Source: Candidatus Aminicenantota bacterium (GTDB lineage: Bacteria > Acidobacteriota > Aminicenantia > Aminicenantales > Aminicenantaceae). Taken from it: a stretch of DNA of 47,272 nucleotides. Shown piece after piece: positions 1-47,272 of the stretch. The stretch covers positions 1-47,272 of the forward strand of contig JADHWO010000013.1 of assembly GCA_016783445.1 (NCBI GenBank), given 5' to 3'. Below the pieces are notes generated by a model. That model searched no databases and had not been told where the DNA came from. It was given only the letters and a program-made list of their open reading frames with translations. The number at the start of each line of letters is the position of its first letter. The stretch's first letter is position 1. The position numbers and the translations under genes are program-made.

Positions 1-187
1 TCGTTTTTTCAGCCAACTTGAGAAGTAAGCCTTTAATGGATAAAACATGAAAAGTGTAAACAAAAATGATAATATAAAAAGGTCCTCAATGCACCTTAAA
101 CAAGGCTGTTTTTTGTCCAAACAATGGGGAGAGGCTCAGGTCAAAATGATCAATTCCTTCTTAAAAACCTTATTTATTCCTATATAT

Positions 188-192
188 GGAGG
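188..192 (+). promoter_or_regulatory. Ribosome binding site deciding the start of the NHL/Ig giant protein
   Basis: GGAGG stands 7 nt before the ATG at 200, and that ATG is followed immediately by a typical Sec signal peptide. The reading frame is open upstream to an ATG at 47, but the extra 51 residues are not signal-like and that ATG has no Shine-Dalgarno sequence, so 200 is the better start. A further in-frame ATG lies at 215. Confidence 0.8.
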
Positions 193-199
193 TATCAAA

Positions 200-3100
200 A
201 TGAAAGGCATCAAAATGAAAAAAAGTCTAAGTATTATTTTAAATTTGATCTTAATCTTTTCTTTTGTTGCACTTGGATATGCGGTAGAAGAGTATGAATT
301 TGTAAGCAAATGGACTCCGAACAGCAGCCCGAGAAGTATAGCTCTAGACAGCGAAGAAAATATTTATATTGCAGGTAACCAACGTGTGGAGAAATACACA
401 TCCAATGGAACCTTTCTCCTAAGTATTGAAAATCAAAAAAACAATGACGACTATAACATGTCTTCATGGGATATGTATGTAGCCATTGACAGTTCCGGCA
501 ATATTTATATTTCGTCCAGACAAGACCATAAGATATTCAAATTTGACTCAGGTGGAACTTTTATAACCAAATGGGGAAGCCAGGGAGATGGAGAAGGCCA
601 GTTTAATTCTCCTGAAGGGATAGCCCTGGACAGCGACGGGAATGTTTACGTCTGTGATTCCATGAATCACAGGATCGTCAAATTTGATTCTACCGGGACA
701 TTTATTGCCGCTTTCGGAACCGCTGGAAGTGAAAACGGCCAGTTTCAAAGTCCTGCTGCCATTGCTTTAGATGACTCAAACAACATTTATGTCACAGAGA
801 ACTGGAACTCCCGCGTTCAAGTATTAACTTCAGATGGAACTTTTATAACCAAGTGGGGAGAATGGGGAGAAGAAGATGGACAGTTTAATGAACCCAGAGG
901 AATTGCCCTTGATTTTGACGGGAATGTGTATGTGACTGACTCCCAGAATAACAGAATTACAAAGTTTTCATCAGACGGAACCTTTATAACCAAATGGGGA
1001 AGTTATGGAGATGACAACTATCATTTTGATGGACTGATAGATGTTGCAGTAGATTATGCCGGTAATGTTTTTGTTACGGATTGCCAGAATGGAAACTGGG
1101 ATAACCGGAGAATTATGAAGTATAGGCGATTGGGCACTCCTACAATTGATATAACAAATCCGGCTGACAGTGAGTTTTTAACCGGGTCAGTTACTATCCA
1201 AGCCACCGTGACCGTTCCGGATGGATTCACTCTTAGCAATGTTGAGTTTTATAAAGATGATACAAAACTCGGTGAAGATACAGCAGATCCTTTTGAACTA
1301 GCCTGGGACACAACAGCAGAAACAAACGGAGCTTACATAATCTGGATCATCGCCACAAACAACGAAGGAGCAAAATCAAAAGAAAAAATATCAGTAGTTG
1401 TGGCAAACGGCGATGCTGCGCCAACAGTTTCGATAACAGACCCTGTAGACCTGGAAGAAGTAAGAGGAACAGTTAGTGTTACAGCAGATGCCTCGGACGA
1501 TCTAGGGATCGATAAAGTTGAATTTTATATCCAAGGGATCTTAATGAGCACAGATGAAACATCCCCCTATGAATTCAGCTGGGAAACAACAGGAGAGGAT
1601 GACGGAGAGTGTGAAGTCAAAGTTGCTGCGTATGACACAATTGGTCAGTTTACAGAGGACACTATCAATGTAACAGTGGGAAATATTGAAGAATATGGAT
1701 ATATCAGCAAATGGCTCTCGGACAATCCGCGGAGCATTGCACTGGACAATGATGGATACCTATATGTTGCAGGAGGACACTGGGTATTAAAATATTCACC
1801 TACCGGAGAATTAATTTCCAGGATCGAGGATTTTGAAACTCAAGATTTTATGCTTTCCTGGAATATGAACGTAGCAATTGACAGCTCCGGGTATATTTAT
1901 GTCACGAGTCAGGAAAATAACAATATTATAAAATTTGACTCTGACGGAAATTATGTCACTAAATGGGGAACCATGGGCACCGGGAATAGTGAATTTAACT
2001 CACCGGAAGGTGTAGCTGTAGATAGTGAGGGTAACGTCTATGTCTGCGATTCAATGAATCACAGGATATCAATATTTGATTCTGAAGGAACCTTTATCGC
2101 TACTTGGGGAAGTGAAGGAAGTGGTAATGGACAGTTTTCCAATCCTATGGATATCGCTATCGACAGTTCCGGCAATATTTATGTCACCGAAGGTTGGAAT
2201 CATCGTGTCCAGGTCCTCGACTCAGAAGGGACATTTGTCAGAATGTGGGGAAACTGGGGTATTGAAAATGACCAGATGCGTGACCCGAGAGGAATAACGA
2301 TAGATAGTGAAGACAATGTTTATGTGGCTGATTCACAGAATCACAGGATCATGAAGTACTCATCTGAAGGGACATTTATCGCAAAATGGGGCACTCAGGG
2401 AAGCGGTGATCTGCAGTTTGATAATCCACATGACGTTGCAGTGGATTCTTCCGGAAATGTTTATGTCGCAGATATGTGGAACAACAGAATAATGAAATTT
2501 CGGTCGACCTGGCTCCCAACCATTGAAATAACAAATCCAGTTGATTACGCAATATTAAGCGATACAGTTTTGATTCAAGCCACTGCAGATAGTTCCATCG
2601 GAATCAGTAAAGTTGAATTCTATTTAAATGATACTTTATCATCTACAGACACTTCCTCTCCTTTTGAATACAGCTGGGATACAACATCGTCTTCAGACGG
2701 GACCTATATAATTAAAGCCATAGCCTATAACACAGAGAGCAAAACTATAGAAGCTGAGATAACTGTAATTGTGAACAATACTGGAGACGCAGTCCCTACA
2801 GTATCGATAACGAGTCCGGCAGATGGAGCGACTGTCCAGGGAGAGGTGACTATCGAAGTGGATGCCACCGATGATGTGGGAATCAATAAAGTAGAGTTTT
2901 TTGTCGACGGTATTCTGCTAGGTGAAGATTTGGAATCCCCTTATGAATACATCTGGAGCACAAGGTCATTAAAAGACGGGGATTTTAGCATAGAGGCTGC
3001 TGCCTATGACACACTTGGTCAAAAGGAAGAAACTAGCATCACTGTAACAGTGAGCAATGGAGAAGAGTTTGGATATTTAACCGGATGGGTCGCTGACAAT

Positions 3101-6100
3101 CCCAGAGGAATTGCTGTAGACAACAAAGGGTATGTTTATACGGCAGGTCAGCACAGGATAATAAAATTTACGACAAGTGGAACTTATGTTTTCATGATAG
3201 AAGAACATGGGATGCAAGAATTTATGCTCTCATGGAGTATGCGGATAGCTGTTGATAGTTCCGGCAACATTTATGTTTCAAATCAAGACAACAATGAAAT
3301 AATAAAATTTGATTCAGTAGGAAATTATCTCACTAAATGGGGAAGTTTTGGAAGTGCCGACGACCAGTTCAACTGGCCTCAAGGCCTAACGGTAGATAGC
3401 GAAGGGAATATTTATGTTGCTGATGAACAGAACCACAGGATAGTCAAATATGACTCTGAAGGAAATTATCTAGCCAAATTTGGAAGCTGGCAGGGACCGG
3501 CTGATGGACAGTTTTCTAATCCCCAGGATGTTGCTGTTGACAGCTCCGGTAATATTTATGTTGTTGATTCCGGGAATAACCGTATTCAGGTTTTGAGCTC
3601 AGATGGAACGTTTCTAAGAGCATGGGGAAATATGGGGCAGGGAGATTATCAGTTTGACTGGCCTCGAGGAATTGCGCTCGATCCTGACGGTTATGTATAT
3701 ATTGCAGATTCGAATAATCACAGAATCGTGAAATATTCGCCCGAAGGATTATTTATTGCCAAATGGGGAAGCATGGGAAGTAGTGACCTTCAATTTCATA
3801 ACCCCAATGATGTTGCAGTGGATTCTGATTTTTATGTTTATGTGGCTGACTCTGACAACAACAGAGTTATGAAATACAGGTCCACATGGCTTCCAACAGT
3901 TGAAATAACAAGTCCAGAAAATAAAGCTATCGTCAGCAGCACAGTCACGATCAAGGCAGGTGCTGACAGCAGCATAGGAATCAGCAAGGTAGAATTCTTT
4001 ATTAATGGTACAAGTGTTGGTGAAGACACCTCCTTCCCTTATGAATACGAGTGGGATACAACAGCAGAATTGGATGGAACTTATACAATAACAGCTGTTG
4101 CCTCAAATGGAGAAGGTCAGACTAAAGAACATGAAATCACGCTGGTAGTGAACAACTCAGAAGATGAGGTCCCCACAGTCTCGATAACAGATCCAGTAGA
4201 AGAATCTAAAGTTCTGGGTACTGTGACTCTCAAAGCAGAAGCATCCGATGACATAGGAATCGACAAGGTTGAGTTCTACGTTCTGGATGAACTTCTGGGT
4301 ACGGATGAAGAATCTCCATATGAATACAGCTGGGATACACGAGTACTGGAAGATGGAGAATGTGAAATATCGGCTGTCGCTTATGACACTATCGGACAGA
4401 GTACAGAGACGAGTATCACAGTAATCGTCAAAAATGAGGAAGAATTTGAGTTTTTGGCAAACTGGAGCGCTGATAATCCCAAAGGAATAGATGTAGATAA
4501 AGATGGATTTATCTATGTCTCAGGCGGACACAGGATACTGAAGTATGCACCTGATGGAACTCCTGTTGCAAACATTGAGGACTGGCAAAGTGAAGAGTTC
4601 TGGTTCTCATGGAATATGCATATTGCCGTGGATAATTCAGGTAATATTTATGCTTCCTGTGAAGAAAATAACGAGATAATAAAATTTGATTCCAATGGAA
4701 CTTATCTCCTCAAATGGGGAAGCTTTGGAAGTGGAGACAATCAGTTTAACGGGCCACAAGGCTTAACTGTGGATAGTGAGGGTAATGTCTATGTCTGCGA
4801 TGCATGGAATAACAGAGTATTAAAATTTGATTCCGCAGGAAATTATCTCTTCAAATGGGGAACCTGGCAAGGCTGGGAAGAAGGACAGTTTACTGACCCG
4901 AGGGATGTTGCTGTTGACAGCTCCGGGAATATCTATGTGGTTGACAGCGGGAATGGACGTATTCAGGTGTTAGGTCCAGATGGAACGTTTATAAGAGCCT
5001 GGGGTACTTGGGGACAAGAAGATTATCAGTTTGACTGGGCTCAAGGAATCGGGATCGACTCAGAAGGCAACGTTTATGTCGCTGATACAAATAACAACAG
5101 AATCCAGAAGTACTCCTCTGAAGGCGATTTCCTTTCTAAATGGGGAACTATGGGAAGTGGTGATTATCAGTTCAATTTTCCAGGTGATGTTGCCGTGGAT
5201 TCTGACTTTAATGTTTACGTTGCAGATACCAATAACAACAGAATTGTTAAATTCAGATCAACATGGCTTCCTACAATTGAAATTATTACCCCCGGAGATA
5301 AAACTACAGTACTAGATACAGTAACAATTCATGTTGAAGCCGAAAGTGCGGTTGGGATCAGCAAGGTTGAATTTTTGATAGATGGAGTATTAGCTGGTGA
5401 AGACACATCTTCTCCTTTTGAATATGCTTGGGACACCACTACGTATTCAGATGGCCCGCATACAATAAAAGCAGTGGCCTATACATCAGGAGACCAGAGC
5501 GTTGAAGCTGAAATAACTGCGGTCGTAAACAACAGCGGAGACGAGGCGCCATTAGTGTCCATAACAAGTCCGTCAGACGGAGCGGTTGTGAGGAGCGAAG
5601 TCCTTATTGAAGCTGAAGCTTCAGATGATAATGGAATAGAAAAAGTTGAATTTTATATCGACGACAAACTTCTTGGTTCTGTTACGGAATCCCCTTATGA
5701 ATACACCTGGGATACTTTGATGGAATGGGAAGGAGATAAAGTCGTGGAAGTCAGGGCATATGATACGCTCGGCCAGAGTACAGCCGCGAGTATCACTGTA
5801 AGAGTTCTCAATACGGAAAAATACGAGTTTGCAATCGCGTGGAAAACAGAAGGATATGGACGTCCATGGGGTATTGCAGTGAACAACTATGACAATGTCT
5901 ATGTGACTTTCTGGGAAAGAATTGTGAAGTACACTCCGATGGGAAGTTACCTTTCAGAAATTGGTAATGAAGGAAGTGAAGAACTATACCGTTTAAGCGG
6001 TAATATGCGAATAGCTGTTGATGATTCCGGAAAAATTTACGTATCAGTTCGAGACAACAACGAAGTTATAGTTTTTGATTCTAATGGAAATTACCTCGAC

Positions 6101-9100
6101 TCAGGAGGAAACAAAGGAGAGGAAGATGAGAATCTAAACTGCCCGGAAGGTATAGCCATTGATAGTCAAGGAAATTGGTACATAGCCGATTCAGAAAACC
6201 ATAGAGTTATAAAGCTGGGACCTGATGGTTCCTTTATAAGCACATGGGGAGAACAGGGCTTTGAAGACGGAAATTTTCAGCATCTCCAGGATATTGCTAT
6301 AGATGATGAAGATAATATCTATGTGCTTGACTCCGGAAATAATCGTATTCAGGTTTTTGATACAGAAGGAACGTTTCTGAGGAAGTGGGGAGAATGGGGA
6401 CATGAGGACCACCAGTTTCAATGGGCTATGGGAATAGCTGTTGACAGTGAAGGTTGTATATATATCGTTGATACAGAAAATTGTAAGGTTGTGAAATTTT
6501 CACCCGAAGGTATGTTATTAGCCAGATGGGGAAACCGTGGATATGGCGATTACCAATTCGAGAATCCTACTGATATTGCAGTTAATTCCTCAGGACATGT
6601 TTATGTTGTTGACGAGGGTAACCAGAGAGTAGTGAAATTTAAGACAGGTGGAGCAGCCAGCGTTGAGATAACAAATCCAATCGAAAACGACACAATCATG
6701 GATACAGTAACAATTCAAGCCACAGCTGAAAGTGACTTTGGTATCAGTAAAGTTGAATTCCTTATCGATGAAGAAAGTTTAGGTGAAGACACAACTTCTC
6801 CTTATGAATACGAATGGGATACTACATTATCTCTAAACGGGTCCCATGAGATTAAAGCTGTTGCCTATAATGTTGACGGCAATACTGCAGTAGATACAAT
6901 CTCGGTGCTCGTCAATAATGGAGGAGATGAGGCCCCACAGGTATCAATCACATATCCAGCGGATGGAGCGGTCATCAGGGGAACAAAGAGTATTATTGCG
7001 GATGCATCGGATGACCTGGGAATCGATAAGGTCGAATTTTATGTTGAAGGAACTCTTCTGGAAACGGATATGTCTTCCCCCTACACATACACCTGGGATA
7101 CATCTACTGTTGTGGATGGCTACAGGGAAGTAAAAGCTGTAGCATATGACACGATCGGTCAGAAGACATGGGATAGCATAACGGTTATCATAGACAATGC
7201 GAACAATATCTTCTCCATTGATTTTACTGGAGCATCTGTAATCTTTATTAATTCTGACAGTAAATTGAGGAAAATCGACCTGAAGGGGAATATCAGTGAA
7301 GTTATCTCGTCAGACCCGGATGTTTCCCAGTTTCAATTCAGCCCGGCAGGAGAACTATATGTCTTCTTTAAGCATCCATTACAACTCCTGGATAACAGCA
7401 GCTACTTATTGGTGAAGGTTGATTATACAACAAATGAATATGCAGGGATTGACAAAGACCTGTCGTCTCTGGAGTGGAACACACAGAGTGTCAGTCCAAA
7501 CCTCCAGTTTGATGCACTGGGCAACATCTATTATCTGGCAAGAGATCATGAAGGAAAGTTGATATTGAGGAAGTATACTGACGAGAACAACATTGAGGAT
7601 TTAATCAATGAAAACATCACAATCCACCACTGGCATGTAACAGAAGATGGGACAGTCATTATGGGAGGAGTGACAGAGTCAACAAGCCAGAGATGGCTGA
7701 GAAAGCTGAATCCCGACAATTCGCTGGAGAACCTGGCAGAACCGTCAGAGGTCGGGTGGATCGCACAATTCCCGGACGACAGAGTTTATGTCGGGATGAG
7801 GATCTCTAACTCAGGCTGGGACCACGGGGTATACAAACTGTCAGCGGATCTGGGACGTATAGACAGCGAAGCGAAAAAGATTCCGTATATTGGGCATTCC
7901 GGAGAAGATTACACGCCGCTTTATGATGCAAATCAGCTTGCAGAGGGACATTCACAAGATTACTGTCAAGGATTTACAGACTCGGCAGGTGCATACATGT
8001 TGAATTATGAGGTGGATGATTCTACAAACAACGTATATGGTCTGATGGCATCGTGGTGGGATGAATACAGAACTGTTGTAAAACTGTACCCGGAACCGGA
8101 AGTAATCGAACCACAACTTATTGAACGAGTAACACTGATGGAAGAGACGATGGGTCAATTAGTCATGGCAGGACTCAAGGAAGGAGTGAACAAGCTGGTG
8201 CTCTACAGCGTATTAACCGGATTCGAGATCAATTTGATGTATAGTAACATTGAGATCTATCATCTGGACGTTCTTTCCAATGGCAATATTTTGTTTGACG
8301 GATTAAATTTTGCTGATAACACATATGTTGTAGGCATGTTCGAAGTTGCTGCAGGCGCATCGCCCTCAGGCGGGATAAGAGCCCTTACTTATGGTGGATA
8401 TACGGAACTGGCTCAGCTGGGAGGAAAGCCGGTCAGTTTTGGTGTCCTTGAAGGAACGGGCGAAGCAGCAGGAGTTGCAGTAGAGATAGCCTCACCGTCT
8501 GACGAGGCGCATGTAAAAGGAACAGTAAGGATAAAAGCTGTAGCCATAGCTCAAACAGGAGTTACTAAGGTTGAGTTCTACGTGGATAACGAATTAAAAG
8601 AGACAGACAGCACCTCCCCTTATGTATACAAATGGGATACAACAACCTTCACTGAAGGCACTCACACCATAAAGGTAACAGCATATGACGTAGAAGAGAA
8701 AACAGCAGAAGATGAAGTTACAGTTACTGTGAATAATTCAACTTCACCTGGAGAGATTGATATAAGCGAAAGCGAGCTTTACTTTGGTGCGGCTGCTGGA
8801 GGCAGCTCGACAGGCTCTCAAGTCATCACCATTGACCATACAGGAGGCCTGGCGCTTAGCTGGACAGCAACTCCATCTGAGAATTGGCTGCAGGTTACAC
8901 CTACCAGTGGAACAGGAGCTGAAAAAATAACTGTTTCTGTCACTACAACCGGATTATCAGAAGGAATACATACAGGAACTATAACCATAGCAGATTCAAA
9001 CGCAACAAATTCGCCTCAGACTATAAATGTGACCCTGGAAATATATGGTTCAGCCTCAATCCAGGCGCCATTCGGCTCCATTAATACGCCTATAAACGGC

Positions 9101-10243
9101 ACTACAGGAGTAGCAGGAGCAATACCTGTGTCTGGTTGGGCACTTGATGACTTAGAAGTAACCAGGATTATTGTGTGGAGAGAAGCTGTTGGAAGTGAGG
9201 AGACATCAGATAATGGCCTGGTTTATATAGGAGATGCTATACAGGTAGAAGGAGCAAGGCCAGATGTTGAAGAGGATTATCCCGAGTATCCATTAAATTA
9301 CAAAGCAGCTTGGGGATACATGCTGCTGACGAATTATCTACCAAATCAAGGAAATGGCACTTACACGATTCGTGTAGTCGCCGAAGACAGGGAAGGAAAC
9401 AGCAGTGAGCTAGGGACAACAACAATAACCTGTGATAACACAAGTGACATCAAGCCCTTTGGAACGATTGATACACCAACGCAGGGAGGAGAAGCTTCAG
9501 GTAGTGATTTTATTAACTTTGGCTGGGCTCTGACACCGCAGCCGAATTACATCCCGGATGATGGATCAACAATCACAGTACTAATAGATGGAGAGGAAGC
9601 CGGAAATCCTGTGTATAACCAGTACAGGTCAGATGTTGCTGGACTCTTTACAGGATATGCAAACAGTGATGGAGCTGTGGGATATTTTTACATCAACACA
9701 ACAGAATACATAAATGGAGAGCATACAATTGCCTGGAGTGTGGAAGATAGTGCAGGAAGTACAGCCGGTATAGGAACAAGGTACTTTACAATACTCAATA
9801 CACAAGCAGCAGGTTTCCTACAATCAGGAATGAAGGGTCGAAGAGTTGAACATCATACTCCATACTCGCTTGAATCTATGTATAGCTTACCAAGTAGTTT
9901 TGAACCTGTTAAAATTTTAAGAGGATTCAAGAGACACTCTAGGCCTGAAACAGTGCTGGTTGATAATCTTGGAATCGTCAACATAGAAATAAGAGAAGTT
10001 GAGAGAGTAGCGGTTGATCTTGGCAAATGCGTAGACTACAAAGGTTATATGATAGTGGGCAATGAACTTAGACCTCTTCCCATTGGCTCAACCCTGAACA
10101 TGCAGAAAGGAACATTCTTCTGGCTGCCAGGACCCGGATTTATCGGCGAGTATAATCTTGTATTCCTCGTTCAAGACGAAACTGGATTAAAAAGAAGAAT
10201 AAACACCAAGATAAAGATTTTACCGAAGTTCAGTATCTTTTAA
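200..10243 (+). CDS. Giant secreted NHL-propeller / bacterial Ig-like repeat protein
   Basis: Predicted 3347-residue exported protein, probably surface-attached or extracellular; substrate unknown. It begins with a Sec-type signal peptide (KK followed by a hydrophobic run ending near ALGYA). Residues 30-2333 are five copies of a roughly 459-residue cassette. Each cassette has six NHL blades (repeating G-x-F-x-x-P-x-x-I/V-A-V/L-D ... G-N-I/V-Y-V-x-D-x-x-N-x-R-I), which would close a six-bladed propeller, then two Ig-like domains of the Big_7 type (V-E-F-Y-x-D ... S-P-Y-E-Y-x-W-D-T ... A-Y-D). Residues about 2334-2755 are a divergent propeller-like region, then come one more Big_7 domain (about 2760-2846), a BACON-like domain (about 2853-2949), two further Ig-like domains and a C-terminal beta-rich domain. 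I see no LPXTG, PEP-CTERM or other sorting tail. NHL and Ig folds usually bind proteins or carbohydrates; a role in adhesion or surface scaffolding is inference. It precedes the polysaccharide gene run but is separated by 307 bp and a hairpin. Confidence 0.88.
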   Translation: MKGIKMKKSLSIILNLILIFSFVALGYAVEEYEFVSKWTPNSSPRSIALDSEENIYIAGNQRVEKYTSNGTFLLSIENQKNNDDYNMSSWDMYVAIDSSGNIYISSRQDHKIFKFDSGGTFITKWGSQGDGEGQFNSPEGIALDSDGNVYVCDSMNHRIVKFDSTGTFIAAFGTAGSENGQFQSPAAIALDDSNNIYVTENWNSRVQVLTSDGTFITKWGEWGEEDGQFNEPRGIALDFDGNVYVTDSQNNRITKFSSDGTFITKWGSYGDDNYHFDGLIDVAVDYAGNVFVTDCQNGNWDNRRIMKYRRLGTPTIDITNPADSEFLTGSVTIQATVTVPDGFTLSNVEFYKDDTKLGEDTADPFELAWDTTAETNGAYIIWIIATNNEGAKSKEKISVVVANGDAAPTVSITDPVDLEEVRGTVSVTADASDDLGIDKVEFYIQGILMSTDETSPYEFSWETTGEDDGECEVKVAAYDTIGQFTEDTINVTVGNIEEYGYISKWLSDNPRSIALDNDGYLYVAGGHWVLKYSPTGELISRIEDFETQDFMLSWNMNVAIDSSGYIYVTSQENNNIIKFDSDGNYVTKWGTMGTGNSEFNSPEGVAVDSEGNVYVCDSMNHRISIFDSEGTFIATWGSEGSGNGQFSNPMDIAIDSSGNIYVTEGWNHRVQVLDSEGTFVRMWGNWGIENDQMRDPRGITIDSEDNVYVADSQNHRIMKYSSEGTFIAKWGTQGSGDLQFDNPHDVAVDSSGNVYVADMWNNRIMKFRSTWLPTIEITNPVDYAILSDTVLIQATADSSIGISKVEFYLNDTLSSTDTSSPFEYSWDTTSSSDGTYIIKAIAYNTESKTIEAEITVIVNNTGDAVPTVSITSPADGATVQGEVTIEVDATDDVGINKVEFFVDGILLGEDLESPYEYIWSTRSLKDGDFSIEAAAYDTLGQKEETSITVTVSNGEEFGYLTGWVADNPRGIAVDNKGYVYTAGQHRIIKFTTSGTYVFMIEEHGMQEFMLSWSMRIAVDSSGNIYVSNQDNNEIIKFDSVGNYLTKWGSFGSADDQFNWPQGLTVDSEGNIYVADEQNHRIVKYDSEGNYLAKFGSWQGPADGQFSNPQDVAVDSSGNIYVVDSGNNRIQVLSSDGTFLRAWGNMGQGDYQFDWPRGIALDPDGYVYIADSNNHRIVKYSPEGLFIAKWGSMGSSDLQFHNPNDVAVDSDFYVYVADSDNNRVMKYRSTWLPTVEITSPENKAIVSSTVTIKAGADSSIGISKVEFFINGTSVGEDTSFPYEYEWDTTAELDGTYTITAVASNGEGQTKEHEITLVVNNSEDEVPTVSITDPVEESKVLGTVTLKAEASDDIGIDKVEFYVLDELLGTDEESPYEYSWDTRVLEDGECEISAVAYDTIGQSTETSITVIVKNEEEFEFLANWSADNPKGIDVDKDGFIYVSGGHRILKYAPDGTPVANIEDWQSEEFWFSWNMHIAVDNSGNIYASCEENNEIIKFDSNGTYLLKWGSFGSGDNQFNGPQGLTVDSEGNVYVCDAWNNRVLKFDSAGNYLFKWGTWQGWEEGQFTDPRDVAVDSSGNIYVVDSGNGRIQVLGPDGTFIRAWGTWGQEDYQFDWAQGIGIDSEGNVYVADTNNNRIQKYSSEGDFLSKWGTMGSGDYQFNFPGDVAVDSDFNVYVADTNNNRIVKFRSTWLPTIEIITPGDKTTVLDTVTIHVEAESAVGISKVEFLIDGVLAGEDTSSPFEYAWDTTTYSDGPHTIKAVAYTSGDQSVEAEITAVVNNSGDEAPLVSITSPSDGAVVRSEVLIEAEASDDNGIEKVEFYIDDKLLGSVTESPYEYTWDTLMEWEGDKVVEVRAYDTLGQSTAASITVRVLNTEKYEFAIAWKTEGYGRPWGIAVNNYDNVYVTFWERIVKYTPMGSYLSEIGNEGSEELYRLSGNMRIAVDDSGKIYVSVRDNNEVIVFDSNGNYLDSGGNKGEEDENLNCPEGIAIDSQGNWYIADSENHRVIKLGPDGSFISTWGEQGFEDGNFQHLQDIAIDDEDNIYVLDSGNNRIQVFDTEGTFLRKWGEWGHEDHQFQWAMGIAVDSEGCIYIVDTENCKVVKFSPEGMLLARWGNRGYGDYQFENPTDIAVNSSGHVYVVDEGNQRVVKFKTGGAASVEITNPIENDTIMDTVTIQATAESDFGISKVEFLIDEESLGEDTTSPYEYEWDTTLSLNGSHEIKAVAYNVDGNTAVDTISVLVNNGGDEAPQVSITYPADGAVIRGTKSIIADASDDLGIDKVEFYVEGTLLETDMSSPYTYTWDTSTVVDGYREVKAVAYDTIGQKTWDSITVIIDNANNIFSIDFTGASVIFINSDSKLRKIDLKGNISEVISSDPDVSQFQFSPAGELYVFFKHPLQLLDNSSYLLVKVDYTTNEYAGIDKDLSSLEWNTQSVSPNLQFDALGNIYYLARDHEGKLILRKYTDENNIEDLINENITIHHWHVTEDGTVIMGGVTESTSQRWLRKLNPDNSLENLAEPSEVGWIAQFPDDRVYVGMRISNSGWDHGVYKLSADLGRIDSEAKKIPYIGHSGEDYTPLYDANQLAEGHSQDYCQGFTDSAGAYMLNYEVDDSTNNVYGLMASWWDEYRTVVKLYPEPEVIEPQLIERVTLMEETMGQLVMAGLKEGVNKLVLYSVLTGFEINLMYSNIEIYHLDVLSNGNILFDGLNFADNTYVVGMFEVAAGASPSGGIRALTYGGYTELAQLGGKPVSFGVLEGTGEAAGVAVEIASPSDEAHVKGTVRIKAVAIAQTGVTKVEFYVDNELKETDSTSPYVYKWDTTTFTEGTHTIKVTAYDVEEKTAEDEVTVTVNNSTSPGEIDISESELYFGAAAGGSSTGSQVITIDHTGGLALSWTATPSENWLQVTPTSGTGAEKITVSVTTTGLSEGIHTGTITIADSNATNSPQTINVTLEIYGSASIQAPFGSINTPINGTTGVAGAIPVSGWALDDLEVTRIIVWREAVGSEETSDNGLVYIGDAIQVEGARPDVEEDYPEYPLNYKAAWGYMLLTNYLPNQGNGTYTIRVVAEDREGNSSELGTTTITCDNTSDIKPFGTIDTPTQGGEASGSDFINFGWALTPQPNYIPDDGSTITVLIDGEEAGNPVYNQYRSDVAGLFTGYANSDGAVGYFYINTTEYINGEHTIAWSVEDSAGSTAGIGTRYFTILNTQAAGFLQSGMKGRRVEHHTPYSLESMYSLPSSFEPVKILRGFKRHSRPETVLVDNLGIVNIEIREVERVAVDLGKCVDYKGYMIVGNELRPLPIGSTLNMQKGTFFWLPGPGFIGEYNLVFLVQDETGLKRRINTKIKILPKFSIF
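287..7198 (+). repeat. Five tandem coding cassettes of about 1.38 kb (NHL block + two Ig domains)
   Basis: The recurring junction, an acidic pair followed by aromatic residues (EEYEF, EEYGY, EEFGY, EEFEF, EKYEF), marks cassette starts at 287, 1688, 3062, 4439 and 5816, with the fifth ending about 7198. Spacings are 1401, 1374, 1377, 1377 and 1383 nt. Cassettes 2-4 are the most alike; 1 and 5 are more diverged. Nucleotide similarity is visible (for example recurrent gacagttccggcaatattta and tcaccaaatgggg-like strings), so the array arose by duplication and may recombine. Confidence 0.85.
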
Positions 10244-10550
10244 AGGTGCGTTTTAAGCACAAGATGGACACAAATTAAGGGGGCTCACTACGAGCTCCCT
10301 TATCATCTCAAGAAAAGCACATCCAATCTTTGTTTATTTTACCCCTCTTTGGAATCAGGCGTTATTAGGGAAATGCCTTGATAATCCAGGAAAGAAATTT
10401 TTTCTCCTCTTAATAAAAAGATCTATCCCAAATGCTTGTCCAAAAAATTTGCATCTTAAATCTATGAATGTTAATCTAATAAAACAATTTATATATATTT
10501 TCGCTAAACGAGGGCAGCACCAATATTTAATATACTCGGGTTGAAAACTG
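10244..10550. other. 307-bp spacer between the giant repeat protein and the polysaccharide run
   Basis: AT-rich spacer. Apart from the hairpin at 10277-10301 I see no gene, RNA or strong promoter. Weak -35/-10-like strings are present around 10450-10480 but none matches well enough to call, and the ATG at 10551 has no clear Shine-Dalgarno sequence. Confidence 0.5.
10277..10301 (+). terminator. Hairpin after the giant repeat gene
   Basis: AAGGGGGCTC (10277-10286), loop ACTAC, GAGCTCCCTT (10292-10301): a 10-bp stem with one G-U pair, 33 nt past the stop codon. It is not followed by a clear T run, so it could be a weak or factor-assisted terminator or an mRNA 3'-end stabiliser. Confidence 0.5.
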
Positions 10551-11945
10551 ATGGGTAAAACAAAAATCCTCCTTATTTGTGATGACATAATCGGAAAAAA
10601 TATGGCAGGGCCTGGAATCCGGGTGTGGGAAATGGCTGCTTCCTTATCTAAAGAAAAAGACTTTGAAGTCGGGATTGCCTGCCCAGATTTTTCACAAATA
10701 AATAACAAAGACCTTCCTCAATTAACTTTTTTCAAATACTCCTTAGACAAAGAGAAAAAACTTATTAATTTTGCCTCTCAATTTAATGTTTTTATCCTCT
10801 CAGGTTACATCCTGGATAAATTCCCTCAGTTAAAAAATCTAAATAAATTCATTATTGCCGATCTATATATTCCCTTTATACTTGAAAATCTATTTGTTCA
10901 TGATTCAAAAAAATCTAAGTTGGCAGACCGGCAGCTTATACATAACAGGGACCTCGGAGTCTTTTTAAATTTACTTCTAAATTCCCATCATTTCCTTTGT
11001 GCTAACGAAAGACAAAAAAACTTATATTCCGGGATGCTCTTCGCCATCAACAAAATTAATCCTTATCTAATGAGATTTGACAGAGACCTGTCAAAAATAT
11101 TTACTGTAATTCCCTTTGGAATCAGGGAGGAAAAAAAGAAAAAAGACGCAAACGTTCTTAGAGGTATATTTCCTGATATAAGCGAATCAGATATTATTCT
11201 GATATGGGGCGGTGTCCTATCAAACTGGTTCGATCCTATTATCCTTATTGAGGCTGTGGAAGAAGTTATTAAAATAAATCCGAGCTTCAAACTTTTTTTT
11301 CTTTCTACAAAACATCCCAATCCTAAACTCATGAAGTTTCCAAAAGCCGAGGAGGCAAAAAAATTAGCCTCCCAAAAAAATCTATTAAACAAATTTATAT
11401 TCTTCAATAAAAACTGGATTCCCTACAACGAACGGCATAACTATTTTCTCGAATCTGATATTGGAGTCTCCGCACATCTGGAGCATTTTGAGACTCAATT
11501 TTCTTTTAGAACGCGAGTACTTGATTATATTTACTTTAACCTCCCAGTTATCTGTTCTAAAGGGGATTTTTTTGAAAAATACATTCACAAAAACTCACTC
11601 GGAATTACTGTCACCCCCTCTGATAAAGAAGAACTTAAAAAAGCGATTCTATCCATGGAGGATAAAAAACTCAGGGAAAGATTCAAGAGAAATATAAAGA
11701 AAGTGGAAAAAGAATTTTACTGGGATAATTTGCTTTTACCTTTAAAGGAGAAACTTCGTAATTCACATATGTTGTCTGAATTAAAAAAAATTAAAGGAGC
11801 AGAAATTCTTACCGGCAGTGGAGATAAAGTAAAAAGTCAATTCTCCGGCAGTCCCGTGAAATATTTGAACAAATTTCCCCGTTTAAAAAAGATATTGCCT
11901 TCAGGTTTCAAATTCAGATTAAAAAGACTAATCTATAAAAAATAA
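10551..11945 (+). CDS. Glycosyltransferase, GT4-like (GT-B fold)
   Basis: 464 residues, probably cytoplasmic and acting on the lipid-linked surface polysaccharide made by the genes that follow. The N-terminus (KILLICDDIIG...GPGIRVWEMA) matches the first strand and glycine-rich loop of GT4 enzymes that start with 'GPGIR'-type motifs. The mid region has the IPFGI linker into the second Rossmann domain (about residue 190), then IWGGVLSNWFDP and a late S-x-x-E-HFETQFSFRTRVLDY segment where GT4 enzymes bind the nucleotide sugar. The usual E-x7-E is not clearly conserved, so the donor cannot be named. The C-terminal 60 residues are basic, which would suit peripheral membrane binding. First gene of a same-strand run to 23863; 45 bp before the next gene. 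No good Shine-Dalgarno precedes the ATG. Confidence 0.78.
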   Translation: MGKTKILLICDDIIGKNMAGPGIRVWEMAASLSKEKDFEVGIACPDFSQINNKDLPQLTFFKYSLDKEKKLINFASQFNVFILSGYILDKFPQLKNLNKFIIADLYIPFILENLFVHDSKKSKLADRQLIHNRDLGVFLNLLLNSHHFLCANERQKNLYSGMLFAINKINPYLMRFDRDLSKIFTVIPFGIREEKKKKDANVLRGIFPDISESDIILIWGGVLSNWFDPIILIEAVEEVIKINPSFKLFFLSTKHPNPKLMKFPKAEEAKKLASQKNLLNKFIFFNKNWIPYNERHNYFLESDIGVSAHLEHFETQFSFRTRVLDYIYFNLPVICSKGDFFEKYIHKNSLGITVTPSDKEELKKAILSMEDKKLRERFKRNIKKVEKEFYWDNLLLPLKEKLRNSHMLSELKKIKGAEILTGSGDKVKSQFSGSPVKYLNKFPRLKKILPSGFKFRLKRLIYKK

Positions 11946-11990
11946 ATTCTAAATAGAACAAAATTACATTTTAATAATTTTTTTTCTTAC

Positions 11991-13013
11991 ATGAATAGAA
12001 CAGCAAAAAAAACAGAACTCATCAACTGCCACATTTGCCAGAGTTATAAGTACAAAAAAATTCTTACAAAATTTGAAATGAATCTGGTTAAATGTATGGA
12101 ATGCGGACTTGTTTATGCCAATCCAATCCTTCAAGAATCAGAACTTTTCAAAAGATACACAGATTCATTTTTCTTTGATGAATACTTACCTGCTTTTAAA
12201 GCCTTGCCAACTTATTATGACCTAGGCGCTATCAGGAGCCACTTTTTCATCTTCCTTCAACTGATAGCCAAGTTTTTCACCCCTGGAAAAAGGCTCCTTG
12301 ATGTAGGATGCGGTGCGGGCTTCTTTCTAAAAGCAGCAGAAGAAACAGGCTGGGAGGCAGAAGGTGTTGAACTCTCAAGTGTAGCTTCAAAATACGCCAA
12401 AAACATTGTTAAAGTGAAAGTACACGAAGGGAAACTCGAAGACCTGCATTTACCGGCAGATAAATTTGACCTTGTTGCTCTTATTGATACTATAGAACAC
12501 TTGAGAAATCCACTTTTAACACTGAAGGAAATAAATCGAATCTTAACAAAGGAAGGGATCCTTTTGATAGGCACACCTGATTTTGACAGCTTAAGCCGCC
12601 TTTTATTAAGGGAGAGCTGGGCTGTTTTATCCCCTGAAGAACACTTTGCCATTTTCTCCCACAATACGCTTTCTTATATAATTCAAAAAGCAAATTTCCG
12701 TGTTTTAGGAATTCGTAATTTACTACAGTTCAATCCGGAATATACACATGATAAAAAGAGATTAAGTTACTATGTATTCAAGAGCTTAAACAAAAAATTA
12801 GAAAGTTTAAAAAAAATGGAAAAAACACAGCTTTATGAATACGCTGATATAATGCTTATTGAAGAAAAAAATCCAAAAAATATTCAAAATTTTAACTCCG
12901 ACTTGAATCCGGCTAGAAGAACAAAAAGAACAATACATAAATGGTCTAAAAAATGGCTCAGAGGAGATACCCTGGTAGCCGTTGCCAAAAAAACGAATGG
13001 AAAAAAGACTTAA
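11991..13013 (+). CDS. Class I SAM-dependent methyltransferase with N-terminal zinc-ribbon motif
   Basis: 340 residues. The N-terminus has two CxxC pairs (CHIC about residue 14 and CMEC about residue 36, followed by GLVYANP), the knuckle often found in front of Methyltransf_23 domains in sugar-modifying and polysaccharide enzymes. SAM-binding motif I is LLDVGCGAGFFLKAAEE (about residues 103-119), followed by the acidic EGVELS loop, and DLVALIDTIEHLRNP as motif post-I/IV. Methylation of a sugar residue, possibly as a chain-ending cap, is inferred from the Wzm/Wzt context; the acceptor is unknown. The C-terminal 80 residues are lysine-rich. The ATG lacks a recognisable Shine-Dalgarno; the upstream base composition is T-rich. 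Confidence 0.8.
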   Translation: MNRTAKKTELINCHICQSYKYKKILTKFEMNLVKCMECGLVYANPILQESELFKRYTDSFFFDEYLPAFKALPTYYDLGAIRSHFFIFLQLIAKFFTPGKRLLDVGCGAGFFLKAAEETGWEAEGVELSSVASKYAKNIVKVKVHEGKLEDLHLPADKFDLVALIDTIEHLRNPLLTLKEINRILTKEGILLIGTPDFDSLSRLLLRESWAVLSPEEHFAIFSHNTLSYIIQKANFRVLGIRNLLQFNPEYTHDKKRLSYYVFKSLNKKLESLKKMEKTQLYEYADIMLIEEKNPKNIQNFNSDLNPARRTKRTIHKWSKKWLRGDTLVAVAKKTNGKKT

Positions 13014-13106
13014 TCTTCAAGCAAGATTTATCTGGTTAAAGTCTTTAAGCGGCAAATATAAAATGGATACATCACTCTTTTTGGTCAAAACAAGAAGAAA
13101 AGTTAC

Positions 13107-14315
13107 ATGAGATATTCATTATTAAATTTTATTTTCTGTCCGTACTGTGGAGGAGATTTAATCCGGACAGCTTTAAAAGAGATTAGAATAGATTTTAACG
13201 ATACTTTTGATATTCTTTCCTATCAAATAAACAAAAAGGATTCTTTAATCGGGCCAGTTCCCAACTTTAAGAAAAATACGAGTTTAACAAAAATCCTGAT
13301 AAAACATGCGTGTTCACCAGATCCACTTGAGATGGACAATACAGCAGATATTATAAAAGGCCTTTTAATATGCGGGGAATGTAACCACTGGTATCCGATT
13401 TCAAATTTTGTCCTGGAGTTACTTCCCGATCATCTTCGCGACTGGGAAAAAGATATTAAGTTTTTATCTGAGTTTTCTGACCATTTACCCGGTAAACTTT
13501 ATAAAAAACTGCAAAAAAGAACAAAATTCTTCCAAGCCCAAAAGAATAAAATACAGGATGAGATCCAGGACTACAAAAAAGCAGAGATTTCTATAAAAGA
13601 CAAAGTTGATGATCAAGACTTCTTCGGACCGGGTTATTCCTCCCCTTTTAATAAGGATAATCCAGAATTCACCCAGAATCTGATAAAAAGATTTTCCTCA
13701 GTTTTACCTTTTTTACAGCTCAAACAAAACAACGTTGTCTTGGATGTTGGCTCGGGATATTCCTGGACAACCGAATGGCTTTTAAAAATGGGATTTGAAC
13801 CCATTGGAGTTGATATTTGCAGAAAATATATAGATGTCGGGATAAAAAGAATGAGAAATATCCGACCCCATCTAATCATCGCTGATATTGAAAATTTACC
13901 GATAAAAAATACGTGCCTCAATTCAATCCTTTGTTATGATGCATTTCATCATATTGCAAACCGTAAAAAAGCCTTAGCTCATTTTTTCAGGGTTTTAAAA
14001 GAGAATGGGCCCGTAGTCTTCGCTGAGCCTGGCAGTGACCATGAACATGCACAAGCCTCGATCGAAGTGATGGAAAAGTACGGAATTTTAGAGAAAGGGA
14101 TTGATGCAGAGGATTTGAAGTTTTATTGCGAGGGATTAGACTTCTTACCTCCTGAACAACACTTCGTGCTGAAAACACACCATGAGGAACAGCGTAAAAT
14201 GTTAACCGAGGATTTTATAAATTCCCATTCGTTCGTTGACTGCAACATCTATGTTTTAAGAAAATCGGCAGGAAAAGAAAAGCCTATAAAAGGAAATTTA
14301 TCCACCATCACATAA
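13107..14315 (+). CDS. SAM-dependent methyltransferase with Trm112-like N-terminal zinc ribbon
   Basis: 402 residues. Begins LLNFIFCPYCGGDL and has a second pair at LLICGECNHWYPI (about residue 91), together forming a Trm112/zinc-ribbon-like module split by a 70-residue insertion. A lysine-rich helical linker follows, then a Methyltransf_11 domain with VVLDVGSGYSWTTEWLLKMG (motif I, about residues 210-229), the GVDI acidic loop and LNSILCYDAFHHIANRKKALAHFFRVLKENG. The product is probably cytoplasmic; the acceptor is likely a sugar or glycolipid intermediate of the same polysaccharide, by context only. Second methyltransferase in the run, 93 bp after the first. Confidence 0.78.
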   Translation: MRYSLLNFIFCPYCGGDLIRTALKEIRIDFNDTFDILSYQINKKDSLIGPVPNFKKNTSLTKILIKHACSPDPLEMDNTADIIKGLLICGECNHWYPISNFVLELLPDHLRDWEKDIKFLSEFSDHLPGKLYKKLQKRTKFFQAQKNKIQDEIQDYKKAEISIKDKVDDQDFFGPGYSSPFNKDNPEFTQNLIKRFSSVLPFLQLKQNNVVLDVGSGYSWTTEWLLKMGFEPIGVDICRKYIDVGIKRMRNIRPHLIIADIENLPIKNTCLNSILCYDAFHHIANRKKALAHFFRVLKENGPVVFAEPGSDHEHAQASIEVMEKYGILEKGIDAEDLKFYCEGLDFLPPEQHFVLKTHHEEQRKMLTEDFINSHSFVDCNIYVLRKSAGKEKPIKGNLSTIT

Positions 14316-14423
14316 CAGCCAGTGGATTAATTAGGAATAAAAATAATTTATGAAAAAAATTTATAAAGGAGTTCAATTAAATATTTCCACTTTGGCTTGC
14401 CGTGTTTATTTGATTAAAGTTAA

Positions 14424-15575
14424 ATGAGTAGAATGAAAAAAGAAAAGATAAATCTATACATCGACTTAATCCCATTTACTGCAAAAAAAGCCGGAGCTGA
14501 AATTTATTCTTCAAATTTTATTAAATACTTGAGTAAGACCGATAATTCAATTTTTGAACCTGTACTTCTTTTAAATAAAGAAACTTTAGATTTTTTTAAT
14601 CCAGAGAAAAAATTCAAGTATATAGCATGTCCTATAAATCCTCATAAAAAAACTTCCCGCGTTTTTTATGAGCAGTTTATTGTGCCTTTCCAGTTAGATA
14701 AAAAAAAATCACTATTTTTTTCCCCATCAAATATATTGCCGATACCTCTTAGAATTCCATCCGTTGTCACAATCTTTGACTTGCACTGGTACAGACTAAA
14801 AAATCTTTTTCACAAAAAGGAAATACACAAGCTAAGTTATATAAAATCATTCATAAAATTATCAGCCAGAAAAGCAAGCAAAATAATAACATTAAGCCAG
14901 TACACTCGGAATGACCTCATTTCTATCCTGGGAATCCCTGAAGAAAAGATCGTGGTTATTCCCCCGGGGGTGGATGAATATTACAAAATAATCAATAAAA
15001 ACGAAGCCCGGGATTTTTTGAGGAAAAAATTTAATATAACCGGCAAATTTGTCCTTCAAGTAGGAGAGACTCACAGAAGAAAAAACATCCCATTCTTGCT
15101 GGATATTTTTGAAAAAATGAACGGGCAAAACCCACTTGACTTAGTTTTGGCAGGCCCTCCAGGAGACGGTGAAAAAGAAATCCTAAATTGGATCCAAGCG
15201 TCTCACTTCCAGAAAAATATTCATAAATTGAATGAGTTGTCAAAAAAAGAATTGCTGTGCTTATATAACGCAGCTTCCTGTCTGATTCTTCCTTCACTTT
15301 ACGAGGGATTTGGGCTGCCTATTGTAGAAGCAATGGCTTGCGGATGCCCGGTAGTCTGCTCTGATTCAACAGCTATTCCTGAATCAGCAGGAGGAGCAGC
15401 TCTCCTCTGCGATCCTGGAGATAAAAAAGAGTGGTTTAATGCTATCACGAAAATAATCAATAAAAATAACCAGCGGAAACAGTTGATCGAAAAAGGGCTT
15501 AAAAGAGTCAAACAACTGTCCTGGGAAAAAACTGTTGAAAACATGCTAAAGACATTTGAAAGCGTGAAATTATAA
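14424..15575 (+). CDS. Glycosyltransferase family 4 (GT-B)
   Basis: 383 residues. Classic GT4 layout: N-terminal domain with DLIPFTAKKAGAEIYSSNF, linker IVVIPPGVDEYY (about residue 175), FVLQVGETHRRKNIPFLLDIF opening the donor domain, and the E-x7-E donor motif in LPSLYEGFGLPIVEAMACGCPVV (residues about 291-313). The segment PESAGGAALLCDPGD is typical of retaining mannosyl/glucosyl/rhamnosyl transferases of this family; the exact sugar cannot be read off. Sits in the middle of the polysaccharide run, 28 bp before a GT2 gene. A second in-frame ATG at 14433 is an alternative start; neither has a good Shine-Dalgarno. Confidence 0.88.
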   Translation: MSRMKKEKINLYIDLIPFTAKKAGAEIYSSNFIKYLSKTDNSIFEPVLLLNKETLDFFNPEKKFKYIACPINPHKKTSRVFYEQFIVPFQLDKKKSLFFSPSNILPIPLRIPSVVTIFDLHWYRLKNLFHKKEIHKLSYIKSFIKLSARKASKIITLSQYTRNDLISILGIPEEKIVVIPPGVDEYYKIINKNEARDFLRKKFNITGKFVLQVGETHRRKNIPFLLDIFEKMNGQNPLDLVLAGPPGDGEKEILNWIQASHFQKNIHKLNELSKKELLCLYNAASCLILPSLYEGFGLPIVEAMACGCPVVCSDSTAIPESAGGAALLCDPGDKKEWFNAITKIINKNNQRKQLIEKGLKRVKQLSWEKTVENMLKTFESVKL

Positions 15576-15603
15576 TTTTATAACCGCTCTTATAAAAAGA
15601 TAA

Positions 15604-16536
15604 ATGGTAAAAATTTCAATAATAATTGTTACTTTTAACTCTGAAAAATATATCGGGAACTGCCTCGAATCAATCTCAAAATGTTTTAAAGACATCGGTC
15701 ACGAAATTATAATCGTTGATAATTGTTCTAAAGACGGAACCCTTGATATTTTAAATAAAAGAAAAGACATCCTATTAATCAGAAATGGAAAAAACCAAGG
15801 ATTTGCCAAAGCATGCAACAAGGGTGCAAGACCTGCCTCAGGAAAATATCTCTTTTTTATCAATCCCGATATAGAATTCAAAGATCCTCTTCCAGAGAAT
15901 ATTTTAGTCTTTTTATCCAAAAACAAAGATGTTGCTGGAGGTGGCTTTTCTCACATCTTTCCCTCCGGAAGAATCCAGAGAATATGCGCCGGATACATTT
16001 TTAAACCCTTAGACCATTTTTCTGAACAACTGGGCCTTTATGTTTTGTTTCCTTTTGTTAGAATTTTTAATGCTCGATTTTTCCCTTTCCAAAAGTACTG
16101 GAACGACCATCCTGCAGAATTTATTTGCGGCGGATGTTTTTTGATCAGAAAAGAGATTTTTTCTGAAATATCTGGCTTTGATGAAAAATATTTTTCTTAT
16201 TTTGAAGATATGGACATCTGTAACCGACTGAAAAATAAGGGATATAAACTTCACTACTGGGGTTCCATGCGAATCATTCACTTTCTGGGCTCAGAACGAG
16301 AAAAAATAACTTTCCTTTCTTTAAAGGCAAATTACACCTCAAGGTATTATTATTTTAAAAAGTTTTATTCTCCTCTATGGCTCCCTTTTCTCTGGTTGGT
16401 TTCCAATATTGGGTTATTGGCAAGATTTATTGTGTTTATTTTTTATTCTCTTTATAAGATTCAATTTTATAACATAGCAAAAAAATATTTTTCTGTCTTT
16501 TTATCTCACTTGAATCCGGTTAACTATGAAAAATAA
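15604..16536 (+). CDS. Glycosyltransferase family 2 (rhamnosyltransferase-like)
   Basis: 310 residues. GT-A fold: ISIIIVTFNSEKYIGNCLESI at the N-terminus, IIVDNCSKDGT nucleotide-binding strand, NQGFAKACNKGA, the DxD-equivalent FFINPDIEF (about residue 92), CGGCFLIRKEIFSEISGFDEKYFSYFEDMDICNRL (acceptor region and ED-x-D catalytic motif). The C-terminal 60 residues have two hydrophobic stretches, suggesting attachment to the inner membrane. This subgroup often transfers rhamnose, but that is family knowledge and not proven here. It overlaps the downstream permease gene by 11 nt, implying translational coupling. Confidence 0.87.
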   Translation: MVKISIIIVTFNSEKYIGNCLESISKCFKDIGHEIIIVDNCSKDGTLDILNKRKDILLIRNGKNQGFAKACNKGARPASGKYLFFINPDIEFKDPLPENILVFLSKNKDVAGGGFSHIFPSGRIQRICAGYIFKPLDHFSEQLGLYVLFPFVRIFNARFFPFQKYWNDHPAEFICGGCFLIRKEIFSEISGFDEKYFSYFEDMDICNRLKNKGYKLHYWGSMRIIHFLGSEREKITFLSLKANYTSRYYYFKKFYSPLWLPFLWLVSNIGLLARFIVFIFYSLYKIQFYNIAKKYFSVFLSHLNPVNYEK

Positions 16537-17314
16537 ATTTATTCACGAAATTCGAGAAATATATTCTTTCAGGCATCTCCTTGTAAATCTTATTAAATCT
16601 GATATCAAGCTGCGTTATAAAAATTCCTTCCTTGGATTCTTATGGCACATATTAAATCCTTTATTTTATTTAGGTATCCTGGCGCTCGTCTTTTCTCAAA
16701 TAATCCGAATCCAGATGGAAAATTACATTCTTTTCCTTTTTGCCGGGCTTGTATCATGGAGGATGATTCAACAAACCAGCATTATCGCCACCCATTCCAT
16801 TGTAAATAACCAGGAGCTGATCAAAAAAATCTACACACCAAAACTTATATTTCCCCTTGCTACAGTTATCTCCCAATATATCGATCATTTAACACTATCC
16901 CTTATCCTCTTTATTTTCTTATTTATACTTAAAGGAAAAATATCTTTTGTGCTTTTCTTAAGCCCTGTAGTAATTATTTTAATCTTTATTTTCTCATTGG
17001 GTCTTTCTTTATTTTTTGCAACAAGTTATGTTTATGTTAAAGATACACCTCATATTATTGCTATAGGATTCCAGGCTTTATTCTTTCTCACACCCATTCT
17101 TTATCCTCTCTCTGTATTAAGTCCAAAGTTAGAAAAATTTTTTAAAATAAATCCCTTATATTATTTTGTTGAATATTTCAGGTATCCATTTTATTACGCA
17201 AAAATGCCTCCATTAGAACAAACATGTATAGTGTGTGGCCTTTCTCTTATCACGTTTGGCCTGGGAATATATATTTTCCTGAGGAAAAAAGAGAGCTTTA
17301 TCTTCAAATTTTAG
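16526..17314 (+). CDS. wzm: ABC-2 type polysaccharide export permease (Wzm-like)
   Basis: 262 residues, inner-membrane. About six hydrophobic segments and the N-terminal signature of O-antigen/teichoic-acid exporters (HLLVNLIKSDIKLRYKNSFLGFLWHILNPL). Length matches Wzm/TagG permeases (250-290). With the ATPase encoded next it would export an undecaprenyl-linked polysaccharide from cytoplasm to periplasm. It overlaps the preceding GT2 gene by 11 nt and lies 33 bp before the ATPase gene. The symbol denotes family role rather than proven orthology. Confidence 0.87.
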   Translation: MKNKFIHEIREIYSFRHLLVNLIKSDIKLRYKNSFLGFLWHILNPLFYLGILALVFSQIIRIQMENYILFLFAGLVSWRMIQQTSIIATHSIVNNQELIKKIYTPKLIFPLATVISQYIDHLTLSLILFIFLFILKGKISFVLFLSPVVIILIFIFSLGLSLFFATSYVYVKDTPHIIAIGFQALFFLTPILYPLSVLSPKLEKFFKINPLYYFVEYFRYPFYYAKMPPLEQTCIVCGLSLITFGLGIYIFLRKKESFIFKF

Positions 17315-17347
17315 GAGCTTGAAGGATTAGACAAACAGATTAGGAAA

Positions 17348-18616
17348 ATGGACAATACCTTATCCATAAAAACAGAAAATTTAGGGATACGATTTTTCCT
17401 GAAACATGAATACCAAAAAGGAAAAAAAGGGCTCAAAATATTCCAGGGTAAAATAAAAAAGGAAGAATTCTGGGTATTAAGAAATATAAATTTTGAAGCT
17501 AATAAAGGAGAGGTTTTAGGAATAATAGGTCTCAACGGCTCTGGAAAGACCACTTTACTCAAGAGTCTGGCAAGGATTTTACCTTTAACAGAAGGAAAGT
17601 TATGGGTTAACGGAAAGATAGCACCATTAATTGAGTTAGGAGCAGGTTTTAATCCTGAACTAACAGGTGGAGAAAACATATTTCTGTCTGGAACTTTATT
17701 GGGCTTAACGAATGAAACCATCAGAAAAAATTATTTTAAGATCGTAGATTTTTCCGGCCTGGAGAAATTCATAAATATTCCTCTAAAAAATTATTCCTCA
17801 GGTATGTTTATAAGACTGGCATTCTCTATCGTGGCAAATCTGGAGCCAGATATTGTTCTTATTGACGAACTCTTTGCAGTTGGGGATGAGCCCTTCCAGC
17901 AGAAAAGTTTTGAAAAAATTTTAAAATTTAAAGAAAAAGGCTCAACACTTCTAATTGTCAGTCACGACCTGAACACAATAGCGCGGCTATGTAACAACGT
18001 GATAGTTCTTGATGAAGGAAAAATCCAATTTAATGGAGAGTCTTACCAAGGTATAAACCATTACAAGAATCTATTAAAAGGGATTAAGACTCTTCCTGAG
18101 GAAGATGAGGAAAAAACAGACGCCAAAATACAAACTACTGCAGAAACGACGCCAAAAGGAGCCGATTACTTAAGATGGGGTTCAGGCGAAATCAAGATCA
18201 CAAATGTTACTTTTTTGAATAAGAATTTAAAGGTAACAAATACATTTACTGGTGGCGAGGTGTTTATTGCCAGAATTGACTATGTTGCATCTGAAGAAAT
18301 TAAAAATCCTGTATTTGGAGTTGCCTTTTATACGCCTTTTGGATTGCTGGTCAGTGGGCCAAATACTAAATTAAGTCTTCCAATAGAAAAAATTCCAAAA
18401 TCAGGCAGTGTATTTTATAAAGTAAAAAATTTAAGTCTAAAACGAGGTGAGTACTTTTTCAGCGCAGCAGTATATGATTTTACACTGAAAAAACCTTATG
18501 ACCACTTAGAAAGAAAATTTAAGTTTTTTGTAAAAGGAGGAGATCCATCGGATTTTGGCTACATTGATTTAAAAGGTTTATGGACACACAAGAAAAATGA
18601 CCGAAAAATTGGATAA
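17348..18616 (+). CDS. wzt: ABC transporter ATPase with C-terminal cargo-binding domain (Wzt-like)
   Basis: 422 residues. N-terminal ATPase: Walker A GLNGSGKTT (about residues 65-73), Q-loop region LIELGAGFNPELTGGENI characteristic of polysaccharide exporters, signature YSSGMFIRLAFS, Walker B DIVLIDELFAVGD and H-loop VSHD. Residues about 275-415 form a beta-rich domain (ITNVTFLNKN ... GVAFYTPFGLLVSGPNT ... RGEYFFSAAVYD) like the Wzt C-terminal domain, which in O-antigen systems recognises the modified non-reducing end of the glycan. That agrees with three methyltransferase domains nearby that could make a capping group. Overlaps the next gene by 20 nt. Confidence 0.9.
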   Translation: MDNTLSIKTENLGIRFFLKHEYQKGKKGLKIFQGKIKKEEFWVLRNINFEANKGEVLGIIGLNGSGKTTLLKSLARILPLTEGKLWVNGKIAPLIELGAGFNPELTGGENIFLSGTLLGLTNETIRKNYFKIVDFSGLEKFINIPLKNYSSGMFIRLAFSIVANLEPDIVLIDELFAVGDEPFQQKSFEKILKFKEKGSTLLIVSHDLNTIARLCNNVIVLDEGKIQFNGESYQGINHYKNLLKGIKTLPEEDEEKTDAKIQTTAETTPKGADYLRWGSGEIKITNVTFLNKNLKVTNTFTGGEVFIARIDYVASEEIKNPVFGVAFYTPFGLLVSGPNTKLSLPIEKIPKSGSVFYKVKNLSLKRGEYFFSAAVYDFTLKKPYDHLERKFKFFVKGGDPSDFGYIDLKGLWTHKKNDRKIG

Positions 18617-21593
18617 AATAAGCCTTCCCTTTGACCAATACAGCAGATATTTGGAAAGCTCTAAAATATTAAAAAAGATATTCGGTGATAAAACTATCAA
18701 AATTCTTGATGTTGGCGGACTGTCTCATTTATGGAATATCGACGAGACATTTCGTTTAATAAATTTTTTCCTTCCTGAAAGTTTGACTTATACAATTGAT
18801 CCAGCCTGGAATAATGAACCAGGATTTTTACAGGCAGATGGCTTGAAGATTCCATTCAAAGATTCATCATTTCAAGCTGTTGTTGCCCTGGATACTCTGG
18901 AGCATATTAAAGACAAAAAAAGGAGTTCTTTTATAAACGAAATATTCAGAGTAAGTTCAGATATAGTTATCCTGTCATCTCCCTTTTTTAGTGACACAAC
19001 AAAAAAAGCTGAAAAGATTTTAGGAGATTTTATTCAAACTACCTTAGGCATCAACCATGTTGAGCTAAAAGACCATAGGAACAAAGGGCTGCCAGACTTC
19101 CAGCCGACTTTTAATAAAATAAAAAAATTAAGCGGGGAAACATTTCATTTCTCTATAGGCAACATCGAAAACTGGTTATTTTTTATGGCCTTGAAGTATT
19201 CCTTTATGCATAAGTTATCCTGGATTTTTATCAATAGATTTATGGATGCCTATTTTAATACTCACCATTATGAAAGCGAGTTTAAAGAGCCTTGCTACAG
19301 AACTGTTGTTGTTTGTACAAAAAAAAAGCCGTCTCAAGATTATTTAAAAATTAAAGATTTTTATTCCAGGATCAATAAAAAAAATTCAGCACCAGCGATA
19401 AGCCTTGATAACTTCAAGATATTTGTGAAACATTTAGAAAGATCGCTAACAGATTTAAAGCCTTCTCCATATCCCGGAGTTCTCCTCAGTGTTATTGTCG
19501 TAACCTATAATTCAGAGGATTATATAAATAAATGCCTCTCTTTTCTAGGCGAGCTATCGTCTCAATATAAAATAGAGCTCATTGTAATTGATAATGCCTC
19601 CCAAGATTCCAGTTTAGAAAAAATCAAAAAAATCTTCCCTCAAGCGATTATAAAAATCAATAAAAAAAATCTTGGCTATGCGAGAGCCGCAAATTTAGGG
19701 ATATTAAATGCCAGGGGAGAATACCTGCTCCTTATTAATCCTGATTGTTTTGCTCTTTCGCCAGAAATCGCCAAGCTAATCGATTATATGGAAAAAAATC
19801 CTCAGATTGGCATTGTAGGCCCTAAAATCTTAAATTTAGACGGAAGCATCCAAGGCTCAGCAAGAGCGTTCCCTAATGTTTGGACAGCCTTATTCGGAAG
19901 AACTACTCTAATTTCACGCTTATTCCCCCGAAATAAACTTACGCGGAAAAACATTATTGCTTCACGAGACATAAGTGAACCAACACAAGTAGATTGGGTC
20001 TCAGGAGTTATGATGCTCGTCAGAAATGAAGCTGTCCTGGATGTTGGATTGATGGATGAAAATTTTTTCCTTTACTGGGAAGACACGGATTGGTGCACAC
20101 GCTTCCTGAAACAAGGATGGGAAGTCATTTATTATCCTTTTGCACAAGCAGTACATTTAATCGGAGAAAGCACTAAAAAAAGAAAGCTAAAATCAATTCT
20201 TGATTTTCATAAAAGTGCATATAGGCTTTATAGAAAATATAACATAAAAAAATGGAATCTTATAAAAAAGCTATTTGCTTTAATCGGCCTGTCTTTGAGA
20301 GTTTTTATTCTCCTGCTTTATCATATTCTTTTTCCTAGAAAGAAAGAAATTCCAAAAATGGAAAAGAATCATCTCAATATACTTCATCTTGTTCACAATT
20401 ATTTTCCAGCCATAGGAGGAGTTGAAAACTTAATGCAGAATATTTCAGAAAGGCTTCAAAAAAGAGGCCATGCTGTTAAGGTTGTTGCTTCAAATGCACT
20501 TTCAGTAGAGGATTATACCCTCCCAAAAAATGATAAAAAACTCCTGCCTGTGGGAAAAGATACAATAAATGGAGTGGAAATCGAAAGAATTCCATTCAGC
20601 ACAAAAAATCAGACTCTATGGAAGTATTTGTATAAATTATTCTGGTTTTTCAAACTTCCCGGAAACAGCTGGGTTAGAGCTTTTTGGCAGGGACCCCGGG
20701 CAAAAAAATATAAAAGAGCTGGATTGGACTTCCCTTGCGACCTGATCTGTGCTTGCCCTCTACCAACAAGGAATGTCTATTATGCTCATTTATTAAAAAA
20801 GAAGAAAAAATGTCCTTTAGTGATAATCCCATGTATTCATACTGAGGATAAAGCTGGATACAATAACAAGCTCTATTATAAAATTTTAAAAAAGTCTGAC
20901 GCAATAATTACCCTTACTTCTCTGGAAAAGGATTTTTTAGTAAAGGCAGGAGTAAATCCAAATAAAATTTATATTTCTGGGATTGGCATAGAAGAAAATT
21001 TCCCAGGAAATAATGTTAATATTCGGAAAAAATACGGAGTTAAAGAAAAAAATATAATTTTATATGTCGGACAGCATGGAGCTCATAAGGGAATTATAAA
21101 CTTAATAAAGGCCATGGATGTTGTCTGGCAAAAAAGAGAGAACACCGCTCTAATAATTGCAGGTTCTCCCACAGCACATACAAAAGAGATTTTAAAGGCT
21201 ATTTATAAGTATAACCAAAAAAAAAGGGGTAAAATATATTTAATCAACTCATTCAGCAAAGATGAAAAAAAGGCTATCTACAAATCCGCAGATGTATTTG
21301 TAAGCGTGTCAAAATATGAATCTTTTGGAATTGTTTATTTAGAGGCCTGGCTCAATAAAATTCCAGTAATTAGCTGCAGATCAGGCGCTTCCAGTACATT
21401 GGTCAGCAATTTTAAAGACGGACTTCACGTGGAATACGATAACCATGTTGAATTAGGAATAGCTATCCTGGAACTCCTCAATGACAGAGCAACAAGAAAA
21501 AAAATGGGCGAAGCAGGTTATAAAAAAGTAAAAAAGAATTATCTCTGGCCTCATATCATCGACAAAATCGAAGGAGTCTATAAAAAAGTATAA
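18597..21593 (+). CDS. Three-domain protein: methyltransferase - GT2 - GT4
   Basis: 998 residues. Residues 1-255: class I methyltransferase (IKILDVGGLSHLW as motif I, AVVALDTLEHIKD as motif IV). Residues about 296-560: GT2 domain (LLSVIVVTYNSEDYI, IVIDNASQDSS, NLGYARAANLGI, LLINPDC near 380, YWEDTDWCTRF near 494). A basic hydrophobic segment near residues 560-585 could touch the membrane. Residues about 593-998: GT4 domain (ILHLVHNYFPAIGGVENLM, ILYVGQHGAHKGI, SVSKYESFGIVYLEAWLNKIPVI with E-x7-E). So one polypeptide may add two sugars and a methyl group in sequence, as seen in chain-length-controlling enzymes of other ABC-dependent O-antigens; that role is inference. It starts 20 nt inside the ATPase gene and abuts the next start directly. 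No frameshift is needed, so the fusion looks genuine. Confidence 0.85.
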   Translation: MTEKLDKISLPFDQYSRYLESSKILKKIFGDKTIKILDVGGLSHLWNIDETFRLINFFLPESLTYTIDPAWNNEPGFLQADGLKIPFKDSSFQAVVALDTLEHIKDKKRSSFINEIFRVSSDIVILSSPFFSDTTKKAEKILGDFIQTTLGINHVELKDHRNKGLPDFQPTFNKIKKLSGETFHFSIGNIENWLFFMALKYSFMHKLSWIFINRFMDAYFNTHHYESEFKEPCYRTVVVCTKKKPSQDYLKIKDFYSRINKKNSAPAISLDNFKIFVKHLERSLTDLKPSPYPGVLLSVIVVTYNSEDYINKCLSFLGELSSQYKIELIVIDNASQDSSLEKIKKIFPQAIIKINKKNLGYARAANLGILNARGEYLLLINPDCFALSPEIAKLIDYMEKNPQIGIVGPKILNLDGSIQGSARAFPNVWTALFGRTTLISRLFPRNKLTRKNIIASRDISEPTQVDWVSGVMMLVRNEAVLDVGLMDENFFLYWEDTDWCTRFLKQGWEVIYYPFAQAVHLIGESTKKRKLKSILDFHKSAYRLYRKYNIKKWNLIKKLFALIGLSLRVFILLLYHILFPRKKEIPKMEKNHLNILHLVHNYFPAIGGVENLMQNISERLQKRGHAVKVVASNALSVEDYTLPKNDKKLLPVGKDTINGVEIERIPFSTKNQTLWKYLYKLFWFFKLPGNSWVRAFWQGPRAKKYKRAGLDFPCDLICACPLPTRNVYYAHLLKKKKKCPLVIIPCIHTEDKAGYNNKLYYKILKKSDAIITLTSLEKDFLVKAGVNPNKIYISGIGIEENFPGNNVNIRKKYGVKEKNIILYVGQHGAHKGIINLIKAMDVVWQKRENTALIIAGSPTAHTKEILKAIYKYNQKKRGKIYLINSFSKDEKKAIYKSADVFVSVSKYESFGIVYLEAWLNKIPVISCRSGASSTLVSNFKDGLHVEYDNHVELGIAILELLNDRATRKKMGEAGYKKVKKNYLWPHIIDKIEGVYKKV

Positions 21594-22925
21594 ATGTTAA
21601 CTTACACAAAAAATAAAAAAATAAAAATAAAAGAAACTTCAAAAAAAATATATTTCGCTTTTAAAAACAACAAGCGCATTAGAACAGATAAGCTTGGTGC
21701 TATGATCTGGCAATCCTGTAATAATTCCAGCCTTAACCGGGTCAAGAGTAGAATAGGTAAAAAGTTAAATTGTCCTGAAGATCTATTAAAATACTACATG
21801 TATCTTCTTGATATTGCAGGAGTTATAAATAAAAGCCAAAAAGCAAATAAAAATCCTCCTCAAAATAAACAAGAAAACAGTTTTTACGACGATTTGGTCT
21901 CGTTAATTATAATAAATTTTAATGGAGAAAAATTCATTGTTGATTGCTTAAATTCAATAAGAAAACAAACTCATAAAAATAAAGAAGTGGTGCTCTGGGA
22001 TAACAATTCCACAGATAACTCATTAAAAATTATTAACAAAAGTTATCCCGATGTTAAAGTTTTGGCCAGTAAAAAAAATATTCTATTCGCAAAAGCTGTT
22101 AATCTTTCTTTTAAGAAATGCTCGGGTGATTATTTCATAATTTTGAATCCTGATACGGTACTGGATAAAGATTTTATTTCAGAGCTGTTGAGAAAGGCAA
22201 AGCAAAAAAAAGAGGCGGCTGCAATAGTTCCAAAGATGCTCTTTTTTTCTCTGCCGACTTGCATTAACAGTATTGGAAACTATGTGCCGCCCCATGGATG
22301 GGGATCTGATAATTTTATTGGTCACTTTGACTTCGGACAGTTTGATAATTTAAAAGAAGTTCCTTCCGCCTGCTTTGGAGCTGTTATGCTTAAAAGAGAA
22401 TCTTTAGAAGATGTTGGACCGATTGATAATCACTACGGAGCATATTATGAAGACACTGATTGGAGTTACCGTGCAAGGCTTAAGGGCTGGAAAATTACTC
22501 CTGCGCCTCGTGCGATAATCTATCATAAGTTTGAAGGTTCATTTAAGGATTTTCCGGAGTTGAAATCTAAATTGGTCATAAGAAACCGGCTCCGGTTCGC
22601 TATAAAAATCTTTTCATTTTACTACGTCAGAGGCTTTCTGAAGAATTACTTCAAAGAAGATATGAGAAATTCGCTACATTCGCTCTTGAATTTCAAATTA
22701 AGAGTTTTTTTAATTTATCTCTGGAGCTATTTTTCACTTTTTACCCAGCTTCCTGAACTGCTTGTATCAAGGATAAAAACTCAAAAATCCCGGAGTAAAA
22801 AAATTACAGACAAAAATATATTAGATTTAGCGCCTTATTATCCTCCTCTTTTGGACGAAACCTCCTCCCCTATTCTATCCGTCGAATCAATCAGGAATAT
22901 TTACTGTTTGGAATTATTTAAATAA
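21594..22925 (+). CDS. GT2 glycosyltransferase with N-terminal PqqD-like winged-helix domain
   Basis: 443 residues. Residues about 100-365 are GT2: DLVSLIIINFNGEKFIVDCLNSI, LWDNNSTDNSL, FIILNPDTVLD (DxD-like), CFGAVMLKRESLEDVGPID and YEDTDWSYRARLKGW. Residues 1-85 are a small charged module (KIYFAFKNNKRIRTDKLGAMIWQSC ... KYYMYLLDIAGVINKS) with the length and helix/strand pattern of PqqD-like winged-helix domains; this call is tentative. The last 35 residues are proline-rich and unassigned. The ATG begins at the base after the preceding stop codon, so expression is probably coupled. A sugar-transfer role in the same polysaccharide is likely. Confidence 0.8.
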   Translation: MLTYTKNKKIKIKETSKKIYFAFKNNKRIRTDKLGAMIWQSCNNSSLNRVKSRIGKKLNCPEDLLKYYMYLLDIAGVINKSQKANKNPPQNKQENSFYDDLVSLIIINFNGEKFIVDCLNSIRKQTHKNKEVVLWDNNSTDNSLKIINKSYPDVKVLASKKNILFAKAVNLSFKKCSGDYFIILNPDTVLDKDFISELLRKAKQKKEAAAIVPKMLFFSLPTCINSIGNYVPPHGWGSDNFIGHFDFGQFDNLKEVPSACFGAVMLKRESLEDVGPIDNHYGAYYEDTDWSYRARLKGWKITPAPRAIIYHKFEGSFKDFPELKSKLVIRNRLRFAIKIFSFYYVRGFLKNYFKEDMRNSLHSLLNFKLRVFLIYLWSYFSLFTQLPELLVSRIKTQKSRSKKITDKNILDLAPYYPPLLDETSSPILSVESIRNIYCLELFK

Positions 22926-22936
22926 AGAATGCAGGA

Positions 22937-23863
22937 ATGATAAAAACTTCTTTTTTGTTTATTCTTATAAAGTATTTTTTCTTTCCTTTAATCTTATCGG
23001 TTTTTTTGACTTTGGCCTTAATTAAAATCTCAAAAAAACTCAACATATCTGTCTCCCTAAATAAAGACCGCTGGCACAAAAGTCCAAAATCCAATCTGGG
23101 AGGTATTGCCATATTCCTTAGTTTTCTCGTTCCATTTCTTATTATTGAGGCCAGGTTGAAAAATCATTTTTATCTCCTACTTCCTTTCTTTTTAATCTTC
23201 ACTCTTGGACTCTTAGATGATTTTTTCAATCTTAAACCATCAGTAAAATTGATTTTTCAAATAATCGCAGCAGTTATGTTGATTCACCAGGGATTCTTTT
23301 TTTCTGCCTCCGGAACAAATTTAATCGATTTTTCTCTTTCTTTAATTTGGATAATAGGGATAACAAATGCCTTTAATTTAATTGATAATATGGATGGATT
23401 GTCAGGAGGGATTGCATTTATCTGCGGCCTTTCTATATTTTCTTTGTTTATGATTCAAAATAATAGTCAGGGAACAATTCTATCCTTAATCCTCTGCGCC
23501 AGTATCCTCGGTTTTTTATTTTTTAACTTTCCTCCTGCAAAAATCTTTATGGGGAATTCAGGTAGTTATTTTTTAGGAATTTCATTCAGCATCGTGAGTT
23601 TTCAAGTGTTCTCCAACAGCAGAACTCAAATTATTCCTCTGATATTATTTCTCTTTTTAATCTTTTTTGTTCCAACATTTGATACATTATTTGTCTTTAT
23701 AAGGCGTACCTTTTCAAATAAATTATTCTTCCGGGGTGGATGTGACCATATCTCCCATACTCTTGTCGAGTACGGACTTTCAGAGAGGAAAACTGTCTTT
23801 CTCCTGTATACTGTTAATCTTATTAGCTGTGCTCTGGCAATTTCTCTAAATTTTCTAATTTAA
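22937..23863 (+). CDS. wecA: Polyprenyl-phosphate sugar-1-phosphate transferase (WecA/MraY family)
   Basis: 308 residues, multi-spanning inner-membrane enzyme that would start the polysaccharide by moving a HexNAc-1-phosphate from a UDP-sugar to undecaprenyl phosphate. Family motifs are all present: LGLLDDFFNLKP (metal-binding aspartates, about residues 93-104), NAFNLIDNMDGLSGG, NFPPAKIFMGNSGSYFLG, and the late RRTFSNKLFFRGGCDHISHTLV with the HxxH-type loop. About ten hydrophobic helices. Last gene of the run, 11 bp after the PqqD-like/GT2 gene. WecA and TagO-type enzymes cannot be told apart by these motifs, so the symbol is provisional. Confidence 0.87.
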   Translation: MIKTSFLFILIKYFFFPLILSVFLTLALIKISKKLNISVSLNKDRWHKSPKSNLGGIAIFLSFLVPFLIIEARLKNHFYLLLPFFLIFTLGLLDDFFNLKPSVKLIFQIIAAVMLIHQGFFFSASGTNLIDFSLSLIWIIGITNAFNLIDNMDGLSGGIAFICGLSIFSLFMIQNNSQGTILSLILCASILGFLFFNFPPAKIFMGNSGSYFLGISFSIVSFQVFSNSRTQIIPLILFLFLIFFVPTFDTLFVFIRRTFSNKLFFRGGCDHISHTLVEYGLSERKTVFLLYTVNLISCALAISLNFLI

Positions 23864-23865
23864 GA

Positions 23866-23950
23866 GGTTCTCTCCCATATTGTACAGGTAAAATCTATTT
23901 CGGTACATCATAGGAAAATATTTGGGAATGGACGAAGCGACCTTTGAAGG
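23866..23950 (+). repeat. Decayed left half of the 268-bp palindromic element
   Basis: Starts two bases after the wecA-like stop. GGTTCTCTCCCAT... aligns without gaps to the left end of the complete elements at 39483 and 46863 for about 85 nt, ending in the well-conserved core GAAGCGACCTTTGAAG (23934-23949); I estimate roughly 75% identity by eye. No matching right terminal repeat is visible before 24105, so it is a truncated or deleted relic between two convergent genes. Confidence 0.65.
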
Positions 23951-24104
23951 AAGTTCAGGCTTTATGGTTTTAAAAAACGTAACATTTGCCCTCGCAAGTA
24001 AAAAAAACTCGGTTCAAGGCTTTGGAAATGGGGACAGGCTACTTTTTCTGTCAGGTTTTTAGTCTACTGGAAAAATTCTTACTGTCAAAGATTGAGACTG
24101 GTAT

Positions 24105-26246
24105 TTACTTTACGATAATACGGCTTTCACTAGAAGTAAAAGTAACAGTTTGTCCTGAAGGATTGTTCGCCGATATCTCTGTGACCGAAACCGGGCTTTC
24201 ACCACTTCCTATAGATTCAAAAACAAGAGTCGCAAAACTTCCTGTTCCTTTTATCCCCTTTCCTGTTACAGGATTTGAAAATCCAAGGATACAGAATCCG
24301 GATGAATTATCGATATTCTTCAAAAAAGGGACATCTTCTCCAAGCTGGCTAAGGAATCTTCCCTGAATGACTTCCTTTAATCTCACTACCTCAGGATTGA
24401 AGTTTATATTCAGAGACATATTGCTGACTTCCCCTTGAATTCTTGCATTTACACTGATGCGAAATTCCCGATTCCGTGATACATTAAGACTTGGAGGATT
24501 CAGACGGATCTGGTTCTCACCGCTTCTTGCACCTGTCTGTTCCTGCTCTGCAGCTTGCCTCGCTCTTTGGTCCAAAAGCTCCCTTTCAGGCGGCTGCTGG
24601 CCTGTTGTCACTGTTGAAGAGATTCCTTGGGTGCCAATCCAGAGAGGCTTCTGGTCTTCTTCGCTGACAGGAATTATGCGGATAATACGGGGAGTAATGG
24701 TCAGGATGACATCTGTTTGCTGGATTGTTTGGTTAGTGCTAGAAAGAAGGCCTCCCAGGATCGGGATGTGCTTAAGTCCTACTATTCCGCTAACGGTTTT
24801 TCTCTCTTCATCCTTCAGCAATCCAGCAAGAAGGTTTGTCTCTCCATCTTTAAGCCTGATGACATTTTTCACTTCTCTTGTTGTAATAATAGGAATATTT
24901 GCAAATCCGGCTCCTCCGAGGGATTTTACCTTTATTTCTAATTCCAATGTTACTTCCCTCTCAAAGTGAATCCTGGGCGTAATTTTGACATCGATACCAA
25001 CATCCTCATATTCAAAGTTTGTTACAGGCTGTTGGCTGATTCCCCCAATAGCAATAGGAGTAAAAGTGGTTCGTGGAATAGGGATTTTATCCCCAACCAC
25101 GTATGTCATTTCTTCCCCATCTAAACCCCGAAGTCTGGGCTGGGAGATTATCTTGGTGTCTGAATCGGACTCTAAAAACTGAACAACGGCAGCAGGAAGA
25201 CTGATATGGAAATTTTCAGTTTTGGAAAAATCCAAATCCTTCAGCTTCATCCAACTTGGTTCTGTTGTTGGTTCAAGATCGCTGTATCTGAGCCCGATTA
25301 AACCCGCTTCTAACTCCAAGCCTAACTGCCTCAATTTCACCCGCGAGACTTCCATTATCTCCAGATCTACAATAATCTCTCCTTTTGGTTTGTCCCAAAT
25401 CCGGAGGATCCTTTCCGCCAGTTCAATGATTTCAGGAGCATCCCTTATAGTAACAGAGTTTAAGTTCTTATCAACGATGATAGTGGGACCTTTGTATTGA
25501 GAGCGAAGTATTGTCGTAAGATCGGCACGGATCTCTTCCGCATTGATATTAGAGAGATAAAAGGTTTTTACGGCATTTAACTCATACTGAACTCTTTTCT
25601 GAGGTAAGTCAGGAGCTATTATAATTGTCCTCTCATCGATTACCCTGTAAAAATTCTTTGAGGCCATACAAAGCGAATTTAACGCCCGTTCAAAATTCAT
25701 ATCAACAAGGTCAATCGAAAAGGGAATATCCCTGAATTGCTCATCAAGGAGAATATTGACCCGAGCATGTTTACCCAGAGCTTGGAAAATAGAGCGGAGG
25801 GGAGCTTCTACTGGAAATTTTAATATGATTTTTTCATCACCAACTTTAAGCTTCACCGGAGGCTCTATTCTTATCTCCTTTGGTTCCTCCTCTTCAGGCT
25901 CTTCTTCTTTTGTGAGACTCTGCACTTCCTCAACGATATCTCTGCCGAGATAACCATAGGAAAGGGCTTTTTTATATTCAGCAAGAGCTTCCTCCTTTTT
26001 CTCATGAGACGCAAGCTCTCGAGCTTTGTTAAGATGGTCATAACTGGCAGCAAGCTTAGCACGGAGAAGAGCTAGCCGATAGACAGAATTCTTGGGGTCT
26101 TCCCGGGCCGCACTTTCAAAATATTTTATGGCCTCGTCCCAATTTTTACTGATGGCAGCCTCATGGCCTAATTTATAGCTTTGACTGAATGTGACGCAGC
26201 CCCAAAAAATTAAGACAATTAATGTTAAAAATGCTATCTTTTTCAT
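24105..26246 (-). CDS. pilQ: Secretin (PilQ/GspD-like) with TPR N-terminus and C-terminal cohesin-like domain
   Basis: 713 residues, outer-membrane channel of the pilus/secretion machine. Signal region MKKIAFLTLIVLIFWGC with a possible, non-ideal lipobox (FWGC, Cys17). Residues about 25-110: TPR-like repeats (AAREDPKNSVYRLALLRAKL). About 140-210: STN-like domain (LLDEQFRDIPFSIDLVDMNFERAL). About 215-300: secretin N domain. About 350-540: secretin core (LEIKVKSLGG, EVKNVIRLKDGETNLLAGLL, GLKHIPILGGLLSS, DVILTITPRII). A QQPPERELLDQRARQAAEQE linker leads to residues about 585-713, a cohesin-type beta-sandwich (FRISVNARIQGEVSNMSLNINFNPEVVRL ... GTGSFATLVFESIGSG). Last gene of the operon; its start overlaps the pilP-like stop by 4 nt (ATGA). 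Confidence 0.9.
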   Translation of the reverse strand: MKKIAFLTLIVLIFWGCVTFSQSYKLGHEAAISKNWDEAIKYFESAAREDPKNSVYRLALLRAKLAASYDHLNKARELASHEKKEEALAEYKKALSYGYLGRDIVEEVQSLTKEEEPEEEEPKEIRIEPPVKLKVGDEKIILKFPVEAPLRSIFQALGKHARVNILLDEQFRDIPFSIDLVDMNFERALNSLCMASKNFYRVIDERTIIIAPDLPQKRVQYELNAVKTFYLSNINAEEIRADLTTILRSQYKGPTIIVDKNLNSVTIRDAPEIIELAERILRIWDKPKGEIIVDLEIMEVSRVKLRQLGLELEAGLIGLRYSDLEPTTEPSWMKLKDLDFSKTENFHISLPAAVVQFLESDSDTKIISQPRLRGLDGEEMTYVVGDKIPIPRTTFTPIAIGGISQQPVTNFEYEDVGIDVKITPRIHFEREVTLELEIKVKSLGGAGFANIPIITTREVKNVIRLKDGETNLLAGLLKDEERKTVSGIVGLKHIPILGGLLSSTNQTIQQTDVILTITPRIIRIIPVSEEDQKPLWIGTQGISSTVTTGQQPPERELLDQRARQAAEQEQTGARSGENQIRLNPPSLNVSRNREFRISVNARIQGEVSNMSLNINFNPEVVRLKEVIQGRFLSQLGEDVPFLKNIDNSSGFCILGFSNPVTGKGIKGTGSFATLVFESIGSGESPVSVTEISANNPSGQTVTFTSSESRIIVK

Positions 26247-26740
26247 TCTTTCTCTCCTTCTAACGGAAACTTCCTCTTTTCTGAGTTCGAACTAACAATT
26301 TCAATCGCCGCAGATGTGATTTCTCCAACTTTTACTCCCTCACTTATCATCTCACCTTTTTCCACAGCAAGAGTATTCCCTCTAAAAATAATCAGGGCAA
26401 TAACTTTTTCTCCTGAAATGACGTATCCAACGTATCTTATCTGTAATTGTCCTGGAGATGGAGCTTCCCTGGAAAAGGCTGGATTTCCACTAGGATTCTG
26501 CTGGGGCCTGGATATATCTTCTCTTTTTTCCTGTCTATCTGTCTTATGAACAGAAAAAATGTTCCTTTGTGGAGGTTCAAGCTTTATTTTCTTTTTCAAC
26601 AATAGTTCTTTCCGGATAAGACTTTTTGTCCCTTTTTCTCCAGCTTCTATCTTCTGGAGTTTCTCCTGGCCTTCCCCGTTAGCCAGAAAAACACCCAGGA
26701 AAAGGAGGAAAAAAGCAGAAACAATTTTTTTAGTCTTCAA
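26243..26740 (-). CDS. pilP: PilP/GspC-like inner-membrane lipoprotein or anchor protein
   Basis: 165 residues. N-terminal hydrophobic segment (IVSAFFLLFLGVFLANG), a charged low-complexity middle, then a small beta domain (LQIRYVGYVISGEKVIALIIFRGNTLAVEKGEMISEGVKVGEI) typical of PilP and the GspC HR domain, which bridges the inner-membrane complex to the secretin. The start is TTG at 26740, preceded by AGGA about 4 nt upstream and overlapping the pilO-like stop by 11 nt; there is no better ATG. No lipobox cysteine is seen, so it differs from classical lipoprotein PilP. Confidence 0.75.
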   Translation of the reverse strand: MKTKKIVSAFFLLFLGVFLANGEGQEKLQKIEAGEKGTKSLIRKELLLKKKIKLEPPQRNIFSVHKTDRQEKREDISRPQQNPSGNPAFSREAPSPGQLQIRYVGYVISGEKVIALIIFRGNTLAVEKGEMISEGVKVGEITSAAIEIVSSNSEKRKFPLEGEKE

Positions 26741-27290
26741 AATATCCTGCCAAGATAATTTTTAATTCAAGCATTCTTCCTTCGGCATCAATCTTTAAAA
26801 AGTCAATTTTTTCTATCATCAGTAACTTTGGGAATTTCTCTACAGTATGAATAAATCTTTTCAATGATAAATAGGTCCCCCTTATATTAAAGCTTGCGCT
26901 TACTTTTTTGATCTTTTCTTTTTTGAACTCAGAGTAGTCGAACCTTATTTGGGAGACATGGAACCTAGTTTCATTAAAAATCTGCTCTAGATCAAGCCTG
27001 AGTTGTTTTACAACATCCTTCTCATTGTAAAAATATTCTGTTTTTAACTCTTCCATATCGTTAAAAGCTTCCTGCCAATTGAGCCATTCTCTTTCCTTCT
27101 CCTGACTTACTTTTTTGAGCTGCATGTAACTTGCCTGCTTATCTGTAAGAGAGGAAAGTGCATTAAAATAACTCTTTTTCTGAGGAAGAGAAATTAATAA
27201 AAAGAAAAGGACAACTACTGAAAGAAGAATGCCAAGGAAGCGGAGTCCTCTTTTTTCCATGTTGTCTAATAAATTAAATATTTCTTTCAT
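26730..27290 (-). CDS. pilO: PilO-like pilus assembly protein
   Basis: 186 residues. Short cytoplasmic N-terminus, one membrane helix (FLGILLSVVVLFFLLISL, about residues 18-35), a periplasmic coiled-coil (LTDKQASYMQLKKVSQEKEREW) and a C-terminal ferredoxin-like half (KKVSASFNIRGTYLSLKRFIHTVEKFPKLLMIEKIDF) matching PilO. It would pair with PilN in the alignment complex. Overlaps the upstream pilN stop by 17 nt. Start could also be the ATG at 27260. Confidence 0.8.
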   Translation of the reverse strand: MKEIFNLLDNMEKRGLRFLGILLSVVVLFFLLISLPQKKSYFNALSSLTDKQASYMQLKKVSQEKEREWLNWQEAFNDMEELKTEYFYNEKDVVKQLRLDLEQIFNETRFHVSQIRFDYSEFKKEKIKKVSASFNIRGTYLSLKRFIHTVEKFPKLLMIEKIDFLKIDAEGRMLELKIILAGYFED

Positions 27291-27840
27291 AGCTTAAAGA
27301 AATCTCCGAGACTAACATTCCATTTTCTCTCAGATTTTCACTCCTCATCCTTATTTGATCAAATTTTAATTCTTTTAAATTATCAATCAACTCCAACAGG
27401 TCATTTACACTCGAAGTCGCAATTTTTAATCTCAACTGCAATCTCGAATGCTCTGCAAGCACTGGTTCCATGGAAACAATATAACTCGAATCAGGGAGAG
27501 AACTCTCTAAATCAGAGAAAAACTGAATCCAGGAAAAACTTTTTCTAAGAATAATTGAGTTAATCAAATCAACCTTTGGTTCATATTTTAAAGCTGCTGA
27601 TTCAATCATGGTGGAATGGTTTTTCTCATCTCTTTGCGCATTTTTTGTCATCTGATCTGTTGTCGATATCGAAACCTTTATTTTTTTTGCTTCATTTCTG
27701 TATTTAAGAAAATTTTTTCCGGCAAAAAAGGACATAAGAAGCACAGCAGCTATCAGGAGAGAAAAAAGCAAATAAAAAAACCTCCTGTTTCGCAGGGGAT
27801 TACTCGCCAAATTCAGGTTTAATTTTCTTAAAACCATCAT
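27274..27840 (-). CDS. pilN: PilN-like pilus assembly protein
   Basis: 188 residues from the ATG at 27840, chosen because it overlaps the pilM stop as ATGA; the frame is open 22 codons further upstream but into pilM. Starts MMVLRKLNLNLASNPLRNRRFFYL, the cytoplasmic motif by which PilN docks on PilM, then a membrane helix (LLFSLLIAAVLLMSFFAG), coiled-coil and a PilN-type periplasmic domain (SWIQFFSDLESSLPDSSYIVSMEPV ... LRLKIATSSVNDLLELIDNL). Confidence 0.82.
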   Translation of the reverse strand: MMVLRKLNLNLASNPLRNRRFFYLLFSLLIAAVLLMSFFAGKNFLKYRNEAKKIKVSISTTDQMTKNAQRDEKNHSTMIESAALKYEPKVDLINSIILRKSFSWIQFFSDLESSLPDSSYIVSMEPVLAEHSRLQLRLKIATSSVNDLLELIDNLKELKFDQIRMRSENLRENGMLVSEISLSYERNI

Positions 27841-28775
27841 AGAATTTGTCCAATCAGAGGAGATAATATTTTCTTCTCTCTTAAGCCAAGCTTTGAAGTT
27901 AGGCATGTTTCTATCCCATTAAGAGGAAAAGTTAGTTTTTCTTTCAATAACGAGAAAATATCATCTTCAGTATCCAGCAGTCCCAGGCGAATCCAGATTG
28001 AATGGATTTTTTTTCTTTCTCTGTCTTCAATAAAATTGACAGTATTTTCCACTTCTTTGACAATCTCTTCTATTCTCTGCTGTCTGGAAACATCTGCTCG
28101 GGCGACATCAATAAAAGGCTTGAGGCGATATAAGGCTATTTCAGAATTGACGATGGCTATAAGGCTGAGAGAGTCCTCTTCGATATTGACAAGAAGAAAA
28201 TCTTTCTCTTTTTCTCTATTAATTAAATAAAGCAAACTGAGAGTGGGAACACCTACTGTTCTGACTTTTAAACGAAGCCGGCTAAAGAGGTCTTCATATT
28301 CTTTTACAATTGAAGCTCGGGCTACTGTAGCTAGTATCTTTTCGGAGTTGTTTGACCTGATCAAATCAAATGAAAATCTGGCATCATCTGGGAGCAAAGG
28401 TATCTGTTTTTTTACGCGGAAGCGAATGATCTGCTCTCTCTCCTCCCTGGAAGGGGGAAGAGATCCAAATGAAAAGACAAAGGCTTTTAAAGACAGCTCT
28501 GGGATAAGACAGGCTATTTTATGAGCAGAATGATGGATTTTATTCAGCCCTTCCTTTATTCTTTCCTCCAACATAGCTGGATATTCTATATTCTTTTTAT
28601 TGAATGAAGGCTTAATCATCCCTTTTTTAAGAGGGAGAATGAAATGATTTATTATTTTCCTTTCATTGGGGGAGATATGGATCCCACTAAAATAACGAGA
28701 CGTCAATTGAAAAGCTGAACGGGGGACAGGCTGTTGTCCAAAAAAATCTAGTATTTTCTCTAATAATAATGTCAT
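27837..28775 (-). CDS. pilM: PilM-like protein with degenerate actin-like N-terminus
   Basis: 312 residues from the ATG at 28775 (TTG at 28790 would add 5 residues). Position between pilB and pilN, size and fold-type segments (KIACLIPELSLKAFVFSFGSLP, EEREQIIRFRVKKQIPLLPDDARFSFDLI, FLLVNIEEDSLSLIAIVNSEIALYRLKPF) fit PilM/GspL actin-like domains. The usual N-terminal phosphate-1 motif (G-I-D-I-G-x-x-x-x-K) is not recognisable; LTSRYFSGIHISPNE stands at that place. Nucleotide binding may therefore be lost. Cytoplasmic, expected to bind PilN. Confidence 0.72.
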   Translation of the reverse strand: MTLLLEKILDFFGQQPVPRSAFQLTSRYFSGIHISPNERKIINHFILPLKKGMIKPSFNKKNIEYPAMLEERIKEGLNKIHHSAHKIACLIPELSLKAFVFSFGSLPPSREEREQIIRFRVKKQIPLLPDDARFSFDLIRSNNSEKILATVARASIVKEYEDLFSRLRLKVRTVGVPTLSLLYLINREKEKDFLLVNIEEDSLSLIAIVNSEIALYRLKPFIDVARADVSRQQRIEEIVKEVENTVNFIEDRERKKIHSIWIRLGLLDTEDDIFSLLKEKLTFPLNGIETCLTSKLGLREKKILSPLIGQIL

Positions 28776-28779
28776 CTTT

Positions 28780-30399
28780 TTACTCAACAAAAGTGACTTT
28801 GTTTAATTCTTTTAGGCTTGTCACGCCATTTAAAACTTTCTCTATCCCCACTTCTCTTAAAAATGTCATACCTTCACTTTTAGCTCTCTTTTTTACTTCA
28901 GAAAGGGGTTTTCTCATAAGAACCATCTCTCGAATCTCATCGGATAACTCAAGCAATTCTGCAATAGCTGTTCTTCCCTGATAACCGGTATAATAACATT
29001 CCGAGCATTCCCGTGCTTCATAAAAAAGTTGATCCTTGTATTTTTGCGGACTGAGTCCGGATTCAATCAATTGTTTAGGGCTATATTTCAGAGAAACCTT
29101 ACATTTAGGGCAGAGGACTCTAACCAGTCTCTGAGCAAGAATACAGTTGATGGCTGAGATGAAACTATAAGGATCGACTTTCATATGAAGAAATCGTCCT
29201 ATAACATCAAAAACATTATTGGCGTGGACAGTTGTAAAGACCAGATGGCCAGTTAAGGCAGACTGAATAGCGATCTGGGCAGTTTCAGGATCTCTGATCT
29301 CTCCAACCATAATTTTATCCGGGTCATGTCTTAAGATAGATCTCAGGCCTCGGGCAAAAGTGAGCCCCTTTTTCTCATTAACAGGGATTTGGGTAATCTC
29401 TTCTATCTGGTACTCAACAGGATCTTCAATAGTAATAATTTTATCTTCTGGAGCCAAAATCTCAGTCAAAGCTGCGTATGAAGTTGTTGTCTTCCCGCTT
29501 CCTGTTGGACCTGTTACAAGCACCATCCCGTAAGGCTGGACGATATACCTCCGAAAATTATTCAGGACTTCATCAGAAAAGCCGAGCAAATCCAACCTCA
29601 ATTCAGATATGGCCTGGGTGATCATTTCTTTATCGAGGATCCGAATTACAGCATCCTCGCCATAAATACTGGGCATGATGGAGATACGAAAGTCAATAGT
29701 TTTATCTTTAATCTTCAGCCTGAATCTTCCATCCTGAGGAACTCTGCGTTCAGCTATATCAAGGTCAGACATGACTTTGATCCTTGAAATAATGGGAGAC
29801 TGAAATTTCCTGTCAATTCGCTCCACGGCTTCACCTAAAACTCCATCGATGCGGTATTTGACAATAACGCTTTTTTCTTTTGATTCGATATGAACATCGC
29901 TGGCTCTTTTTTGGACAGCTGTAAAAATGATGGAATTAACCAGTTTAATAATGGAGCCATCCTTATCTGCCAGAGTCTCCACTGAGATAATTTCTTCCTC
30001 CTCTCCCCCTTCCTTTTCTACAACCTGCATTACAAATCCTTCGGTTGCATCCTTGAGGACCTGCTGTGCGGTTTCGCTTTTTCGCAGAGCCTCGTGAATA
30101 GCCCTCTCGGAAGCCGCATAAATCTCTAATTTCCTTCCAAGATAAGACTCGATAGCATCCAGGGTAGCAATATCAGAAGGATCCGCTATAGCAATTTTTA
30201 CGACATCTTCATTTTCTTCAAAAGGAATAAAATTCGACCTGTGAAGAAAATCAACAGGAAAAGACTGTACGAGTTCCCGACTTAAGGGAGAGGGCGTGAG
30301 GTCAATGTATGGAACATTGTATCTTTTCGCTAATTTTCTTGTTTTCTCTTCTTCAGAGAGAAAGGTTTTTTGCGATTTTTCTTTTTTTGCCTTATTCAT
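28780..30399 (-). CDS. pilB: PilB/GspE assembly ATPase
   Basis: 539 residues, cytoplasmic hexameric motor for pilus or pseudopilus extension. N-terminal MshEN/GspE-N domain (KRYNVPYIDLTPSPLSRELVQSFP), Walker A GPTGSGKTTTSYA, Asp box and Walker B IMVGEIRDPETAQIAIQSALTGHLVFTTVHANN with the His box, then a four-cysteine zinc site (CPKC about residue 450, CSEC about 484) and GRTAIAELLELSDEIREM. The tetracysteine motif is typical of PilB/GspE extension ATPases and not of PilT. Its ATG shares one base with the pilC stop (TAATG). Confidence 0.93.
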   Translation of the reverse strand: MNKAKKEKSQKTFLSEEEKTRKLAKRYNVPYIDLTPSPLSRELVQSFPVDFLHRSNFIPFEENEDVVKIAIADPSDIATLDAIESYLGRKLEIYAASERAIHEALRKSETAQQVLKDATEGFVMQVVEKEGGEEEEIISVETLADKDGSIIKLVNSIIFTAVQKRASDVHIESKEKSVIVKYRIDGVLGEAVERIDRKFQSPIISRIKVMSDLDIAERRVPQDGRFRLKIKDKTIDFRISIMPSIYGEDAVIRILDKEMITQAISELRLDLLGFSDEVLNNFRRYIVQPYGMVLVTGPTGSGKTTTSYAALTEILAPEDKIITIEDPVEYQIEEITQIPVNEKKGLTFARGLRSILRHDPDKIMVGEIRDPETAQIAIQSALTGHLVFTTVHANNVFDVIGRFLHMKVDPYSFISAINCILAQRLVRVLCPKCKVSLKYSPKQLIESGLSPQKYKDQLFYEARECSECYYTGYQGRTAIAELLELSDEIREMVLMRKPLSEVKKRAKSEGMTFLREVGIEKVLNGVTSLKELNKVTFVE

Positions 30400-31607
30400 T
30401 ATTGAACCACTTGAATTATATTAAAAATTGGTAAATATACAGAGAGAAGCATTGCTGCCACAATTAAGCCCATAAAAATGATGATAATGGGCTCAATCAG
30501 TGAAACAAAGGTATCAATCCTTGTTCGAATTCTTTCATCATAGAAATCAGCCACATCATTCAACATCCCTTCCAGATTTGCAGAGGTCTCTCCTATCCGA
30601 ATCATATCAAGAGAAAGATGTGGGAAAAAACCAGCCTTTGAAAGGGCTTCAGACAAACTTTCTCCCTGTTTAATAGAATCTGGCAAACTTCTCATCCTCT
30701 GAACAAGGTATCTATTGGGAACTGCTTTATTAGCAAGACCAACAGCTGAGAGAAGAGAAATTCCTGCTTCAAGAAGAAGACTCAATGTACGTGAAAAAAG
30801 CGCCACTCCTGACTCTAACCAGATTGGCCCTCCATAAGGAATTTTGAGCTTAATTCTAGCACGAGCAACAAGGTATTTTTCTTTCCCTCTCATCTTAAAA
30901 TGGACTAAAACAAGCAGAATCACAAAAGTTATAAAAAAGGGGAAATAGACTTTCGCTGAATTTGAGAAATTAAGAAGCGCTCGGGTTATACCCGGGAGTT
31001 CGGCTTCAAAATCAGCATAAAAACGAGAAAAATTAGGCAGAATAAAAGTGATCAGGATTGTAAGGAGGATAATGGAAAAAAGAAGGAGAAGAATGGGATA
31101 AGTAAGGGCAGATCTAATCCTTGTTTTGGTCTGGGAGACGACTTTTGCATAATCAACGTAACGGGAGATTGTTACTGCAAGGTTTCCGCTTTTCTCTCCT
31201 GCCATAAGAGAGGCGATATAGACCGTAGAGAAATTCTTTTCATAAGGAGCAAAAGCTTCTGAAAGAGATTTGCCTCCCCGAATTTCCTTCTGAACTTTCA
31301 TTAATAATTCTTTAAGGTGGATATTTTTAACGCGGCTTACTATGACATCAATACACTTGAGTATAGGATAACCCGCTTTAATTAGAGCTATAAGCTCCTG
31401 GTTAATCATAATAAAATCCTTGTCACTGATCTTCTTTTCAAAAGGAATAGCAGGAATATTGATCTTCTTCCAATCCAGCTTTATTGACAAAATGCAGAGG
31501 CCCTCATCCTCGAAATGCTGCCTGCATTCATCAAGGGAAGGCGCAAGAAAAGATTGGGATAGAACTCTTCCGTCTTCAGAAGCTAATCGACAAAGATAAT
31601 AAGGCAT
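30399..31607 (-). CDS. pilC: PilC/GspF inner-membrane platform protein
   Basis: 402 residues, polytopic inner-membrane platform. Two T2SSF domains (SDKDFIMINQELIALIKAGYPILKCIDVI ... and ALFSRTLSLLLEAGISLLSAVGLA ...), each ending in membrane helices (ILLLLFSIILLTILITFILPNFSRFY; SLIEPIIIIFMGLIVAAMLLSVYLPIFNIIQVV). First gene of the operon, 46 nt downstream of the -10 box of a sigma-70-like promoter. No strong Shine-Dalgarno before the ATG at 31607. Confidence 0.92.
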   Translation of the reverse strand: MPYYLCRLASEDGRVLSQSFLAPSLDECRQHFEDEGLCILSIKLDWKKINIPAIPFEKKISDKDFIMINQELIALIKAGYPILKCIDVIVSRVKNIHLKELLMKVQKEIRGGKSLSEAFAPYEKNFSTVYIASLMAGEKSGNLAVTISRYVDYAKVVSQTKTRIRSALTYPILLLLFSIILLTILITFILPNFSRFYADFEAELPGITRALLNFSNSAKVYFPFFITFVILLVLVHFKMRGKEKYLVARARIKLKIPYGGPIWLESGVALFSRTLSLLLEAGISLLSAVGLANKAVPNRYLVQRMRSLPDSIKQGESLSEALSKAGFFPHLSLDMIRIGETSANLEGMLNDVADFYDERIRTRIDTFVSLIEPIIIIFMGLIVAAMLLSVYLPIFNIIQVVQ

Positions 31608-31652
31608 CTATTTTTTGGTAAATTTTTATAACTCTCACAAAATATTACATTA

Positions 31653-31681
31653 ATATTAGATTATTCGCTGTTTTTTGTCAA
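31653..31681 (-). promoter_or_regulatory. Sigma-70-like promoter of the pilus operon
   Basis: Reading the minus strand: TTGACA (31681-31676), 17-nt spacer, TAATAT (31658-31653). -35 is perfect, -10 matches 4 of 6 and spacing is optimal. A start near 31646 would give a leader of about 40 nt before pilC. Confidence 0.75.
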
Positions 31682-31765
31682 CCTAAGCCCCCCGGAATTT
31701 GTGACTTAGTATTATATATCAAAAAAGGGATCCAGGCAACATCTAAAATACTACAGTAAGCATCC

Positions 31766-31945
31766 TTATTTCCGTGACAATTTCTTTGGAAGTCAGGTAA
31801 TCTGGTTAGGAAGCCATCCGGAGGCGAGCGGGTTTGGTTCCTCAAAGAGGAGAGCAAGCCGAGCAATAAGTGGATTTTCCTCGCTGGGGAAAATACACGG
31901 GCTAACGAATCAGTTTGCCTGACTGTTTCTTTATCACGGAAATAA
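31766..31945. repeat. 180-bp imperfect palindrome (MITE-like or structured element)
   Basis: Ends are the perfect inverted 12-mer TTATTTCCGTGA (31766-31777) / TCACGGAAATAA (31934-31945). Inward, AGTCAGG (31791-31797) pairs with CCTGACT (31918-31924), GTTAG (31805-31809) with CTAAC (31902-31906), and there is a local hairpin ATTTTCC/GGAAAAT near 31873-31893. It is GC-richer than its surroundings and lies in the 487-bp divergent spacer between pilC and the kinase genes. No transposase or obvious target duplication is present. Confidence 0.6.
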
Positions 31946-31952
31946 AAATGCC

Positions 31953-31992
31953 TCCAAAGCTACAAGGTCGCTTCATCCATCCTCAAATACTC
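31953..31992 (-). repeat. Core fragment shared with the 268-bp element
   Basis: On the minus strand this reads GTATTTGAGGATGGATGAAG followed by CGACCTT, nearly the same as the internal core of the complete elements (GTGTTCGGGGATGGATGAAG then CGACCTT). It sits just outside the 180-bp palindrome. No terminal repeat of the 268-bp family is recognisable around it. Confidence 0.45.
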
Positions 31993-32056
31993 TTAAAATA
32001 TGATTGATCTGGCCTTCATTACTGAAAAAAAGATAGTTACGCCTGAGCCTGGAAAG

Positions 32057-32085
32057 TTGACAAAAGCAGAAGAAAGATTTATTTT
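32057..32085 (+). promoter_or_regulatory. Candidate sigma-70 promoter for the two-component operon
   Basis: TTGACA (32057-32062), 17-nt spacer, TATTTT (32080-32085; 4 of 6). The start point would fall near 32092, almost on the GTG at 32095, leaving about 310 nt of leader before the kinase gene. Confidence 0.5.
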
Positions 32086-32094
32086 TTAGAAGAA

Positions 32095-32376
32095 GTGAGA
32101 AATAAAATTTCCCCTACAATTTTTTTCTTCTTTTTGATATCCTTTGCTTTCTCTTCCCAGGGAGGTTGGTCTCCAAAGGGTATATCTATCAAAGAAAATT
32201 CAGCTAATCCCCAAAATGTTCCAGATAAAAAGCCCAAATATGATTATATGAGTACATTTCTATCCAGAAGTACAAAACCTCTTGGATTAAAGGAAGATCC
32301 AGAACTGGAAAGATTACTGAAGCAATACAACATTAAATGGGCAATCAGGTCTGGAAAAAAACACATTCTGGACTAA
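32095..32376 (+). CDS. Small hypothetical secreted protein
   Basis: 93 residues from a GTG. A hydrophobic N-terminus (ISPTIFFFFLISFAFSSQGGW) could be a signal peptide; the rest is polar and resembles no family I know. It ends 24 bp before the kinase gene. Against it: no real Shine-Dalgarno, and the only visible promoter would start transcription at its first codon, so it would need leaderless translation or another promoter. It may not be a gene. Confidence 0.35.
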   Translation: MRNKISPTIFFFFLISFAFSSQGGWSPKGISIKENSANPQNVPDKKPKYDYMSTFLSRSTKPLGLKEDPELERLLKQYNIKWAIRSGKKHILD

Positions 32377-32400
32377 GGTACCCATATATTTTTTATCAAA

Positions 32401-35277
32401 ATGATTCAATATTTTGGATTCACGAAAAAAAAACTGTTAGCAAAGATCAAAATCTACCTGGTACTTATCCCTGTTCTTATTCTCTTTTTTCTTGGTGGGT
32501 TAAATATCTACAAAAAAATCACCTGGAAAGAGCCAACAGATGGTGTATTCTGGGATGAAAAACCAGAAGGCTTAACAGCAGTAAAAGTTGAGGTCATCAG
32601 TCCTGCTTACCTGCATGGCATCAAAAAGGGAGATATACTTTATTCCATCAACAACAACCCTGTATCAAATAAAATAGACATCTCAAAAAATTTATGGGTA
32701 GCAGGACGTTTAAACCAAAAAGTGACTTATCAGATCATGAAAGGAGGTGAACTTATCTTTCCCTCCTTTTATCTGAGTCAAATAGGGGTTAATCCTATCT
32801 ATTTTTACCTTGCTTTTATCGGTTTAACCACTCTTGTTTTAGGATTAATTATCTTTCTTAACTCTAAAAAACCCTTTTCAATGCCGTATGTATATTTTTA
32901 TTTAATCTCTATAACTTTTTATTCGTTTTATATCTTTTCTCCCACAGGCAAATTGGATGCTCTGGACAGTCTTTTTTACTGGCTTGACAAAGTGGCTTTT
33001 CTGGTATTTCCTCCTTTACTCCTTCATTTTTTTATTATCTTCCCTCAACGAAAAAAATTCTTTAAAAATAGAACTTCTTCAATTTACTTTTTATATCTCC
33101 CTGGGATGCTTCTCTTACTGGCAAAAATGCTTCTTCATCTTCCATTTTTCAACATGAGCGACTTTCTCGTCCTCCGCTTACACCAGACATCAGAACAACT
33201 GGATCTTATTCATTTTGCACTTTTTTCAATTGCATCCTTAGTAAGTATTCTCCACAGCACGATTGAGCCATCAAACCTTATGGTTAAAAAACAATTAAAG
33301 TGGATCGTATATGGACTCGGTATGGGAATAATTCCATTTACACTTTTTTACATCATCCCTTTTACATTCGGGCAGGTTCCTTCAAAGGCTGCAGAACTCA
33401 CCATAATTCTTCAGGCTCTTATTCCTCTGGCTTTTTCCTACTCTATCTCCAGGCACAGACTTATGGAATTAGAGCTGCTCTTAAAAAAAGCTGCCACGTT
33501 GATCTCTGCCTCCGCCGTTCTTGCTATTGCTTATTTTATCATCAGCTCCCAGACAAAAGGCTTCGCAGAGAACAGGCTTAATGCTCTCATTCTAGGAATT
33601 CTAGCCATAATTCTCGGGGCAACGTTTTTTACTCCTCTAAAGAAACTTTTCCAGTCCATCCTGGATAGGGCTGTTTACAAAAGAAGCTACAAGTACCGCA
33701 AAACTCTTCTTTCAATAAGCAAAGAACTCAGTCGAGAGAGGAACCTTCAAAAACTCTCTCAATCTCTTTTAGAACTGATTGCCAATGCTCTTTCTCTAAA
33801 AAACATTGCTCTTCTTCTTCCTGTGGATTCTGAGGAAAACTCTTTTTATATTCTAAAATCCAGGGGTAAAACATTCCCGCCTCAAACCAAACTCGTCTTT
33901 GATGACCAACTCTATAAAAATTTAAAGGAAAAAGAATTCCTTTCTTATTATTCCATTGCCGAAAACAAGAAGCTGCAAAAAAAGTTCGAAGAGCTTTCTT
34001 CCTTCGGATTTTTCCATTACCTCCCTCTAAAAGTCGAAGATAAGCTTATCGGGTGTTTTGGAATGGGGAAAAAAGTGGACAACACCTTCCTCAGCATCGC
34101 AGATTGGGAGCTGCTTACAACAATATCTTCCTCGGTGTCTTTGGCCTTAGAAAATGCCTATTTATACAACCAGGCCAGCATTAGAGCCCTGGAACTGGAA
34201 AGGCTTAAGGACTACAACGAAAACATTATCGAAAGTCTAACCGTAGGAGTTGCAGTGATTGACCAGGAAGGAAGAATTACCGGATGGAATAGAGTGCTCG
34301 AAGATACCTTTTTAAAGAAAAAAGAAGAAGTTTTAAATAAAAACCTACATGAGGTATTAGGGGCAAACAACTACAAGGCCTTATTACTCTTAGATACTAC
34401 ACAGGATTTCCGCCTCCTTAGTGAAATTACCCTAAAGATACCTCCTGAAGAGAAAAAAATATTCGACATCGCAAAAACTCCATTACTGGATAAAGAAATG
34501 AACCCTTATGGGACAATTATCGCTTTTGAAGATATTACAGAAAAAATATCTCTCCAGCAGCAACTCCTCACTTCAGAAAAACTTGCATCAATCGGCCTCC
34601 TTTCTGCAGGTGTTGCGCACGAAATCAACACGCCCCTGACAGGGATTTCAAGCTATGTCCAAATACTCCAAAAGAAACTTTCCAAATCTCACCTCTCTCA
34701 AATCCTAGGAAAAATTGAAGATCAAACGGATAGAGTGGCCAGGATAATCAAAAACCTTCTCAATTTTGCCCGGAATCCTTCAGAGTCCTCCTTTCATCAC
34801 ATCAACCTCAAGGAAAACCTTGAGGAAATTATCTCGCTGATTGATTACAAACTAAAAACTATGAATATAAAACTCGAGTTAAACCTTCCATCTGTTGAAT
34901 CTATCTGGGCAGATGGAGTTAGGCTCCAGCAGGTCTTTATCAACATCATCCTTAATGCCATGGATGCCATGCCTGATGGAGGAAAATTAAAAATCGGACT
35001 CAACCAAGTAGATAATCAGGCTATAATAAAAATCGAGGACACGGGAACAGGGATCACAGAACAGCATTTACCACACATTTTTGATCCATTCTATACTACT
35101 AAAGGAAGCGGAAAGGGAACTGGCCTTGGTTTATCCATCAGCTATGCCATCATCCAGGAACATGAGGGGCATATTACAGTGGAAAACAAGAGTGGAAAAG
35201 GCTCTCTTTTCACAATTTATATTCCTATGGATTTAGACAAAAGAAAAATGAGCAAACAATCTGTTTCTCAAAAGTGA
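32401..35277 (+). CDS. Membrane sensor histidine kinase with PDZ, GAF and PAS domains
   Basis: 958 residues. Membrane helix about residues 18-36, then a PDZ-like domain (GLTAVKVEVISPAYLHGIKKGDILYSINNNPV, about 57-115), presumably periplasmic; about seven more helices between residues 130 and 425; GAF-like domain (about 440-590); PAS (IIESLTVGVAVIDQEGRITGWNRVLED, about 610-715); HisKA with phospho-acceptor His740 in AGVAHEINTPLTGISSY; HATPase with LNAMDAMPDGG (N box), DTGTGI (G1), FDPFYTT (F) and GTGLGLSI (G2). Works with the NtrC-type regulator whose GTG overlaps its stop by 4 nt. A PDZ in the sensor suggests detection of exposed C-termini or envelope protein stress; that is inference. Confidence 0.9.
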   Translation: MIQYFGFTKKKLLAKIKIYLVLIPVLILFFLGGLNIYKKITWKEPTDGVFWDEKPEGLTAVKVEVISPAYLHGIKKGDILYSINNNPVSNKIDISKNLWVAGRLNQKVTYQIMKGGELIFPSFYLSQIGVNPIYFYLAFIGLTTLVLGLIIFLNSKKPFSMPYVYFYLISITFYSFYIFSPTGKLDALDSLFYWLDKVAFLVFPPLLLHFFIIFPQRKKFFKNRTSSIYFLYLPGMLLLLAKMLLHLPFFNMSDFLVLRLHQTSEQLDLIHFALFSIASLVSILHSTIEPSNLMVKKQLKWIVYGLGMGIIPFTLFYIIPFTFGQVPSKAAELTIILQALIPLAFSYSISRHRLMELELLLKKAATLISASAVLAIAYFIISSQTKGFAENRLNALILGILAIILGATFFTPLKKLFQSILDRAVYKRSYKYRKTLLSISKELSRERNLQKLSQSLLELIANALSLKNIALLLPVDSEENSFYILKSRGKTFPPQTKLVFDDQLYKNLKEKEFLSYYSIAENKKLQKKFEELSSFGFFHYLPLKVEDKLIGCFGMGKKVDNTFLSIADWELLTTISSSVSLALENAYLYNQASIRALELERLKDYNENIIESLTVGVAVIDQEGRITGWNRVLEDTFLKKKEEVLNKNLHEVLGANNYKALLLLDTTQDFRLLSEITLKIPPEEKKIFDIAKTPLLDKEMNPYGTIIAFEDITEKISLQQQLLTSEKLASIGLLSAGVAHEINTPLTGISSYVQILQKKLSKSHLSQILGKIEDQTDRVARIIKNLLNFARNPSESSFHHINLKENLEEIISLIDYKLKTMNIKLELNLPSVESIWADGVRLQQVFINIILNAMDAMPDGGKLKIGLNQVDNQAIIKIEDTGTGITEQHLPHIFDPFYTTKGSGKGTGLGLSISYAIIQEHEGHITVENKSGKGSLFTIYIPMDLDKRKMSKQSVSQK

Positions 35278-36668
35278 AAAAAATGACTCAAAAATCAAAG
35301 ATTCATATTATTGACGATGAACCCATTATACACGAAGTTTTAGATGACCTCTTAACCTCTGAAGGATATGAAGTGGAAAGCTCTTTTAATGGGAAAGAAG
35401 CTCTTGATAAACATGTTTCCCAGACTTTTGACCTTATTCTTCTGGATTTGCTTATGCCTGGAATGAGTGGAATAGAAGTCCTTAAAAAGCTAAAAAAGAT
35501 AGGTACTCAAGCTGTTATCATCATCATCACTGCCTACGCCTCAGTGGAATCTGCCATATCTGCGATGAAGATTGGAGCATACGATTATATTCAGAAGCCT
35601 TTTAAACATGACGAGCTTCTTATGACAATTAAAAGAGCCCTCGAACATAAAACGCTTCAAGAAGAAAACCTGCGATTAAAAGATGAGCTCAAGACAAAAT
35701 ACAGTTTTGAAAACATCATTGGAAAAAGTAAAGTCATGCAAGATGTCTTCGAAATAATAAAGGCCTCTGCGCCTACCCGAAGCACTATCTTACTCCAAGG
35801 TGAAAGTGGAACAGGAAAAGAATTGGTTGCTAAAGCCATCCACCAGAACAGTGACAGGGCAAACTCCCCCTTCATAATCGTCAACAGCGGTTCCCTTCCT
35901 CCAGATCTGTTGGAAAGCCATCTTTTTGGTCATGTTATGGGGGCCTTCACTGGAGCTGTAAGCCAAAAAAAAGGTCTGTTTGAAGCTGCTGAGAAAGGGA
36001 CTATCTTTTTTGATGAGATATCTTCTCTTAATCTGGAAACTCAATCAAAATTATTAAGAGTCATGCAAGAACGAGAGTTCATGATGCTAGGAGGAACAAA
36101 AACAATCAAGGTCGATGTCAGAGCTATTACGGCAACAAACTCAGATTTAGAGGAACTCATTAGGCAAAATAGGTTCCGGCAAGACCTCTTCTATAGATTA
36201 AATGTTATTAAAATAGAGCTCCCTCCCTTGAGGGACAGAAAAGAAGATATTCCACTTCTGGTGAAGCATTTCTTAAATAAGTACAGCAAAGAAAATAAAA
36301 AAGATATAACAGGTTTCACTGAAGGTGTTATGGAGATCCTGGTTAATAATGATTGGCCGGGAAATATAAGAGAGCTGGAAAACCTAATAGAAAGATCTGT
36401 CGTCTTAACTAAATCCAAGGTCATAACCAGAGAGAGTCTCCCTTCCTTCCTCCTGACCACTAAAAAAGATGGAACCGTACTTTCGCAGGCAACCAACGAG
36501 CTCAACTTAAAGGAACATATTCAAACATTTCAAAGAGAGGCTATCATTAGTGCTCTTGAGAAAACAAAAGGAATTCAAAAAAAGGCTGCCAGTATCTTAG
36601 GAGTTAAACCCACCACATTAAATGAGATGATTAAAAGATTAAATATCAATATCACAAATTTATCTTAA
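35274..36668 (+). CDS. Sigma-54-dependent response regulator, NtrC family
   Basis: 464 residues from GTG at 35274 (overlap GTGA with the kinase; ATG at 35283 is an alternative). Receiver domain with IIDDEP acidic pair and phospho-acceptor Asp58 in LILLDLLMPGMSG, and conserved K in IQKPFKH. AAA+ domain with Walker A GESGTGKE, the sigma-54 contact loop MGAFTGA intact, Walker B GTIFFDEISS, and arginine-finger region FRQDLFYRLNVIKIELPPLRDR. C-terminal Fis-type HTH (KKAASILGVKPTTLNEMIKRLNI). So it should activate sigma-54 promoters when phosphorylated. The stop overlaps the convergent M1-like gene by 4 bp. Regulation of the divergent pilus operon is plausible, but the promoter seen there is sigma-70-like. 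Confidence 0.93.
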   Translation: MKKMTQKSKIHIIDDEPIIHEVLDDLLTSEGYEVESSFNGKEALDKHVSQTFDLILLDLLMPGMSGIEVLKKLKKIGTQAVIIIITAYASVESAISAMKIGAYDYIQKPFKHDELLMTIKRALEHKTLQEENLRLKDELKTKYSFENIIGKSKVMQDVFEIIKASAPTRSTILLQGESGTGKELVAKAIHQNSDRANSPFIIVNSGSLPPDLLESHLFGHVMGAFTGAVSQKKGLFEAAEKGTIFFDEISSLNLETQSKLLRVMQEREFMMLGGTKTIKVDVRAITATNSDLEELIRQNRFRQDLFYRLNVIKIELPPLRDRKEDIPLLVKHFLNKYSKENKKDITGFTEGVMEILVNNDWPGNIRELENLIERSVVLTKSKVITRESLPSFLLTTKKDGTVLSQATNELNLKEHIQTFQREAIISALEKTKGIQKKAASILGVKPTTLNEMIKRLNINITNLS

Positions 36669-39298
36669 AAAAATCTTCCTGGTACAGCTTTATCCGGATT
36701 TATTTTTATTTTTTTCGGTTTATTCTGTAATCCAAATTCAAATTCCTTGTTTCTCTCGTCGATAACAATCATCTTCTTGACTTTCTCTCCATTCTCAATC
36801 CACTCTACCCACAATGGAAAAACAAAACGCTCTTTCTGCTGGGTAATTTTTAATTTCAGGATGTATCCCTCCTCTCCTTTCTGCAGAGAGTGAGTAACTT
36901 TGACTTCAGGAAGAACATAAGAATTAAGCCAATTCTTGAAGAAAATTTTCAGGTCTTTTCCTGAGATCTCTTCCATTGTCTTGATAAAATCATTCGTACC
37001 TGCTGCACTGAACTTATTCCTTCTGAAAAACTCCTTCAATCCCCTGAAAAAAACTTTTTCTCCAAGATAGTCTTTAAGCATATACAGCACTAAAGAAGCT
37101 TTATCGTAAATGATACTCTGGTAAGCTCTGGGATCAAAATAGCTGAGGCGGGATCCTAAAGTTATGGGTCCCCATTTTGACTTTTTTTCTGTCCATCTAG
37201 AAAACTTCTTAAAAATTATTGGAAATACTCCATCCCCGTGTTTTTCATTTAAATAAATTGTCGCAGCAAATTGAGCCAATCCCTCACTCAACCACTGGTC
37301 ATGATAAGTTTTCCAGGTCACACCTTGTCCCCACCATTGATGAGCAATTTCATGGGCAATAAAATATTCTTTCCAGCGGGATAGATCAACAGGACTTCCT
37401 ACATTTACCAGTAAAGATCCATCCTGGGCTTGAGGCAGCTCATTTAGAATGATAAATGAGGCCGGGCTATGTCCCCCACTTGTAGGCCAGAGTCTTCGGA
37501 CAATGCTCAGTTTTTCATAAGGGTAGGCGCCAAACTTTTTTTCATAGAATCGAATAATACTCTTAGCCTCATTAATAAACCCCTTTCTCTGAAAGCTGAC
37601 ACCAGATGAGTAGAAGTGTTGAATTGGTAGAGTCCCTGATTCTTCTCCTGCTTTTGTAAACTTACCAACAATAAAAGAAATGTATTTAAGCGGATACTTT
37701 GTTTTAAAAAGATAAACAGAGTTCCCTTTTTTCCCGTTTTCCCCAGCACTTTTCACATTATTCAACCGGGCATGCTCTATTAACTCTCCATTTGAAACAC
37801 ACTGGTACTCAGGAGGAAGTGTAATTCTTAAGCTGGCATTAAAATAATCTTTATAAGAAGGAGAAGGGTACCAGTAGGCACGTCGGCTAAAAAGATAAGT
37901 TTCGTATTCAGGAGGAAGAAAATCTAACTCCTGACCAAATTGACCACCCCACCTATGAATCTGAGGCCCGGCAACAACATCTGATATTTGTTCGGGAGGT
38001 TCAAGTCTGCCCCGATAATAAATTTCAATGGAATAAGATTTTTTTTGGGGCGGAGGGTGGACAAAATAAACATAAAGACTCTCTCTCAACTTATCCTGGC
38101 TGTAAAACAACTCACGCCCTTCCTCATCATAGATGCGAAGGATATCTAAAGAGGGATTAAGATTGAACTTCAGTTTATCAAGGGAATCAATTTTAGACTC
38201 AACTTCAATTTTTGCTTTCCCGGACAGATAGGATTCAGAGGGTTTAAAATCAATATCAATTTGGTAGCTTTTAACTTCAAACATCTGACTAAAAGATAAA
38301 AAAAGCTTTTTTTTATTCTTTTCGACCCGGGGTGAATAATAATTGATGATTGTCTCATCTTTCCATCGGAAAAGATTGATTTCTTCTTCTGTAAAAGGGG
38401 AATAGATATAAGTAAAAGCCCCTATCTTTTTCCCATTAAAACTAAAAACGGCTTCATCTCCCTGAGGCAGTGTTGAAAGCAATTCCTTATTAAGGGAATT
38501 TTCCACAGTAAATGACTGTGGATAAAATTTAGAAAATATGGAATGTGCCTTATTTCTGTCTCTTTGAGAAGGCAAAAAATTCTTCTCATTTGGATCTTTT
38601 TTTATCTTAATGTTATTCCGGAAAAAATAGTTTGAAAACCTGAGGTAGGCATAAGTAAGTTTATCCTCAAGAAATCTTTTTTTATAGAGCAGCTCGAGCT
38701 GATGCCTCTCTTCAGGGTCAGAAGGAGAAAAGTGCAGATACCCCTTCCCTATAATAACCAAGGTGGTTTCCATCCCAGGGATGTTATCGTAAAAAAGCAT
38801 CGCATCTTTGAAGGAAAGTTTAATATCAATATGTTTTACTTCTATCGATTTAACTCTCTCGACTCTATCAGAAGGCATATTAATTTTATACAAAGTGCTG
38901 ATTCCTCCAGCTACTTCTTTCTTTTTTATCTGCCATCGCTCATCTTCTATAAGGAGCTTCAAATTCCAGGTTTCTATAACAACAGAATAAGTATTTTGAA
39001 AAAGAGCCTGAAGATATATACTTGCTTCATTCCCCGTCCGATTCAATCGGCTTGCTTTAAATATAGACACACTATCCATCATGAAGTGATTAAACTTATC
39101 TTCTATTTTCAATTTTTCCTGGTCCCTCATTGCGCCCGAAAAATTCTCCAGGTAAGCAGGAATGTCTCTCTGCTCTAAGGACCTTTGAATTTGTGAAATA
39201 AATTCACTAATATTTTGTTCTTCGGCAGTAAGATTAGCGACTAAAGAGAGAGTAAACAGGAATAAAAAAGAGAGTAAAACGATAAATTTGTTTTTCAC
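36665..39298 (-). CDS. Secreted M1-like (gluzincin) metallopeptidase
   Basis: 877 residues from a GTG start. Signal peptide FIVLLSFLFLFTLSLVANLTA. Residues about 28-125 resemble an NTF2/SnoaL-type small domain; about 150-330 unassigned. The M1 beta domain starts near residue 345 (VKSYQIDIDFKPSESYLSGKAKIEVES). Zinc site HEIAH (His649, Glu650, His653) followed by x18 and Glu672 in WLSEGLAQFAA, with the later Tyr in SIIYDKASLVLYML. At the position where M1 aminopeptidases carry GxMEN the text reads SGGHSPASF, so N-terminus recognition is probably changed. Expected in periplasm or outside. Divides the space between the NtrC gene and a 268-bp element. Confidence 0.87.
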   Translation of the reverse strand: MKNKFIVLLSFLFLFTLSLVANLTAEEQNISEFISQIQRSLEQRDIPAYLENFSGAMRDQEKLKIEDKFNHFMMDSVSIFKASRLNRTGNEASIYLQALFQNTYSVVIETWNLKLLIEDERWQIKKKEVAGGISTLYKINMPSDRVERVKSIEVKHIDIKLSFKDAMLFYDNIPGMETTLVIIGKGYLHFSPSDPEERHQLELLYKKRFLEDKLTYAYLRFSNYFFRNNIKIKKDPNEKNFLPSQRDRNKAHSIFSKFYPQSFTVENSLNKELLSTLPQGDEAVFSFNGKKIGAFTYIYSPFTEEEINLFRWKDETIINYYSPRVEKNKKKLFLSFSQMFEVKSYQIDIDFKPSESYLSGKAKIEVESKIDSLDKLKFNLNPSLDILRIYDEEGRELFYSQDKLRESLYVYFVHPPPQKKSYSIEIYYRGRLEPPEQISDVVAGPQIHRWGGQFGQELDFLPPEYETYLFSRRAYWYPSPSYKDYFNASLRITLPPEYQCVSNGELIEHARLNNVKSAGENGKKGNSVYLFKTKYPLKYISFIVGKFTKAGEESGTLPIQHFYSSGVSFQRKGFINEAKSIIRFYEKKFGAYPYEKLSIVRRLWPTSGGHSPASFIILNELPQAQDGSLLVNVGSPVDLSRWKEYFIAHEIAHQWWGQGVTWKTYHDQWLSEGLAQFAATIYLNEKHGDGVFPIIFKKFSRWTEKKSKWGPITLGSRLSYFDPRAYQSIIYDKASLVLYMLKDYLGEKVFFRGLKEFFRRNKFSAAGTNDFIKTMEEISGKDLKIFFKNWLNSYVLPEVKVTHSLQKGEEGYILKLKITQQKERFVFPLWVEWIENGEKVKKMIVIDERNKEFEFGLQNKPKKIKINPDKAVPGRFF

Positions 39299-39474
39299 TT
39301 ATTTATTTTACCAGAAAGAGAGATAAGGCACAAAGTATATAGGGAAATATTAGCTTAGCTCCCGTGAGATTTTTTTTATCCACCTTAAAGCCTTCAATTA
39401 AAAAGGCTGCAATTTTTGTGCCATCTGAATTCACGAAGAATTATCCATTTATAGGAAGAATTCAATATTCAGGG

Positions 39475-39758
39475 AAATAAACGGTTCTCTTCCATTTTGT
39501 GTGGGCAAAACATGTCTTGATAGATTAATAGAAAGTGTTCGGGGATGGATGAAGCGACCTTTGAAGATTTAGCCTCCATGAATCGCTCTTCGAGGAAACC
39601 CGACAAAGTCGGGCGGCGAGTATGTTTGAGCGGAGCGAGTTACGCAGCCGCCAAGAAGAGCGATGAAGGGATGGCGTGAAAAATCTGAACGGGAGCGAGA
39701 CCATTCACGAATACTTATTGATTAATACCCACACAAAATGGAAGAGAACCAATTAAAC
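39475..39758. mobile_element. 268-bp MITE-like palindromic element, copy 1, with 8-bp duplication
   Basis: Element 39483-39750, flanked by AAATAAAC (39475-39482) and AATTAAAC (39751-39758), an 8-bp target duplication with one mismatch. Terminal inverted repeats run 23 bp perfectly (GGTTCTCTTCC ... TGTGTGGG). The interior folds back too: ATTAAT and GTGTTCG pair with CGAATAC and ATTAAT on the right arm, ATCGCTCTTC (39582-39591) pairs with GAAGAGCGAT (39655-39664), and a small hairpin CCCGAC-AAA-GTCGGG is at 39599-39613. No open frame of note. Ends and 8-bp duplication recall ISL3-family elements; that is inference. It lies between speD and the M1-like gene, both on the minus strand. Nothing else is visible in 39299-39474. 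Confidence 0.85.
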
Positions 39759-39793
39759 AAAAATCGTTTTAAAATGTAAAAAAATTTAACACT

Positions 39794-40228
39794 TTATTTC
39801 TTTCTCTTTCCATTTTCAAAATCTTCTTCCCAGGTAATAAGGCTATGATAGAAAATTTTATCTCCATCCTCGATTCCTCGAGTAATTTCCGTAATATGGG
39901 AAGTAGAAGCCCCAAAAGCCTCAACAGCATAAAAGACTGCTTTCTCCGGATCAACTTCACTACCGCATGTGTAGAAATCCAGGGCTGCATACCCATATTC
40001 AGGCCACGTATGAGTGGAAATATGAGATTCGGATATTACAATAACTCCACTAACTCCTTTAGGCGGAAATCTATTAACGGAAATGGACCATACCTGTGCG
40101 CCAGCAATCTCTGCGGTTTTTACTAAAACCTGCTGTACTTTTTCAACACTGCTAATAATTTTTGGGTCACACCCGGATGCTTCAACAATATAATGATGAC
40201 CTATAGACCGATGAATTTTATTGGCCAT
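39794..40228 (-). CDS. speH: S-adenosylmethionine decarboxylase proenzyme (SpeH type)
   Basis: 144 residues. Cleaves itself and then decarboxylates SAM to supply aminopropyl groups for spermidine. The motif VIVISESHISTHTWPEYGYAALDFYTCG contains the Ser of ESHIS that becomes the pyruvoyl group, the catalytic His and Cys of the short bacterial class 1B enzymes, and the length fits (about 120-145). An AGGAG 7 nt upstream of the ATG and a near-consensus promoter support the start. No spermidine synthase gene is adjacent. The basic C-terminus (GKRKK) is unusual but unremarkable. Confidence 0.93.
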   Translation of the reverse strand: MANKIHRSIGHHYIVEASGCDPKIISSVEKVQQVLVKTAEIAGAQVWSISVNRFPPKGVSGVIVISESHISTHTWPEYGYAALDFYTCGSEVDPEKAVFYAVEAFGASTSHITEITRGIEDGDKIFYHSLITWEEDFENGKRKK

Positions 40229-40257
40229 TTGCTTTCTCCTTAACTAAAACGAATTTA

Positions 40258-40285
40258 ATTATTGCATACTATTTTTCCCTGTCAA
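40258..40285 (-). promoter_or_regulatory. Sigma-70-like promoter of the SAM decarboxylase gene
   Basis: Minus strand: TTGACA (40285-40280), 16-nt spacer, AATAAT (40263-40258; 5 of 6). The transcript would start near 40251, about 23 nt before the ATG, with the AGGAG in between. Confidence 0.75.
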
Positions 40286-40440
40286 GAAAAATCGGGCAAT
40301 CATTGTGCTTCCCCTGCTCTTAAAAAATCATACTAAAAGGCTTCCATCATCTTATATATGTAAAGGAATTGGCGGTTTTTATGAATAATTCAGGCTATTA
40401 AATCTTAAATAACAGTAATAGTTATTAAGGCAAATTTCAG

Positions 40441-40452
40441 ACACATTTGTGT
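40441..40452. promoter_or_regulatory. Short palindrome upstream of the redox operon promoter
   Basis: ACACA-TT-TGTGT, centred about 40 nt upstream of the -35 box at 40484, with a second dyad TAATA-GT-TATTA about 25 nt further upstream. Either could be a regulator site; short palindromes in AT-rich DNA are also expected by chance. Confidence 0.2.
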
Positions 40453-40483
40453 AGAAAAATTATGTTCTCGTACAGAAAATGTC

Positions 40484-40513
40484 TTGACAGAAACAATAGG
40501 TATCTGTTATAAA
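40484..40513 (+). promoter_or_regulatory. Sigma-70-like promoter of the NuoEF-GltD-GltB-like operon
   Basis: TTGACA (40484-40489), 18-nt spacer, TATAAA (40508-40513; 5 of 6). It predicts a start near 40520 and a leader of about 250 nt before the GTG at 40774. The rest of 40229-40773 holds this promoter, the speH promoter and no other gene that I can support. Confidence 0.75.
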
Positions 40514-40519
40514 ATTCTG

Positions 40520-40773
40520 TTAATATTTCATATATTTTTTTATAAATTATAAATATTTTCAGGCAAAGAGGAGGAATTATAGCACTAATACTAAATAAAA
40601 ACCTTTCCTTTCCTAATTTACTAAAAAAATTCTTCTCAAGTTAAAGGTTTCATTCGCAACTCAAAGTAAAAGATGGGACCATACAAAAACTTACTGCAAA
40701 ACTATCTCGGGCTGCAAACCAGGTTGATTTTATGGGAATATTACTAAAATTTATGAAATTTGGAGGATAATGA
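40520..40773 (+). other. Long 5' leader of the redox operon
   Basis: About 250 nt without a real gene. It has an unused Shine-Dalgarno-like GAGGAGGAA near 40568-40576 and a possible 24-codon frame at 40673-40747 (starts MGPYKNLLQNYLGLQ) lacking its own Shine-Dalgarno. I could not match it to a known riboswitch; no terminator-like hairpin with T run is evident. Confidence 0.3.
40762..40766 (+). promoter_or_regulatory. Ribosome binding site deciding a GTG start
   Basis: GGAGG 7 nt before the GTG at 40774. The ATG at 40770 overlaps it but opens a different frame, so GTG is taken as the start of the NuoE-like gene. Confidence 0.75.
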
Positions 40774-41259
40774 GTGGAAGCTCAAGAAATAAAAATCAAA
40801 TCATACATTACAAAATATAACAACGAAAAAAAAGCACTCATATCAATCCTTCAGGATATTCAGGAAGAATATAATTACCTTCCTCAAGAAGCTTTAAAAA
40901 TTGTATCAGAAACTCTTGATATTCCTCTCATTGATATTGTAGGAGTAGCTACTTTTTACCGCGCCTTTAGTCTCGAACCAAGAGGAAAACACCTTATAAC
41001 TGTTTGCACTGGAACGGCATGTCATGTGAGAGGAGGCCCAAAAATTCTGGAGAAATTTGAAGATATGTTAAACATAAAAGCGGGAAATACAACTCCAGAC
41101 GCTCAATTTACTCTGGAAACAGTTGCCTGTTTGGGGTGCTGCGCAATCGGACCGGTAGTTGTTGTTGACACTAACTACTACGCCCAGACAACCATCCGAA
41201 ATGTCGATTCCATCTTAAAGAGGCATAGAAAAGAAGAGAAAGAAAATGAAGCCAATTAA
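40774..41259 (+). CDS. nuoE: NuoE/HydC-like thioredoxin-fold [2Fe-2S] subunit
   Basis: 161 residues, the usual length for NuoE and HydC/HndA. The four cluster ligands are in place: Cys78 and Cys83 (VCTGTACHVRGG), Cys119 and Cys123 (CLGCCAIGPVVVVD). The N-terminal helical part (YITKYNNEKKALISILQDIQEEYNYLPQEALKIVSETL) is typical. Soluble; expected to bind the NuoF-like subunit and relay electrons. First gene of a four-gene operon; its end overlaps the next start by 14 nt. As no quinone-reacting or membrane Nuo subunit follows, this is not respiratory complex I; the symbol marks the family only. Confidence 0.9.
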   Translation: MEAQEIKIKSYITKYNNEKKALISILQDIQEEYNYLPQEALKIVSETLDIPLIDIVGVATFYRAFSLEPRGKHLITVCTGTACHVRGGPKILEKFEDMLNIKAGNTTPDAQFTLETVACLGCCAIGPVVVVDTNYYAQTTIRNVDSILKRHRKEEKENEAN

Positions 41260-44200
41260 TAAAATGAAATCAACTGAGGATTTGAGACAAGCCATTCAGA
41301 ACCAAATTCAAGCCAGGAAATCAGAAAAAAGAGCTGTTTGTACTGTTTCCGCTGGAACTTGTGGTCAAGCACGCGGTTCTTTAAAAGTGATTGAATCTTT
41401 AAAAAAATCCATAAAAAAGAGAAATCTAGAGAATAAAGTCACAATCAAAGTGACCGGATGCCATGGTTTCTGCGAAGCTGAACCCAATATAATCATTCAT
41501 CCCCATAATATTTTTTACCAGAATATCCAGCCTGAGGACGCTGAAGATATCATATCTCAGACAATCATCAATAACAAGGTTATGGACCACCTTCTGTATT
41601 CTGACCCAATTTCGGGCAAAACTGTATTGGAGGAAAAGGATATTTCTTTCTACAAGAAACAAAAACGCAGCGTTCTTGGAGACAATGCCTTCATTGACCC
41701 AACTGAAATCAACGACTTTCTTTCTATTGCTGGATACAGCTCGCTTGCCAAAGTCTTAAACGGTAATGGCCCAGAAGAAATCATTGAAACTGTAAAACAA
41801 TCTGGCCTTAGAGGACGAGGAGGAGCAGGTTTTCCCACCGGATACAAGTGGGAATTTGCGAGAAAGGCTAAAAGTGATACTAAATACATCATCTGCAATG
41901 CCGATGAGGGAGATCCTGGTGCCTACATGGACCGTAGTTTACTGGAAGGAAATCCCCACCGCGTTCTGGAGGGGATGATAATAGGTTCCTACGCCATTGG
42001 TGCCGAAGAAGGTTATATCTATGTCAGAGATGAATATCCATTGGCTGTAAAACATATTACTTTGGCTATTTCCCAAGCAGAAAAGATGGGTCTTTTAGGG
42101 AAAAATATTCTCGGAACAGGCTTTAATTTTACGCTGCACATTGCCAAGGGAGCTGGTGCTTTTGTCTGTGGTGAAGAAACAGCGCTGATTGCCTCAGTAG
42201 AAGGGAAAGTAGGAGAACCTCGCCAGAGACCCCCATTCCCAGCTGTAAAAGGTTTGTGGGGAAAACCCACCAACATCAACAATGTTGAAACATGGGCCAA
42301 TATCCCTATCATCATCAACAAGGGCGCTGATTGGTATTCTCGAATAGGAACCAACGGAAGCAAAGGAACAAAAATATTTTCTCTTGTCGGAAAAATTAAT
42401 AATACCGGCTTAGTCGAAGTCCCCATGGGCATCACGCTCAAAGAAATCATCTTTGATATCGGAGGAGGGATCCCGGCAGGCAAAAAGTTCAAGGCTGTCC
42501 AGACTGGTGGACCTTCAGGTGGATGTCTCCCTAAAGAAAAGCTGGGCCTGCCTATTGATTACGAAAGCTTGACCCAGGCAGGATCCATCATGGGCTCGGG
42601 CGGAATGATCGTTATGGACGAGAACACCTGCATGGTGGACGTAGCCAAATACTTTTTAAATTTTCTCCGGGATGAATCCTGCGGTAAATGCCTTTCCTGT
42701 CGAGAAGGAACTCAAAGGATGTGGGAAATCGCCACAGACATAACGGAAGGAAAAGAAGGAGATCTCGAGTTACTTGAAGAACTAGCCATAGCGACAAAAA
42801 ATGCTTCCCTTTGTGGGCTGGGACAAACCGCCGCCAATCCTGTTTTATCAACGCTTAAATATTTTAAAGCCGAATACGAAAAGCACATTAAATATAAAAA
42901 ATGCCCTGCTTTAGTATGCAAAGAAATTGTTTCTTCACCCTGTCAATACATCTGTCCCATCGACCAGGAGGCTTCGGTCTATATAGCTCTCATTGCCCAT
43001 GGAAAATTTGAAGAAGCTTTTAAAATTATCAGAAAGGATAATCCTCTGCCTTCAGTTTGTGGGCGAGTCTGTCACCATCCCTGCGAAACTGTTTGTAGAG
43101 CAGCAGAAATAGGAGAACCGATTGCTATTCGGGACCTGAAGCGTTTTGTCATGGATTGGGCAAGAAAAAATGGCCGTCAAATCCCAATCAATTCAGCCAG
43201 GACCGAAAAAGAAAAAGTGGCAATCATAGGTTCAGGCCCCGCAGGATTAACTGCCGGATTCAATCTGTGCCAAAAAGGATATCAGGTAACCATCTTCGAA
43301 TCTCTACCGGTCCCGGGAGGAATGTTAGCAATAGGGATTCCAGAGCACAGATTGCCAAAAAACATATTAAATCTTGATATTGAAAAAATTATAAAATCTG
43401 GAGTAACAATAAAAACAGATAGCACTTTAGGCAAAGATTTTTCTATTGATGACATTTTCAAAGAAGGTTATAAAGCTGTATTTATTGCTGTCGGAGCTCA
43501 CAAATCGATGGAGATGAAAATTCCTGGTGAAGATGCCGAAGGTGTTATCCAAGCGATGAAACTTCTCAAAGCAGTTAATTTAGGGAAAAAAGTAGAACTA
43601 GGTGAAAAGGCAGGAATTATTGGAGGTGGGAATGCGGCCATCGATGCGGCCCGAGTCGCTATACGAAATAAAGATTGTAAAAAAGTTACCATATTATACA
43701 GAAGAACAAGAAAAGAAATGCCTGCTTTTGAAGAAGAGATAGACAATGCAATCCAGGAAGGAATCGAAATTCAGTATTTAGTTATGCCAAATAAAGTTTT
43801 AACAAAGAATGGGAAAGTGACCAGTGTAGAATGTATTCGAATGAAACTGGGTGATCTCGATGAAAGCGGGAGAAGACGGCCCATTCCTGTCAAGGGTTCC
43901 GAGTTCTCTGTTGAAATAGACACTCTTATTCCTGCCATAGGAGAAAGGCCCGACATTTCATTTTTGCAAGATAAAGATAACCTGAAAGTCACCAAATGGG
44001 ACACTATTGTCGCTGATGAGGAAGTTTTTACGACTAATAGAGAAGGTATATTCGCCGGTGGCGACGTCGTCACCGGTCCCAAAACAGTTGTCGAAGCCAT
44101 CGCTGCAGGAAAGGCTGCAGCAGAATCCATCGAAAAATACCTTGAAGGGGAAAAAATAGCCAGGGAATACAAGCTGAACAGACCTTCAGTCTACATCGAA

Positions 44201-44401
44201 CCAGTAGAACTGACTGAAGAAGAAATAGAAAAGGCAAAAAGATCTAAAATGCCAATGTTGTCACTTAGCGAAAGAAAAAAGAACTTCAAAGAAGTCGAAT
44301 TAGGATTAACTGAAGAGAAAGCTGTCAAAGAAGCTAGACGCTGCCTAAGGTGTGAATTGGAAACCAAGGATGCCAAAAAAGCATTGGGAAGGGAAAAATG
44401 A
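41246..44401 (+). CDS. Fusion of NuoF-like NADH/FMN subunit with GltD-like FAD/NAD(P)H oxidoreductase
   Basis: 1051 residues. Residues 1-110: thioredoxin-like [2Fe-2S] domain (CTVSAGTCG, CHGFC). About 145-555: NuoF core with GLRGRGGAGFPTGYKW (FMN/NADH), NADEGDPGAYMDR, GAGAFVCGEETALI, and [4Fe-4S] motif SCGKCLSCREGTQRM plus LCGLGQTAANP. About 555-650: GltD/NfnB-type cysteine domain (CPALVCKE, CQYICPID, CGRVCHHPCETVC), ligating two [4Fe-4S]. About 650-1000: flavin oxidoreductase with FAD motif VAIIGSGPAGLTA, second dinucleotide motif GIIGGGNAAIDAARVA, YRRTRKEMPA and IFAGGDVVTGPKTVVEAI. It unites two NAD(P)H-reactive flavin sites in one chain, as in bifurcating transhydrogenase/hydrogenase assemblies. 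ATGA overlap with the next gene. Confidence 0.92.
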   Translation: MKPINKMKSTEDLRQAIQNQIQARKSEKRAVCTVSAGTCGQARGSLKVIESLKKSIKKRNLENKVTIKVTGCHGFCEAEPNIIIHPHNIFYQNIQPEDAEDIISQTIINNKVMDHLLYSDPISGKTVLEEKDISFYKKQKRSVLGDNAFIDPTEINDFLSIAGYSSLAKVLNGNGPEEIIETVKQSGLRGRGGAGFPTGYKWEFARKAKSDTKYIICNADEGDPGAYMDRSLLEGNPHRVLEGMIIGSYAIGAEEGYIYVRDEYPLAVKHITLAISQAEKMGLLGKNILGTGFNFTLHIAKGAGAFVCGEETALIASVEGKVGEPRQRPPFPAVKGLWGKPTNINNVETWANIPIIINKGADWYSRIGTNGSKGTKIFSLVGKINNTGLVEVPMGITLKEIIFDIGGGIPAGKKFKAVQTGGPSGGCLPKEKLGLPIDYESLTQAGSIMGSGGMIVMDENTCMVDVAKYFLNFLRDESCGKCLSCREGTQRMWEIATDITEGKEGDLELLEELAIATKNASLCGLGQTAANPVLSTLKYFKAEYEKHIKYKKCPALVCKEIVSSPCQYICPIDQEASVYIALIAHGKFEEAFKIIRKDNPLPSVCGRVCHHPCETVCRAAEIGEPIAIRDLKRFVMDWARKNGRQIPINSARTEKEKVAIIGSGPAGLTAGFNLCQKGYQVTIFESLPVPGGMLAIGIPEHRLPKNILNLDIEKIIKSGVTIKTDSTLGKDFSIDDIFKEGYKAVFIAVGAHKSMEMKIPGEDAEGVIQAMKLLKAVNLGKKVELGEKAGIIGGGNAAIDAARVAIRNKDCKKVTILYRRTRKEMPAFEEEIDNAIQEGIEIQYLVMPNKVLTKNGKVTSVECIRMKLGDLDESGRRRPIPVKGSEFSVEIDTLIPAIGERPDISFLQDKDNLKVTKWDTIVADEEVFTTNREGIFAGGDVVTGPKTVVEAIAAGKAAAESIEKYLEGEKIAREYKLNRPSVYIEPVELTEEEIEKAKRSKMPMLSLSERKKNFKEVELGLTEEKAVKEARRCLRCELETKDAKKALGREK

Positions 44402-45114
44402 TTAAATTAATCATTAACGGATTAGAAGCCAACGCTGAAGAGGGTTGGACAATCCTCGAAACAGCTAAATTTTACGGGCTTGAAATACCGACTCTTTGCT
44501 ACAATGAGGGTTTAAGCACCTATGGAGGCTGCCGGCTTTGTCTTGTGGAAATAGGCGAAGGCTCTAAAGCAAAACTCGTCTCCTCCTGCACTTACCCGGC
44601 GGAGGATGGCCTTGTGGTCAGAACAGACACAAAAAGAGTCATTGAAACACGGAGGATGATGATAGAACTCATGCTTTCGATCGCCCCTAACTCAAAAACC
44701 ATTCAGGATTTGGCTTCAAAATTCGGAGTAAAACAAGTTCGATTCAAAATCCGCAACGAAGAATGTATCCTCTGCGGCCTGTGCGTCCGTATGTGCGCTG
44801 AGCAAATGGACGGCCGGGCAATCGGCTTCCAGAACCGTGGACACAAAAGAAAAATTTCGACTCCCTTTGATATAAAATCTGAAGTTTGCCGCCTTTGCGG
44901 TGGCTGTATGTATATATGCCCTGTTTGTCAGTTGAGATGTCAGGGTCCCCAGGCTGATACTGCAGTCTGTAATGCCTGCCTGACTATGGATCCAACCTGC
45001 CTGGATTATTACGACGATCTTCAGTGCTGGATGTACGACGCCGGTCGCTGCGGGACGTGCGTTAGAGAAGAGCCTGAAAAATCAGACCGTAAGGAGCAAA
45101 GTACTAAACAGTAA
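44398..45114 (+). CDS. NuoG/HoxU-like iron-sulfur subunit
   Basis: 238 residues. N-terminal [2Fe-2S] ferredoxin domain (C-x10-C-x2-C in CYNEGLSTYGGCRLC, fourth Cys in SSCTYP), then the NuoG-type helical segment (IETRRMMIELMLSIAPNSKTIQDLA), where the usual His/Cys ligands of the next [4Fe-4S] cluster are absent. Two [4Fe-4S] motifs follow (ECILCGLCVRMC; EVCRLCGGCMYICPVC), and the C-terminal 60 residues carry additional cysteines (LRCQ, VCNAC, PTCLDYY, LQCW, RCGTC). It has no hydrogenase or formate dehydrogenase catalytic domain. Likely a soluble electron wire between the NuoF/GltD fusion and the following FMN protein, or the ferredoxin docking subunit. Confidence 0.87.
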   Translation: MIKLIINGLEANAEEGWTILETAKFYGLEIPTLCYNEGLSTYGGCRLCLVEIGEGSKAKLVSSCTYPAEDGLVVRTDTKRVIETRRMMIELMLSIAPNSKTIQDLASKFGVKQVRFKIRNEECILCGLCVRMCAEQMDGRAIGFQNRGHKRKISTPFDIKSEVCRLCGGCMYICPVCQLRCQGPQADTAVCNACLTMDPTCLDYYDDLQCWMYDAGRCGTCVREEPEKSDRKEQSTKQ

Positions 45115-45178
45115 ACCATGAAAAGCAAAAAAGTATTTATCTACATGCTCCTCACTGGTTTCTAACAATAGAGCAAAT

Positions 45179-45186
45179 AAGGAGGT
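45179..45186 (+). promoter_or_regulatory. Near-perfect ribosome binding site
   Basis: AAGGAGGT, 7 nt before the ATG at 45194. It is the strongest Shine-Dalgarno sequence in the window and suggests high independent translation of the fourth operon gene. Confidence 0.8.
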
Positions 45187-45193
45187 AATCACA

Positions 45194-46774
45194 ATGGCTT
45201 ATACAAAACTCAACAGGAGTGCAGCTACCCTTACAAAAAACAGAACAGAAGGTTCCATCAGCCCATTTAGCGGGATGTGTGTAACCTGTGTTGATGGCTG
45301 TATCGGCATGTGCGAGATAGGAAAATCCGCGTATAGAGGACATGAAGTTCTCTACCCTCAACCTTTTGGTATTATCACAGCAGCTTCTGAAAAAGAATAT
45401 CCTGTTGATCTCTCTGATTTTAGTATCATGGGTACGGCAGCTGGAGCTCAAGGCATCGAGGCAGATAGCGATAAGGCAACTTTCCCTAAAGTATCCATCG
45501 AAACACAAATAGGACATGACAAGGGGATTAAATTAAAAGTTCCCTTTGTTATCTCTGGTATGGGATCTACGAATGTTGCAAAACAGAATTGGGAAGGCCT
45601 TGCTGCCGGAGCTGCTATCTCTGGAGTTATACTTACTGTCGGCGAAAATGTCTGCGGCATGGATGAAAATTCAGAATTCAAGGATGGAAAAATCGTCCGC
45701 TCTCCAGATATGGAGAACCGTGTAAAATCTTTTAAAGACTGGCAACAGGATGGCTATGGAACTGTTGTTGTACAAGCAAACGTGGAAGATACAAGACTTG
45801 GCGTTCAGGAATACGTTATTGAGAAGTTAGGAGTTGAAGCTGTTGAGTTGAAATGGGGCCAGGGAGCCAAGGATATAGGAGGCGAGGTTAAGATTAAAAA
45901 CCTCAAAAAAGCTCAAGAATTAAAAAAAAGAGGTTATATCGTGCTCCCTGATCCTGAGGACCCTAGCGTGATCGAGGCTTTTGAAAAAGGAAGCTTCAAA
46001 GAATTCGAAAGGCACTCTCGATTGGGCATGGTTGAAGAAGAAAGCTTTATGCAAAGAGTCGAAGAGCTAAGAAAAGCAGGTGCAAAGTATATTTTCCTGA
46101 AAACAGGAGCTTACAGGCCAGTAGACTTAGCACGCGCAGTGAAATTCTCCTCAAAAGCAAAGCTCGATCTGCTGACGGTCGACGGTGCCGGTGGCGGAAC
46201 AGGAATGAGCCCCTGGCGAATGATGAACGAATGGGGCATTCCGGGTGTCGAAATATGGTCTCTGCTGTATCAGTATCTCTGTAAGCTGGATAAAAAAGGA
46301 GAATTTACTCCTGATATTGCTGCTGCAGGCGGAATTACTTTTGAAGACCAGATATATAAAGTTCTCTCCTTAGGAGCTCCCTATTTTAAGCTCGTAGGCA
46401 TGGCCAGAGGTCCTATGGCAGCAACTATGGTTGGAAAAACCATAGGCAAAAGAATCGAGGAAGGACAGATTCCTGTATATGTTGAACGTTTTGGAAGTAC
46501 GGCTGAAGAAATCTTTGTAACCGCCCCTGAATTAAAGAAACGTTTCAAAGAGAGGTTTAAAAATATTCCTACGGGCGCGATGGGGCTTCACGGATATTTT
46601 GAAAGATTAAGCCAGGGACTCAGGCAGTTCATGGCTGGAAGCAGAAAGTTCGACCTTACTTATATCACCCGCGATGATATCGCCGCTTTAACACAAGACG
46701 CTGCTAATATAAGCGGTATTCCTTACATTACTGACGTAGACAAGGAAGAAGTCGACAAAATTCTGAAAGGCTAG
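45194..46774 (+). CDS. FMN-binding glutamate-synthase-like protein (GltB domain 2 type)
   Basis: 526 residues. A (beta/alpha)8 FMN domain like the synthase domain of GltB and archaeal-type glutamate synthases: PFVISGMGSTNVAKQNWEGLAAGAA, VELKWGQGAKDIGG, LLTVDGAGGGTGMSPW, IAAAGGITFEDQIYKVLSLGAPYFKLVGMARGP. No glutaminase domain is attached or encoded nearby. The three cysteines that hold the 3Fe-4S cluster in GltB (after the MG-x-ARG-like strand) are missing; instead four cysteines, Cys29, Cys32, Cys36 and Cys40 (CVTCVDGCIGMC), stand at the N-terminus. It follows the NuoG-like gene by 79 bp. Probably transfers electrons from the NuoEF-GltD complex to 2-oxoglutarate/ammonia-type or related substrates; the substrate is not proven. 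Confidence 0.87.
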   Translation: MAYTKLNRSAATLTKNRTEGSISPFSGMCVTCVDGCIGMCEIGKSAYRGHEVLYPQPFGIITAASEKEYPVDLSDFSIMGTAAGAQGIEADSDKATFPKVSIETQIGHDKGIKLKVPFVISGMGSTNVAKQNWEGLAAGAAISGVILTVGENVCGMDENSEFKDGKIVRSPDMENRVKSFKDWQQDGYGTVVVQANVEDTRLGVQEYVIEKLGVEAVELKWGQGAKDIGGEVKIKNLKKAQELKKRGYIVLPDPEDPSVIEAFEKGSFKEFERHSRLGMVEEESFMQRVEELRKAGAKYIFLKTGAYRPVDLARAVKFSSKAKLDLLTVDGAGGGTGMSPWRMMNEWGIPGVEIWSLLYQYLCKLDKKGEFTPDIAAAGGITFEDQIYKVLSLGAPYFKLVGMARGPMAATMVGKTIGKRIEEGQIPVYVERFGSTAEEIFVTAPELKKRFKERFKNIPTGAMGLHGYFERLSQGLRQFMAGSRKFDLTYITRDDIAALTQDAANISGIPYITDVDKEEVDKILKG

Positions 46775-46854
46775 TGAATAATCCAGGTTAATTAAATTCT
46801 AACTGAAAAGATAGAGAGGTCTTTTTGAACAATATATTCAAAATCGGCGGGTTT

Positions 46855-47138
46855 GATAAATCGGTTCTCTTCCATTTTGTGTGGGTAAAACATGTCTTGA
46901 TAGATTAATAGAAAGTGTTCGGGGATGGATGAAGCGACCTTTGAAGATTTAGCCTTCCTGAATCGTTCTTCGAGGGAACCCGACAGAGTCGGGTGGCGAG
47001 TATGTTTGAGCGGAGCGAGTTACGCAGCCGCCGAGAAGAGCGATGATGGGATGGCGTGAAAAATCTGAACGGGAGCGAGACCATTCACGAATACTTTCTG
47101 ATTAATACCCATACAAAATGGAAGAGAACCGATAAATC
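46855..47138. mobile_element. 268-bp MITE-like palindromic element, copy 2, with perfect 8-bp duplication
   Basis: Element 46863-47130, flanked on both sides by GATAAATC (46855-46862, 47131-47138), a perfect 8-bp target duplication. Same length as copy 1 with 12 substitutions and no indel (about 95.5% identical). Several differences keep pairing: ATCGTTCTTC (46962-46971) still pairs with GAAGAGCGAT (47035-47044) through one G-U, and the small hairpin changes only in its loop (AAA to AGA) and flank. Right-arm TTTCTGATTAAT pairs with left-arm ATTAATAGAAA better than in copy 1. It occupies most of the spacer after the GltB-like gene. Confidence 0.88.
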
Positions 47139-47184
47139 AAGCCCCTATGAATAAATCATAATTTTCACAAATTATTCCTGAGCC

Positions 47185-47213
47185 TTTACGACTTGTGCCT
47201 CATATGTTATAAA
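47185..47213 (+). promoter_or_regulatory. Candidate promoter for the gene at the right edge
   Basis: TTTACG (47185-47190), 17-nt spacer, TATAAA (47208-47213). The -35 matches 4 of 6, the -10 5 of 6. It would start transcription about 47220, right before an AAGGA and the ATG at 47231. Confidence 0.4.
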
Positions 47214-47230
47214 TATCTCAAGGAAAAAAA

Positions 47231-47272
47231 ATGAGTGCTATTGCCATAATAATCATGGTTTTTGCCCTATTC
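47231..47272 (+). CDS. Partial small hydrophobic protein (MetS-like small transporter subunit?), cut by window end
   Basis: Only 14 codons are visible (MSAIAIIIMVFALF), preceded by AAGGA. The pattern resembles the start of the roughly 30-60-residue MetS-type small subunits that precede sodium:neurotransmitter-symporter genes, but so short a hydrophobic stretch could be any membrane protein. Confidence 0.4.
   Translation, partial: MSAIAIIIMVFALF

Follow-up and report, generated by a model that had tools for sequence, protein, structure and literature searches.

A palindromic MITE with ISL3-type ends and a conserved structured core in an Aminicenantes genome

What moves the 268-bp palindrome at 39483-39750 of the window (the whole stretch of 47,272 nucleotides analysed here), and does its interior matter? 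The original prediction described this locus as a MITE with 23-bp perfect terminal repeats, and that description holds: its coordinates are correct and the right repeat is exactly complementary to the left (Table 1). The near-perfect 8-bp target duplication that had been claimed is likewise present, since AAATAAAC and AATTAAAC agree at seven of eight positions. Full-length palindromic folding, the third feature read from the letters, is pronounced: as a single DNA strand the element folds end to end at -64.1 kcal/mol, as compared to -28.7 +/- 3.6 kcal/mol for dinucleotide shuffles (z = -9.9), none of 200 of which folds as well. With up to three mismatches allowed, the window has four sites for the terminal repeat, where chance would give 0.00. 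Bacterial MITEs are defined as non-coding elements of 70-300 bp that are bounded by terminal inverted repeats of 15-30 bp (PMC3733652), and the element, with 268 bp, 23-bp repeats and a codon pattern that is not coding-like, conforms to this definition, its variants reaching 538 bp. Elsewhere the window contains, at 47-10243, a reading frame of 3398 residues with many NHL/beta-propeller repeats and bacterial Ig domains.

Table 1. Features of the element and of its second copy in the window.
Feature	Position	Strand	Remark
Left target duplication AAATAAAC	39475..39482	.	7/8 identity with right copy
Left terminal inverted repeat GGTTCTCTTCCATTTTGTGTGGG, 23 bp	39483..39505	+	Equals ends of host-genome ISL3 IS
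Left spacer, terminal repeat to core	39506..39537	+	
Structured core, model R1, 184 positions, 51 pairs	39538..39721	+	Conserved order-wide
Tip motif TGTTTGAGCGNAGCGAGTT, hairpin apex	39623..39641	+	
Right terminal inverted repeat, 23 bp, exact complement of left	39728..39750	-	
Right target duplication AATTAAAC	39751..39758	.	
Copy 2 left target duplication GATAAATC	46855..46862	.	Centre of REP palindrome
MITE copy 2 of the window, 95.5% identity	46863..47130	+	Inserted in REP axis (GGGTTTGATAAATCAAGCCC)
Copy 2 right target duplication GATAAATC	47131..47138	.	Exact match to left

The original prediction was to be given up if there were no other copies or if copies lacked duplications, and neither is the case. 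A search of the 2.9-Mb host genome (a Candidatus Aminicenantes-type MAG in 153 contigs) with the element returned 77 alignments, among which are about 14 full-length or near-full-length copies at 88-100% identity. Among 22 copies with both ends the flanking octamers are identical in 12, differ by one mismatch in six, by two in three and by three in one; 18 of the 22 thus carry 8-bp duplications with at most one mismatch, the copy at 39483-39750 being a one-mismatch case. The element therefore exists as the many dispersed copies with target-site duplications by which a MITE is recognised, and it is near certain that 39483-39750 is a mobile element. About nine longer variants of 391-538 bp (L016-L019, L021-L024, L026) carry a different module (GAGCGAAGCCTGAAACCGAGCAGC...) in place of the hairpin centre, in two orientations or arrangements, and in the 500-538 bp variants part of this module looks inverted and extended. 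One copy (L010, host C103:6296-6563) is flanked by octamers, GATGAATC and GATTCATC, that are mutually reverse-complementary, which suggests either that copies have recombined with each other or that an inversion has taken place at a palindromic site.

It had been suggested that an ISL3-like transposase elsewhere may move the element, and a single ISL3 transposase was indeed found in the host genome, inside an IS whose two ends agree with those of the MITE over their first 25-28 bp. Its 401 residues match PF01610 (1.3e-71), PF13542 (3.8e-18) and PF14690 (5.1e-13), so that the parent IS encodes the ISL3 DDE transposase together with the ISL3 HTH and zinc-ribbon DNA-binding domains of this family. 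On contig C25 the transposase is followed by the terminal repeat at 1137-1157, while contig C19 has the beginning of this gene together with the terminal repeat. The 1329-bp host IS is a reconstruction from these two contigs, which overlap by 139 identical bases, and because it was pieced together in this way an intact copy in the host genome is putative. Complete homologues of 1328 bp, with a transposase that is 78% identical, are present in two sister genera (G002, G023). The homologues L229 and L230 have near-identical ends and 8-bp duplications (TTTTAATT and AGTTTAAT), and the host IS junctions are consistent with the duplication GATAAATC. The inverted ends and 8-bp direct duplications of an ISL3 IS are thus in place, and the resemblance in ends and duplication length that had been noticed from the sequence of the MITE extends to an actual ISL3 IS. 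The terminal repeat itself, with up to three mismatches, has 56 sites in the host genome, two of them being the ends of this transposase element, and none in the reversed control. In several core-bearing genomes, all draft assemblies (for example G004 and G032), no matching transposase was found, and a literature search retrieved no paper on ISL3 MITEs with 8-bp duplications.

The explanation that we favour, with a probability of roughly 90%, is that 39483-39750 is a MITE that is mobilised through its 23-25-bp ends by an ISL3-family transposase and whose interior is a conserved structured core. In the scheme we propose, the ISL3 transposase is predicted to recognise the 23-25-bp terminal repeats of the non-coding 268-bp element, which would move by transposition of the cut-and-paste type, with 8 bp of target being duplicated. 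The transposase would be supplied in trans by the 1329-bp ISL3-family IS, and the MITE may be the means by which a structured element of greater age is spread.

The core interior is conserved, non-coding, structured and not derived from the IS, and it also occurs between other ends. Its pairs were predicted on an alignment that had not been fitted to structure. Compensatory double changes are seen in 29 of the 51 predicted pairs and 96.3% of cells are paired, values that none of 500 shuffles reaches; structures slid along the core alignment are 36-54% paired (maximum 53.5%) and have at most 14 pairs with double changes. The two strands are not equivalent, the folding energy being -55 kcal/mol for the plus strand versus -25 kcal/mol for the minus strand, and the single-sequence energy is lower on the plus strand in 35 of 36 cases. 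With pairs predicted on both strands, G-T to A-C ratios of 41:19 and 46:13 were obtained, and this excess of G-T over A-C on the plus strand is unexpected for a double-stranded cruciform. The compensatory changes could partly reflect intra-element correction within palindromes; however, the asymmetry between the strands and the conservation of unpaired segments make it unlikely that such correction accounts for everything. We infer that the core works as a single strand, that a structured RNA is likelier than ssDNA, and that the plus strand is the acting one. A 45-residue stop-free frame is present in most core copies. A protein-coding core was rejected, since variation is greatest at codon position 2 and the synonymous fraction, 0.30, is close to the random value of 0.25. 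Rfam gave no match at gathering score in the window, and the weaker hits were at chance level (E-value 2.5-4) and all outside the element.

The core may be an element in its own right, a structured RNA or an ssDNA hairpin, for which the ISL3-type ends are one among several acquired vehicles. Its distribution favours such independence: blastn with the core interior detected it in 41 of 60 relatives, and a covariance model of the core found it in 33 of 38 genomes of the family, with up to 68 matches per genome. A class-wide sample, run under stricter filters, placed the core in several families of the same uncultured order and in none of the sampled genomes from the class's other families outside the order. 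The core is also present, with an ISL3-like right end, in a record assigned to Zixibacteria bacterium SM1_73 (L095), which reflects either inter-phylum transfer or a misassigned contig. The surroundings of the core speak for its independence as well, since within this one host genome it is bounded in at least four ways: by the ISL3 ends, by type-B ends (GGAAGCATCTTTTTTGCCGTGATG and similar), by GGCTCTTCTCCC ends and by AAGGTTTTGGG surroundings. The type-B elements form a MITE-like family of their own with apparent duplications of about 9-12 bp (L025, L027-L030, L220, L222, L223). However, the boundaries and duplications of the type-B, GGCTCTTCTCCC and AAGGTTTTGGG types are less well delimited than those of the ISL3 type, which weakens the case for acquired vehicles. 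The orientation of the element is a further point in favour: relative to two co-directional neighbours it lies antisense in 20 cases and sense in four (p = 0.0015; 43 copies, two genomes), although with copies that are partly related this antisense placement is suggestive only. As for a replication-strand bias in one genome (G012), the skew of the examined stretches was without clear pattern. We consider an independent core to be slightly short of an even bet, and it refines, rather than excludes, the explanation by a MITE with an ISL3 mobiliser.

A bolder extension sees in the 184-nt core a structured RNA or ssDNA not described before, one that predates the transposon ends, switches vehicles and belongs to a class of hairpins found across phyla; we regard this as doubtful, if possible. 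Under this scenario its two conserved modules, the tip UUUGAGCGNAGCGAGUU and a 5x1 internal loop GUNAA/A, would be common to hairpins of Firmicutes, Saccharibacteria and viral contigs. At least 80 viral contigs matched the tip motif TGTTTGAGCGNAGCGAGTT, whereas two one-base variants matched none; a fixed-gap version of the pattern, unlike the plain pattern, gave no viral matches. A longer form of the tip matches a Saccharibacteria, a Tissierellia, a Diplocloster and an unassigned bin. The motif caps unrelated hairpins both in viral contigs and in other phyla (L117-L196, L091, L100, L101, L103). Of the 22 non-redundant contexts, about eight have a much better fold with their own flanks than with swapped ones, one of these (L187) being probably coding; others do not fold. 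The internal loop GUNAA/A is the commonest of 256 loops of the same shape around the tip motif, occurring in four of 26 contexts with the next at one or fewer. Given that this loop was picked from the Aminicenantes alignment and that two of the four contexts carrying it are related, its co-occurrence with the tip is a lead, not a result. GC-GNA-GC, which the tip UUUGAGCGNAGCGAGUU contains, is an unusually stable DNA mini-hairpin. In six viral contigs (L128, L142, L154, L156, L160, L169) a conserved stretch ends at the tip motif and is followed by variable sequence, as if the motif marked an element end or junction. The flanking ORFs listed for hairpins that carry the tip motif in other phyla show no apparent common gene neighbour, and an exact-string literature search for the motif returned only unrelated primer-type matches.

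Could the repeat instead be mainly a transcription terminator or mRNA-stability hairpin that has spread for regulation? Its intergenic placement and its orientation bias relative to neighbouring genes would fit such a role, as would a weak terminator-like site on the minus strand. However, a regional scan for such sites yielded two where 1.1 are expected, and a terminator has no need of the conserved unpaired segments, so that a primarily regulatory repeat seems improbable to us.

A simpler history, in which the MITE is what internal deletion has left of the ISL3 IS and its interior is unimportant, draws on the match between its ends and those of the IS and on their equal duplication length. 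IS-like ends with the same duplication length are typical of many MITEs. However, likeness between IS and MITE is confined to 25-34 bp at each end, and because nothing further is common to the two the MITE is not a simple internal deletion of the IS. A dispensable interior is also difficult to reconcile with one that covaries, recurs across the genomes of the family and is found within other ends. We therefore hold a deletion relic to be very unlikely and retain the MITE with a conserved core.

The sites into which the element inserts provide a further clue. When empty sites were rebuilt by joining the flanks and removing one duplication, eight of 22 matched the REP palindrome GGGTTTGATNNATCAAACCC with up to five mismatches, as compared to five of 42,000 background 20-mers, and both IS junctions also lie within a REP-like site. 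While MITE insertion favours A+T-rich 8-mers, the axis of the REP palindrome is the strongest target preference of IS and MITE alike. In the host genome the palindrome GGGTTTGATNNATCAAACCC has 123 sites with up to two mismatches, and the GTAG-tagged consensus GTAGGGGTTTGATNNATCAAACCC has 163 with up to three, the reversed control having none. GTAG REPs are defined as high-copy palindromes of 20-40 bp with an unpaired GTAG at one end (PMC3733652), which is what GTAG-GGGTTTGATNNATCAAACCC is. These REPs frequently occur in clusters with a spacing of 35-80 bp. No RAYT gene flanked by GTAG-GGGTTTGATNNATCAAACCC REPs was found in the host genome, and the sole Y1 transposase gene found (contig C51) is flanked by different hairpins (CCCCGCAGCAGAGCTGCGAGG). 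Y1 transposition is not known to leave target duplications. That the element belongs to a REP/REPIN system moved by a Y1 (RAYT-like) transposase, as its tight association with GTAG-tagged REPs and the presence of one Y1 gene might suggest, was therefore rejected and is scarcely conceivable, because its copies have 23-bp inverted ends and 8-bp duplications, lie within REPs rather than being made of them, and do not share the hairpin that flanks the Y1 gene. Neither the preference for the REP axis nor the conserved and structured nature of the core had been noticed in the first reading.

A MITE with an ISL3 parent is by itself a clean but ordinary case, from a poorly studied phylum. MITEs usually keep their ends while their interior drifts. 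Here the pattern is reversed: it is the ends that differ, and the interior that has been preserved throughout an order. Two ideas thereby become open to test, namely that transposons can serve a structured RNA or ssDNA element as exchangeable carriers, and that ISL3 transposases can home to REP palindromes and so spare genes. With ISL3-family IS and MITEs the element shares the 8-bp duplications, ends that start with GG and a transposase with PF01610, ISL3 HTH and zinc-ribbon domains, whereas its conserved and structured interior, unrelated to the IS, and its strong preference for the REP axis set it apart from ISL3-family MITEs. The bcr1 repeat is short, mobile-looking and non-coding with strong secondary structure, and the element resembles it and other structured MITEs in this general description. 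Unlike bcr1, which is found in the Bacillus cereus group and listed among MITEs (PMC3733652), the core described here spans an order and has several kinds of ends. The target palindrome has the unpaired GTAG at one end in common with GTAG-tagged REP families (PMC3733652), yet in contrast to those families the REP is the target here, the element is separate from it and no RAYT gene was found beside these REPs. Insertion of IS into REPs, including at the axis of palindromy, is known for members of the IS3 (IS1397, ISKpn1, ISPsy8), IS110 (IS621) and IS4 (ISRm22) families (Tobes and Pareja, 2006, PMC1525189). Like ISRm22, the element inserts at the axis of the REP palindrome; unlike in that set of REP-targeting IS, where ISL3 goes unmentioned, it is an ISL3 IS and its MITE that both do so here.
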